Origin: Thermincola carboxydiphila
Lineage (GTDB): Bacteria > Bacillota > Thermincolia > Thermincolales > UBA2595
DNA length: 44,653 bases
Assembly (NCBI GenBank): GCA_016841325.1
Contig: JAENZJ010000026.1
Location: forward strand, 1-44,653
Reading direction: 5' to 3'
The translations under genes and the position numbers were made by a program. Shown here piece after piece: positions 1 through 44,653 of this stretch. Position 1 is the stretch's first letter. Every line of letters starts with the position of its first letter. The notes below the pieces were generated by a model, which was not told the origin of the DNA, searched no databases, and saw nothing but the letters and a program-made list of their open reading frames with translations.

Positions 1-48
1 CCAGCTATATGACTCCCGGTTCATTTTCCTACTCCGAGATGACTCCAT
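1..48 (-). CDS. Start of a protein cut by the window edge
   Basis: An ATG at 48-46 is preceded at good spacing by GGAGGT and stays open for 16 codons to the window edge (MESSRSRKMNRESYSW). It starts 44 bases after the stop of the ATP-grasp gene on the same strand, so it is probably the next gene of the sugar cluster. The piece is too short to assign a family. It could also be a chance ORF behind a chance RBS. Confidence 0.4.
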   Translation of the reverse strand, partial: MESSRSRKMNRESYSW

Positions 49-91
49 TTGTACCTCCATGCATCCCGCCAGCTTCATCTGCATATTCTTA

Positions 92-1318
92 CTATTCCCA
101 TATTCCGTGTATCAGGATATCATCATTATTTTCATCAAGTATCACCATCTGGGAATCCAACCTGTCCAGCATGTTTTTGTATTCCAACCCGGAATCAGTG
201 TAAAAGACAAAACAGCCGACTCGTGAAGTTGCGTTTTCAATTGTGCCGACAGAGTCGCCAATATTCACAAACAATCTCCCGCAGTCGGCGAATTCCTCAG
301 GAACGATAATTTTACTGATCACTCCGGGCCTTGCCAGCATGAAGAATATTGAGCCCATAGCGGCCTTCTGTACCACACTGTCAGGTTCAAAGGTGTTTCT
401 GCCTTCAGTAACAAGGGTAAAATACAGGTCCAGGATGTCGGTCCCGGTCACCCTGGGGACAGTCTCCGACTCAAATCCCCCGCCGATTCTATAGCCAAAC
501 TCAATAACTTTTATACCGTCGTCTCCGGCCACAGCCTGAACATATAGCGGGCCTTCCCTGATTTTGAAGGTATCTGCCAGTTGGTTCATTATCCGGTTAA
601 TTTCCTCCTCACGGCCTAAAGCGCCCCTGGAGGGAAAACGCTGCTGTTTGCAAATACCCAGGACCACAGAATCATCGAAGTGCAGACGGTCGGTTATCAT
701 CAGGGGATATGTCCTCCCCCCTTTAACCCAGCAGTTGACCGTAATTTCCGCACCTTTATAATACTCTTCGGCAATTACCGTACCTGTACGGCTGTAGCTT
801 CTGGAGGCACGAAAACACCGGAAAACCTTGTCATTGTTCTCTGTACCGTCGAGCAGAAATATGCCCCTCTGCCCCTGGCTGTCAGCCGGCTTTAATACTA
901 CGGGGTAATTAAGTCTTAACCCGGCGAGGTCCCCCGTTTCCCGCAGCACCTGCCAGTTGGAGCTGGGAATATCGGCTTCAGTCATTATTTGCTTCATATA
1001 CCGTTTGTTAGTCACATTGAGGCCCTGAACTGCCGTGATGGGGTGCGGCAGGCCCAGTTTTGCAGATACGTAAGCAGCCGTATATACAGGCTGGTCTGTA
1101 CCTACAGTCATCACATAATGAATCCCCTTTGCCTCTGCATACCTCAGGTTTTCTTCAAGAGAAAAAGTGCTTGCCTGGATAAAGTCATCGGCCAGGGCCC
1201 GCCCCGGCGGATTTTTATAATAATCTGCCAGGCAGACCTCATATCCCCTGTCCCTGGCCATTTTCAGCAGCGGGATCTGCAGCAGTCCTCCACCAAGCAC
1301 CAGTATCTTCTCCTTCAA
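92..1318 (-). CDS. ATP-grasp domain protein
   Basis: This 408-residue protein has the PurK/CarB-like ATP-grasp layout. An N-terminal Rossmann-like pre-ATP domain opens with KILVLGGGLLQIPLL (about residues 4-18). It is followed by PVVLKPADSQGQRGIF (nucleotide-binding strand and loop, about 140-155) and a C-terminal catalytic part with VIEFGYRIGGGFES (about 270-283), which resembles the N-R-x-GG metal/ATP site. Family members ligate a carboxylate to an amine or thiol using ATP. The substrate cannot be read here. The start codon overlaps the stop of the GT2 gene by four bases (ATGA), so the two are probably translationally coupled. Context suggests modification of an envelope sugar or its amino-acid decoration. 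Confidence 0.85.
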   Translation of the reverse strand: MKEKILVLGGGLLQIPLLKMARDRGYEVCLADYYKNPPGRALADDFIQASTFSLEENLRYAEAKGIHYVMTVGTDQPVYTAAYVSAKLGLPHPITAVQGLNVTNKRYMKQIMTEADIPSSNWQVLRETGDLAGLRLNYPVVLKPADSQGQRGIFLLDGTENNDKVFRCFRASRSYSRTGTVIAEEYYKGAEITVNCWVKGGRTYPLMITDRLHFDDSVVLGICKQQRFPSRGALGREEEINRIMNQLADTFKIREGPLYVQAVAGDDGIKVIEFGYRIGGGFESETVPRVTGTDILDLYFTLVTEGRNTFEPDSVVQKAAMGSIFFMLARPGVISKIIVPEEFADCGRLFVNIGDSVGTIENATSRVGCFVFYTDSGLEYKNMLDRLDSQMVILDENNDDILIHGIWE

Positions 1319-2124
1319 TCCAGTTCCTCCGTTCCGGACCTTGGCTCCCGCTCGTAGGCAGAAGACCCATGACCTGTGCCTTCCCTTCCCACAACCTCTG
1401 CAACGACACAGCGGGGGCGCTTATGATTGGATATTCTCCTCATTACGGGAGTTGTGTTTAAAAACAGGCGTACAGCCAGTCCGATCATTTTGCCAAAGCT
1501 GTAATTACTGCTTCCATATAGTCGCTTACGGTGCTCCACGTCTACATTAACCACATTTCGGGTAACCCCGAAAATAAGAGCCGGGATAAATACAAATGGC
1601 ACCTGGACCCGGAGCATTTCCTCTGCAATAAACCTTTTCACAAGCCTGAAGGACGACAGATGTAAACCCCCGGGCTTTTTGATCATCAGCTCATTCAGAC
1701 TCCTCATCAGGTCACTGGCCCTCCTGCGGTGCCAAGAATGCTTTTTGTTGACCAGCCTGGCAATGACTACATCGGCACCTGTTTCTTCCATCTTCCTGAT
1801 TAATTTCAGGATATCCTCAGGTGAATGCTGCAGGTCATCATCCATCGTAATGATATAATCACCTAGTGCATACTTCAGGCCGCACACAGTTGCATTATGC
1901 TGCCCGTAATTTGCATCCAGCTTAATTGCAGTAATCCTGTTGTCAGCGGCAGCAAGTCCCCTGATTATGTTCCATGAATAATCCTCACTGTAGTCATCAA
2001 CAAAAATAATTTCAAAACCTGTGCCCAGCCGGTCAAAAAGATCAATAATTTCTCCGGCAAGTTCCGTAACGGTTTCAGCTCCGTTGTATACCGGTATAAC
2101 TACCGAGTACGTAATAATGCCCAT
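1315..2124 (-). CDS. GT2 family glycosyltransferase
   Basis: This 269-residue GT-A enzyme resembles DPM1/ArnC-type transferases. It has the opening strand YSVVIPVYNGAETV (about 6-19), IIFVDDYSED (about 39-48) and the metal/nucleotide-sugar D-x-D region ITMDDDLQHSPED (about 92-104). It should transfer a sugar from an NDP- or polyprenyl-linked donor, probably at the cytoplasmic face of the membrane. Relatives often end in two transmembrane helices. Here the sequence after LFLNTTPVMRR becomes a polar, arginine-rich tail of about 45 residues, so the membrane anchor is missing. I saw no hydrophobic continuation in other frames. It lies between the GT-C-like membrane protein and the ATP-grasp gene. 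Confidence 0.88.
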   Translation of the reverse strand: MGIITYSVVIPVYNGAETVTELAGEIIDLFDRLGTGFEIIFVDDYSEDYSWNIIRGLAAADNRITAIKLDANYGQHNATVCGLKYALGDYIITMDDDLQHSPEDILKLIRKMEETGADVVIARLVNKKHSWHRRRASDLMRSLNELMIKKPGGLHLSSFRLVKRFIAEEMLRVQVPFVFIPALIFGVTRNVVNVDVEHRKRLYGSSNYSFGKMIGLAVRLFLNTTPVMRRISNHKRPRCVVAEVVGREGTGHGSSAYEREPRSGTEELD

Positions 2125-2139
2125 AATAATCTGCTCCTG

Positions 2140-3894
2140 CTACTTCCCCGGAGGTACCAGAATCTCAAAAAAGCTGTTTTCCCAAGCCTTCCGGTAGTCT
2201 TTTTTTTCAATAAACTGATTCATTATTTTCCGTGAACCCACCAGGTAATAACCACCCCTGAGGGTCTTCCCCCGCGGCCAGTTGATTTTTTCCGTACTAC
2301 CCCTGGCCCGGACAATGACAGGCAACTCCGGCCTTTCGGCCACGGCCCGGTCCAGCATTTTTTGAAATTTCCCGGGGCTGTACAGCATCGGCCAGGAACC
2401 ATAGAGGTATGGCCTGGTATCAGATAAAAAATACACCATGGGTATTTGTTCATAAGCCAGCAGGTAATCCCCTTCTCCAACATAATGTGGCAGGACCTCC
2501 AGCAGTTCACCGACAACCAGCGCCCTGTCCCGTGTGGTAAAAACACCTTTAAGCTTCTGGTGTTTTACCGTATAAATCATATCCATGCGTTGAGAGGAAT
2601 CCCTGTATGTATAACGGTAACCTGCAGTCACTGCCAGGCCAAGCAAAACCACGAAACCCAATATAACCATATACCTGTAAGGGAACTCCGGTATTCTGAA
2701 CCTGTCACCAAACCCGGCAATACCCTGTAAGGCAAGAGGTATCGCCAGGTACATACCATACACCGAAGTAACATAACCATCTGCCGATCCTGCCGGGACA
2801 ATCAGGAGAATTATCAGGGCCGCCAACAGTGCGGGGCAGTTTCCCGTGCCAGTCACAACTGCAGGCCCTCTTTCCCTTTTCCGGCAGTGTACCAGGCTTA
2901 ATGCCAGCCCCAGGAATAAAACCGCCGCAATCAGTCCCACCATGGCGTACCAGTTGCGGTAAAAGTCATTATAAATAATAAGCGGAAGTATTCCGGCAAG
3001 AGTAATTAAAACATATGCTGTATATTTACCGGTATATTTTCCGATTAACCTGAGTACAACCAGCAGGATGCCTGCATAGGCTGTCACCGTAACAGTTTTT
3101 ATAAAAGTGATTTTGTAAAAGTCCAGCAGCGCTCCCGTTAATCTACCGGTGCCGTGATGCCCCTCTGTCTCCTCTAGCATCACAAAGGTTTCCCTGAATG
3201 ATGCCAGGTAACTGTCCAGATGGCCCAGAAACAACATTGTTGTCAGGACTGCCAGGAGAGCAGCAGCAAATCCTCCCAGAAACATGGCAGCATATCGCCC
3301 GGTCCGGTTAAGAGGCGCCCCATTAAGAAGTCCGTGAAAAATTATACATGCACCCAGTATTATTCCCAAAACATTGGGCAGCCTGATAAAGGTGTTCAGC
3401 CCCAGGACTGCCCCGGACAGAAACAGGTATTGTTGTTTGCTCTTGTTTAGGCCCCCGAGCAGATAATAACAACCCCAAATATAAAAAAATGCTGTCAGCG
3501 TGTTATAATTAAGCATAAATCCTGACCTGCCAATAAAGACCATAGCAAAAAGCAGCCCGGGATATAGGTATTCTTTTTTCACGCTAGCCTTAAGGGCCTG
3601 GTAGGTCAGTAAAAGTGTTGCATACACAACAAGAGCCCCGGCAAACCTGTATCCGGCCACACCGAGAGAATCTCCAAAAACATGGACCCACAGGCCTCCC
3701 AGGATGTTGGTCAGCCAGATGCGAAAGCTGGTTTCGATGCTTACCGGATCCTCAAACATCCAGCGGTAATTAGTCAGGGAAAAGCCTGCATCAGTAAAAT
3801 CCAGGCCCTGCCAAATATAAAACAGGGGATAGATTGCAGTCAGCACTATCACCAGGCGGTACAAGTTTGTGCTTAAAGTTCTCACAGGCATCAC
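2140..3894 (-). CDS. Polytopic membrane protein, GT-C (GT39/ArnT-like) glycosyltransferase candidate
   Basis: This 584-residue protein has roughly ten hydrophobic segments followed by a soluble C-terminal domain of about 150 residues. That is the layout of GT-C transferases that move sugars from polyprenyl phosphate to an extracytoplasmic acceptor. The first loop contains DFTDAGFSLTNYRW (about 31-44), acidic like the catalytic loop of ArnT/PMT enzymes. The substrate is not recognisable. It overlaps the WecE-like gene upstream by four bases and is followed by the GT2 gene after 15 bases, so it belongs to the same operon. A GT2 enzyme loading a lipid carrier and a GT-C enzyme using it would be a logical pair (inference). 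Confidence 0.7.
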   Translation of the reverse strand: MMPVRTLSTNLYRLVIVLTAIYPLFYIWQGLDFTDAGFSLTNYRWMFEDPVSIETSFRIWLTNILGGLWVHVFGDSLGVAGYRFAGALVVYATLLLTYQALKASVKKEYLYPGLLFAMVFIGRSGFMLNYNTLTAFFYIWGCYYLLGGLNKSKQQYLFLSGAVLGLNTFIRLPNVLGIILGACIIFHGLLNGAPLNRTGRYAAMFLGGFAAALLAVLTTMLFLGHLDSYLASFRETFVMLEETEGHHGTGRLTGALLDFYKITFIKTVTVTAYAGILLVVLRLIGKYTGKYTAYVLITLAGILPLIIYNDFYRNWYAMVGLIAAVLFLGLALSLVHCRKRERGPAVVTGTGNCPALLAALIILLIVPAGSADGYVTSVYGMYLAIPLALQGIAGFGDRFRIPEFPYRYMVILGFVVLLGLAVTAGYRYTYRDSSQRMDMIYTVKHQKLKGVFTTRDRALVVGELLEVLPHYVGEGDYLLAYEQIPMVYFLSDTRPYLYGSWPMLYSPGKFQKMLDRAVAERPELPVIVRARGSTEKINWPRGKTLRGGYYLVGSRKIMNQFIEKKDYRKAWENSFFEILVPPGK

Positions 3895-5021
3895 CGGTAA
3901 TACCTCATCAACAGTCCTGCTGCATACTCAATAGCATTGGTATCCAGCCCAAAATACAACGGCATCCTTAACAGCCGCTCACTTTCCGATGTTGTGTACC
4001 TGTCTTCACCGTGAAAACACCCAAACCTGAGCCCTGCAGAAGAACAGTGCAATGGAATATAATGAAAAACGCTCATGACTCCGTTCTCTCTGAGATACCC
4101 TATAATCTTGCGGCGCTCCTCTTTATCCCTAACCTTAATATAAAATATACTGCCATTATGTTCACACCCCTCAGGGATAACCGGCAGTTCCAGATACCCC
4201 CTGTCAGCAAGTGGCTTTAGGAGTTCATTATAATAATTCCAGCTTCTCAGGCGGTCATCTCTAATTTCTTCTGCTATTTCCAGTTGTGCATAAAGAAAGG
4301 CTGTATTCAGCTCACTGAGCAGGTAGGATGAGCCGATATCCGTCCAGGTGTATTTGTCAACCTCACCGCGCATGAATTCAGAACGGTTAGTACCCTTTTC
4401 CCTAATCACTTCAGCCCTCCTGACAAATCTGTCATTATTGATGATTAATGCCCCGCCTTCGCCACAGGTATAGTTCTTGGTTTCATGGAAACTGAAACAA
4501 CCCAAATCCCCAATGGTGCCAAGAGGCCTGCCGCGGTAAGTGCTCATTACCCCCTGTGCCGCATCTTCAACAACTGTTAACCCATATCGGCCGGCAGTCT
4601 CCATAATTGCATCCATCTCACAGGATATACCGGCATAATGGACAGGCACAACAGCTTTTGTTTTTTCAGTAATTGCATCTGCAATCAGTTTTTCATTTAT
4701 GTTCATGGTATCAGGACGTATGTCAACAAATACTATTCTGGCTCCTCTTAGGACAAAGGCATTGGCTGTGGATACAAAAGTAAATGAAGGCATAATTACC
4801 TCATCACCCGGCCGGATTCCGGCCAGGATGGCTCCCATCTCAAGGGCATGGGTTCCTGAGGTAGTCATCAGGGCGGACAGGCAGCCCGTTCTTCTCTCAA
4901 ACCAGTGGCGGCACTTTGCAGTAAATTCACCATCACCTGACAGTTTTCTGTTTTCTATGACCCGTGAAATATAGTCAGTTTCTTTTCCTGTAACCAGTGG
5001 TACATTAAATGGTATCTCCAT
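3891..5021 (-). CDS. wecE: dTDP-4-amino-4,6-dideoxygalactose transaminase (WecE/RffA)
   Basis: This is a PLP enzyme of the DegT/DnrJ/EryC1/StrS family, 376 residues, about the length of E. coli WecE (376). It matches WecE from memory over long stretches: the opening IPFNVPLVTGKETDYI, PGDEVIMPSFTFVSTANAFV (about 71-90), VEDAAQGVMSTY (about 151-162) and the PLP-lysine segment FSFHETKNYTCGEGGA (about 176-191). The family converts dTDP-4-keto-6-deoxy-glucose to dTDP-4-amino-4,6-dideoxygalactose, a precursor of Fuc4NAc used in envelope polysaccharides. No rmlA/rmlB or acetyltransferase is visible in the window. It is the first gene of the cluster, with the cytochrome-operon terminator just upstream. 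Confidence 0.92.
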   Translation of the reverse strand: MEIPFNVPLVTGKETDYISRVIENRKLSGDGEFTAKCRHWFERRTGCLSALMTTSGTHALEMGAILAGIRPGDEVIMPSFTFVSTANAFVLRGARIVFVDIRPDTMNINEKLIADAITEKTKAVVPVHYAGISCEMDAIMETAGRYGLTVVEDAAQGVMSTYRGRPLGTIGDLGCFSFHETKNYTCGEGGALIINNDRFVRRAEVIREKGTNRSEFMRGEVDKYTWTDIGSSYLLSELNTAFLYAQLEIAEEIRDDRLRSWNYYNELLKPLADRGYLELPVIPEGCEHNGSIFYIKVRDKEERRKIIGYLRENGVMSVFHYIPLHCSSAGLRFGCFHGEDRYTTSESERLLRMPLYFGLDTNAIEYAAGLLMRYYR

Positions 5022-5142
5022 GTTTTTATTTCCCCTTATATTATGCGGTTGTTACTGTCTCTATTGTAATCATCCAAAGTCAATCCCAACCGTATTATTT
5101 CGATATAAAGTGACAAATTCCTTGTATAATTTTATAAAACTC

Positions 5143-5199
5143 TTAAGAAACAAAAGGCTTTGAAGCTGTTTAGAGGCTTCAAAGCCTTTTGTTTCTTAA
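5143..5199 (-). terminator. Terminator with a 24-bp perfect stem
   Basis: Arms 5143-5166 and 5176-5199 are perfect 24-bp inverted repeats around a 9-base loop. They lie just past the stop of the pentaheme cytochrome gene (5227). On the minus strand the stem runs into T-rich sequence. It ends the cytochrome operon and insulates the wecE cluster. Confidence 0.85.
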
Positions 5200-5226
5200 A
5201 ATCAATTTATACCTTACCGTATTGAC

Positions 5227-5730
5227 TTAGCCGGCCTGTTTCTCAGGTAAATGACACTGTTTACAGGCCTCATTTTCAAATCCGTTAAAGTAATCTTTGG
5301 TATGTCCCGCGGACTTATGACAGGTCAGGCAGTCAAACTTAAACTGCTCATGCTGCTTATGAAAATTAACAACCCTTTCGCCATACTTCTCCTGTTGTGA
5401 CATGTCATGGCATTTCAGGCACCTGCTTTCCGGCACCTCAGCCTCTACCTCGTCCATATTAACATCCTGGGTCAAATGAATATATACTTCCCTGAGCCCA
5501 TTAGCCTTAACTTTGACCTTGTCTATGATTCCTTCGTCCGTATGGCATTCATAACAGTGTATTGTCTGGTGAACCCCGGTGTCCCAGCCGGCAAAAGCCT
5601 TATTCATTTCATGGCAGCTGTTACAGAATCCTGTCTGTGACGTGTATTCCACAGCTCCAATGCTTAAGACAGCCAGAATAAGTGCGCCTAGAATAATAAT
5701 GGTCATCTTCAGTTTCCTTCCGTCAGCCAT
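5227..5730 (-). CDS. Membrane-anchored pentaheme cytochrome c, NapC/NirT/NrfH family
   Basis: I choose the ATG at 5730 (167 residues) because GGGAGGGA lies 9 bases upstream; the in-frame ATG at 5751 has no RBS. One N-terminal membrane anchor (about 9-30) is followed by five CxxCH haem sites: CNSCH 36-40, CYECH 59-63, CLKCH 104-108, CLTCH 134-138 and CKQCH 156-160. The first is followed by Glu-Met (CHEM), like the Met-ligated first haem of NrfH. Classical NapC/NrfH proteins carry four haems, so this one has one extra. The family takes electrons from menaquinol and passes them to an extracytoplasmic partner. The likely partner is the split-Soret cytochrome encoded immediately upstream. Confidence 0.9.
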   Translation of the reverse strand: MADGRKLKMTIIILGALILAVLSIGAVEYTSQTGFCNSCHEMNKAFAGWDTGVHQTIHCYECHTDEGIIDKVKVKANGLREVYIHLTQDVNMDEVEAEVPESRCLKCHDMSQQEKYGERVVNFHKQHEQFKFDCLTCHKSAGHTKDYFNGFENEACKQCHLPEKQAG

Positions 5731-5762
5731 GCTGCTTATTCCCTCCCTCATGTCAATATCTG

Positions 5763-6617
5763 TTAATCTTTTTTGGTATGGTCATCATGGCAGTCTATGC
5801 AGTTCATCTTACCCTGTTCGTTATCAAGCAGGCTCTTATCTGACTGATGGCAGGCCATGCAATGGGAGTACTCATTGGAAACTTTAAATGCGGGAACAAA
5901 CTTCTGCTCCAGGGCCGCATTGAGGAGTTCGGCAGCACGTGCGGCAGTGTCACCACTGAGCTTGGCACAGCGTTCTTTTTTGGCTTTTTCATTTATCCTG
6001 GCATTCGCCGCATTGGCCCATATGCTTACCGAAACATGGCACAGCGGAGAATTTGCCACAGTTGTAATCTGATTTTTAATTTCGCAGTATCCCTCATGCT
6101 TATTAGACGGGAACGGGAATTCAGTGTACCATCCAATCAGCTCATTGCCGAGGTCGGCATGGCTCTTGGCAGCCAGATTCAGAATCAACAGGGCACCATT
6201 TAAGGCGCCACACAGGGTTCCCCAGTTGTATGCGCCACCGGCCCCGTACATAAACATTTCTTTAGGCAGCGTGTTCCACGGTCCGCCCACAGTCTCCTGA
6301 AGTGTTGTCAGCAGGGCATTTCCTGCAGCATACATACATCCACCCTTTTTATAGTTCTCATACCCTCTTTTCCTGACCAGTTCCACATCAATTTTTTTAT
6401 AAGGCCATGGCACGGCAGGAACTTCTCCTTTGGCCGTTTCAGAAGCCTTTGCCGTTTCACCGGCATCAGTTGCTGCAGTTGTACCACATCCTACTATTCC
6501 TGTAGTCAGCATACCTGTAGCCAGCGCACCTGCACCAAGCAGGAATTTCCTCCTGGTACAACTCTTAGCCGGTATCTCCATTATTTCTTTTTCTGTAATT
6601 ACCTTTTCTTGTGACAT
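5763..6617 (-). CDS. Split-Soret cytochrome c, Tat-exported putative lipoprotein
   Basis: I choose the ATG at 6617 (284 residues) because AGGGAGG lies 8 bases upstream; the longer in-frame start has none. The N-terminus carries a twin-arginine signal (CTRRKFL, 20-26), a hydrophobic run and a lipobox-like IVGC (Cys44), so it is probably exported folded and lipid-anchored. The middle contains the C-GCA-type region KKGGCMYAAGNALL and GGAYNWGTLCGALNGA, typical of split-Soret cytochromes. Two haem sites are C-terminal: CMACH 253-257 and CIDCH 273-277. Desulfovibrio split-Soret cytochrome is a dimer with stacked haems; its physiological role is unclear. The neighbouring NapC-like gene suggests quinol-linked electron delivery. 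Confidence 0.88.
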   Translation of the reverse strand: MSQEKVITEKEIMEIPAKSCTRRKFLLGAGALATGMLTTGIVGCGTTAATDAGETAKASETAKGEVPAVPWPYKKIDVELVRKRGYENYKKGGCMYAAGNALLTTLQETVGGPWNTLPKEMFMYGAGGAYNWGTLCGALNGALLILNLAAKSHADLGNELIGWYTEFPFPSNKHEGYCEIKNQITTVANSPLCHVSVSIWANAANARINEKAKKERCAKLSGDTAARAAELLNAALEQKFVPAFKVSNEYSHCMACHQSDKSLLDNEQGKMNCIDCHDDHTKKD

Positions 6618-7071
6618 CAAAACACCCTCCCTGTTATTTCGCAATTTATTTTTTTCAAATCACTATACCCTATCCTTGTTAAAAGTACAGGCTTTCAATT
6701 ATGCAGGTAAGCTTTCATAAAAAGACCCGATACCAACCACCTCTTTCTAATTTTTACTAACTTCATTTAGAAATAAAGGTACATTTGTCATATAATTACA
6801 TTTACTCATATACTAAGTTTACGGTAATGTAGTTAAGATATCGTTGTGATTCCATCTTTGATTGGCCATTGTTTTTATAACTGTTCTTACATTCTATCTT
6901 AAACCCATAATTCCTGCTACAGCAAGTAATTTTTTTATAATTTTACGTATATACTTAGTTAATAATTATTTTAGCTCTCTATCTTTTTTGGAAAAAGACA
7001 GGGGTAGATGCATTCCCGACGAATCAATCGCCCATTAAGGAATACATCTACCCCTGTCTGAATTGTTTTAT
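6618..7071. other. AT-rich intergenic region
   Basis: No ORF with an RBS was found on either strand. The part next to 6617 should hold the promoter of the cytochrome operon, but I cannot identify a convincing -35/-10 pair. The far end contains the hairpin annotated separately at 6997-7058. The 6770-6960 stretch is simply AT-rich. Confidence 0.5.
6997..7058 (-). terminator. Terminator after the SLH protein gene
   Basis: Arms 6997-7016 and 7039-7058 pair over 20 bases with one mismatch around a 22-base loop. On the minus strand the stem is followed by TCTTTTTCC. It lies 14 bases past the stop of the 7072 gene. The loop is long for a terminator. Confidence 0.7.
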
Positions 7072-7716
7072 TTATCCTTCAGCCACCCTGATAAGAATGG
7101 CGGTTATCTCGGCCCTGGTTATGTTTCGGGCCGGCTTAAAGGTCCCGTCAGGGTAACCGTTGATAATCCCCTGCTGTACACAGACACCGATACTTTCAGG
7201 AAACCTGGCACTACTGATATCTGAGAACCTTGAACCCGAATAATCAACTCCGGAAAAGTCGTTATGCTGTTTAATTATGGCATAAATTATTGCCACAACC
7301 TCTTCCCTGGTAATTTTCTTTTCCGGGGAAAAATCGGTGCCAAATATTTCCTGAACATCCTGGCCGGTCATGTGACTTAACATGTCATTGGCCTCCACAT
7401 ATGCCCAGTGCCCTTTGTTCATATTGACCAAAACCCTCGAGTTATCGTATATCTTTCCTTCAGGATAAATGTCTGCTGCTATCCTGCTCATGATTGCGGC
7501 AAACTCAGCCCTGGTGATATTACTTTCAGGCTTAAACGTCCCGTCCGGATAGCCATTGATATATCCAAGCTGCTGTAACCTGTTTATTTCACCAAAAGCC
7601 CAGTGTGAATCTGCCAGGTCGCTAAACTGCCCCGCCCATGATGTTATCAGGAAAGTAAAACTCAGGCCGGCTGTAACAACAAGAATCAGTACGAAAAGGG
7701 AGATTTTTTTTATCAT
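7072..7716 (-). CDS. Secreted S-layer-homology protein, three SLH repeats
   Basis: This 214-residue protein has an N-terminal signal peptide (about 1-29, ending near SWA). Almost all the rest is three SLH repeats: FSDLADSHWAFGEINRLQQL with NGYPDGTFKPESNITRAE (about 31-82), a divergent middle repeat (about 95-150), and FSDIS with NGYPDGTFKPARNITRAE (about 164-210). SLH domains bind pyruvylated secondary cell-wall polymer. With no other domain it may be a wall-anchored spacer, a small S-layer component or a partner of the larger SLH protein upstream. It has its own terminator and is 137 bases downstream of that gene. Confidence 0.88.
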   Translation of the reverse strand: MIKKISLFVLILVVTAGLSFTFLITSWAGQFSDLADSHWAFGEINRLQQLGYINGYPDGTFKPESNITRAEFAAIMSRIAADIYPEGKIYDNSRVLVNMNKGHWAYVEANDMLSHMTGQDVQEIFGTDFSPEKKITREEVVAIIYAIIKQHNDFSGVDYSGSRFSDISSARFPESIGVCVQQGIINGYPDGTFKPARNITRAEITAILIRVAEG

Positions 7717-7853
7717 GGTAAGTTCCCCTCATAATGTCGATTTTAACGGACTGCCCATTTTTGTCCGATGGTTATATATTTAATACTATTTGACCATGTT
7801 TTGGTATTTACCTCCCCAAAAAGGCAAGTAATTTCTGGAAATATATATCACCT

Positions 7854-10025
7854 TTACCTTACATTCAGGAAATTGTATATAACAACTGCCGCCTGGCCCC
7901 TGGTAAGCTGTCCCGCTGGGTTGAAATAGCCGTTATTACCCTGGACAATGTCCAAACCGTAGGCAATAGCGACATAACCGATAAGCTGCCTGTCGATCTT
8001 TGCGGTATCTTTAAATGGAAGGGCAAAGATACCTTTGTCAATTTCGGCAACCTTGGAGAAATTAAGCGCCCTCACTACAAACTTAACTGCATCCTGCCTT
8101 GACATATATGAATCAGGGGCCTGTTCCCCTTCTTTTACTATACCGCTGTTAATCAGACTGCTGTACAGTTCTTTGTCATTTTCTTTTTCGGGTTTATACT
8201 GGTAATATGAGTTAACAGATTTTTGCAGCAGATAGAGAAAGTCTCTCTGGATAATCTTACTGTCAGGTTCAAATTTTTCTCCGGGAAGTGATATCCCGAA
8301 TGCAGCCAGTTCCCTGACCTTATTTTCTGCATAGTGTCCTTTTATATCAGTATATTGGGCAACCAGGCCCTTGTCGTAGACATCACCGTTGTAGTCCAGG
8401 ACCTCACCACTGTACGGGTCGATGTTTGCCGGAACATTGGGTTTTAATGCATATACAAGTTTTACCTTCTCATCGAATCCTTCATAAGGGGGAGGCAGTA
8501 TTTTTGCTGCTGCATCCTCTTCCCGGTATGGCACATATTGCAGCTGTAAACCCACTTTTTCCATCAGGAAGGCATTGGCTTCTGCAGCACTGATAATTCC
8601 TTCCGTCTTGGGAAGCTCTCCTTTATACCAGTTAAAACTGTAACCAATGACACTGCCGGTTACTGCATCAACTGTTACGTTAAAACCGTTATCAGGGAAA
8701 TACGCACCACCGGTCTTACGTTCAAATGTAAAATAGTACTGCCTTGGTTTCTCGTCAGCCGGCATAGGCTTATAGTGTTGCTGGTTCCAGGTAACATATT
8801 CAGTCTCCTGATACCGTTCCGGCTGCATGGATTTAATGTAATCAGTGGCAATCTTTAGTGACTCTTTTTCATCATACCTGGGTTGTTTATCTTTATCCAA
8901 ATACTCCGATTTATAGAAGTTTACCACTTCGCCTGTTTTGGCATCAATGGTTACACTATAGCTTTCATTAATCATCATATCTCGCTTGACTTCTTCTGTG
9001 ACAAAATAAATGTTCCATAAATAGTCCTGCTTGTTAATCCAGTTTTTGTAAAGGTTTATGTTACTCATCCGGTATTCTTTCCCGATCCCGAGGATCTTCC
9101 TGGCAGTTTCCTCTGCTTTCTCTTCGTTCATAATACCGGCAGCGCTTTCAATGGCCTCCTGTTCTTTGGGGGTAAGGGAAGCGCCCGTATTTCCCCCGGC
9201 ATAGCTGTGAAGGCCGGAGTCTGCCATTTTCATTTCCTCGGCTCCGCCTCCATAATAAATTCCGTAATAGGGGTCAGTAATAACTATTTCTCCTGTACCG
9301 GCATCAATTGAGTGATTATTGTATACATTGGTGTAAACCAGATAAGGATTGTACTCATCCCGTTCGTATCTAATTCTGTACTGCAATTTAAGGCCCAGTT
9401 CCCGGGCAAAAATATTTTGCGCCTCGTCAAGAGTTATAATCTCTTTGGAATCCGGGAATTTAAGCTCATAATTCCAGTAGCAATTGTAGCTTTCTACTTT
9501 ACCGGTGACATTATTTACCGATATGTTAACACTGTTCCCGGAAAAGGGAATTCCGTTCTCAACCCTAATGTACCTGAAATAATATGATGTATCATAAACA
9601 TTCAGGCGCTGTGTTTCATCCTGATATTGCAGTTTTTCAAATGGTACGGAATTGACTTTTTGTATAAATTCTTCCGCCTTTTTACGGGCATCTTCCCTGC
9701 TTATTGCCGGGAGTTTCGGCCTGTCATTTCCCGGATTGGGAGTATAGGCATAATAACCGGTAATTCTTCCCAAAGTGTCAATCGATACATTTATGGTGCC
9801 GAGCTTGTTGCCTTCATCACTCCACATCAGGTCAAAGACAGTCCTGTCACCCTGTTTGTGCATATTGTAGGTGAAATTATCATATGCATCAGTAATTTCA
9901 AAAACCGCCTTGGCCTTTTCAATGGCCTTTTCCAGTTCCCGGTCATACTGGGCAAAAGCATAAACCGGAAAAAGGAATGTGGTAACAAAAACAACCACCA
10001 GTGACAGTGCAAGGGCCCTTTTCAT
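7854..10025 (-). CDS. Secreted YcdB/YcdC (PepSY-like) repeat protein with C-terminal SLH domains
   Basis: This 723-residue protein starts after GGGGGAG at 7 bases and has a signal peptide (about 1-25, ending VYAFA). Residues from about 90 to 530 hold repeated PepSY/YcdB-type units with recurring patterns such as ISREDARKKAEEFIQKV, ITLDEAQNIFARELGLKLQYR and VTVDAVTGSVIGYSFNWYKG. The C-terminus (about 540-723) has SLH modules: YTDIKGHYAENKVRELAAFG, FEPDSKIIQRDF and FNPAGQLTRGQAAV. It is therefore expected on the cell surface, bound to the wall polymer. YcdB/YcdC domains have no well-defined activity; related PepSY domains are proposed peptidase inhibitors. Its own promoter region lies upstream of 10025. 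Confidence 0.88.
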   Translation of the reverse strand: MKRALALSLVVVFVTTFLFPVYAFAQYDRELEKAIEKAKAVFEITDAYDNFTYNMHKQGDRTVFDLMWSDEGNKLGTINVSIDTLGRITGYYAYTPNPGNDRPKLPAISREDARKKAEEFIQKVNSVPFEKLQYQDETQRLNVYDTSYYFRYIRVENGIPFSGNSVNISVNNVTGKVESYNCYWNYELKFPDSKEIITLDEAQNIFARELGLKLQYRIRYERDEYNPYLVYTNVYNNHSIDAGTGEIVITDPYYGIYYGGGAEEMKMADSGLHSYAGGNTGASLTPKEQEAIESAAGIMNEEKAEETARKILGIGKEYRMSNINLYKNWINKQDYLWNIYFVTEEVKRDMMINESYSVTIDAKTGEVVNFYKSEYLDKDKQPRYDEKESLKIATDYIKSMQPERYQETEYVTWNQQHYKPMPADEKPRQYYFTFERKTGGAYFPDNGFNVTVDAVTGSVIGYSFNWYKGELPKTEGIISAAEANAFLMEKVGLQLQYVPYREEDAAAKILPPPYEGFDEKVKLVYALKPNVPANIDPYSGEVLDYNGDVYDKGLVAQYTDIKGHYAENKVRELAAFGISLPGEKFEPDSKIIQRDFLYLLQKSVNSYYQYKPEKENDKELYSSLINSGIVKEGEQAPDSYMSRQDAVKFVVRALNFSKVAEIDKGIFALPFKDTAKIDRQLIGYVAIAYGLDIVQGNNGYFNPAGQLTRGQAAVVIYNFLNVR

Positions 10026-10115
10026 TTTAACTCCCCCTTAAAATTGTTTTAAATTTATTTTACATTATTTATGACGATACCGGATGAAAAATGTTCCATT
10101 TCCGGGATTCATTTT

Positions 10116-10142
10116 AAAAAAAATAAGCTGTCTCATGACAGC
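10116..10142 (-). terminator. Terminator of the cheY-cheX unit
   Basis: GCTGTC-TCAT-GACAGC (10127-10142) is followed on the minus strand by TTAT and a run of eight T. It lies just past the cheX stop at 10154. Confidence 0.85.
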
Positions 10143-10153
10143 CGGTAATCTGG

Positions 10154-10627
10154 TTATTTATTTGTCTCTCGCAAAGCCACACTAATTTCCATGTCTCCCA
10201 GGTCCGTTTTCAGCGGTACCTGCAGGCGCTGTATATTTATTGTAGAAATCATTACGCCCCTGCCTGTTATTACGGTAGGCGGAGCCAGAGTACAGGGATA
10301 CCCGGCTTTTTCCAGCTCTGTACTGGCAATTCCGGTAACAACATTTCCCATTTCTGCAATTGCTGATTCCACCATGGCATCAATAACAGGTACAGGTTCC
10401 CCCAGAACCCCTGAAACAAAATTTTTCACTGCTCTCTCAGAAAGTCCGAACATTACAATACCCTGTACAGCTCCGGTGACCCCGATAAGAACCGTCATAT
10501 CCAAAGCAGTGTAAGAGGATTTTTGTATGGTAAGGCTGCCTATATCAATAGATATTGGCCTCCCCAGTTCCTGGCTTAACACCTGTTTTGTAGCTATAAT
10601 AAAGGGGTTTATAAATTCTGCCTTCAC
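10154..10627 (-). CDS. cheX: CheX-like chemotaxis phosphatase
   Basis: This 157-residue protein resembles CheX/CheC phosphatases. The signature ESAIAEMGNVVTGIASTELE (about 86-105) contains the conserved E-x-x-N catalytic pair, and the protein begins like CheX (INPFIIATKQVLSQELG). The family removes phosphate from CheY-P. It starts 20 bases after the stop of a CheY-like gene on the same strand, so the substrate is probably that neighbour. No chemotaxis kinase or receptor is visible in the window. It could be tuned to a non-motility output. Confidence 0.87.
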   Translation of the reverse strand: MKAEFINPFIIATKQVLSQELGRPISIDIGSLTIQKSSYTALDMTVLIGVTGAVQGIVMFGLSERAVKNFVSGVLGEPVPVIDAMVESAIAEMGNVVTGIASTELEKAGYPCTLAPPTVITGRGVMISTINIQRLQVPLKTDLGDMEISVALRETNK

Positions 10628-10647
10628 ATCGTTTCCTCCTCTTTGGT

Positions 10648-11004
10648 TTAGCCTATAAAACGTTTTAAAGATGACAGGATTTTGTCAGGCTGGTATGGTT
10701 TCACAATAAAGTCTTTAGCTCCTGCCTTAATGGCAGCCATCACCGTATTTTGCTGGCCCAGTGCGCTGCACATTACCACCTTTGCCCCCGGATCAGTTTT
10801 GGTGATTTCTGCTACTGCCTCCAACCCGTCCATCACCGGCATCGTAATGTCCATTAAAACCATGTCCGGCTTGATCTTAGAGTACTTTTCCACTGCCTCC
10901 AGACCGTTTTCGGCTTCTTCAACATTGTAACCGTTTTCCTTCAGCAGTTTAGCCACACGCATCCTCATAAAGGCGGCATCATCCACAACCAGAACAGTAG
11001 CCAT
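10648..11004 (-). CDS. CheY-like single-domain response regulator
   Basis: This 118-residue protein is a stand-alone receiver domain. The acidic pair is Asp8-Asp9, the phosphoacceptor is Asp52 (in LMDITMPVMDG), the switch Ser is Ser80 and the conserved Lys is Lys102 (VKPYQP). There is no output domain, so it acts by protein binding, as CheY does at the flagellar switch. It is co-transcribed with the CheX-like phosphatase, 20 bases apart. The sequence fits the CheY subset with VDDAAFMRMRVAKLL at the N-terminus common in Firmicutes chemotaxis. Confidence 0.9.
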   Translation of the reverse strand: MATVLVVDDAAFMRMRVAKLLKENGYNVEEAENGLEAVEKYSKIKPDMVLMDITMPVMDGLEAVAEITKTDPGAKVVMCSALGQQNTVMAAIKAGAKDFIVKPYQPDKILSSLKRFIG

Positions 11005-11142
11005 TTTAAAGCCCTCCTTTTTTCAGTCACTCACCCTAAATAGAATTCTAACCTAAATCTTGGCAACTGTCTACATAAGTTGCTGCACAACGACACATTT
11101 AGGAGAAAAAATTTTTTTGGCTGTTTAAAATGGCCCGGACAG

Positions 11143-11538
11143 TCAGGATTCCAATCTGGTGTATTTAATTTCTTCCCTAAGGTAGTTTAGCAGCTTCAGC
11201 CTGTCATTTTCCAAAATAATATCAAAACTTAGTCCTGCCTGAATTTCTTTTGCAGCCCTCTTAAGCCATACTACTCTGCCTGTAAGAACCAATAGTTCCC
11301 CGTCATCAAGAGGGAGTGTAATTTCAATAAGGCTGCCCAACTGCACAGCTGCTGTACATTGACTGATTCTAAATGCAATACAGGCTCCGCCGGGACCCAG
11401 GTTTAGTAAATACACCTCTTCCTTAAACATGGATAATAACCTTAGTTGGGAAAAGTTGGCGCTAAGTATCCTGCATTTAACTTTTTTTCTTATCCCCACC
11501 CTGCAGTTTTTTCTCCTGTCTGGATTATCACCTGTCAT
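11143..11538 (-). CDS. PilZ domain protein, putative c-di-GMP receptor
   Basis: I choose the ATG at 11538 (131 residues), preceded by GGGGTGAT at 4 bases; the earlier GTG would fall inside that RBS. The N-terminus carries basic RRKNCRVGIRKKVKCRI, an R-x-x-x-R-type c-di-GMP motif region. The second motif is LNLGPGGACI (about 45-54), matching the D/N-x-S-x-x-G pattern only loosely: Ser is replaced by Gly-Pro, so binding should be tested. A beta-barrel pattern follows. It sits upstream of cheY-cheX with about 140 bases between, so it may or may not be cotranscribed. A membrane diguanylate cyclase is encoded at 38718. Confidence 0.78.
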   Translation of the reverse strand: MTGDNPDRRKNCRVGIRKKVKCRILSANFSQLRLLSMFKEEVYLLNLGPGGACIAFRISQCTAAVQLGSLIEITLPLDDGELLVLTGRVVWLKRAAKEIQAGLSFDIILENDRLKLLNYLREEIKYTRLES

Positions 11539-11644
11539 ATTAATCACCCCGGCCGCAAAGGACTTTGTGCCTTATTTCGACATATATCCCGAAAAATCCT
11601 CTTTTTTCCACTAAATGTTTAATTTTTATACCAATCTTACAGGA

Positions 11645-12628
11645 TCAGGAAGCCCTTTTCGTCAAGTTATCTGGCATCACAGCATCCTGGTTTCTGTTAA
11701 CCGCAATAATTCCCAGTGTTACCAGCAATAATCCCGCGGCCATCAGCAAATCAAACCTTTCTCCCGGTATAAATACTGATGACAGGATCACACCGGAAAC
11801 CGGAATCATAAACTTATATATACTTATCTCCCCTGCCTTGTTATATTTTAGCAGTGAGTACCAGAGGGAAAATGCCGTTGCTGACAGAAATGCGGAATAG
11901 ACCAATAATATCCAGGCCGTTGTGGTAAACGTAAGTGAATATTCCTTTAATCCCGGCAGCCCAAGGGAAATCATCAAAACGGAACCAAAAAACATCTGCC
12001 ACCCGGTAATCAAGAAAGGATGCAGGCTTTCAGAAAGCCTCTTGGCCATAATAGTCCCCAGCGCACTGACCAGACCTGATAAAATCAGAGCCCCTTCCCC
12101 CTTGAATGTGAAGCCCAGGTCAAAACTTTTGTCTGCATTGACCAGGATTATTCCCGCCAAGCCTGCCGCCATGCCAAAGACCTTGTATCTGTTAAGTTTA
12201 TCATTCCGATAGTAAAAATGGGCCAGTAAAACAACAAAAAATGTCCCGCTTGACGCCAGGACAGCCCCTTTCATTCCTGATGTGTGAGCAAGCCCGTAAT
12301 AAAAAAAGAAGTACTGTAATCCGGTCTGCAAAATACCAAGGACGAACAGTTCAGCAAATAAATGCCTTGTTATCTTCATCCGCTGCCTATTGATGAAAAC
12401 CAAAGCAAATAACAAAACAGCGGCAAGAAAAAATCTCATCCCGGCAAGGATAATTTGTGCATAAAGGTCATCGGGACGCATGCCAAGTTCGGCGTAACTG
12501 ATTTTAAGTACCGGAAAGGCACTTCCCCAGAGCACTGAACAAAACAGGGCAATGGCTGTTACGCCATATTTATTTGTAAGTATTTTAGCCGGCTGGTATC
12601 TGTAGTGTATTTGTTTCCTGAATTCCAT
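11645..12628 (-). CDS. EamA/DMT-family transporter
   Basis: I choose the ATG at 12628 (327 residues) because AAAGGGG lies 7 bases upstream. A longer frame exists but would overlap the preceding gene. The protein has about ten hydrophobic segments in two homologous EamA halves, the first opening ALFCSVLWGSAFPVLKISYAE (VLWGSAFP is typical) and the second containing GALILSGLVSALGTIMAKRL. DMT transporters export or import small metabolites; substrate cannot be predicted. It follows a small membrane protein after about 65 bases on the same strand. Confidence 0.85.
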   Translation of the reverse strand: MEFRKQIHYRYQPAKILTNKYGVTAIALFCSVLWGSAFPVLKISYAELGMRPDDLYAQIILAGMRFFLAAVLLFALVFINRQRMKITRHLFAELFVLGILQTGLQYFFFYYGLAHTSGMKGAVLASSGTFFVVLLAHFYYRNDKLNRYKVFGMAAGLAGIILVNADKSFDLGFTFKGEGALILSGLVSALGTIMAKRLSESLHPFLITGWQMFFGSVLMISLGLPGLKEYSLTFTTTAWILLVYSAFLSATAFSLWYSLLKYNKAGEISIYKFMIPVSGVILSSVFIPGERFDLLMAAGLLLVTLGIIAVNRNQDAVMPDNLTKRAS

Positions 12629-12693
12629 AGAGTGCCCCTTTAATTTCTGACTGTACAACGCTGATGAAAAGCGGTTTTTTATTGCAATATTTT

Positions 12694-12981
12694 TTATTGG
12701 AATATGGAACTGCATACCTGTGCTGAACCGCTGGCAACAAGAAAATTGATTATCATCAGGACTCCAAACCCCGGAAGACTTAAAATAAGAATCAATTTCT
12801 GTCTTTCCGGACTATCGTTTATCAGGGTCCTTACAATTGCTGCCGTTACTCCCAGGGTAACCAGAAAAATGGCTGCCAGGCCGATTATGATGGCGTTACC
12901 CACAAAAAAGGAATGAAACAAAAAAACCAATAAATTAAGGACCACAAAATTTATAACCAGCATCTTCGAATAAATGTTCAT
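12694..12981 (-). CDS. Small membrane protein of unknown function
   Basis: This 95-residue protein has three predicted membrane helices (about 8-28, 30-52 and 65-85) and a short charged link NDSPERQKL between helices 2 and 3. I do not recognise the family. It lies 19 bases downstream of the DUF362 gene and upstream of the EamA transporter on the same strand, so the three may form one transcript. GAAAGGGGGC upstream of the ATG is a good RBS. Confidence 0.6.
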   Translation of the reverse strand: MNIYSKMLVINFVVLNLLVFLFHSFFVGNAIIIGLAAIFLVTLGVTAAIVRTLINDSPERQKLILILSLPGFGVLMIINFLVASGSAQVCSSIFQ

Positions 12982-13000
12982 CCATTTGCCCCCTTTCTTC

Positions 13001-14068
13001 TCATATTATCACCAATTCATACCGGGATTTCCCCAGACCGATTTTTTCAGCGTGGATTATCTGGTTATTGTAGTCATTATCAGGCCACATCTCCCTTAAA
13101 ATATCTTTTCCTGCTTCCTTTTTCAGGATATCAGCAGCAGCCCGGTCAATGGCCACAGGGTCATAAGAAGCCAGAATGCCGATATCACTGGTTATCTTAT
13201 CCTGTGCTTCATTCAGACAGTCACATTCCCTGGTAATATGGGTCAGGAAGGTTATATAACAAACTTTCCCCTGTTTGTTTTTTACAGCACCAAGTGCATA
13301 TTCGGCCATCTTTTCCTGAAGCATTTTGCTGGACCCCGCAAAGGAATGACTGATTGCTTCGTATCTGCACGTGGCAATACATTCAGCACATCCGTAACAT
13401 TTTTCCTTATCTATTCTGGCAGCACCATCGTATATTTCTATTGCATCCTTGGGACACCACCGGATACATTCCCTGCATCCCCTGCACCTGTCGGCCATCA
13501 CCTCAGGTTTTACATCAGCATGCTGTACCTGTTTTCCACTACGGGGAGCTGCGCCCATAGCCACATTTTTGATAGCAGCTCCCATCCCGCTGAGAATATG
13601 TCCGGTTACATGGCTTAATACAGCCATTGAATCACTGTGTAAGATGTCATTGGCGATCTTTACCGACTTTAAGTGAACCCCGTCAATCTCAATTTCAGAA
13701 AAGTTCTTGGAGAGCAGACCGTCAGAGATGATGAGAGGAACACCGAGGTTTTCTATACTAAATCCGTGCCTGTATGCCAGCATCAAATGGTCAACCGAAT
13801 TTTGCCTCTGCCCTTTATAGAGGGTGTTTGTATCAGTCAGAAACGGCTTTGCCCCTGTAGAAGCAATCCGTTCCAACAGCGGCCTGATCCAGTCAGGCTT
13901 GATATGGCCCGTATTGTTTTCTTCACCGAAATGAATTTTAACAGCCGTAAATTCACCTTCATCAAAAATACCTGAAAAACCGGCCTCATCATAAAGTAAT
14001 AACACTTTTTCGGCCACCACTGCATCTGCCGTATTATCGTCCACCCTGCAAAACCAAACCTTACTCAT
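13001..14068 (-). CDS. DUF362 protein with two [4Fe-4S] ferredoxin motifs
   Basis: This 355-residue protein begins with the DUF362 region (KIHFGEENNTGHIKPDWIRPL, about 44-64, and a conserved HVTGHILSGMGAAIKN near 153). Two adjacent ferredoxin motifs follow: CRGCRECIRWCPKDAI (about 194) and CYGCAECIATCRYEAI (about 222). Each has the C-x2-C-x2-C-x3-C-P/R pattern for a cubane cluster. DUF362 proteins are common in anaerobes and their role is not established. The lack of a signal peptide suggests a cytoplasmic iron-sulfur protein. It heads the DUF362-small membrane protein-EamA gene run. Confidence 0.88.
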   Translation of the reverse strand: MSKVWFCRVDDNTADAVVAEKVLLLYDEAGFSGIFDEGEFTAVKIHFGEENNTGHIKPDWIRPLLERIASTGAKPFLTDTNTLYKGQRQNSVDHLMLAYRHGFSIENLGVPLIISDGLLSKNFSEIEIDGVHLKSVKIANDILHSDSMAVLSHVTGHILSGMGAAIKNVAMGAAPRSGKQVQHADVKPEVMADRCRGCRECIRWCPKDAIEIYDGAARIDKEKCYGCAECIATCRYEAISHSFAGSSKMLQEKMAEYALGAVKNKQGKVCYITFLTHITRECDCLNEAQDKITSDIGILASYDPVAIDRAAADILKKEAGKDILREMWPDNDYNNQIIHAEKIGLGKSRYELVII

Positions 14069-14115
14069 ATTGATGCACCTCCGTTTTTCTATCTTAGAAA
14101 TTATGTCTGCTTCAA

Positions 14116-15819
14116 CTATTTAATTTTCAGAGTCCTCAGGCGATTTATCGCACCCAGGACCTCTTGTTTTCTTGGCATTGCATAATCGCCGGGGTGTTTG
14201 CCAAAATAGGGTGACAGTACTTCAAGGCCCTTTTCCATAATCTCCTGATAAACCGAATCAACAATTTCATTCAGGGTCCTCCGGTTATCTACCCTGTATT
14301 TTGACATATAGAGTATCATGTCGGCTATGGCCCTTGTCTGGCTGGCATCTACAAGTTGTTCCTGAAAAGCCAGGGCAATCGTTGTATTACCGAATACTAT
14401 TGTAGAAAGCCCTTTGGCATCAACCCTGATTTTGTTTCCGCGTTGTGGCTGAAAACTCTGTTGTAAAGGAATTCTCTGTTTAATTGTGCCAAACTTCCGG
14501 CCTCCCTCAGGGTTCCTCTCTGTTGGCTTAGCAGCGGCAATCTCCCTGGCTCTTTCTGTAATATCAGCAGGCCTGTACTCGTCCATCATAATAACCAGGT
14601 CGGCAACATCAAAATAATCTCCGGAGCCTCCCATTACCAGTATTGTAGATACCCCTAGTTCGGTGTAAATTTGCCTTACCTTGTCAACAAAGGGTGTAAT
14701 TGGTTCTTTGTCCTTAGCCACCAGCTCCTGCATCCGGGCATCTCTGATCATAAAATTTGTCGCACTGGTATCCTCATCAAGCAGCAAAACTCCGGCACCT
14801 GCCTCCAAGGCCTCAATAATGTTTGCAGCCTGGGACGTGCTGCCACTGGCATCTTCTGTGCTGAAGGTTCTGGTATCCCTGCCATGAGGCAGGTTGTTGA
14901 TGAAAGGAGTTATGTCGACCTTTTCTACTCTGCGCCCATCTTCAGCCCTTATTTTGACGGCAGTCTCCCCGGTGACTGTCAGTTCCCTTCCATCCCCGGG
15001 TATATGGTCATAGACACCGCGCTCCAGTGCTTTTAAGAGTGTCGATTTGCCATGGTAGCCCCCACCGACTATCAGGGTCACTCCTTCCGGAATCCCCATT
15101 CCCCTTACAGAACCTCTGTTAGGCAGGATGAATTCCGTTTCAAGTTCCGGCGGGGACTGAAACGGGACTACATTTCCTTTCAGGGGCAGGTCGCTGACTC
15201 CGCTCTCACGGGGAAGCACCGACCCATTAGCCACAAATGCCACCAGCTTCCGTGCCAAAAGTTCTTTTCTTATGTACTCCTGATCCTCTTTAATAAATAC
15301 ATACTCATGTAATATATCCCGGGGCAGTTTCTGATAATAGAGTGAGTTTTGAACTGCCTTGGGGAGTTCTCCGGTAAACATGGTTAAGGCATGTTTACCG
15401 GCTATCTTTCGCCCAAACGCCGGTAGTCCCACCGAAATCCTGGCCTCAACAAATTCCCGGTTAACTGCCACTGCAGTCCGCTGCAAAATCTCCTGACCCC
15501 CGGAGTCTATAAATATCATCCCGCTTTTTCCTGTACCCCTGAAACCCTTGGTGGTTTTACGTATTTCACCGGCAATTCTTCTGGCCAGGTAATCCTCAAG
15601 ACCAATCTGCCGGGCCCTTGTATTCCACAGTTCCTCAGGGAAACCGGCCCTATCTGCCGCAACCCTGACCCTTATCCTTGAAGGTGAGGCAAAGGGATCG
15701 CCCTGGACATGGTCAATATACAGCCTGAAATCCGGAAAGAAGTAGTCCCCTGCAATGTCTTTGTATGCCGTATAGCTTTTCCCGTCAATTCGCTGCAGTT
15801 TTTGTACCAATCGCTCCAT
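14116..15819 (-). CDS. ABC-class P-loop ATPase (COG3044 family)
   Basis: This 567-residue protein matches the 'predicted ATPase of the ABC class' family. The Walker A is IVGGGYHGKSTLLKAL (about 252-267), an ABC-type P-loop with Tyr-His in place of the usual residues. A Walker B-like LLLDEDTSATNFMIRD (about 346-361) and a C-terminal helical region follow. There are no membrane helices, so it is soluble and not a standard transporter ATPase. Function is unknown; family members are suspected to act on nucleic acids or RNA. It lies downstream of a small conserved protein, separated by a terminator, so it probably has its own promoter. Confidence 0.85.
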   Translation of the reverse strand: MERLVQKLQRIDGKSYTAYKDIAGDYFFPDFRLYIDHVQGDPFASPSRIRVRVAADRAGFPEELWNTRARQIGLEDYLARRIAGEIRKTTKGFRGTGKSGMIFIDSGGQEILQRTAVAVNREFVEARISVGLPAFGRKIAGKHALTMFTGELPKAVQNSLYYQKLPRDILHEYVFIKEDQEYIRKELLARKLVAFVANGSVLPRESGVSDLPLKGNVVPFQSPPELETEFILPNRGSVRGMGIPEGVTLIVGGGYHGKSTLLKALERGVYDHIPGDGRELTVTGETAVKIRAEDGRRVEKVDITPFINNLPHGRDTRTFSTEDASGSTSQAANIIEALEAGAGVLLLDEDTSATNFMIRDARMQELVAKDKEPITPFVDKVRQIYTELGVSTILVMGGSGDYFDVADLVIMMDEYRPADITERAREIAAAKPTERNPEGGRKFGTIKQRIPLQQSFQPQRGNKIRVDAKGLSTIVFGNTTIALAFQEQLVDASQTRAIADMILYMSKYRVDNRRTLNEIVDSVYQEIMEKGLEVLSPYFGKHPGDYAMPRKQEVLGAINRLRTLKIK

Positions 15820-15927
15820 AATGTGCCCCCATATTCAAATGGTATATTTACTTGCAGGATATAATCGATTTTCAGGTAATAATGCACTTTGCAAGTGATA
15901 ATGGTTTACTTTTAACCAATTCGAGAC

Positions 15928-15954
15928 AAAAAAAATTTCTCCTCCCGGAGAAAT
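15928..15954 (-). terminator. Terminator after the 77-residue protein gene
   Basis: ATTTCTCC-TCCC-GGAGAAAT (15935-15954) forms a perfect 8-bp stem. On the minus strand it is followed by seven to eight T. It lies 25 bases past the stop of the 15980 gene. Confidence 0.85.
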
Positions 15955-15979
15955 CCATTTGCACTTCTTATAGCTCTCC

Positions 15980-16213
15980 CTACTGGAGCAGGTGCCTTTT
16001 GGCAATAATATTATAAGTTGTCCCGTCTGATACCTTTGGGAGATATTCGAAACCATGGCTCCGGAGTTCTTCTGTTAGCTTGTCGGTACTTTGGGCATCC
16101 ATGGCGTCTACGATAATAGTCAGCTCTGCATCCGGTCCCAGCCTGGAAATCGTGTCTCTGAGCCTGTGTACCCCATCCTGAACGCCCGGTCTTAAGTCAA
16201 GAGTTATGTTCAT
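15980..16213 (-). CDS. Small protein with TusA/SirA-like pattern but no Cys-Pro motif
   Basis: I choose the ATG at 16213 (77 residues), preceded by GGAGG at 7 bases. The secondary-structure pattern is strand (NITLDLR), helix (DGVHRLRDTISRL), strand (AELTIIVDA), helix (QSTDKLTEELRSHG), strand (FEYLPKV) and strand (TTYNIIAKR). This follows the beta-alpha-beta-alpha-beta-beta order of TusA-type sulfur carriers, including the opening LDLR. The TusA catalytic Cys-Pro is absent and the protein has no cysteine at all. The fold assignment is inference. It is a single gene with its own terminator. Confidence 0.65.
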   Translation of the reverse strand: MNITLDLRPGVQDGVHRLRDTISRLGPDAELTIIVDAMDAQSTDKLTEELRSHGFEYLPKVSDGTTYNIIAKRHLLQ

Positions 16214-16282
16214 TTTCAACCTCCATTGTTTTAGCAAATAGTATAACCCCTTTTAACAAAATCTATAATATTTACCCTTTTT

Positions 16283-16888
16283 CTAAAACCTCCGTCTGCG
16301 TTTTCTGAATATAAGAAATAAGCCCGCAATTAATCCGATAACCGCAAAAACTATGATATTGAATTCATGCAAGTGTTTCTGCAGTATATCCCATTTATCG
16401 GTAAAAATATATCCCAGGTAAACCAAGGCAAGGTTCCAGGGCAGTGAGCCGAGAAATGAATATAGGGAAAACCTGAAAAAGTCCATCCGGGCAACTCCGG
16501 CCGGCAGAGAAATAAACGTCCTCACCGCAGGAAGCATTCTGGAAAGAAAAACCGTGATTTCACCACGCCTGGCAAACCAGTTATCTGCATCCCTGAGGTG
16601 TTTCCTGGATAAAAAAATGTACCTGCCATACCTGTCAACAAACGCCCTGCCACCATACCTGCCGACACTGTAAGCTATCCAGCTGCCTGACAGGTTGGCC
16701 AGGGAAGCTACAATGGCGGCCTGCATTATACCAAGCTTTCCCCTGGCAACCAGGTGACCTGCATATGGCATTACGATTTCACTGGGGATTGGAATACACG
16801 CGCTTTCAAGGGTCATTGTAATATAAATTGCCAAAAGTCTGTATTGCTCAATATCATTTTTCAGAATCTGCTCCAGCCAGGAAAACAT
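16283..16888 (-). CDS. DedA family membrane protein
   Basis: This 201-residue protein is a typical DedA-type (SNARE-associated Golgi/VTT) protein. It has the paired motifs ESACIPIPSEIVMPYAGHLV (about 28-47) and a second-half re-entrant region FLSRMLPAVRTFISLPAGVARM (about 113-134). A basic C-terminus (FRKRRRRF) faces the cytoplasm. DedA proteins are linked to lipid-carrier recycling (C55-P or phosphatidylethanolamine flipping), membrane homeostasis and antimicrobial peptide resistance. The ATG is preceded by GGAGGT at 5 bases. Confidence 0.9.
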   Translation of the reverse strand: MFSWLEQILKNDIEQYRLLAIYITMTLESACIPIPSEIVMPYAGHLVARGKLGIMQAAIVASLANLSGSWIAYSVGRYGGRAFVDRYGRYIFLSRKHLRDADNWFARRGEITVFLSRMLPAVRTFISLPAGVARMDFFRFSLYSFLGSLPWNLALVYLGYIFTDKWDILQKHLHEFNIIVFAVIGLIAGLFLIFRKRRRRF

Positions 16889-16993
16889 TTCATACCTCCA
16901 CCATTATCCTGCAGCAAACCGCCGCTAAAGCTCCCACTTTATATATACAACTTTTATTGCCGTCTTATTCCATGCTTGACCGGCCTTGTTGAC

Positions 16994-17848
16994 TCAGCCA
17001 TTTTGACCACTTTCGTTCTCATTGGCCATCTTCTCTTCGGGAAAAATCAGGGATGCTATTATGCTCAGGATAATAATAGTGAATATTATTCCAACTGATA
17101 AAGTCAGGGGTATCTCCAGGTGGAAAAAGAGAATACTCAGTTTGATCCCGGTAAAAGTAAGGATTACGGCAACTCCATACTTGACAAAGCGAAATGCGCT
17201 GTGAACCCTTTCCAGAACAAAATAAAGGTTTCTCAGCCCCAATATGGCAAAAATATTAGATGTATACACAATCAAAGGGTCTGTTGTTATTGAAAATATT
17301 GCCGGTATTGAATCAATGGCAAATAATACGTCTGACCCTTCTATGAGGACCAGAATTGCAAACAGGGGTGTGGCATGGAGGACACCATTTATTTTGACAA
17401 AAAACTTTTCTCCTTCAAGGCTCTTGGAAATCGGAATGATTTTACCCAAAAGGGTTAGCAGGTAACTATCCTTATAATCTCCTTGACCTTCTTTGGAAAA
17501 AAACATTTTAATCCCGCTCAGAATCAGGACTAACCCAAAAATATACAGCACCCAGTGAAAACGGTTTACTATCGAGACCCCCAGGGCAATAAAAATAAGC
17601 CTGAGAACACCTGCCCCGATGATACCCCAGTTAAGCACCCTTCTCTGATAAGCCGGAACAATTCCGTAACTGGAGAAAATGAGCAAAAACAGGAAAAGGT
17701 TATCTAAACTAAGGCTGAGCTCAATAATATATCCACCTAAAAATTCAAGGGCCTGCTGTTTACCCAGTATAAAATAAACTCCAATGTTAAATGCTAATGC
17801 CAGGCTCATCCAAAAAATAACCCACCTGACCGCTTTTCTGATTGACAT
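16994..17848 (-). CDS. TerC/Alx-family membrane protein, putative manganese exporter
   Basis: This 284-residue protein has about eight membrane helices with family motifs: ELSLSLDNLFLFLLIFS (about 43-59, the conserved acidic site) and LVLIEGSDVLFAIDSIPAIF (about 166-185). TerC/Alx/YkoY proteins export Mn2+ and may metallate exported proteins. A yybP-ykoY-type Mn2+ riboswitch with its own terminator precedes it (17905-18033), which strongly supports Mn control. The ATG is preceded by AAAGGGGGCAGAGGG. It is transcribed divergently from the FAD/Fe-S oxidoreductase. Confidence 0.92.
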   Translation of the reverse strand: MSIRKAVRWVIFWMSLALAFNIGVYFILGKQQALEFLGGYIIELSLSLDNLFLFLLIFSSYGIVPAYQRRVLNWGIIGAGVLRLIFIALGVSIVNRFHWVLYIFGLVLILSGIKMFFSKEGQGDYKDSYLLTLLGKIIPISKSLEGEKFFVKINGVLHATPLFAILVLIEGSDVLFAIDSIPAIFSITTDPLIVYTSNIFAILGLRNLYFVLERVHSAFRFVKYGVAVILTFTGIKLSILFFHLEIPLTLSVGIIFTIIILSIIASLIFPEEKMANENESGQNG

Positions 17849-17904
17849 CCCTCTGCCCCCTTTTCAACAAACTTACTTCAGAATCGGAACAAAAAGCAGA
17901 CAAA

Positions 17905-18062
<158 letters not shown>

Positions 18063-18068
18063 AATAAT

Positions 18069-18097
18069 ATTTTAGTCCATTAGGGACAAACAATCAA
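18069..18097 (-). promoter_or_regulatory. SigA-type promoter of the TerC transcript
   Basis: On the minus strand TTGATT (18097-18092), a 17-base spacer and TAAAAT (18074-18069) form a good vegetative promoter. The predicted start (about 18061) is at the first G of the GGGACA repeat. Confidence 0.7.
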
Positions 18098-18238
18098 CAT
18101 ATATTTGTAAAATCTTCTAATTTCACGCCGCAAATTGGTCAGTTGGGTGTTTCAGCTTCTATTTGGTTTATTATGTGCAATTCTCTTTATAAGGATGTGA
18201 TAACCTTTTTTATTATTGCATTTATTTTGTAAAAGTGC

Positions 18239-18267
18239 TTGCAATTTTTTTAACAAGCGTTTAAAAT
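18239..18267 (+). promoter_or_regulatory. SigA-type promoter of the FAD/Fe-S oxidoreductase gene
   Basis: TTGCAA (18239-18244), a 17-base spacer and TAAAAT (18262-18267). The start would be near 18274, so the CsoR-like palindrome lies in the first bases of the transcript. Confidence 0.65.
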
Positions 18268-18277
18268 ATAATTAGTA

Positions 18278-18294
18278 ATACCCTATGGGGGTAT
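18278..18294 (+). promoter_or_regulatory. CsoR/CstR/RcnR-type operator
   Basis: ATACCC-TATGG-GGGTAT is a 6-bp inverted repeat with a 5-base G-rich centre. It resembles the ATACCC...GGGTAT pseudopalindromes bound by copper (CsoR), nickel/cobalt (RcnR) and persulfide (CstR) sensing repressors. It lies just downstream of the predicted -10 box, a position suited to repression. The repressor gene is not in the window. Confidence 0.6.
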
Positions 18295-18358
18295 GGGTAT
18301 TTCAAGCGAGGTTAAGCCTTATTAGGAAACTCTTTCTAATATAAAGGAGATGTCTGTA

Positions 18359-21300
18359 ATGAGACAGGAACTTGAAAGGATTTTTGGCGACAGGGTTACT
18401 TTTGACCGGGTGGAGCGGATGCTCTACTCACATGATGTGGCTAACTTACCGACAGCTGTCGAAAAAATGGTATTAAAAACTGCAGATGCCGTTGTCCAGC
18501 CGGAAACCGCTGATGAAGTCATTGAACTGGTCAAACTGGCAACTCAGAAGAAAATTCCCCTTACCCCAAGAGGTGCCGGGACAAGTGGATATGGCGGTGT
18601 AATTCCGCTTCGGAAAGGGATTGTGGTCGCATTCACAAGAATGAACAGGGTCATAAATATCGACAAGGCCAATCAGACCGTAACTGTCCAGCCGGGAGTT
18701 ATCTGGGCCAAACTTGAGGAGGAATTAAATAGCCAGGGACTGGCTCTCAGGCTTTACCCCTCCAGTGCACCCGGGGCAACTGTCGGCGGCTGGGCCGGCG
18801 AAGGAGGTTCCGGGATCGGCAGTTATGAGTTCGGCTTCTTTGCAGATAACATTATTGAACTTAAAGCAATCACTCCGGACGGAGAATTGAGGACATTCAG
18901 CGGTGATGAGCTGAATATCATTAATCGTTCTGAGGGCATCACAGGTTTTGTTGTGGAAGTAACTATCAGTATTCGTGAACTTGATGAGGAGAAAAAAGTG
19001 CTGACAGCCTTCAGCGATTTCAGAAAACTCGTCAGTGCAATCAGGGACATTAATGATGCTGAACTTCCCTTATGGCACATAAACTTTACAACTGCTGACT
19101 TCATCAAAAATAAGGCCAGCGCAGTAGAACTGGCATCCCAGATAACAGTTCAGACACATACCGGTTTACCTGAAGCGGTACACCCGCCCAGGGACCATCA
19201 CCTCCTGATGGTTGTATACCCGGGCAGTAAGAATGCTGAAGTATCTGCCAGACTGCAGGATATTCTGACCGGAAACGATGGCCAGATACTTGATGATAGT
19301 ATTGCCAAACATGAATGGGCGGAACGTTTTTATACCATGAGGGTAAAAAACCTCGGCCCTTCCCTGATTCCGTCGGAAGCAATAATTCCCCTTAACGGGA
19401 TTGCTGACGTGGTTGAGGAAGCCAATAGAAAACTTGAAGGAATATCTATTGAAGGAAGCATGGTTTACCGGGACGGCATTACCCTGTTGGCCTTCCTTAC
19501 CGGGGATGAACGTACTGCAGCCTACAACATCGGTTTTGCCAAGTCTCTTTTAATGATGGATATTGCCAAAAAACACGGCGGGCGCGCCTATTCTGTGGGC
19601 CTTTATTTTACCGAAGATGCCGCAGAGGCCCTGGGCAAAGAAAACCTGCAAAAAATTGCCGAATTTAAAAAGCGGCTGGACCCCCACAATATATTTAATC
19701 CCGGAAAGATTCTAAGTGACACCGGGACCCCGGGACTCCTCCGCTCAGCCATGAAACTCGGGAAATTAACCCCGGAACCCCTGCTGGATGCCGCAGAAAA
19801 ATTCCTCAGTAATAAACCCCGGGTGAGGCGCAAGTTGGTGGAAGCAGTTGCCCGTGCTTCTTATGCCTGCGCACAGTGCGGCTATTGTACTGACACATGT
19901 ACACTATACATGGGCTTTAACTGGGAAAGCAGTTCTCCCCGGGGCAAATGGTTTATGCTGCGGCAGTACCTCAAAGGCAACCTTGAATTAACCCAGGAAA
20001 TGGTTGATATGTTCCTGATGTGTACTACCTGCAAACGCTGTAACCCTGTATGTCAGGTAAACCTGCCTATTATGGAACTGTGGGATGAATTCCGCCCTGT
20101 TCTGGTTAATGAAATGGGCTTTGCAACATATAATGGCTTCCAGATGATGGGGGAAAGTGTCCACAGTGACCTTAATATCTGGGCAGGCCGCAGAAGTGAA
20201 AGGGCTGATTGGGTTCCTGCTGATGTCAAAATTGAGGAAAATGCTGAGGTTGCCTATTGGGCCGGTTGTACAGCCTCTTTTGTGACCACAAATACCGCCC
20301 AGAATGCTGTCCATATCCTCCAGGAAGGCGGAGTCAGTTTTTGCACCCTTGGTAAAGATGAAGGATGCTGCGGTACTCCGATGCTGGTAGCCGGCAAACT
20401 GGATACCTTTGAATTTATTTTCCGGAACAATATAGAAGGCCTGCTGCGGCGCGGGGTCAAAGAGGTAGTAATTTCCTGCCCCGGATGTTATATGGCTTTT
20501 GCCCATGCATATCCAATTTGGGCTAAAAAGCTGGGCTATCCTTATGACTTTAAACTGAAGCATATCTCAGAAAAGACTGAAGAGCTGATAAATGAGGGCA
20601 AACTCAGGTTTAAAAACCCCGTTAATAAGAAGGTTACCTGGCACGACTCCTGTCATATCGGACGTCACAGCGGTATTTATGATGCACCCAGGAATGTCCT
20701 TAAGTCTATACCCGGTATTGAATATGTTGAAATGGAACACAACAGAGAAGATGCCCTGTGCTGTGGCAGTGTGTTGACAAGGATTGCAGCACCTCCGGTG
20801 GCCGATAAACTTGGGGCAATGAGGGTCCAGGAAGCCATTGACATCCAGGCAGATGCCCTGCTGGCGACCTGCCCCTGTTGTGAAGTACAGTTAAGGGCTG
20901 CGGGCCAAAATACCGGCAAAGACATGGCCGTTCTCGACTTTACCGACTTCATTGCCGAAGCACTTGGATATGAGGTCAGGGATTCATCAGGTTTTACTCT
21001 GTTTATGTGGAGTGTGTTCGAAAAGGCTCTGGAAATTATGACCGTTGACGGTATTGTTGATATGATGAGTGACATGATGCCGGAAATCATGGCCGCAATG
21101 CCTCCTTCAATGCAGCCAATGATGAAGGGTATGGAAGCCCTGCCTGGGCCTGTTCAGTCTCCTGCCCTGACTATGATGGAGAAAATGATCCCTACATTGA
21201 TGCCAAAACTGCTGCCTTCAATGATGCCAAAACTTATGCCAAAAGTGCTGGAGCTCATGAAGCAGTATATTCCTGATATGCCGGTCCAGATGGAAGAAAA

Positions 21301-21433
21301 ACTGCCTGACATGCTGCCAAAAGTTATGAATGTGATTATGCCCACAATGCTTCCCAAAGTAGCACCCAAGCTGGCTCCGAAAATGACGGCATATATGCGT
21401 GACAATAAGAAGTCAATGAAGAACGCAGGATAA
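18359..21433 (+). CDS. FAD-linked oxidase fused to Fe-S/CCG domains (GlcD-GlcF-like) with Met-rich tail
   Basis: I choose the ATG at 18359 (1024 residues), where AAAGGAGA has correct spacing; the ATG at 18350 is too close. Order: FAD_binding_4 (about 35-180, PLTPRGAGTSGYGG), FAD-oxidase C-terminal domain (to about 455, ending KKRLDPHNIFNPGKIL), two [4Fe-4S] motifs (CAQCGYCTDTC 504-514; CTTCKRCNPVC 555-565), and two CCG domains (GCCGTPM near 669, LCCGSV near 800). This is the glycolate/D-lactate oxidase GlcD-GlcF arrangement in one chain, so it probably oxidises a 2-hydroxy acid and passes electrons to Fe-S or quinone carriers. Residues about 894-1024 form an unusual tail with about 28 methionines and repeated MPK/LPK units. 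A CsoR-like operator precedes it. Confidence 0.88.
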   Translation: MRQELERIFGDRVTFDRVERMLYSHDVANLPTAVEKMVLKTADAVVQPETADEVIELVKLATQKKIPLTPRGAGTSGYGGVIPLRKGIVVAFTRMNRVINIDKANQTVTVQPGVIWAKLEEELNSQGLALRLYPSSAPGATVGGWAGEGGSGIGSYEFGFFADNIIELKAITPDGELRTFSGDELNIINRSEGITGFVVEVTISIRELDEEKKVLTAFSDFRKLVSAIRDINDAELPLWHINFTTADFIKNKASAVELASQITVQTHTGLPEAVHPPRDHHLLMVVYPGSKNAEVSARLQDILTGNDGQILDDSIAKHEWAERFYTMRVKNLGPSLIPSEAIIPLNGIADVVEEANRKLEGISIEGSMVYRDGITLLAFLTGDERTAAYNIGFAKSLLMMDIAKKHGGRAYSVGLYFTEDAAEALGKENLQKIAEFKKRLDPHNIFNPGKILSDTGTPGLLRSAMKLGKLTPEPLLDAAEKFLSNKPRVRRKLVEAVARASYACAQCGYCTDTCTLYMGFNWESSSPRGKWFMLRQYLKGNLELTQEMVDMFLMCTTCKRCNPVCQVNLPIMELWDEFRPVLVNEMGFATYNGFQMMGESVHSDLNIWAGRRSERADWVPADVKIEENAEVAYWAGCTASFVTTNTAQNAVHILQEGGVSFCTLGKDEGCCGTPMLVAGKLDTFEFIFRNNIEGLLRRGVKEVVISCPGCYMAFAHAYPIWAKKLGYPYDFKLKHISEKTEELINEGKLRFKNPVNKKVTWHDSCHIGRHSGIYDAPRNVLKSIPGIEYVEMEHNREDALCCGSVLTRIAAPPVADKLGAMRVQEAIDIQADALLATCPCCEVQLRAAGQNTGKDMAVLDFTDFIAEALGYEVRDSSGFTLFMWSVFEKALEIMTVDGIVDMMSDMMPEIMAAMPPSMQPMMKGMEALPGPVQSPALTMMEKMIPTLMPKLLPSMMPKLMPKVLELMKQYIPDMPVQMEEKLPDMLPKVMNVIMPTMLPKVAPKLAPKMTAYMRDNKKSMKNAG

Positions 21434-21470
21434 TGTGAAAATTGAGGCTTCCGGAAATAACAGGAAATAG

Positions 21471-21509
21471 ATATGGTGAGCTATTGTACCGATTAATAGC
21501 TCACCATAT
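21471..21509 (+). terminator. Hairpin after the oxidoreductase gene
   Basis: Arms 21471-21485 and 21495-21509 are perfect 15-bp inverted repeats around a 9-base loop. Only TCTTCGTT follows, so it may be a partial terminator or 3'-stabilising hairpin that lets some transcription reach the small downstream gene. Confidence 0.6.
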
Positions 21510-21591
21510 TCTTCGTTAATATCCGGATACTAATGTATAAGCTAATCCCTGTGTGGAAAACTACAGTAAAATAACCTGTGGAGGAGACAAT

Positions 21592-21897
21592 ATGGTTAAA
21601 GAAAAGTCTGCAGTAAAAGAAGGTTCACACAGGAAGAACGGAATCCCGGGCGAAAACGTAAAAGCATCATATGACGGCGTGCACAATATGTATTCCGGTG
21701 TTTATGACACATATTCAGGAGTCCATGCCGATTATCCGGGTGTAGACACAAATATGGAGACCAGAGCGGAAGAATCTCCGGATCCCACAGTGGCTCCAGG
21801 TATGAGGGACTTCCTGGTAAGAGATGCTGCCCCTGAGGAAGTAGAAAAAGGTGATTACACCAAAGTAACCACCCTATCGTTTGATGAAACTCATTAA
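21592..21897 (+). CDS. Small hydrophilic protein with four Y-x-G-V heptapeptide repeats
   Basis: I choose the ATG at 21592 (101 residues) because GGAGGAG lies 6 bases upstream. The protein is polar with no signal peptide, membrane segment or cysteine. Residues 27-54 are four tandem heptads: YDGVHNM, YSGVYDT, YSGVHAD, YPGVDTN. The C-terminal half (PGMRDFLVRDAAPEEVEKGDYTKVTTLSFDETH) looks folded or partner-binding. I do not recognise the family. It follows the FAD/Fe-S oxidoreductase on the same strand after a hairpin and may be co-expressed with it. The repeats could be a ligand- or metal-binding scaffold (Tyr, Asp, His), but that is speculation. Confidence 0.65.
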   Translation: MVKEKSAVKEGSHRKNGIPGENVKASYDGVHNMYSGVYDTYSGVHADYPGVDTNMETRAEESPDPTVAPGMRDFLVRDAAPEEVEKGDYTKVTTLSFDETH

Positions 21898-21943
21898 TTC
21901 TTTTAAATAAAGTTTACACATGCGTTAATACTGCTTCAAATAC

Positions 21944-22342
21944 TTATGCTTCAAAAAACGGTTGTGCCATAAACAGAAGGTTTCCCGGCAGTTCCATGAT
22001 GTATCGTTCAGCCTGTTCTTTATCTTTTGGAAGCTGGGACATGATAACCGGATTTATCTTCAGGGAGATGCCTTCATCTTCATCGTAGTTAAAAAATGAC
22101 CAGGACTGCCCCTTCCCTTCCCGCACCACCAGTCTGCCGTTTTCTATGGTGCAGTTAAGCAGGTAACTGACGGCATCATTACCACACCCGCCCTTTTCTG
22201 TGATTACCTTCATGTTTTCCGATATGCCGATTATATCAGTAGCGTATTTGCATGCCCTGTAACCCAGCAAAACGCCAAAACACAGATGCCCGTGGTGATC
22301 CATCAGGCCCCTGATCTCTTCAGGAAGGTCTTTATATTCCAT
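21944..22342 (-). CDS. FmdE-domain protein
   Basis: This 132-residue protein consists of the FmdE fold. It has DHHGHLCFGVLLGYRACKYA (about 15-34), matching the H-G-H-x-C-x-G signature, and EKGGCGNDAVSYLLNCTIENG (about 49-69), matching the second Cys motif. FmdE was named after formylmethanofuran dehydrogenase subunit E, but stand-alone copies are widespread in anaerobes, often near molybdenum/tungsten or metal genes, and their activity is unsettled. The zinc-ribbon-like C-terminus of longer relatives is absent. It is the last gene of the minus-strand operon that starts with the ABC transporter, 29 bases after the L,D-transpeptidase-like gene. Confidence 0.85.
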   Translation of the reverse strand: MEYKDLPEEIRGLMDHHGHLCFGVLLGYRACKYATDIIGISENMKVITEKGGCGNDAVSYLLNCTIENGRLVVREGKGQSWSFFNYDEDEGISLKINPVIMSQLPKDKEQAERYIMELPGNLLFMAQPFFEA

Positions 22343-22371
22343 ACCTGTACCCCCATTCTTTATATTCTAAA

Positions 22372-23049
22372 TTAATTCTGTATAATAACCTTTGTCCCCT
22401 CTTTGACATATTCAAATATCTCTTCAGCATCTTGTGAATACAGTGCGACAGAACCCCCTGTCCAGGACCTTCCCATAAATGGCCCCCAGCCGCCGTGGAT
22501 ACATATACCTCCTCCCAGCCCGGTATCCTGTGGAGGGGTTATCCCTTTGTTTTCGGCACTCTCAATGGCCAGGAAGTCTTTGCTGGTAATCAGTCCCTGG
22601 TGCAAGCCCTGCAGGGCATATTTCCTGTTGGGGTAATTTAACATCATCATCCGTGAGCCATAAAAACGCCTGGGCGGAGAATAAATGACTTTTTCTGTTA
22701 TCTTGAACTCCCCTGCAGGTGTCCTGCCATCCCCTGCCTTCTCCTTATCAGCCAGCGGTTTTTCCCCCAGTGATACCGGATATTTTTTCAGGACATCTTT
22801 ACCGGCATGTAAGACCAGTGAATGCTCTGATTTTATGATTTCAATCCATATATCAGTATCTTTTTCCGAAGCCAGACCCTTTTCCGCCATGATTTCGGCT
22901 ATTGTCTCAGGGGGTTCCCCGGTGACCCTGTCACGCAAAAAAGGGTATAACAGGGTTCCCTGGTAGGCCCATAAATTATATGCACTGATCACCAGGATAA
23001 TTCCAACCAGAGATAATGTGATTATTTGCTTCAGCCTTTTTTCAGACAA
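22372..23049 (-). CDS. L,D-transpeptidase (YkuD)-like protein lacking the catalytic cysteine
   Basis: I choose a TTG at 23049 (225 residues), preceded by GGAGG at 7 bases; this also removes an overlap with the permease gene. One N-terminal membrane anchor (about 10-30, IITLSLVGIILVISAYNLWA) is followed by a YkuD domain with GDGRTPAGEFKI (about 107) and ICIHGGWGPFMGRSWTGGSVAL (His near 185). In family members ending W-T-x-G-C-I-A-L the Cys is the nucleophile; here that position is Ser200 (TCT codon). The protein is therefore predicted unable to act as a standard L,D-transpeptidase. It lies between the ABC permease and the FmdE gene. Confidence 0.8.
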   Translation of the reverse strand: MSEKRLKQIITLSLVGIILVISAYNLWAYQGTLLYPFLRDRVTGEPPETIAEIMAEKGLASEKDTDIWIEIIKSEHSLVLHAGKDVLKKYPVSLGEKPLADKEKAGDGRTPAGEFKITEKVIYSPPRRFYGSRMMMLNYPNRKYALQGLHQGLITSKDFLAIESAENKGITPPQDTGLGGGICIHGGWGPFMGRSWTGGSVALYSQDAEEIFEYVKEGTKVIIQN

Positions 23050-23075
23050 GCAGAGACCTCCTGACAGCAGGTTTC

Positions 23076-23831
23076 CTAAAGGTACTGCCACCTGCACCAT
23101 TTTGCTTCAATTATGTCCAAAACAATATACAGGATCAGGCCAAGGAAGCTCATCCCGATTATTCCGGCAAACATCTGGCTGTATGCGGCCATACTCCAGG
23201 CATCCATGATAAAATAGCCCAGGCCCTCAGTAGTTGCAAAAGATTCTACAAAAAACAGGACAGCAATTGCAGTCCCCAGGCTTATTCGCAGTGAAGTCAA
23301 TATTTTAGGCAGACATGCCGGCCAGACGACATGATAATATATCTGCCGCTTACGTGCTCCCAGAGAAGTCATGGAGTGGATATTCTGCACAGGTACTCCC
23401 TTTGAGGCATCCCTTGTGGTAACCAGAATCTGAAAAAATACAATCAGCCCAATCATGAAAATCTTGGGCAAATTGCCAAGCCCCATTAGCAAAAATACCA
23501 CCGGCAGGAAAACTATTTTGGGAATCGGGTAAACAAGATAAACCACAGGTGCAATATACCGGTCCAATTGTTCTTCCCTTCCCAATAGCAGCCCCAGAGG
23601 TACGGCAAGGAGCATAGCCGCAATGATACTGACAACCACCCTGTATGCGCTGATATAGAAATGCTCCCAGAGAGTTCCGTGGAATATCATGAAGAATTCT
23701 TTCATGGCCTCCTGAGGTGTAGGCAGGATGTTGTTCTTCACATATATTGCGAGCAGATACCAGAAGACCATAATCACAATTGTGGCCGCAAAGATCTCGA
23801 GTGTTTTCTTCCAAAAAGGATTGTTTTTCAT
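23076..23831 (-). CDS. ABC transporter permease, SsuC/TauC-like
   Basis: I choose the ATG at 23831 (251 residues); it overlaps the stop of the ATPase gene by four bases (ATGA), which indicates coupling. The protein has six membrane helices and the BPD_transp_1 EAA loop near SMTSLGARKRQIYYHVVWPACLPKIL (about 153-178). This family serves nitrate, sulfonate, taurine and thiamine-precursor importers; the substrate depends on the binding protein at 24671. Part of a five-gene minus-strand operon. Confidence 0.9.
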   Translation of the reverse strand: MKNNPFWKKTLEIFAATIVIMVFWYLLAIYVKNNILPTPQEAMKEFFMIFHGTLWEHFYISAYRVVVSIIAAMLLAVPLGLLLGREEQLDRYIAPVVYLVYPIPKIVFLPVVFLLMGLGNLPKIFMIGLIVFFQILVTTRDASKGVPVQNIHSMTSLGARKRQIYYHVVWPACLPKILTSLRISLGTAIAVLFFVESFATTEGLGYFIMDAWSMAAYSQMFAGIIGMSFLGLILYIVLDIIEAKWCRWQYL

Positions 23832-24583
23832 TGTTGCTCTACCCCCAAAAGACTCCGGAGTCTGGAACACATCTCATGGAACTGCTGTTTCTTCCTGAAC
23901 CCGGGGCATCCCATCATGGGGTTTTCAATCATTTCTTTAATCATTCCGGGCCGATCTGACATCACACAGATTTTTTGCCCCAGAAACACAGCCTCTTCAA
24001 TACTGTGGGTTACCAATACAAGGGTTAATTTATGTTCCCTCCAGATATCCAGGATAAAATGCTGCAAAGTCTCCCGGGTAAGGGCATCTAATGACGACAG
24101 GGGCTCATCCATCAGTAAGATTTTAGGCTTTAAAGCCAGCGACCTGGCGATTGCCACCCTTTGCCTCTGACCACCGCTGAGCTGGGCCGGATAACTGTAC
24201 ATAAATTCAGCAAGGCCAAGCTTTTGCAGGATTGGGATTACTATTTCCTGTAGATCTTTTCTTTTGTATCCTTTTACCTTCAGGCCCAGACATGCATTCT
24301 CGAAAACAGTCTTCCAGGGAAACAACCCGTAGTCCTGAAGGATCAATGCAGTTTCAGCCCCGGGCCCTTCAGGTTCACTGCCGTCAATTACGACCCGGCC
24401 GGAAGTGGGCTGCAATAGACCGGCAATAATAAAAAGCAGGGTACTCTTGCCACAGCCGGATGGCCCAATAATTGACATGCTTTCTCCTTCTGCAAGGTCA
24501 AAGGTAACATCTCTAAGGGCATCTACCGGATTTTCTGCCTGGTTGTAGGTAAGGGAAAGTTCATAAGTATTAATCATCTGCAA
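23828..24583 (-). CDS. ABC transporter ATP-binding protein, SsuB/TauB-like
   Basis: This 251-residue ATPase has Walker A GPSGCGKST (about 39-47), the Q-loop LILQDYGLFPW (about 81-91), signature LSGGQRQRVAIARSLA (about 134-149), Walker B ILLMDEPLSSLD (about 154-165) and the switch His in VLVTHSIEEAV (about 188-198). It resembles nitrate/sulfonate/taurine importer ATPases. It pairs with the permease at 23076 and the lipoprotein at 24671. Between it and the lipoprotein gene is a 21-base tandem repeat. Confidence 0.92.
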   Translation of the reverse strand: MQMINTYELSLTYNQAENPVDALRDVTFDLAEGESMSIIGPSGCGKSTLLFIIAGLLQPTSGRVVIDGSEPEGPGAETALILQDYGLFPWKTVFENACLGLKVKGYKRKDLQEIVIPILQKLGLAEFMYSYPAQLSGGQRQRVAIARSLALKPKILLMDEPLSSLDALTRETLQHFILDIWREHKLTLVLVTHSIEEAVFLGQKICVMSDRPGMIKEMIENPMMGCPGFRKKQQFHEMCSRLRSLLGVEQQ

Positions 24584-24613
24584 ATCTTCCTTTATTCATT
24601 TAATACCGGATCA

Positions 24614-24670
24614 GGTAATCACTATACCCGATCCGGTAATCACTATACCCGATTCGGTAGTCAGCGAATA
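24614..24670. repeat. 21-base tandem repeat between ABC genes
   Basis: Two near-identical 21-base units (24614-24634 and 24635-24655; consensus GGTAATCACTATACCCGATCC) and a degenerate third unit that runs into the stop codon of the substrate-binding protein gene. They fill the intercistronic gap. GGATC/GATCC segments could form hairpins that affect expression between the two genes. Confidence 0.75.
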
Positions 24671-25639
24671 CTAGATCAGGGATTCATCAACAAGTTCCTC
24701 ATAGGTAAATGGTTCTTCCAGGAGCCCTTTTTCCACCATCCAGTCAACCACATTTAGCACATCTTCACGTGCCGGGACCTGAGGAGGAGAAAATGTAGGC
24801 GCTTTATAAGTATCCTTAACAGGTTCCGGAATCTTCGCCTTATCTATTAACAGAGGCCGGTATTTGTCAGGATTTTGAGTCAGCATCTGTCCTGCTCTGC
24901 CATAGACCTCAATAAGATTGCTGATGGCTTCCTTTTTGGTATCAATAGATTCTTTACGGAATAGCAGCACAACCTGGGATACATTTATATCTGAAAGGGT
25001 GTCATCAAGAATCACCCTGGCGCCCTGTTTTTCTGCCAGGGAAGCCAGCGGGTCCGGCAGCAGTGCTGCTTTCACCTGGTTGTTTACTAGCATCTGAACC
25101 CTGATAGGCATTTTGGGAATACTTATTTTTTTAATCTGGTCCCTGGTAAGGCCCTCGTTAGCCAGTAATTTATCAGTGACATATTCGATAATTGTGTTTT
25201 CCGAGATTGCGATTTCAACCCCTGCCAGGTCCCTTGGGCTCTTAAACTCTGAATCCGGAGACCCCAGGAGGGCGAACCTGCCTTCCTGAGGGGTTACCCC
25301 TAGGGTTATGGGGCCAATCCTTACATCGGTGCCGCCTTTTTTCAGGAGACATGCTGCAATAATATCAGCTGCCTCGCCGTCAATCTGACCTGCCTGCATT
25401 GCTGCATCCCGCTCAGCAGCACTGGGAAAAGGGACAAGTTCCACATTAAGCCCGGCCTGTTTAAATTGGCCCTCTGCCTCTGCCACGAACAGGGGCAGAT
25501 TATCCTCTATAAACAAAACACCTATTTTTAACGGCTGACTGTCAAGTGATGCCGAACCCTTTTCCTCTTGAGCCTTACAACCAGTCAGGCTGCTCACAAT
25601 CAGTAGCAAAACTGCTGTTAAAACCAATATTTTTTTCAC
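24671..25639 (-). CDS. ABC transporter substrate-binding lipoprotein, NMT1/SsuA-like
   Basis: This 322-residue protein has a lipoprotein signal (lipobox LTGC, Cys near 20) and a periplasmic-binding-protein type 2 fold of the NMT1/THI5-SsuA group: KIGVLFIEDNLPLFVAEAEGQF (about 38-59) and later IPIRVQMLVNNQVKAALLPDPL. It captures a small anionic or heterocyclic solute for the adjacent permease and ATPase. The ligand cannot be read from sequence. It is the first gene of the minus-strand operon that ends with the YkuD-like and FmdE genes. No thiamine or sulfonate pathway genes are nearby, and no riboswitch was seen upstream. Confidence 0.88.
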   Translation of the reverse strand: MKKILVLTAVLLLIVSSLTGCKAQEEKGSASLDSQPLKIGVLFIEDNLPLFVAEAEGQFKQAGLNVELVPFPSAAERDAAMQAGQIDGEAADIIAACLLKKGGTDVRIGPITLGVTPQEGRFALLGSPDSEFKSPRDLAGVEIAISENTIIEYVTDKLLANEGLTRDQIKKISIPKMPIRVQMLVNNQVKAALLPDPLASLAEKQGARVILDDTLSDINVSQVVLLFRKESIDTKKEAISNLIEVYGRAGQMLTQNPDKYRPLLIDKAKIPEPVKDTYKAPTFSPPQVPAREDVLNVVDWMVEKGLLEEPFTYEELVDESLI

Positions 25640-25746
25640 CGGTCTCTCTCCTTTTTTAATTTATTTTTTGTAATATTATTATATTTTTGTAATTAATTTT
25701 TCGACAACTCCCGGCAAATTCCCTTTGATATTTTGCGAAAAAATAA

Positions 25747-25793
25747 GAGCGGCCGATGAGTTCTCTACCAAAGCAGACTCATCTGCACCGCTC
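25747..25793 (-). terminator. Terminator after the Flp-like pilin gene
   Basis: GAGCGG and GATGAGT arms (25747-25761) pair with 25777-25793 over most of their length. On the minus strand the stem is followed by TTATTTTTT. It lies 57 bases past the stop at 25850. Confidence 0.75.
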
Positions 25794-25849
25794 GGATATC
25801 TCCGGCTAAAACCGGCTTCTGACCATGCAGCATCCTCCGGACAATACCT

Positions 25850-26032
25850 TTAATCAGGAATGGCAGTATTTGAATCCGTGTAAAGCTGCACAACCCGCTG
25901 TCCTGCCAGCAGCAGGGCACCGGCAGCTGCAACTGCCAGGAGTCCCAGTACCAGTCCATACTCCGTCAGTCCCTGGCCGTTATTTTCAGTAACAAGTTTT
26001 GCCAACAGTTTCAACTGTCTCCCACCCTTCAT
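25850..26032 (-). CDS. Flp/type IVb pilin-like small protein
   Basis: This 60-residue protein has a basic N-terminus, then NNGQGLTEYGLVLGLLAVAAAGALLLAG (about 17-44). This is the class-III prepilin pattern: G cleavage site, Glu five residues into the mature chain, Tyr next to it, and one hydrophobic helix. Flp pilins build Tad-type adhesive pili. No tad assembly genes (ATPase, platform, prepilin peptidase) are in the window, so it is an orphan here or serves a distant locus. The ATG has AAGGGTGGG upstream. It is divergent from the MPN-LysM gene. Confidence 0.75.
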   Translation of the reverse strand: MKGGRQLKLLAKLVTENNGQGLTEYGLVLGLLAVAAAGALLLAGQRVVQLYTDSNTAIPD

Positions 26033-26222
26033 AAGACTGATTTCGGTCCGGAAACACAGTTATGATACCTTCTTAGTTTATATCGGCAATTCTCGGCCAT
26101 AACTTTAGCAGTTATTCCTTTCCGGCATGTCAAAAATCAGGATGTTTTTTACATTTATGCAGGTAATAATAATATTTTATAGAATTATTTTTATAGAATT
26201 TATTGCAGAAACAGGTGATAAT

Positions 26223-27176
26223 ATGTCGGGTGCCCGGATACTGGTTTCAAATACAATTATTCCTCAACTGGACACGGTTTTTGAGGCCTCCCCTGCATGT
26301 GACTGGGGCGGTGTCCTTGTTGGTGAAATCAGTGAAAAAGATAGCACTGTAACCACTACTGTTTATGGGGCATTCCCGGGAACTTACAAAGAGTCTTTTC
26401 TGGACGAATTCCGTACCACCTCTCAGATGTGGAAGGACTTTTATAATGAGCGTGACCGGCATTACCCCGGCGCAAAAATAGTAGGCTGGTATTATTATTC
26501 ACCTGCTTCGTGGCAGCCCTCTGAACAGAATATTGATATCCACAACACTTTTTTTGATACTCCAGGTCAGGTGTTTCTTTTTATGGACCGCAACGGGTCG
26601 GCCCACTGTTACCTGAAGGAGGCATCAGGAGGCAATCTGTTCCCGGTTAGTTTTTCCGAATTTACCGGACAATCCGGCTTAAACCGGAGCGGGCACGGTA
26701 CAGCTGATGAGACTGTACCGGAAACCGGAGGCAAAACATTGCTTAAAATTGGCTTGAAAAAAGTTAGTGTGTTTTTTGTTTTTTTTGCGGTATGCATCTT
26801 GGGCCTGATGTATAAAGACCTTACCAAACCTATTATAAACACTCCGGATCCACTTCCGGTATCCATACAGGAAAAGGCTACCGCTGATGTCGAATCATCC
26901 GGTACGGTTCCGCCACCCCGGTCCGAAGAAAAAGCCACAGATCCTTCTCAAACTGACAATCCCGGCTTCGCTGCTCCCGAGAGTACTCCTGAACCGGAAA
27001 CCGTATATTATATCGTAAAAAAAGGTGACTCCCTTTGGTCTATTTCCGAAAAATTCTATGGATCCGGATTTAAATTTTATAAAATACTTGAATCCAACAA
27101 TATTTATAATCCCAGGAACCTTTATACCGGGCAGCAACTGACTATTCTGCCCGAATCCGCCAGCAGTAATCGGTAG
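26223..27176 (+). CDS. Degenerate MPN (JAB/Mov34-like) domain - membrane helix - LysM protein
   Basis: I choose the ATG at 26223 (317 residues) after AGGTGAT; upstream codons lack an RBS. The N-terminal domain (about 5-130) follows the MPN pattern: WGGVLVGE (28-35, the Glu position of the active site), IVGWYYYSPASW (86-97) and IHNTFFDTPGQVFLFMD (106-122). In active JAMM enzymes the GWY is followed by His-Ser-His; here it reads Tyr-Tyr-Ser, so zinc ligands are lost. A single membrane helix (about 181-196), a Pro/Ser/Thr-rich linker and a C-terminal LysM domain (YYIVKKGDSLWSISEKFYG, about 267-312) follow. The LysM should face the wall and the MPN domain the cytoplasm. It is divergent from the Flp-like pilin. 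Confidence 0.75.
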   Translation: MSGARILVSNTIIPQLDTVFEASPACDWGGVLVGEISEKDSTVTTTVYGAFPGTYKESFLDEFRTTSQMWKDFYNERDRHYPGAKIVGWYYYSPASWQPSEQNIDIHNTFFDTPGQVFLFMDRNGSAHCYLKEASGGNLFPVSFSEFTGQSGLNRSGHGTADETVPETGGKTLLKIGLKKVSVFFVFFAVCILGLMYKDLTKPIINTPDPLPVSIQEKATADVESSGTVPPPRSEEKATDPSQTDNPGFAAPESTPEPETVYYIVKKGDSLWSISEKFYGSGFKFYKILESNNIYNPRNLYTGQQLTILPESASSNR

Positions 27177-27244
27177 ACCCTCCCTTATGAAGGCAAAGTT
27201 TAACCCTTTATAACAGCGAGTGAGCTCACCCGTATTTTACGCAA

Positions 27245-27271
27245 AAAAATAACGCCTAAGGCGTTATTTTT
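27245..27271. terminator. Bidirectional terminator
   Basis: AAAAATAACGCC-TAA-GGCGTTATTTTT is a perfect 12-bp stem with U-tracts in both directions. It ends the plus-strand LysM gene and overlaps the stop of the convergent 39-residue ORF. Confidence 0.85.
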
Positions 27272-27389
27272 ATTTGTTTTGTGAGTTCATAGTTTTAAGG
27301 TCGGCCCTGGCAATAATGCTGACTATAACACCGGTAAAAAAGGTTGCAATAATTCCAAAAACAACTGCATCCACCCATGAAAGAAACAT
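27270..27389 (-). CDS. 39-residue membrane peptide
   Basis: ATG at 27389 preceded by GGAGGGG at 7 bases; stop TAA at 27272-27270. It encodes a single membrane helix (FLSWVDAVVFGIIATFFTGV through IVSIIAR) with a short polar tail DLKTMNSQNK. I do not recognise it. The RBS and clean topology make it a credible small gene, too short for most automatic calls. It is followed directly by the bidirectional terminator and preceded by the YlaI-like gene on the same strand. Confidence 0.55.
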   Translation of the reverse strand: MFLSWVDAVVFGIIATFFTGVIVSIIARADLKTMNSQNK

Positions 27390-27427
27390 CTTATTACCCC
27401 TCCCCCAATTAAATTTTTATATTAAAG

Positions 27428-27595
27428 CTACATTGGTTTATGAGGTTTCTGACCCTCTTTGGCCTCATGAAAGGTCCTAGCCATACAGAGGTTGCAAATA
27501 TAAACGGCCTTAGGGTTTTTCTGTAGTTTTCTGTAATCAACGTGCTCCTCGGTGATGCCTTCTTTTTTTCCACACATCATACACTTGACTTGCAT
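27428..27595 (-). CDS. YlaI/DUF2197-like zinc-ribbon protein
   Basis: This 55-residue protein has two Cys pairs: VKCMMCGKKEGI (Cys5, Cys8) and YICNLCMART (Cys34, Cys37). The layout matches the DUF2197/YlaI family of small zinc-binding proteins in Firmicutes (K-C-x2-C ... Y-x-C-x2-C). Function is unknown. ATG at 27595 has AAAGGGGGGG upstream. A comFB-like gene lies upstream on the same strand. Confidence 0.75.
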   Translation of the reverse strand: MQVKCMMCGKKEGITEEHVDYRKLQKNPKAVYICNLCMARTFHEAKEGQKPHKPM

Positions 27596-27671
27596 TCCTA
27601 CCCCCCCCTTTGGATGGCTCTCTTAATATTAATATATCATAAATTGAAGAAATTGGATACTATTTTGATGC

Positions 27672-27950
27672 TCAAACATCATGGTGAGGCTCTTTTTGTA
27701 CCTGGAGCACAGCTTTGGTAATCTCTGTAATCACCTTTATCCTGGTGTCCATGTACGAAGCCAGAAGTTTGGAAAACACTTCACCCTTCTGAGAAACATA
27801 ATACTGTGGAGGCAGGTTGTTTAATGCAATAGCCATTATATCATAACGGCACTTTTCACATTTGCACATTCCTTCCTTTTTTTCCAGGACTTCATCAAGT
27901 ACTTCCCTGACAACTTTCTCCGTATAGTTATGGAGTTCCAGAAAAACCAC
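27672..27950 (-). CDS. ComFB family protein
   Basis: The conserved part reads FLELHNYTEKVVREVLDEVL, then CKCEKCRYDIMAIALNNLPPQYYVS. This is the ComFB pattern: ELHNYTE, a C-x-C-x2-C zinc-like site, and DI-x-A-x-ALNNLPP. ComFB proteins come from the comF competence operon, and some homologues bind cyclic dinucleotides. I place the start at GTG 27950 (92 residues), near GGAAAGG, although the spacing is short. The frame extends to a TTG at 28028 without an RBS. No comFA/comFC is adjacent, so the gene stands alone. The start is uncertain; the family is clear. Confidence 0.8.
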   Translation of the reverse strand: MVFLELHNYTEKVVREVLDEVLEKKEGMCKCEKCRYDIMAIALNNLPPQYYVSQKGEVFSKLLASYMDTRIKVITEITKAVLQVQKEPHHDV

Positions 27951-28069
27951 ACCCTTTCCAGCAGGACCAGTATGATATGAACGGTATTTCACAAACCAAA
28001 CAATTCCCTGGCTGAGTTCCGGAATCAATACAATTTAATATTCAGCAAACATTTCGAAATTCCTGCAAA

Positions 28070-28621
28070 TTATTTAATGACTTTTCTGTAAAATTCGGCA
28101 AAGAGATCTGCCATTACCCGGTAACCTTTCTTGCTGGGATGAACTTCATCACTGTAACACTCATACCTTATCTGTCCTGCATTATCAGTCATGACAGGAG
28201 TAAAGTCCACAAGCGGTATCCCTGAAGCTAAGGAGTATTCTTTAAGCCACTTACGGTATTCCTGCAGGATATTTTCCAGAAACCGGTCAGAACTTGGGAT
28301 CGGCAGCCCCAGTACCTGTCTGATTTTGTTTTCAGCGGCCAGGGCCGTCATCTTTAGAATATTCTTTTTGTAATCCTCCACGGGAACCCTGATACTGGCA
28401 TCATTTGTTCCTACCATAATACACACATAATCAGGAGCTATGGAAATTACATGTCTTTCAAAACGATAACACAAATCAAGTGCGGTCTCCCCGTTAATTC
28501 CCCTGTTAATCAGGGTAGTCCCCAGTACGGCACCTGACAAAGCAACCCAGGAATATTCGGGCCCGTAAGGATACCCCCATGTTATACTGTCACCCAGGCA
28601 TACTATTTTACTGGAGTTCAT
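28070..28621 (-). CDS. SGNH/GDSL hydrolase
   Basis: I choose the ATG at 28621 (183 residues) after AAGGGAAG. Block I is VCLGDSITWGYPYG (Ser nucleophile near 11), block II has the Gly of NRGINGE, block III is MVGTNDASIR (Asn near 74), and block V is DEVHPSKKGY (Asp/His near 160-163). All four SGNH catalytic residues are present. The family deacylates lipids, peptidoglycan or carbohydrates; the substrate is unknown. There is no signal peptide, so it probably acts in the cytoplasm. Its start overlaps the end of the K+ channel RCK module by 14 bases, suggesting translational coupling. Confidence 0.88.
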   Translation of the reverse strand: MNSSKIVCLGDSITWGYPYGPEYSWVALSGAVLGTTLINRGINGETALDLCYRFERHVISIAPDYVCIMVGTNDASIRVPVEDYKKNILKMTALAAENKIRQVLGLPIPSSDRFLENILQEYRKWLKEYSLASGIPLVDFTPVMTDNAGQIRYECYSDEVHPSKKGYRVMADLFAEFYRKVIK

Positions 28622-29279
28622 AATTCTTCCCTTCTTTTGCAGACGCCAGTTTCTCCAGTTCAGCAAGCTGGGACCTTGTCCCGATAGCTATCAAAAGATC
28701 ACCCTTCAGAATGACCTCCTGTGCGCCGGGATTAGTAATTATGTCTTCATTTCTCTTAATGGCTACAATCATTGTGCCAGTGAGCTGTTTTAACCTCGAA
28801 TCCTTCAATGTCTGCCCTATCAGCGGCGAATTCTCTGAAGTTACCAGTTCTTCAATCTCAAACTCGAGCTCTTCCTTATGGATAAGAGTTTCCACAAAAT
28901 CCACACTGACAGGTTTAAGTATTGAAATCGCCATCCTCCGGCCGCCTATGACTGAAGGGGAAATGACCTTGTCAGCCCCTGCTCTTATCAGCTTGGACTT
29001 GGATTCAGCGATATCTCCCCTGGCTACAATCCTGATATCAGGATTCAATTCCTTTGCAGTAAGGGTAACAAACACGTTTTCCGCATCACCCGGCAGTGCG
29101 GTAATCAGACCTTTGGCAGTGTTAATCCCTGCCTCCAGAAGAACTTCGTCTTTTGTAGCATCATTATTGATGACAAGTACTCCGTCTTCCTGCAGGTTCC
29201 TGATAACCTCTTCATTCCTGTCAATGACCACAAAAGGAACCTTTTCCGTCATCAGCCTGCAGATAACATGCCGTCCCAC
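28608..29279 (-). CDS. RCK (TrkA-N/TrkA-C) module of a K+ channel, separated by an in-frame TAG
   Basis: This frame continues the pore gene at 29331 in the same register after an amber codon. Its first usable start (GTG 29279) gives 223 residues. TrkA-N contains FVVIDRNEEVIRNLQEDG (about 15-32) and VINNDATKDEVLLEAGI (about 35-51); TrkA-C follows from about 140. The glycine motif CGAGRVG of the nucleotide-binding fold is encoded at about 29296-29274, mostly before that GTG. A separately initiated protein would lack its first strand, so the module looks functional only if the TAG is read through or an upstream non-standard start is used. It could be a pseudogene. Confidence 0.7.
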   Translation of the reverse strand: MGRHVICRLMTEKVPFVVIDRNEEVIRNLQEDGVLVINNDATKDEVLLEAGINTAKGLITALPGDAENVFVTLTAKELNPDIRIVARGDIAESKSKLIRAGADKVISPSVIGGRRMAISILKPVSVDFVETLIHKEELEFEIEELVTSENSPLIGQTLKDSRLKQLTGTMIVAIKRNEDIITNPGAQEVILKGDLLIAIGTRSQLAELEKLASAKEGKNYELQ

Positions 29280-29330
29280 TCTGCCTGCACCGCAAAGGAT
29301 TATATGGTTTTCCAGATTGTTTATTTTTTT

Positions 29331-29636
29331 CTACATTTTCGACCGCCCCATAATATTTTTTATATGTCCTTCGAGGACAAACCCGACAATGGTACCAAAA
29401 GCATAAGCCACAAGGCTGACACCAAAAACTATCAGGGCCAATGTGAATATTTTGCCTGGAACAGAAGCCGGAACCCTGTCATACCCAATGGCTGTTGTTG
29501 TGATCAGACTGATGGTCACGGCAAAAGAATCCAGGGGTGAATATCCTTCAATGAAATAAAACCCGATAGTTCCGATTATTATTATAACAACAAGGGAAAG
29601 GCTGGCAATCAGGAGCTTTCTGTTGGGATTCTTCAA
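29331..29636 (-). CDS. Two-helix pore module (ion channel family 2), ends at in-frame TAG
   Basis: This 101-residue protein has a membrane helix (about 8-28), a pore helix and filter (FAVTISLITTTAIGYDRVPA, about 38-57), and a second helix (about 61-82), then EGHIKNIMGRSKM. This is the M1-P-M2 of a MthK/YugO-like channel. The filter reads I-G-Y-D-R where K+ channels usually have V-G-Y-G-D/E, so the third glycine is replaced. The stop is TAG (29333-29331). The next 17 codons in frame read KKINNLENHIILCGAGR, the expected linker and start of the RCK domain. The gene was therefore almost certainly one reading frame. Confidence 0.8.
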   Translation of the reverse strand: MKNPNRKLLIASLSLVVIIIIGTIGFYFIEGYSPLDSFAVTISLITTTAIGYDRVPASVPGKIFTLALIVFGVSLVAYAFGTIVGFVLEGHIKNIMGRSKM

Positions 29637-29687
29637 TTAATATCACTTCCATTTCCGGATAAATTTATATTATTCGGGCAAAAGGTA

Positions 29688-30101
29688 TTATTTCCCTTCA
29701 ATATCACTGCCAGACTGCCTTGCCTGCCCCCAATACCATTGGGCAAATTGCTCAATGTCTTTTCTTATTGAATTAACCACAAAAGAAATTATTGTCACAT
29801 CATCAAGAAATCCTAACCCAAGCAAGAAATCAGGAACCAGGTCAACAGGGTTTACAAAATAAATAAGCGCTGCCAGACCTGTAATAATGGTTTTCACCGG
29901 GACCCTGCGGTACTCTCCTTTTGCCCATGCCCCCACCATTTTAATTAATAAATCTATCTCCTGACGTACTTTTTCAATTTTGCCCTTTTCTCTTTCAGAC
30001 TTGACCAATGCCCTGTTAATAATTTCCGTTGTCTTCTTAATATCTCCTGCAATTTTTTCCGCCTTACGCCTGCTGGGTCCAAAACCGGCCGGTTGTTTCA
30101 A
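29688..30101 (-). CDS. DUF1232 (YkvA-like) protein
   Basis: This 137-residue protein starts with TTG at 30101, preceded by AAAGGAG. The C-terminal half has the DUF1232 signature AALIYFVNPVDLVPDFLLGLGFLDDVTII (about 75-103): a short membrane-associated helix pair with Y-x3-P-D/N-P-x-D-x-I/V-P-D. The N-terminal half is basic and helical (KSEREKGKIEKVRQEID). The role is unknown. It lies upstream of the K+ channel gene by about 50 bases and may be cotranscribed. Confidence 0.82.
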   Translation of the reverse strand: MKQPAGFGPSRRKAEKIAGDIKKTTEIINRALVKSEREKGKIEKVRQEIDLLIKMVGAWAKGEYRRVPVKTIITGLAALIYFVNPVDLVPDFLLGLGFLDDVTIISFVVNSIRKDIEQFAQWYWGQARQSGSDIEGK

Positions 30102-30232
30102 GCTGCCTTTCTCCTTTCATCCGGTAATATAACAAAAGTTTCTACCTAAGCATTAAGGAAACCTTTGTTAATATCCGGAAATTATCTTTGAGCTGTCCCT
30201 AATTCTACTCTAAAGTATAATGTCCTAAATAT

Positions 30233-30263
30233 TAAAAAAAAGCCTCAAGCTGACGCTTAAGGC
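30233..30263 (-). terminator. Strong intrinsic terminator
   Basis: On the minus strand GCCTTAAGC-GTCA-GCTTGAGGC (one mismatch) is followed by eight T. It lies 300 bases past the ddl stop and shields the YkvA gene. A second hairpin CACCTTA...TAAGGTG (30267-30286) precedes it in the same direction. Confidence 0.8.
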
Positions 30264-30397
30264 AAACACCTTAAATATATAAGGTGAAGGCGGGCTGTTT
30301 GGTAAAAGTAACCACTATTTACTGTGTGATTTTAATTATTCTACAATAATATCTAAATTCCTGCATAAATTTGTATTTTTTTATCCTACAGTAATTA

Positions 30398-30540
30398 GAT
30401 CTTTTCCACATGTACCCGCAAGGGGTACGCCGGATCCATAAACCGCTGAAGCGGTAACGGCTCCGCAGAGTGGAAAAGGCTAAGGAATGTAGTACAGAAC
30501 AGCTCGCACATAGGGAACTAAAATATGCTCGCTGTTCTGG
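30398..30540. other. Hairpin-rich intergenic element downstream of ddl
   Basis: Outer arms CTTTTCCAC and GTGGAAAAG (30401-30409 and 30470-30478) enclose a GTACCC/GGGTAC hairpin and a second stem (GCCGGATCC with GGCTCCGC) capped by ACCGCT-GA-AGCGGT. Next to it is a further pair of 9-bp arms, CAGAACAGC and GCTGTTCTG (30496-30539). I find no ORF with an RBS. The layout is compatible with a structured RNA or a fold-back mobile element. Confidence 0.55.
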
Positions 30541-30566
30541 TAAACACATGTTAAAGCCGGGCCTGT

Positions 30567-31502
30567 TTAAGCATTATGGGCCTCAAAGGCATAGTTTATC
30601 AATCTTTCAATCAGGTCCGGAAATTCGATTCCTGCAGCCCTGGCAGCATCAGGAAAGAGACTTGTCGCCGTCATTCCGGGGCTTGTATTTAACTCCAGGA
30701 CATAAGGTTCATTATTTTCACTCAGCAGAAAATCAACTCTGGATAATCCCTTGCATCCAAGGGCACGATAAGCCCTGGCAGCAATTTCCCTGATTTCTTT
30801 GTCAACCGCCTCGGGAAGCTCTGCCGGGAAATGGCTGCTGGCACCACTGGTGTACTTGGCATGGTAGTCATAAACCCCTGACTGAGACACTATTTCCAGG
30901 ACCGGCAGAACCACAGGTTCCGAATTACCCATGATTGACACCGTCAGTTCCCTGCCTTTGATAAACTGTTCCACAAGGATCTCGTTATCATATTTCAGGC
31001 ATTCCAGAATCCCGTTCCTGACATCTTCCTCCTGAAAGGCAAAGCAGATACCGATAGATGACCCCTGGCTGGCTGACTTAATGACAACAGGCAGCTTCAT
31101 TTTATTGAGGACTATTTGTGAGATTTCCGGAGGTGAAAACTTCTCTCCGTCAATTACCATAAATTCAGGTGTAGGAATTTTTTCGTACACAAAGATTTTT
31201 TTGGTCATAATTTTGTTCATTGCCAGGGAACTGGCCATTACTCCCGGACCCGTATACGGTATGCCCAGAATTTCCAGGAGCCCCTGGACACACCCGTCCT
31301 CTCCGTATTTGCCGTGAAGGGCAACCACTGCTACATCCGGGCCGACCTCCCGCAGTTTTTCGCTAAGGTCCCTCCCGGCATCAATAAGCACAGCATCAAA
31401 ATCCTTTTCTTTCAGAGCATCAAATATTGATCTCCCGGTATTAAGGGATACTTCTCTCTCGGTTGAGAGACCGCCATACAGTATAGCTACTTTTGTCGTC
31501 AT
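30567..31502 (-). CDS. ddl: D-alanine--D-alanine ligase
   Basis: This 311-residue ATP-grasp enzyme joins two D-Ala for peptidoglycan synthesis in the cytoplasm. Visible signatures are the N-terminal KVAILYGGLSTEREVSLNTG (about 4-23), ALHGKYGEDGCVQGLLEILGIPYTG (about 62-86), the ATP-lysine region LPVVIKSASQGSSIGI (about 138-153) and the catalytic RVDFLLSENNEPYVLELNTSPGMT (about 258-281). Length is normal for Ddl. A serine in the substrate loop region is compatible with D-Ala as second substrate. It is followed by hairpin-rich intergenic DNA and lies 26 bases downstream of the PHP gene on the same strand. Confidence 0.95.
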   Translation of the reverse strand: MTTKVAILYGGLSTEREVSLNTGRSIFDALKEKDFDAVLIDAGRDLSEKLREVGPDVAVVALHGKYGEDGCVQGLLEILGIPYTGPGVMASSLAMNKIMTKKIFVYEKIPTPEFMVIDGEKFSPPEISQIVLNKMKLPVVIKSASQGSSIGICFAFQEEDVRNGILECLKYDNEILVEQFIKGRELTVSIMGNSEPVVLPVLEIVSQSGVYDYHAKYTSGASSHFPAELPEAVDKEIREIAARAYRALGCKGLSRVDFLLSENNEPYVLELNTSPGMTATSLFPDAARAAGIEFPDLIERLINYAFEAHNA

Positions 31503-31528
31503 ATAACACCTCCGAAATTTGATCAGGT

Positions 31529-32356
31529 TTAACCAAAAAGACTGAGGAATTCTCCGACCTCTTCACAGGGCACCGGATTTTCACCCAGGACTACCGGTGT
31601 TAAGGTGCCGTGGTAATCACTGCCTCCGGTTTTTAGAAGACTTTTTTCCTGAGCTTTTTTATAGTATCTGCGGATATATTCATCTCTGTGTTTACCGAAA
31701 TAGTAATAAAACACCTCCAGCCCATCAATGCTTTTCTGACATATTTCCTCAACTATCCGGTCATTCCGTATTAGTCCGGGATGGGCCAGAATAACAATCC
31801 CTTCCGAATCCCTGATAAAATTAACTGCTTCTTCAAAAGGATATGCGTAGTTAACATATGCTAGACCATCCCGTTTCAAATACTTTGTCAAAATTTGTAT
31901 TGCATCTTCTTTTTCATTGATATAACCGGCATAATTAAGTGCCTGTATAATGTGCCCATTACTGACAGAACTGTCCGGACGAGCTACTTTTCTGACATCG
32001 TCCCAGGATATTTTGAAGCCAAATTCCCCCAGTTTATATACGGTTTCCCGGGCGCACTGTGTCCGCCGGCTGCGTAGTTCTGCAAGTCCCTGCTGCAGGT
32101 ACCTGTTGTCAGGATTATTGAAATACCCCAGGATATGCACCTCAATGCCCTGGTACAGTGTAAGTAATTCAACAGCAGGAATCACTTTTACACCATATTT
32201 TTTCCCTGTGAGGTATGCGGGGTAATAACCGGAAGTGCTTTCATGGTCTGCAAGGGCAATAGTCGTGAGTCCCGCATCAAAAGCCATTTTAACCACAGTT
32301 ACAGGGTCAATATTGCCGTCTGAAGCAGTGGTATGAATATGTAAATCTATACACAT
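31529..32356 (-). CDS. PHP-domain phosphoesterase (RNase AM/TrpH-like)
   Basis: I choose the ATG at 32356 (275 residues) after GGAGG. The PHP metal-binding motifs are DLHIHTTASDGN (about 3-14), ALADHESTSG (about 34-43), PAVELLT (about 61-67), ILAHPGL (about 190-196) and GGSDYHGT (about 245-252). The insert with RSRRTQCARETVYKLGEFGF is typical of YciV/TrpH proteins. Family members hydrolyse phosphoesters such as 5'-RNA ends or 3',5'-nucleotide bisphosphates. It precedes ddl on the same strand; a direct link between them is not obvious. Confidence 0.87.
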   Translation of the reverse strand: MCIDLHIHTTASDGNIDPVTVVKMAFDAGLTTIALADHESTSGYYPAYLTGKKYGVKVIPAVELLTLYQGIEVHILGYFNNPDNRYLQQGLAELRSRRTQCARETVYKLGEFGFKISWDDVRKVARPDSSVSNGHIIQALNYAGYINEKEDAIQILTKYLKRDGLAYVNYAYPFEEAVNFIRDSEGIVILAHPGLIRNDRIVEEICQKSIDGLEVFYYYFGKHRDEYIRRYYKKAQEKSLLKTGGSDYHGTLTPVVLGENPVPCEEVGEFLSLFG

Positions 32357-32414
32357 TTTTACCTCCATGGAATATTATATTACCGGGAACAATGATTTTA
32401 CATACCTGAATCAA

Positions 32415-32443
32415 TTGACAAATCAAAGGTTATCATTTATACT
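32415..32443 (+). promoter_or_regulatory. Consensus promoter of tRNA-Trp
   Basis: TTGACA (32415-32420), a 17-base spacer and TATACT (32438-32443). The start would be about 15 bases before the mature tRNA. Confidence 0.85.
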
Positions 32444-32464
32444 AAATGATGTTCAATAAAACGC

Positions 32465-32540
32465 AGGGGAGTAGCTCAATTGGTAGAGTAGCGGTCTCCA
32501 AAACCGTTGGTTGCGGGTTCGAGTCCTGTCTCCCCTGCCA
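32465..32540 (+). tRNA. tRNA-Trp (CCA anticodon)
   Basis: The acceptor stem is AGGGGAG (32465-32471) with CTCCCCT (32530-32536), a G discriminator and an encoded CCA (32538-32540). The D-loop is AGCTCAATTGGTAGAGT. The anticodon arm is CGGT-CTCCAAA-ACCG, which places CCA as anticodon and gives tryptophan. The T-loop contains GGGTTCGAGTCC. Length and folding are normal. Confidence 0.96.
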
Positions 32541-32553
32541 TGAGAAAACATAC

Positions 32554-32579
32554 AACCGCAAGGAATTGCGGTTTTTTTA
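32554..32579 (+). terminator. tRNA-Trp terminator
   Basis: AACCGCAA-GGAA-TTGCGGTT with a run of seven to nine T begins 14 bases after the CCA end. Confidence 0.9.
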
Positions 32580-32858
32580 TTTTTAAACTAAAGGAGCAAA
32601 ATTATAGTTTTGGGGTTAATTTGGGGTTAGTCCATTTAATCCCTATTATTATATTCGATATGGGGTGAAATTTCTATAAACAATTAATGATCAAGACCCA
32701 CATGATATATAGGTTTCATCATGCAGGGAAAATATCCCTTTTTTTCGAACTGTTTTATTGTCCTTTAGATTGAACGAAACGCCGCTAATATGCATTCCAG
32801 CATAAAGCGGCGTTTGTCCACAATCTGACACTGTATAAGGTACAGTGTTTTTTTTTTT
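32580..32858 (+). ncRNA. Candidate small RNA region between tRNA-Trp and the GNAT gene
   Basis: No credible ORF exists here. On the plus strand a weak promoter (TTGGGG 32621, 17 bases, TATTAT 32644) precedes a hairpin with a T-run at about 32722-32743 (AGGGA/TCCCT). Next is a strong hairpin AAACGCCGCT...AGCGGCGTTT (32777-32815), then a perfect terminator ACACTGTA-TAAGG-TACAGTGT with ten T (32828-32858). The T-run is only downstream on the plus strand, so it does not serve the minus-strand GNAT gene. A short non-coding transcript is plausible; I recognise no family. Confidence 0.4.
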
Positions 32859-32886
32859 GCGCAAATTCTCTAAATAAAGCATCGTT

Positions 32887-33447
32887 TTATCTGGCCTGTA
32901 CTATCTTATCCAGCCTGTATTTACCGAGAAACTCGTCCCTGAGTATACCCATCAGAATAATATCAAAATATCTCCCATTCCTGTACAATCCCTGTCGTTC
33001 CAGACCTTCTACCCTGAAACCTATTTTCTCGTAAACCTTTTTAGCCCTGGTATTATATTCAAAGACCTCGAGACCGACCCTGTGGAAACCCAATTCCAGG
33101 AAAAGGTGCCTTAGCAGTGTGACCAGTGCATCCGTACCAAAGCCCTGGTTCCACATCCGTTTCTCTCCAATCAGCATTCCTACTTCTGCCTTCCGGTTTT
33201 CTTTATCTATAGACCCCAGGGAAATGAATCCGATAGGACTGCCTGTCAGTAATTCAATAATCAGCCGCAAGGTATCATATTCACTCAGGCCTTTTTCATA
33301 TCTCCGGCTCTCAATTTCAAATGTTGTATTGATCGGTGCTCCCCTGACAAGGTCCGCGATTTCCGGATCGTTTTTCCACTTAACCAGCAGTGGAATGTCT
33401 GCCCTGGTAATATTCCTTATCCTGACTTTATTACCTGCCAAGTTCAT
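32887..33447 (-). CDS. GNAT acetyltransferase, RimJ/RimL-like
   Basis: This 186-residue protein begins KVRIRNITRADIPLLVKWKND (about 7-27), typical of Acetyltransf_3. It contains the acetyl-CoA binding segment EKRMWNQGFGTDALVTLLRHLF (about 94-115; the R/Q-x-x-G-x-G/A loop) and a C-terminal YNTRAKKVYEKIGF (about 130-143). It transfers acetyl groups to an amine of a protein N-terminus or small metabolite; the substrate is unknown. It is divergent from spoVB. No RBS matches GGAGG perfectly, but GGAACAGGAGGATACC is upstream of the ATG. Confidence 0.88.
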   Translation of the reverse strand: MNLAGNKVRIRNITRADIPLLVKWKNDPEIADLVRGAPINTTFEIESRRYEKGLSEYDTLRLIIELLTGSPIGFISLGSIDKENRKAEVGMLIGEKRMWNQGFGTDALVTLLRHLFLELGFHRVGLEVFEYNTRAKKVYEKIGFRVEGLERQGLYRNGRYFDIILMGILRDEFLGKYRLDKIVQAR

Positions 33448-33613
33448 GAAGCGGTATCCTCCTGTTCCTTTGTTGATATTATTATTTGACAGACATCTGC
33501 AGATTCCTCTTAATTGGCTGTTGGTTAAAGTTTTGATAAGACATAATCACGGCTTGGGGTAATAAATATTTAAGTAAGATTTAAGTAAGCATCATCGATT
33601 CCGGAGGTCACCA

Positions 33614-35167
33614 ATGAAAAAGTCGTTCGTATACGGAGCTCTGGTATTAATGGCAGCAGCCGCCGTAAACAGGGTTATCGGATTTGTTTACCAGGCAGCC
33701 ATTTACCGGCTAATCGGGCCCGAAGGTGTGGGCCTGTATAATCTGGTATATCCTGTTTACATCCTGATTATTGTACTTACAACTGCAGGTATCCCGTTGG
33801 GGATATCCAAACTGGTATCAGAAGCTGAAGTCAATGGCAACCACAGGCTCAGTTACCAGGTTCTCTGGCTGTCCCTAGTAATCCTGATAGCATCAGGAAG
33901 CTTTTTTACGGTTATTTCACATTTGGCTTCACCCCTGCTCCTGGAACATGTCTTTGCTAATAAAATGGTGTATCCGGTGTTCAGGTGCCTGCTCCCCGGG
34001 ATTTTTATTGTTTCCCTGAGTTCCGCATTTCGCGGTTTCTTCCAGGGCCTGATGGATATGAAACCACCTGCTGTCAGTCAGGTTATCGAACAGGTAGTCA
34101 GGGTTCTTTTGGGAATAAGCCTGGCTCTTTACCTGCTTCCGCAAGGAATCCAGTGGGCTGCCGCAGGAATTGCCGCTTCCGGTGTTGTCGGAGAGTTTTT
34201 TGGCCTTACTGTCCTGATAACCAGCTTCCTGCGCCGCAAACCCTTAAATATTGTCATATCCCTGCCAGGTATAGCAGCATCATACAATATTTTACGAAAA
34301 CTCTTCAAAATGTGTACCCCGATAACTCTGGGACGTATTGCCACAACTGTAATGCTGTCAATTGATTCCATGCTGATCCCCTTTGTACTCCGGGAAACCG
34401 GTTATTCTACCTCAGCGGCCACAGCTATTTATGGGCAGCTTACAGGTGTTGCCCTGACTTTACTTTCTGTCCCTTCAATAATTACAGTTTCTCTGGCAAC
34501 AAGCCTGGTCCCGGCTATTTCCGAGGCAGTAGCCCTGAACAGGTCCTTTGTAGTCAGTTCCAGAACCAGTGAAGCCCTGAGGGTTACACTCCTGGCTGCT
34601 ATCCCCTTTGTTTCAGCATTTATGATACTTCCTGATGAGATAACTCAGGCTGTCTTTGGTTCCCCCGAAGCCGGACACCTGTTATCCGTACTGGCCGTCG
34701 GAGGACTGTTTGCCTACCTGCAGCAGACAACCACCGGGGTGCTTCAGGGCCTTGGTTATCCGGTAATCCCGCTCATAAACACAATAATTGCCGGGTTCGT
34801 CAAAGTTGTTGGCATATTTGCCCTCTCCCTGTATCCGTCCCTTGGGGTAACCGCAATAGCTTATTGTTTTGATATTTTTTTTATTCTGGCCGCCGGGCTT
34901 AACATCCTGTCACTTTACCGAAAAACCGGCTGTTATGTAAGCATTAGTAATGACGTATTTAAACCTGTAACAGCCGGACTGCTGACTGCAATGATTTATT
35001 CAGGATTCTACAAATCACTTTATCAGGTGCTGGAAATGAATTTCTTAAGTGTGACAATTTCCCTTGGAAGCGGGTTTATTTTCTACATCTTTGCTGTTGC
35101 TATGATGGGATCACTGAAAAAAAGTGACCTCAGGAGACTGCCGTATATAAAAAGATTAATCCGCTAA
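33614..35167 (+). CDS. spoVB: SpoVB-like oligosaccharide/lipid flippase (MATE/MurJ superfamily)
   Basis: This 517-residue protein has about 14 membrane helices and matches the length of B. subtilis SpoVB. The N-terminus (KSFVYGALVLMAAAAVNRVIGFVYQAAIY followed by RLIGPEGVGLYNLVYP) is the SpoVB/Wzx signature. SpoVB-type proteins are thought to flip lipid-linked precursors for spore cortex synthesis; paralogues act in polysaccharide export. ATG 33614 follows GGAGGT at 6 bases. It is a single plus-strand gene among minus-strand genes and faces surE, with a hairpin between. A related polysaccharide flippase is an alternative assignment. Confidence 0.87.
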   Translation: MKKSFVYGALVLMAAAAVNRVIGFVYQAAIYRLIGPEGVGLYNLVYPVYILIIVLTTAGIPLGISKLVSEAEVNGNHRLSYQVLWLSLVILIASGSFFTVISHLASPLLLEHVFANKMVYPVFRCLLPGIFIVSLSSAFRGFFQGLMDMKPPAVSQVIEQVVRVLLGISLALYLLPQGIQWAAAGIAASGVVGEFFGLTVLITSFLRRKPLNIVISLPGIAASYNILRKLFKMCTPITLGRIATTVMLSIDSMLIPFVLRETGYSTSAATAIYGQLTGVALTLLSVPSIITVSLATSLVPAISEAVALNRSFVVSSRTSEALRVTLLAAIPFVSAFMILPDEITQAVFGSPEAGHLLSVLAVGGLFAYLQQTTTGVLQGLGYPVIPLINTIIAGFVKVVGIFALSLYPSLGVTAIAYCFDIFFILAAGLNILSLYRKTGCYVSISNDVFKPVTAGLLTAMIYSGFYKSLYQVLEMNFLSVTISLGSGFIFYIFAVAMMGSLKKSDLRRLPYIKRLIR

Positions 35168-35230
35168 TCACCTGCACATTAAGGTAATCTGAACATGTGT
35201 CGCAAAATTTAGTTCCTTAGATATTAAGGA

Positions 35231-35266
35231 GACCGGGATGGGTATATATATTGTCCCGTCCCGGTC
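35231..35266. terminator. Hairpin between convergent spoVB and surE
   Basis: GACCGGGA (35231-35238) pairs with TCCCGGTC (35259-35266), with extra GGG/CCC pairing inside. There is no clear T-run on either strand, so its efficiency as a terminator is uncertain. Confidence 0.55.
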
Positions 35267-35292
35267 CCGAATAGTCTGGTGGTCGTTTGGCA

Positions 35293-36063
35293 TTATAAAA
35301 TTTTATCCAAATTCCATTCCCTGACCATGTTCATAAAATTATTGTCAGTGACATCAAAAAACAGAGGGGTAACCGATATCTCACCATTCCTGACTGAGGC
35401 GATATCAGTGCCCGGTTCAGCCATGATGTCCATAACCTCGCCGCCCATCCAGTAATATTCCTTACCTCGGGGATCACGTCTCTTTTCAAAAGTATTTTCA
35501 TAACGTCTCTTGCCCAGACGGGTAACAGCTACCCGGGAAGGTTTGCTGCCGTTTTTCAGAACAGGCACGTTAACATTGAGCAGTGTTTCCTCAGGCATCC
35601 CGTGGCCCGTTACCACCCCAACCAGCCTCCGGGTAAATTCCGCAGCATAATCAAAATCCGAACTTTCCCACGAAGCCAGTGAAACCGCGATGGAGGGCAC
35701 ATCATTAATAACCCCTTCGAGGGCAGCCGAGACAGTTCCCGAATAAAGTACATCTGTACCCAGGTTTGGCCCCTGATTAATTCCGGCTACGACGATATCC
35801 GGCTTACATGGCAACAGGGCCTGTATGCCCAGCTTCACGCAGTCCGAAGGTGTTCCATTGACTGCATAACCTTTGGCCTTGCTTCCGGGAAACTGAATGT
35901 TTTCCGCCCGGAGCGGTTTGTGAATGGTTATCCCCAGTCCGGAAGCGCTCCTTGGTCTGTCCGGAGCCACTACATAGACATCGCCGAGTTCTTCCAGGGC
36001 AGCTCTTAGTGCATCAATACCCGGGGCTTGTATGCCGTCATCATTACTAATAAGAATAAGCAT
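35293..36063 (-). CDS. surE: 5'/3'-nucleotidase SurE
   Basis: This 256-residue protein has the SurE hallmarks: ILISNDDGIQAPGIDAL (2-18, metal-binding Asp-Asp), VVAPDRPRSASGLGITIHKPLR (about 31-52), VNGTPSDCVKLG (about 68-79) and GINQGPNLGTDVLYSGTVSAALEG (about 94-117). The enzyme dephosphorylates nucleoside 5'- and 3'-monophosphates with a divalent metal. Length is normal. A good RBS (GGGAGGGA) precedes the ATG. It faces spoVB and lies downstream of ypmA on the same strand, with a terminator between. Confidence 0.96.
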   Translation of the reverse strand: MLILISNDDGIQAPGIDALRAALEELGDVYVVAPDRPRSASGLGITIHKPLRAENIQFPGSKAKGYAVNGTPSDCVKLGIQALLPCKPDIVVAGINQGPNLGTDVLYSGTVSAALEGVINDVPSIAVSLASWESSDFDYAAEFTRRLVGVVTGHGMPEETLLNVNVPVLKNGSKPSRVAVTRLGKRRYENTFEKRRDPRGKEYYWMGGEVMDIMAEPGTDIASVRNGEISVTPLFFDVTDNNFMNMVREWNLDKIL

Positions 36064-36082
36064 ATAGTCCCTCCCTATGATT

Positions 36083-36107
36083 AAAAAAGCAGGCCTGACC
36101 TGCTTTA
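36083..36107 (-). terminator. Terminator overlapping the ypmA stop
   Basis: AAGCAGG-TCAGG-CCTGCTT followed by TTTT on the minus strand. The left arm begins inside the ypmA stop codon (36107-36105). Confidence 0.75.
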
Positions 36108-36281
36108 TATTTCATATATGTTTATTGTCATCGTTCCATCCTGATTCTTATTAAGCCCAAACATAACTTTTTTATGCTTTAAAGTCTTGTTCAGGTAATC
36201 TACAACCTTATACATTTCATCATAACTTTTAAAATGCCTGGAAGCAATAAGCTCAAGCTTTTCGGTTTCCTGCTCCGCCAT
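36105..36281 (-). CDS. ypmA: YpmA-like (DUF4264) protein
   Basis: I choose the ATG at 36281 (58 residues) after GGAAGGGG. The sequence EKLELIASRHFKSYDEMYKVVDYLNKTLKHKKVMFGLNKN with final TMTINIYEI matches the YpmA family, a small conserved Firmicutes protein of unknown function: V-D-x-LN-TLK and VMFGL are typical. An upstream frame to 36347 lacks an RBS. It lies upstream of surE. Confidence 0.82.
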   Translation of the reverse strand: MAEQETEKLELIASRHFKSYDEMYKVVDYLNKTLKHKKVMFGLNKNQDGTMTINIYEI

Positions 36282-36416
36282 AATAAATAAACCCCTTCCA
36301 AAAATACAGCCTGAAATTATTGTAATAATTTTTGGTAAAGAAATCAAGTGGCCTGTACTCCAAAGATGACAAAGACACCGGCTGTCCTTGAAAAAAACGG
36401 GATGCCGGTATCTCTC

Positions 36417-36980
36417 CTAATGCTTCCTTATCAGGGAAAAAGCCTCAGCACGGGTAGCCTGATTGTTTTTAAACAGACCGCGTACCGCCGAAGTAAGAGT
36501 CATGGAACCCGGTTTCTTGACACCCCTCATAGTCATACACATGTGCTCTGCTTCAACAACTACCAGTACCCCGAGAGCATTAAGGGATTCCATAATCATA
36601 TCTGCAATTGTACAGGTCAGCCTCTCCTGAAGCTGTGGCCTCTTGGCAATGGCTTCTATTGTGCGTGCCAGTTTGGAAAGTCCGGTTATTTTTCCTTTCC
36701 TGGGTATATAGGCTACATGTGCCTTGCCAAAAAAGGGAAGTAAATGATGCTCACACATGGAATAGAATGGGATATCCTTTACAAGCACCATCTCCTCATG
36801 GTCTTCCGTAAAAAGCACCTGCAGGTGTCTGCGCGGGTCTTCCTGCATCCCGCAAAATATTTCTTCATACATCCTGGCTACCCTCGATGGTGTTGCCACT
36901 AATCCCTCCCTGTCAGGATCCTCACCTATAGCCTCAAGAATCATGCGAACCGCTGTTTCTATTTTTTCCTTGTCAAACAT
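36417..36980 (-). CDS. folE: GTP cyclohydrolase I
   Basis: This 187-residue enzyme converts GTP to 7,8-dihydroneopterin triphosphate for folate and, with QueD/QueE, for deazaguanine synthesis. Zinc and catalytic residues are visible: [22 protein letters not shown] (Cys near 76, His78-His79), [23 protein letters not shown] (about 100-122) and [17 protein letters not shown] (second zinc Cys near 147). Length is normal for FolE. AAGGAGG is 8 bases before the ATG. It follows queE after a short repeated region, so the two probably share a transcript for 7-deazaguanine synthesis. Confidence 0.96.
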
Positions 36981-36993
36981 TTTCTAATCCTCC

Positions 36994-37077
36994 TTACAAC
37001 TGCCCCATAAACTCATACAACTGCCACATTAGCTCCTTATAAGTGCCCTGTTAACTTCGTATACTGCCACATAATTA
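36994..37077 (-). repeat. Tandem repeat of the queE 3' end making two 11-residue mini-ORFs
   Basis: Between queE and folE the minus strand carries two 36-base mini-ORFs: 37072-37037 (MWQYTKLTGHL) and 37029-36994 (MWQLYEFMGQL). Both resemble the last codons of queE (QVHKFMGQL, stop at 37077-37075). Each mini-ORF stop is followed by AAGGAG. The units repeat about every 38-43 bases. Confidence 0.75.
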
Positions 37078-37821
37078 CAACTGCCCCATAAATTTGTGTA
37101 CCTGGGGTATCACACGTACATCAGAGATATAATGCAGCGCCTTTTCCTGCATATCTGCAAGTGTCTCCACACAAGGGGGCCTGACCGGTAATCCGGGATG
37201 AGGTGTTACCGGCTGTATGATAAGAGGTATATTGGAGTCTACCTCTTTTATCAGATTACATGTCCTGATAAGTGCAGTTTCCGTTGTTCCTGAAGATACC
37301 ACAACCTTTACAAATATTTCTTTCTCTGAACCTGTTTTCAGGAACTCGGCATGCCTGTCCCATAAATCATCATAGCCTGAAGTATCCGGTAATTTTATAT
37401 CCATGCTTATTATATCTAAAACAGGCATGACCTCAGCCAGACTTTCCGGAAGGGTGCCATTGCTTTCCAGGTAGATCCTGAATCCCCCGGCCCTCAGTAC
37501 CTTACTCAGTTTCCCGATGAAATCGGCCTGTAAAAGGGGCTCTCCACCGGTAAGGCTCACACTGTGTACGGTTGCTGCAGAAACAGCACCGGTAATAATC
37601 CGGGCCACGGTGTCCGTCTCTGCCGGGTTTGGTAAGCTGGTAAAATTTCTCTTGCCAGGACATTTCTCAAAACGAAAAGAAGGTCCGGGAATGTGAACCG
37701 TATCACAATACCGGCAACTCAAATTGCATCCGGAAAACCGGACAAAGACCTGCCTGACACCGGTGTATGGTCCTTCACCCTGTATTGAAGTAAAGACCTC
37801 GACTAAATTTGCTGCCACCAA
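37075..37821 (-). CDS. queE: 7-carboxy-7-deazaguanine synthase
   Basis: This 248-residue radical-SAM enzyme makes 7-carboxy-7-deazaguanine from 6-carboxytetrahydropterin in queuosine/preQ0 synthesis. It has FTSIQGEGPYTGVRQVFVRFSGCNLSCRYCDT (CxxxCxxC near 32-39) and SLTGGEPLLQADFIGKL (about 88-104; GGEP binds SAM). The start is TTG 37821 or GTG 37818, after AAGGAG; both are similar in spacing. folE is next on the same strand, but queC and queD are not in the window. No preQ1 riboswitch was seen upstream. Confidence 0.93.
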   Translation of the reverse strand: MVAANLVEVFTSIQGEGPYTGVRQVFVRFSGCNLSCRYCDTVHIPGPSFRFEKCPGKRNFTSLPNPAETDTVARIITGAVSAATVHSVSLTGGEPLLQADFIGKLSKVLRAGGFRIYLESNGTLPESLAEVMPVLDIISMDIKLPDTSGYDDLWDRHAEFLKTGSEKEIFVKVVVSSGTTETALIRTCNLIKEVDSNIPLIIQPVTPHPGLPVRPPCVETLADMQEKALHYISDVRVIPQVHKFMGQL

Positions 37822-37870
37822 TTTTACTCCTTGTCTGACAATCTATTTGAATTGTTTTGCAATTCTAAAT

Positions 37871-37905
37871 AATATTCGAGGTTTTCCCAAAACCTCCTGC
37901 TAAAA
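37871..37905 (-). repeat. AGCAGGA-hairpin-TCGAATA motif, copy 1
   Basis: On the minus strand AGCAGGA is followed by GGTTTT-GGG-AAAACC and TCGAATATTATT. The hairpin is perfect. An inverted second copy is 25 bases away. Confidence 0.6.
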
Positions 37906-37929
37906 TTCGCGATTTTTTTAAACTGTTTA

Positions 37930-37964
37930 TTAAAGCAGGATAATGAAAAATTATATCGAATACT
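37930..37964 (+). repeat. AGCAGGA-hairpin-TCGAATA motif, copy 2
   Basis: On the plus strand AGCAGGA is followed by TAATG-AAAAA-TTATA and TCGAATACTG. The outer blocks match copy 1 but the hairpin sequence differs, as expected for a compensated structure or a bipartite site. Confidence 0.6.
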
Positions 37965-37997
37965 GCCTATTATCCCAGTAATTTGTTTTCCCCCCTC

Positions 37998-38633
37998 TCA
38001 TTCCTTTAATTTGACAAGTTCAAGCTTCTGCAGTTCGTTCAGCGAATTCTGTATTGAGATAAAAGAACGCTGCGCCTCAGAACTGTTGAAGTCAATTCCC
38101 TCACTGGACAAAACCGAATAATTCTGTGCCAGGTTCTCAAGCTGTTGCGCTACCTCATTAATCACCTGCAATTCCCCTGTTGTAACCTGACCACCTTTGT
38201 CAACGCTGTCCGCAAGAGGTTTAAGTACTGCACTGTAAATGTGATTCAGCACCAGTCTGGTTTGAACAGTAATATCAAGCATTGGCTGGCTGATAATCTC
38301 TTTACGCATCTCTGCCGATATGTTTTCCAGCTGGGTAAACCTTTTCAATTCGTACTCTTCGGGAAACACAGCAGCTTCCAAAGCGCCTATAACTGTTCCG
38401 AGATGCTTGGGATTATCAGGGTTGACGGCATATTTGTTTAATGCTCCACGAATTATGGTAATCCTGGTATAATCTTCGGCATATGCACTTTGCAGGCTTT
38501 TCCGGGCATCATTCCGGAGAAATTCATTGTCTTCAGCAACAGGTTTATCTCCCGGACTGCATCCCGATACTAAAATTATTAATAAAACAAAAACTAATGA
38601 TATACTACTAACTCGGCTGACATTTTTCAGCAT
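37998..38633 (-). CDS. Putative lipoprotein of unknown function
   Basis: I choose the ATG at 38633 (211 residues) after GGGGGTG; a GTG three codons upstream is possible. The N-terminus is a lipoprotein signal with lipobox ILVSGC (Cys near 25). The rest is largely helical and rich in Leu, Ile and charged residues (RGALNKYAVNPDNPKHLGTVIGALEAAV; QVINEVAQQLENLAQNYSVLSSEG). I do not recognise a domain. It is divergent from the diguanylate cyclase at 38718. Confidence 0.65.
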   Translation of the reverse strand: MLKNVSRVSSISLVFVLLIILVSGCSPGDKPVAEDNEFLRNDARKSLQSAYAEDYTRITIIRGALNKYAVNPDNPKHLGTVIGALEAAVFPEEYELKRFTQLENISAEMRKEIISQPMLDITVQTRLVLNHIYSAVLKPLADSVDKGGQVTTGELQVINEVAQQLENLAQNYSVLSSEGIDFNSSEAQRSFISIQNSLNELQKLELVKLKE

Positions 38634-38717
38634 TTGTGCCACCCCCTTTATTATCTTTTTCTCGGATTATTCGTTTTTTCCTCTTTTCAGAATTTAACCG
38701 GTTAAGGCGGTGTCATT

Positions 38718-39797
38718 ATGGAAAACCTTAACAATGGCGGTAACGAACTCTTTATTTGTAAAGTACGCTGGTTAACTATTCTGGGTTTCCCGCTACTTTT
38801 ATGGCTTTACAGCGGCAGGGCTTTTTCCGGGGTGATTTTTATATCCGTGGTTTTCATGGTCTATAATTACTTGACTAGTATTTATTTTAAAAAATCCGTT
38901 CCCAACAGGCATTCTTTCCTGCTGTCTGTTATTGACTCGGTTTACCTGATATATATTTTCACCCTGACTCTAAATGAAACGGGCGGGCTGCCTCAGGTCT
39001 TCTATTTTCTGATTCTGGTTATGGGTATCAGGCATGGGATGGGCAAATATCCCATGATTGTCCTGATTAACAGTTTACTTTATCTTTTGACATCCCTCCT
39101 GGGACCTGTTTACCTGAAAATTACTATAGACCCCAGATTATTGTTAGTACATCTTGTTTTTATTGGAGCCTTTGGAATCATGAGTTCATTCATATTCAGG
39201 CGAACTTACCAGCAACATCTGGAAAAAGAGGAACTGATAACAGAACTTCAGGGCGCCTACCAGCAGTTGTGCATATATAACGCCCAGGTGGAAGAACTGG
39301 CTAATACGGATCCACTTACAGGCTTGTATAACTACCGCTTTTTCACCCAGCGTCTTGATAAGGAAATAGAACTTTCCAAGAGGTTTAACCGGCCCCTGTC
39401 CCTTATCATAATTGACATAGACCATTTTAAGGATTTCAACGATACGTTCGGACATCCTTCTGGTGACATTGCCCTTAAAGAAGTGACTCTAATCTTCAAA
39501 AATAATGTCAGGGATAAAGATGTGTTATGCCGTTACGGCGGTGAGGAATTTCTGATTCTTCTTCCTTCAACGGGAATTGAAGAAGCATACAGATGTGCGG
39601 AAAGAATCAGGATGTCAGTGGAACAGCACGGTTTCTCCGTGCCTGAGACTTCTAATCCTGTTAATATTACAATAAGTGGAGGAGTTGCCTGTTACCCTAT
39701 TGATGCTGACAGCGGGGAGCAACTCCTGAGGATTGCCGATGAAGTGCTCTACACCGCCAAACACAAAGGCCGTAACAAGATACACCGGCGGAGATAA
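38718..39797 (+). CDS. Membrane-bound diguanylate cyclase (GGDEF)
   Basis: This 359-residue protein has about five to six N-terminal membrane helices (about 15-165), a short coiled-coil linker (EEELITELQGAYQQL...) and a C-terminal GGDEF domain starting at DPLTGLYNYRFFTQRL (about 197). The active site is YGGEEF (near 275) and an RDKD motif five residues before it matches the inhibitory I-site. It makes c-di-GMP from two GTP. A PilZ protein (11143) and a ComFB protein are possible receivers in this window. The ligand or stimulus is unknown. GGTTAAGGCGGTG precedes the ATG. Confidence 0.92.
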   Translation: MENLNNGGNELFICKVRWLTILGFPLLLWLYSGRAFSGVIFISVVFMVYNYLTSIYFKKSVPNRHSFLLSVIDSVYLIYIFTLTLNETGGLPQVFYFLILVMGIRHGMGKYPMIVLINSLLYLLTSLLGPVYLKITIDPRLLLVHLVFIGAFGIMSSFIFRRTYQQHLEKEELITELQGAYQQLCIYNAQVEELANTDPLTGLYNYRFFTQRLDKEIELSKRFNRPLSLIIIDIDHFKDFNDTFGHPSGDIALKEVTLIFKNNVRDKDVLCRYGGEEFLILLPSTGIEEAYRCAERIRMSVEQHGFSVPETSNPVNITISGGVACYPIDADSGEQLLRIADEVLYTAKHKGRNKIHRRR

Positions 39798-39817
39798 GTT
39801 GTTGGTATTTTACTAAA

Positions 39818-39865
39818 AAAAAGCATTACCGGCCGCACAGTTTTTCGTGACCGGTAATGCTTTTT
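39818..39865 (+). terminator. Terminator of the diguanylate cyclase gene
   Basis: AAAAAGCATTACCGG (39818-39832) pairs with CCGGTAATGCTTTTT (39851-39865) and ends in T-rich sequence. Confidence 0.88.
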
Positions 39866-39993
39866 CTTGGCAGATAGGAAAGCATTCCTGTATTGAACAA
39901 AAATGAACTTTGAAAGAGAGAGCACCTCACTGTAGAATTAGGATGTGCTGACTACCACGTAAGCGCAATCCAAAAACACAGGAGGTACTCAAA

Positions 39994-41280
39994 ATGAAGT
40001 ATACCCAGAATGCAAAGATTTTGCAAGTTACAGAAGAAACCTTAATTGTTGGAGTGGACATAGCAAGCGAGACTCACTATGCCCGGGCCTTTGACTACCG
40101 AGGAATGGAACTCGGGAAACTGCTCAAGTTCAGTAATAAAGCTGAAGGTTTCTCTGAATTCGAAGAATGGTTACGCAAAATTGCTAAAAGAACCAGCATG
40201 AAAAAGATCATGGTAGGCATGGAGCCAACCGGTCATTATTGGTTTAATCTTGCCCAGCAAATTAAAGATAAGAGCATGAAAATAGTACTGGTGAATCCGT
40301 TTCATGTCAAAAGGAGCAAGGAATTAGATGACAACAATCCAACCAAGAACGATAGCAAAGATCCTAAAACTATAGCTATGTTAGTCAAAGATGGCCGATA
40401 CATGGAGCCATACATTCCAGAGGGAATATATAGCGAACTAAGGACGGTCATGGAGACCCGTTGGCAAATAGTAAAGCAGTTAAACATAATTCGCAACCGG
40501 ATAAAACGATGGCTAAGCATATACTTTCCGGAGTTTAGCCAAGTGTTTGGTGACTGGGAAGGCAAAGCAGCATTGATTGTATTAAGGGAGTTTCCAACAC
40601 CCGCAAAAATAGTGGCAAAAGGCGTAGATGATATTGTTGGCCGGTGGAAAAAGGACAAGATTAGAGCCGTAGGCATTAAGAGGGCGCAGGACTTGTTAGA
40701 AGTAGCTAAAGTTTCTGTCGGGGTCAGGGACGGTATAAGGAGTGCAGAAAATGCACTGGAAATTCTTCTAGAGAATTATGAAATGTACATGAGACAGTAT
40801 GAAAGAACCATGAGTCTGGTCGAGGAAATAATAAGACAAATAGCAGGCATAGACGAGATGCTCCAGATAAAAGGAGTAGGTTTGGTTACTGCAGCAGGAT
40901 TCATGGCAGAGGTAGGAGATCTGAGCCGTTTCGAACATCCAAGACAGATTCAGAAGTTAGCGGGATTGAGCCTAAAAGAGAATAGTTCCGGTAAGCATAA
41001 AGGCAAGACTAGCATCAGCAAGCGAGGGCGAAGCCGGCTAAGATCACTATTGTTCCTGGCGGCAATGGCTTTAGCAGCAAAGAATCAAGAGTTCAAAGAA
41101 TTACACCAATACTACACAACAAGAACCCAAAATCCGTTAAAGAAAAAGCAATCATTAATCCTGCTAGGTTGTAAATTAATCCGTGTATTCTATGCGCTGA
41201 TAACTAAGGGTTTCAAATATGATCCGAAGAAAATGCTGCAAGATATCAAGAGACCAGTATTACGGGAAGCAGCATTATAA
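39994..41280 (+). CDS. IS110-family transposase (DEDD recombinase)
   Basis: This 428-residue protein has the N-terminal RuvC-like DEDD domain, with VGVDIASETHY (about 19-29; first Asp), VGMEPTGHYW (about 74-83; Glu) and NDSKDPKTIA (about 114-123; Asp pair). The C-terminal Transposase_20 domain has IKGVGLVTAAGFMAEVGDLSRF (about 292-313), KLAGLSLKENSSGKHKGK (serine region of IS110 recombinases) and a basic end. IS110 proteins recombine circular intermediates using a structured bridge RNA. CAGGAGG precedes the ATG. Length is at the upper end for the family; the frame appears intact. Confidence 0.95.
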   Translation: MKYTQNAKILQVTEETLIVGVDIASETHYARAFDYRGMELGKLLKFSNKAEGFSEFEEWLRKIAKRTSMKKIMVGMEPTGHYWFNLAQQIKDKSMKIVLVNPFHVKRSKELDDNNPTKNDSKDPKTIAMLVKDGRYMEPYIPEGIYSELRTVMETRWQIVKQLNIIRNRIKRWLSIYFPEFSQVFGDWEGKAALIVLREFPTPAKIVAKGVDDIVGRWKKDKIRAVGIKRAQDLLEVAKVSVGVRDGIRSAENALEILLENYEMYMRQYERTMSLVEEIIRQIAGIDEMLQIKGVGLVTAAGFMAEVGDLSRFEHPRQIQKLAGLSLKENSSGKHKGKTSISKRGRSRLRSLLFLAAMALAAKNQEFKELHQYYTTRTQNPLKKKQSLILLGCKLIRVFYALITKGFKYDPKKMLQDIKRPVLREAAL

Positions 41281-41600
41281 AATCAAAGGGCCAGGGACCC
41301 AAGTGAAGGTATTCTATACAGTACATTGATAAAACGAGCCGGGAATAGTTAGATCAGATTTATACATTAGGGCGAAGACCCAGTAGGAAAGCATAACTAA
41401 CATCCACCTCATGGATAGGCAGAACGAAGGAATTTAGGGCAAAGACCCTGTGAGACATGGGAGGGTTGCCACCGGAGAGTAAGTGGATTCCATTGGCCGC
41501 AATAAACAGAAAAGATAGAGGCTTATTTAAGGTCACCCCGGCACACCCATATTTATGCATAAATGTTCAGTATATCCAGGCGGCTCGTTTTACATATTAT
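41281..41600 (+). ncRNA. Candidate bridge/seek RNA of the IS110 element
   Basis: The region after the transposase stop holds AGGG-CGAAGA-CCC and AGGG-CAAAGA-CCCT hairpins (about 41369-41381 and 41436-41449), ATCC-ACCTCAT-GGAT (41402-41416) and CCAC...GTGG (41469-41486). An 11-base segment TAAAACGAGCC (41330-41340) is the exact reverse complement of GGCTCGTTTTA at 41582-41592. TAGGAAAGCAT (41384-41394) is identical to 39875-39885 left of the transposase. These are features expected of a guide RNA that pairs with target or donor DNA. Transcription and ends are not shown. Confidence 0.5.
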
Positions 41601-41677
41601 GAAATTATAAGTAAAAAAGAGATATTTAAAGAAATTTAAAGTTTATAGAGGGAGTATAAATGTTATCCTATCTGCAT

Positions 41678-41737
41678 AAAAAAGGCTAAGCTTCGCCGAA
41701 AACAGGCCAAAGGCGCTTAGCGAAGCTAAGCCTTTTT
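41678..41737 (-). terminator. Terminator of the TPR protein gene
   Basis: GGCTAAGCTTCGC (41684-41696) pairs with GCGAAGCTAAGCC (41720-41732), followed on the minus strand by TTTTTT. It is also T-rich on the plus strand. Confidence 0.85.
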
Positions 41738-41785
41738 AATGAAACCGAACAGGTGGAACCTGGTTAATATGACGAATAGATCTGC

Positions 41786-42991
41786 TCAGTTCAGTCCAAG
41801 AGATTTATTATAACAGTAAACCGCTTCATCATATTTTCCAATCTGCTCCATTAATGAGGCTTTATAACCCCATGCCTCCCGGTTGTCAGGATCGTATTTT
41901 AAAATCCGGTCGTAACATGCCTGAGCATCCTGGTACCTGTTAAGTTTAGTCATGCAGCCACCTTTGTTTAAGTTAAGCATAATATTTTTGGGGTCGATTT
42001 GCAGGCCTGCGTTATAGACTGCCAAAGCCTCCAAATGCCTTCCCATGGCTTCAAGGCACAGGGCTTTATTGTTTAGCAGGGTAATATCATGGGGGTATTT
42101 TGCCAGGGCCATATCAAAACACCCGATAGCTTCCGCATGCCTTCCCGCCTGACAGAGACAGGTGCCCTTATTGCTCAGCAGGGTCAGGTCACCGGGGCTG
42201 AGTTCAAGGGCCAGGTCATAGCATAGAAGTGACTTTTCATGGTATCCCAGCTGTGCCAGAGAAAATCCCTTGTTATTCAGGAGCTCAACATTGATTAATT
42301 TTAACTCCTCTGCCTTTTCATAACACTTCAGTGCCGACTCATGGCTGCCCTGGTTGCTGAAACACAAGCCCATGTTAACATATACTGCCGGGTTGCCGGG
42401 TTGCAGCACTGCGGCTCTTTTAAAACGTTGCAGCGCTTCCTCGTACTCACCGTCGGAACAGAGGCAAAGACCATAATGGATCAGTGCTTCCGGATTTTCA
42501 GGGTCAAAGTCCAGGGCCTGGCGGAAGCAGGATCCGGCTTCTTTGTTCATCCCATTCCTGTAATAAAATTTGCCTTTGGCCACCATAGCTTCAACCGAAT
42601 TGGGCCGGTTAACCAATTCGTAATTAATTGCAGTTGTATCTGTAACGGCAGCAGCACTGTCAGGTTTTCCTGTCTCCACCCAGTAAAGCGGTGCCTCATC
42701 CATGCCATAGGCAGCAGCCTTGCGGAATGATTCTCCGGCTTCCCTGATCATGCCCCTCTTATAATGCAGATGACCGATTCTGAAATATAGATTCCCTTTA
42801 AGCGGAGACCTGTTAACTGCTTTTTCATAGTAATGAAGCGCCTTGTCTTCCTGTTTGGTAATCTCGTAAAGCCATCCGGCCAGTGAATAAAAACTGGAGA
42901 CCGTAAAAAACTGTTTCAGCAGCCTTTTCAGGGAATCAAATCTCTGCCTGACACCGGAAACCCTTTGATACTGGAAAACCATATTGCTCAT
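41786..42991 (-). CDS. Tetratricopeptide repeat protein
   Basis: This 401-residue protein is made almost entirely of about ten to eleven TPR units. Typical copies are AMVAKGKFYYRNGMNKEAGSCFRQALDFDPENPEA and TLLSNKGTCLCQAGRHAEAIGCFDMALAKYPHDIT. It has no signal peptide or membrane helix. TPR proteins are protein-protein scaffolds; no partner can be named. GGAGAGG is upstream of the ATG at 42991. Repeats are rich in Cys at the same helix position (GLCLCSDG, GTCLCQAG, GGCMTK, ALCLEAMG), which is unusual for TPRs but could be a family trait. Confidence 0.9.
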   Translation of the reverse strand: MSNMVFQYQRVSGVRQRFDSLKRLLKQFFTVSSFYSLAGWLYEITKQEDKALHYYEKAVNRSPLKGNLYFRIGHLHYKRGMIREAGESFRKAAAYGMDEAPLYWVETGKPDSAAAVTDTTAINYELVNRPNSVEAMVAKGKFYYRNGMNKEAGSCFRQALDFDPENPEALIHYGLCLCSDGEYEEALQRFKRAAVLQPGNPAVYVNMGLCFSNQGSHESALKCYEKAEELKLINVELLNNKGFSLAQLGYHEKSLLCYDLALELSPGDLTLLSNKGTCLCQAGRHAEAIGCFDMALAKYPHDITLLNNKALCLEAMGRHLEALAVYNAGLQIDPKNIMLNLNKGGCMTKLNRYQDAQACYDRILKYDPDNREAWGYKASLMEQIGKYDEAVYCYNKSLGLN

Positions 42992-43193
42992 TTGCAGACC
43001 TCTCCTTTGTTTTTGTCTTAACTGTTTTCCTCTGAATTCATAGTAAGGGTTTCAATTTGTTAAATTCCTTTCCCTGCTAGAAAGAGTAAGAATCGTACGT
43101 CAAATAACATCACAAAATGACAACGAAAATCCCCGAAAAGATGCGAACATCTCCGGGGATTTTCCGATTAATTTTTTGCAGTTTTTAAGTCCC
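42992..43193. other. Intergenic region with a strong hairpin
   Basis: No ORF with an RBS was seen. At 43125-43164 GAAAATCCCCG pairs with CGGGGATTTTC around an inner GATG-CGAA-CATC stem. It is followed by T6 on the plus strand. It may be a terminator for the minus-strand remnant at 43194. The rest should hold the promoter of the TPR gene. Confidence 0.55.
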
Positions 43194-43478
43194 TTAGTAA
43201 TTCGGGCCTGTAAGGGCAGGGTAAGAAAAACAACCTTTTAAAAGTTTTTCCTTTTGTGTCGGAGATATGGCTTTTTGTATTGCCAAAGATGTTAAAACAC
43301 CGGATTTTTCGGTTTTTCCCAACAAAATAAATCCTGCTAACCTGTTGTCCCGGAATACAAGTTTTTCATATGTCGAATTATTATCAGAAACATAAAATGT
43401 TTCATAACCGGGGAGCTTACAATTGGCAGCTCCCGCACAGACTAACGGGATGCCGCCTATGTTAAGGGAGTTTCGCCA
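43194..43478 (-). pseudogene. C-terminal remnant of an FAD/NAD(P)-dependent oxidoreductase
   Basis: A 94-residue open segment starts directly after a TAG and has no start codon or RBS at its front. It reads WRNSLNIGGIPLVCAGAANC, later STYEKLVFRDNRLAGFILLG and GVLTSLAIQKAISP. This is the end of pyridine nucleotide-disulfide oxidoreductases of the rubredoxin/nitrite reductase type, in which Y-x-KLVF-x-x-NRL-x-G-x-I is typical. Several hundred residues (FAD and NAD domains) are missing. The break lies next to the fold-back element at 43545. I therefore regard it as a decayed gene. Confidence 0.75.
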
Positions 43479-43544
43479 CTATTCAAATAATCCTGTGCCC
43501 GGTGCAAATAAAATGGGGCTTTCTTTCTTTTTAGGCTATGAATA

Positions 43545-43670
43545 AAGGAGTGGCGGATAATTTCCGGAAGAACGTGTCTGACGTCCGCCGGCCTGCGACC
43601 CGCACAGAGTGCGGGAGCAGAAGCCAGCGGAGTTGTAGCCGTTCTGAGGAATTTATCTGCCACTCCCCTT
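43545..43670. repeat. Large fold-back element
   Basis: The outer arms GGAGTGGCGGATAA (43547-43560) and TTATCTGCCACTCC (43653-43666) pair, followed inward by TTCC/GGAA and AGAACG/CGTTCT. The centre is a second long stem: TCCGC, GGC, TGC and CCCGCAC pair with GTGCGGG, GCA, GCC and GCGGA. Nearly all 125 bases fold into one long hairpin. I see no RBS-supported gene. It may be a MITE or a structured RNA. Confidence 0.6.
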
Positions 43671-43695
43671 AAGAAAAGAGAAACGGTGCCCCTTT

Positions 43696-44653
43696 TTATT
43701 CTGTCTTCACCGAAGCCTTGCCCATTTCCTTTAAAACCTCGTTCAACAGGTCTACCTGTACGAATTCATTCAGAGGCATGTCATTGAAATGGCCTTCCTT
43801 TACCATATAATCATGTAGTCCGGCAGCATAATCCATATTGGGGTCATAGGTAACTGCGGCCTCTTGCCATGACTTCTCAAATTTATCAATAGTGTTCTGT
43901 TTTTCCAGGTCTTCCATGCGGGCACCCTTATCGGCAAACCACTTAATCCGCAATTCCCTGTTTAATGCAGGGATTTCATCCATTTTTTCCAGCGCCTTTT
44001 CTGTGGAAAGAACATGTGCCTTTAAAAAAGCCTTCACCAGTTCGGGGTCATTTTTAATCAGTTCTTTTTGGGCAGCCAGCCATACACGGGGCTGAATCTC
44101 ATCAAACATTCCGTCCGGGTTAAGTGAAAATACATGACTGCCTGGCACCATGCTCAAGGCCTTGGGAAGGTTGTTGGCATTGTCAAAATTAACTATGGCG
44201 GCATATTTCCCGTCTCCATAGTTCTGCCAGAGGTCGCTGATAATGTCGTCCCAGACCACTTCCACGGTACCACCATAGGTACTTGTCCCCAGTCCGACAG
44301 TTGATAATACTCTGTTTAGCTGAAAATCATCAGCATACCTGAGATTTGCTATCCCCACTTTTTTTCCGTCCAAATCCTTCAGGGATTTGATTTCAGGCCT
44401 GACAACCAGGTTTACGTCATTGGACTGGACACTTCCGGCAATAACTGTGTATTTGTCACTGCCGCCATACTTTGATTTTTGGGTGTTATATGTGGTAAAA
44501 GCGGTATGGGGGATATAAATGAATTCCGGAGCCCCTTTTTTTCTGTCCAGCAGGGGATATACTTCCTGAAGACCGTGGGCATCAATGAATTCAACCTTTT
44601 TCCCTATTTTCCCCATCTCCTCTGCAAAGATGGGATATTTCTGGTTAATGAAA
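43696..44653 (-). CDS. ABC transporter substrate-binding protein (NMT1-like), 5' end outside the window
   Basis: The frame is open from the stop at 43696 to the window edge. It includes codons for FINQKYPIFAEEMGKIG near the edge, so the start lies outside. The visible 319 residues follow the NMT1/TauA-like periplasmic binding fold: VNLVVRPEIKSLKDLDGKKVGIANL, VEVVWDDIISDLW, PGSHVFSLNPDGMF and WLAAQKELIKNDPELVKAFLKAHV. This type binds small solutes for an importer; the ligand is not recognisable. It differs from the binding protein at 24671. The stop is followed by the fold-back element rather than a permease gene. Confidence 0.85.
   Translation of the reverse strand, partial: FINQKYPIFAEEMGKIGKKVEFIDAHGLQEVYPLLDRKKGAPEFIYIPHTAFTTYNTQKSKYGGSDKYTVIAGSVQSNDVNLVVRPEIKSLKDLDGKKVGIANLRYADDFQLNRVLSTVGLGTSTYGGTVEVVWDDIISDLWQNYGDGKYAAIVNFDNANNLPKALSMVPGSHVFSLNPDGMFDEIQPRVWLAAQKELIKNDPELVKAFLKAHVLSTEKALEKMDEIPALNRELRIKWFADKGARMEDLEKQNTIDKFEKSWQEAAVTYDPNMDYAAGLHDYMVKEGHFNDMPLNEFVQVDLLNEVLKEMGKASVKTE

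Follow-up and report, generated by a model that had tools for sequence, protein, structure and literature searches.

The insertion sequence and its target site

The 44,653-nucleotide stretch of Thermincola carboxydiphila DNA analysed here (the window) carries a complete insertion sequence of the IS110 family, with a transposase gene flanked by 111 bp of non-coding DNA on its 5′ side and 374 bp on its 3′ side (Table 1). These lengths agree with the original prediction of about 110 and nearly 400 bases. The IS110 element had been placed at 39870–41675, and the extent, unlike the family assignment, needs correction. Aligned relatives share common ends (left AG/CATTCCTGTAA, right ..GGGAG/, the slash marking the junction here and below) and diverge beyond them, which places the element at 39883–41654; the outer 13 and 21 bases of the earlier interval are target-repeat DNA. 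The inverted repeat 39869–39876/41668–41675 was considered as the element ends and rejected, since its arms form a hairpin stem within the target repeat.

Table 1. Coordinates of the element, its predicted RNA and its flanks in the window.
Feature	Position	Strand	Basis
Left target flank TTGGCAGATAGGAAAG, last bases being the core AG	39867–39882	+	Identical letters in uninterrupted repeat copies
Complete insertion sequence, 1,772 bp, counting one AG core copy (41653–41654)	39883–41654	+	Relatives' common ends and empty target-repeat copies
Left end start CATTCCT, right half of donor site	39883–39889	+	Covaries with donor guide 41428–41433
Transposase/recombinase gene, 428 aa, DEDD residues D22, E77, D120, D123 and S332	39994–41280	+	ORF, domain matches, alignment, structure model
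Predicted bridge/seek RNA, ends approximate	41326–41596	+	Covariation and covariance model match
Closing stem, 5′ arm TAAAACGAGCC	41330–41340	+	Pairs with 41582–41592; beats 5,000 permutations
Target-loop stem, 5′ arm GTTAG	41348–41352	+	Double changes in 4 of 5 pairs, 99.2% paired
Right target guide ATTTATAC, complement of GTATAAAT (top strand, right of core)	41358–41365	+	Guide–flank comparison
Target-loop cap hairpin AGGGCGAAGACCC	41369–41381	+	RNAalifold and covariation
Left target guide TAGGAAAG, the top-strand letters left of and through the core	41384–41391	+	Guide–flank comparison
Target-loop stem, 3′ arm CTAAC	41397–41401	+	Covariation
Donor-arm stems, 5′ strands (TCCAC, CTCATGG, GGCA)	41403–41421	+	RNAalifold and covariation
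Right donor guide AGGAAT, complement of left-end ATTCCT	41428–41433	+	Covaries with left end
Donor-loop cap hairpin AGGGCAAAGACCCT	41436–41449	+	Covariation
Left donor guide ATGGGAG, matching right end GGGAG	41457–41463	+	Covaries with right end
Donor-arm stems, 3′ strands (TGCC, CCGGAG, GTGGA)	41467–41487	+	RNAalifold and covariation
Closing stem, 3′ arm GGCTCGTTTTA	41582–41592	+	Permutation test
Right end TTATAGAGGGAG including core AG, left half of donor site	41643–41654	+	Relatives' common ends; covariation with donor guide
Right target flank and remainder of dispersed two-hairpin repeat	41655–41739	+	Repeat copies in genomes G000, G011 and G097

A search of the genome found a single copy of the element, and the repeat that it interrupts is present elsewhere in the same genome in uninterrupted form. 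These copies read TTGGCAGATAGGAAAG TATAAATTTTATCCTATCTGC, and the window reads TTGGCAGATAGGAAAG, element, TATAAATGTTATCCTATCTGC, with the core AG at 39881–39882 and again at 41653–41654. The empty sites thus show insertion at a short shared core and without target duplication, a feature of the IS110 family. Four insertions of relatives in genome G003 likewise have seamless empty counterparts in G417, for example GAGTAAAGGAG/GAGAGTTTGATG. At the corresponding chromosomal place, two sister species contain neither the repeat nor the element.

Dispersed and ∼110 bp long, the target repeat has two hairpins, of which the second closes with a run of T (39867–39882 and 41655–41739 in the window; L168–L179 elsewhere). 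This genome has at least seven copies if the interrupted one is counted, one sister species has six and a second has a single copy. The repeat occurs in these three species of the genus and is absent from six further family genomes, and it resembles a small mobile or terminator-bearing repeat in its own right.

The transposase matches the Pfam families DEDD_Tnp_IS110 and Transposase_20 and the NCBIfam model transpos_IS110, and so has the N-terminal DEDD domain and the C-terminal Transposase_20 domain with its catalytic serine that mark the IS110 family in the broad sense. Residues D22, E77, D120, D123 and S332-G333 are invariant in 23 aligned sequences. An AlphaFold2 model built from the same 23 transposase sequences (mean pLDDT 85.5) has the IS621 recombinase as its best predicted structural match, with a TM score of 0.80 normalised to IS621. 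Relatives with 45–76% identity are common across Clostridia and Bacilli.

The left end (39910–39988) contains a promoter-like pair, TTGAAA (39910–39915) and TAGAAT (39933–39938), with 17 bp spacing. An arm between the two boxes, GCACCTCACTGT (39922–39933), can pair with the ribosome-binding site of the transposase gene, ACACAGGAGGTAC (39976–39988), and the two arms co-vary among relatives, for example CTCCTTGGTAT with ATACCAAGGAG in L021. Such pairing would mask the ribosome-binding site in read-through transcripts from the host and would leave it free in transcripts that the element initiates itself. In L103 and other relatives from Lachnospiraceae, joining of the right end to the left end, as would happen in a circle, would create a consensus sigma-70 promoter, TTGACA-17 bp-TATAAT, that spans the AG core; this arrangement is not clear in the window element.

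Structure and guides of the predicted 3′ RNA

The 3′ DNA had been described as rich in hairpins. Taken by itself the region folds no better than its dinucleotide shuffles (z=0.44, with 66 of 100 shuffles equal or better), so the test of structure was made comparative, and it is the comparison with relatives that reveals the structure. RNAalifold applied to 49 diverse relatives recovered the target-loop stem, the nested donor-arm stems and the target-loop hairpin, with compensatory changes in 14 of 27 pairs. Covariation in the same 49 relatives was assessed on a structure named from one of them, L129. Paired cells amounted to 85.2%, compared with 76.1% in shuffles, and double-sided changes affected 21 of 28 pairs and 136 cells, compared with 13.0 and 43.8 in shuffles; none of 500 shuffles reached these values. 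When the 3′ partners were slid by 1–3 columns as a control, at most 12 pairs and 41 cells remained. For the closing stem (TAAAACGAGCC with GGCTCGTTTTA) the true arms beat all 5,000 permutations, and relatives display alternative forms that include AAAATGAGC with GCTCATTTT and AAAGAGAGCC with GGCTTCTTT, as well as G-U forms such as AAAACGAGCC with GGCTTGTTTT. The aligned 3′ regions of relatives therefore share a conserved secondary structure with strong covariation. The target and donor loops are built alike, each having a 5′ arm, a GGGC..GACCC hairpin and a 3′ arm.

No Rfam family matched the region at gathering or relaxed thresholds. A covariance model of the RNA gave one match in the window genome (41330–41510) and found the RNA in every searched genome with close relatives. 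Where a genome carried only distant IS110 relatives, the model gave no match in five cases of six and a single weak match (E=1.8e-4) in the sixth, G297. Three matches, L183 (G011:C16), L186 (G003:C14) and L187 (G297), lie beside a broken or missing transposase gene and look like decayed or deleted copies. A guide RNA upstream of the gene in relatives would have spoken against the original prediction; in those examined the RNA is 3′ of the transposase gene and not 5′. Several relatives (L005, L008, L009 and L012) have an extra 150–170 bp with long inverted arms (GCACCGC..GCGGTGC, TCAAGGG..CCCTTGA) between the transposase stop codon and the RNA.

On its 3′ side the target loop reads UAGGAAAG, an exact copy of the last eight left-flank bases, core included; on its 5′ side it reads AUUUAUAC, which is complementary to GTATAAAT to the right of the core. 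Together they spell TAGGAAAG plus TATAAAT, the exact site entered by the element. Outside the insertion, the site spelled by both guides, TAGGAAAGTATAAAT, occurs exactly once in the genome, in a repeat copy, and the three genomic sites with one mismatch are all repeat copies as well. In 100 insertions of this clade, agreement between a guide and its own flank averaged 4.48 of 6 positions on the left (2.71 with permuted flanks) and 4.45 of 7 on the right (3.44 with permuted flanks), the latter figure reflecting only partial right-guide matches in many relatives; no permutation out of 10,000 reached either value. The result was unchanged when one insertion was used for each of the 57 distinct guides. 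With Shine-Dalgarno-type guides alone the left signal was again reached by none of 10,000 permutations, and the weaker right signal by one. Since related sequences are not independent, these permutation figures overstate certainty and are to be read as strong indications, not exact probabilities.

The arms of the donor loop covary with the ends of the element. Left ends beginning CATTCCT go with the guide AGGAAT and those with CTTCCT go with AGGAAG, while right ends GGGAG, GAGAG and GATAG are found with guides of the same letters. Comparison of the donor loops also indicates GATAG/ as the likely right end of the distant relatives L069, L070 and L071. The RNA thus appears to have the two loops, one complementary to the target and one to the donor, that are expected of the IS110 family in the broad sense.

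Guides and targets among relatives

The guide in the present lineage would read a dispersed host repeat specific to the genus, and the guides of most relatives would read the Shine-Dalgarno sequence of genes. In most relatives the left guide ends in GGAG and pairing on the right begins with G. The guides of L108 and L109 spell AAAAGGAG/GTGATT, which we take to be a near full complement of the 3′ end of 16S rRNA. For Shine-Dalgarno-type guides, 51 of 66 insertions are followed by a start codon 4–13 bases on and an open frame of at least 40 codons. Among the 15 Bacillus-type insertions, whose guide is GGGGCAG plus CAACTAA and whose target is palindromic, only one was at such a gene-start position, and none of the four with the G124 guide TTTTGTAG was.

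The association with genes could instead reflect survival of those insertions that leave genes working. In the same loci, 98 of 175 AAGGAGG or TAGGAGG sites (56%) precede a start codon and an open reading frame, and against this background the extra enrichment among the insertions is modest. The same background implies that the guide explains most of the gene-start association, and the guide itself spells the motif, whereas insertions with differently spelled guides (GGGGCAG and TTTTGTAG) are not found at gene starts. We therefore consider survival an improbable account of the association as a whole. The motif would be targeted by the guide, and selection may account only for the additional preference for real gene starts. 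Since GGGAG at the right end of the element is followed by the G with which the site resumes, insertion would leave the downstream gene with a ribosome-binding sequence again.

We think it likely that, in a Firmicutes clade of IS110 elements with long transposases, the target loop of a 3′ bridge RNA imitates the anti-Shine-Dalgarno end of 16S rRNA. These elements would insert genome-wide into ribosome-binding sites, with the right end rebuilding the site such that the downstream gene stays translatable, and some branches, including the present element, would have undergone natural reprogramming to repeats of the host or to palindromes. If this is true, targeting of ribosome-binding sites together with repair of the site is a new answer to the problem of spreading through a genome while sparing its genes. 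No description of such targeting with repair was found in the open-access literature searched, the coverage of which was incomplete.

Proposed mechanism and relationship to known systems

We propose, with a probability of roughly 0.93, that this IS110-family element moves by RNA-guided recombination and that the guide RNA comes from its 3′ non-coding region. The fold of this RNA would comprise a closing stem and two internal loops that are homologous. Each loop would pair through its 5′ side with the top strand right of the AG core, and through its 3′ side with the bottom strand left of it. The first loop (RTG AUUUAUAC, LTG UAGGAAAG) would recognise the target TAGGAAAG/TATAAAT, and the second (RDG AGGAAU, LDG GGGAG) the joined ends of the element itself, GGGAG/CATTCCT. 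The DEDD/serine recombinase would exchange strands at the common AG, and the element would be inserted without target duplication. Transcription of the RNA, its assembly into a ribonucleoprotein, a circular intermediate and the strand exchange itself are steps that we infer. A guide RNA in the 3′ region, as originally predicted, is supported by the covarying structure, by the agreement of the guides with both the insertion site and the ends of the element, and by the presence of an uninterrupted target elsewhere in the genome.

Regulatory small RNAs occur in IS elements, ISPpu9 and other IS110 members among them (cited in PMC11208160), and the RNA described here is located immediately 3′ of the transposase gene, where it might regulate transposase expression as an antisense RNA, attenuator or stabiliser, with its matches to target and ends being incidental. 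This is very unlikely, because the loop letters follow the outside DNA of each insertion and both ends of the element, for which a gene regulator would have no reason. It is just as implausible that the conserved region works as DNA in the form of transposase binding sites, as the conserved protein-binding ends of many transposons do, since the compensatory changes and G-U forms of the stems fit single-stranded RNA and the region lies at least 60 bases inward of the right end.

The system that emerges from these comparisons appears to work like the bridge RNA system. IS621 of the IS110 group (PMC11208160, PMC11208158) likewise has a DEDD and serine recombinase, with the same predicted fold, a bispecific RNA with target and donor loops, and a core dinucleotide common to target and donor. 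However, the RNA of IS621 is located in the upstream end and that of the present element in the 3′ end, the order of the loop arms is reversed, the core is AG rather than CT, and the transposase has 428 residues rather than about 326–330. The present element therefore lacks the upstream RNA, with the 5′ loop side on the bottom strand, that defines the narrow, IS621-like IS110 group (PMC11208160). In IS1111 elements the RNA is downstream of the gene and the top-strand match comes first (PMC11187229). Elements of this group with a seekRNA, such as ISEc11 and ISPa11, resemble the present one in their downstream RNA within a long non-coding region, their short upstream end and the placement of the top-strand-pairing segment 5′ of the bottom-strand-pairing segment (PMC11187229).

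Membership of the IS1111 group, to which the original prediction appealed, finds no support in the length of the transposase, which is 330–350 residues in IS1111 elements (PMC11187229) and 428 here, or in the subterminal repeats. Instead of the subterminal inverted repeats of 7–17 bp of that group, the element has no perfect subterminal inverted repeat of at least 7 bp; the best, of 7 bp with one mismatch, is absent in several relatives. The transposase profile scored 61 bits with IS4321 (from R751) and 76 bits with IS621 pieces (from the PDB match), and with IS4321 mainly the C-terminal part aligned, which falls short of full-length relatedness to IS1111. The features tested do not justify filing the element under IS1111. 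As exceptions, and as to location only, PMC11187229 mentions IS110-type elements in which the non-coding region is downstream; they share with the present element an IS110-type transposase and a long 3′ non-coding region, and an overlap with the clade described here is possible. The earlier view of a new system is too strong, in that the element would work like known bridge and seek RNAs, differently arranged. With it, bridge-RNA recombination would extend to a clade of another layout, with a 3′ RNA, reversed arms, a long recombinase and an AG core, in which the many natural guide changes in both loops provide ready test cases.

The two bases that follow the core in the left target guide (41392–41394 in the window, and in relatives) tend to be those with which the left end begins (CA with CA in 40 cases, CT with CT in 19, mixed in 9), as though the target loop might also recognise the element's left junction after insertion. 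In the right flanks of L009, L032, L066 and L078, the last 13–70 bases of the right end are duplicated directly after the element, as if one copy had entered beside the target-like right end of another that was then lost.
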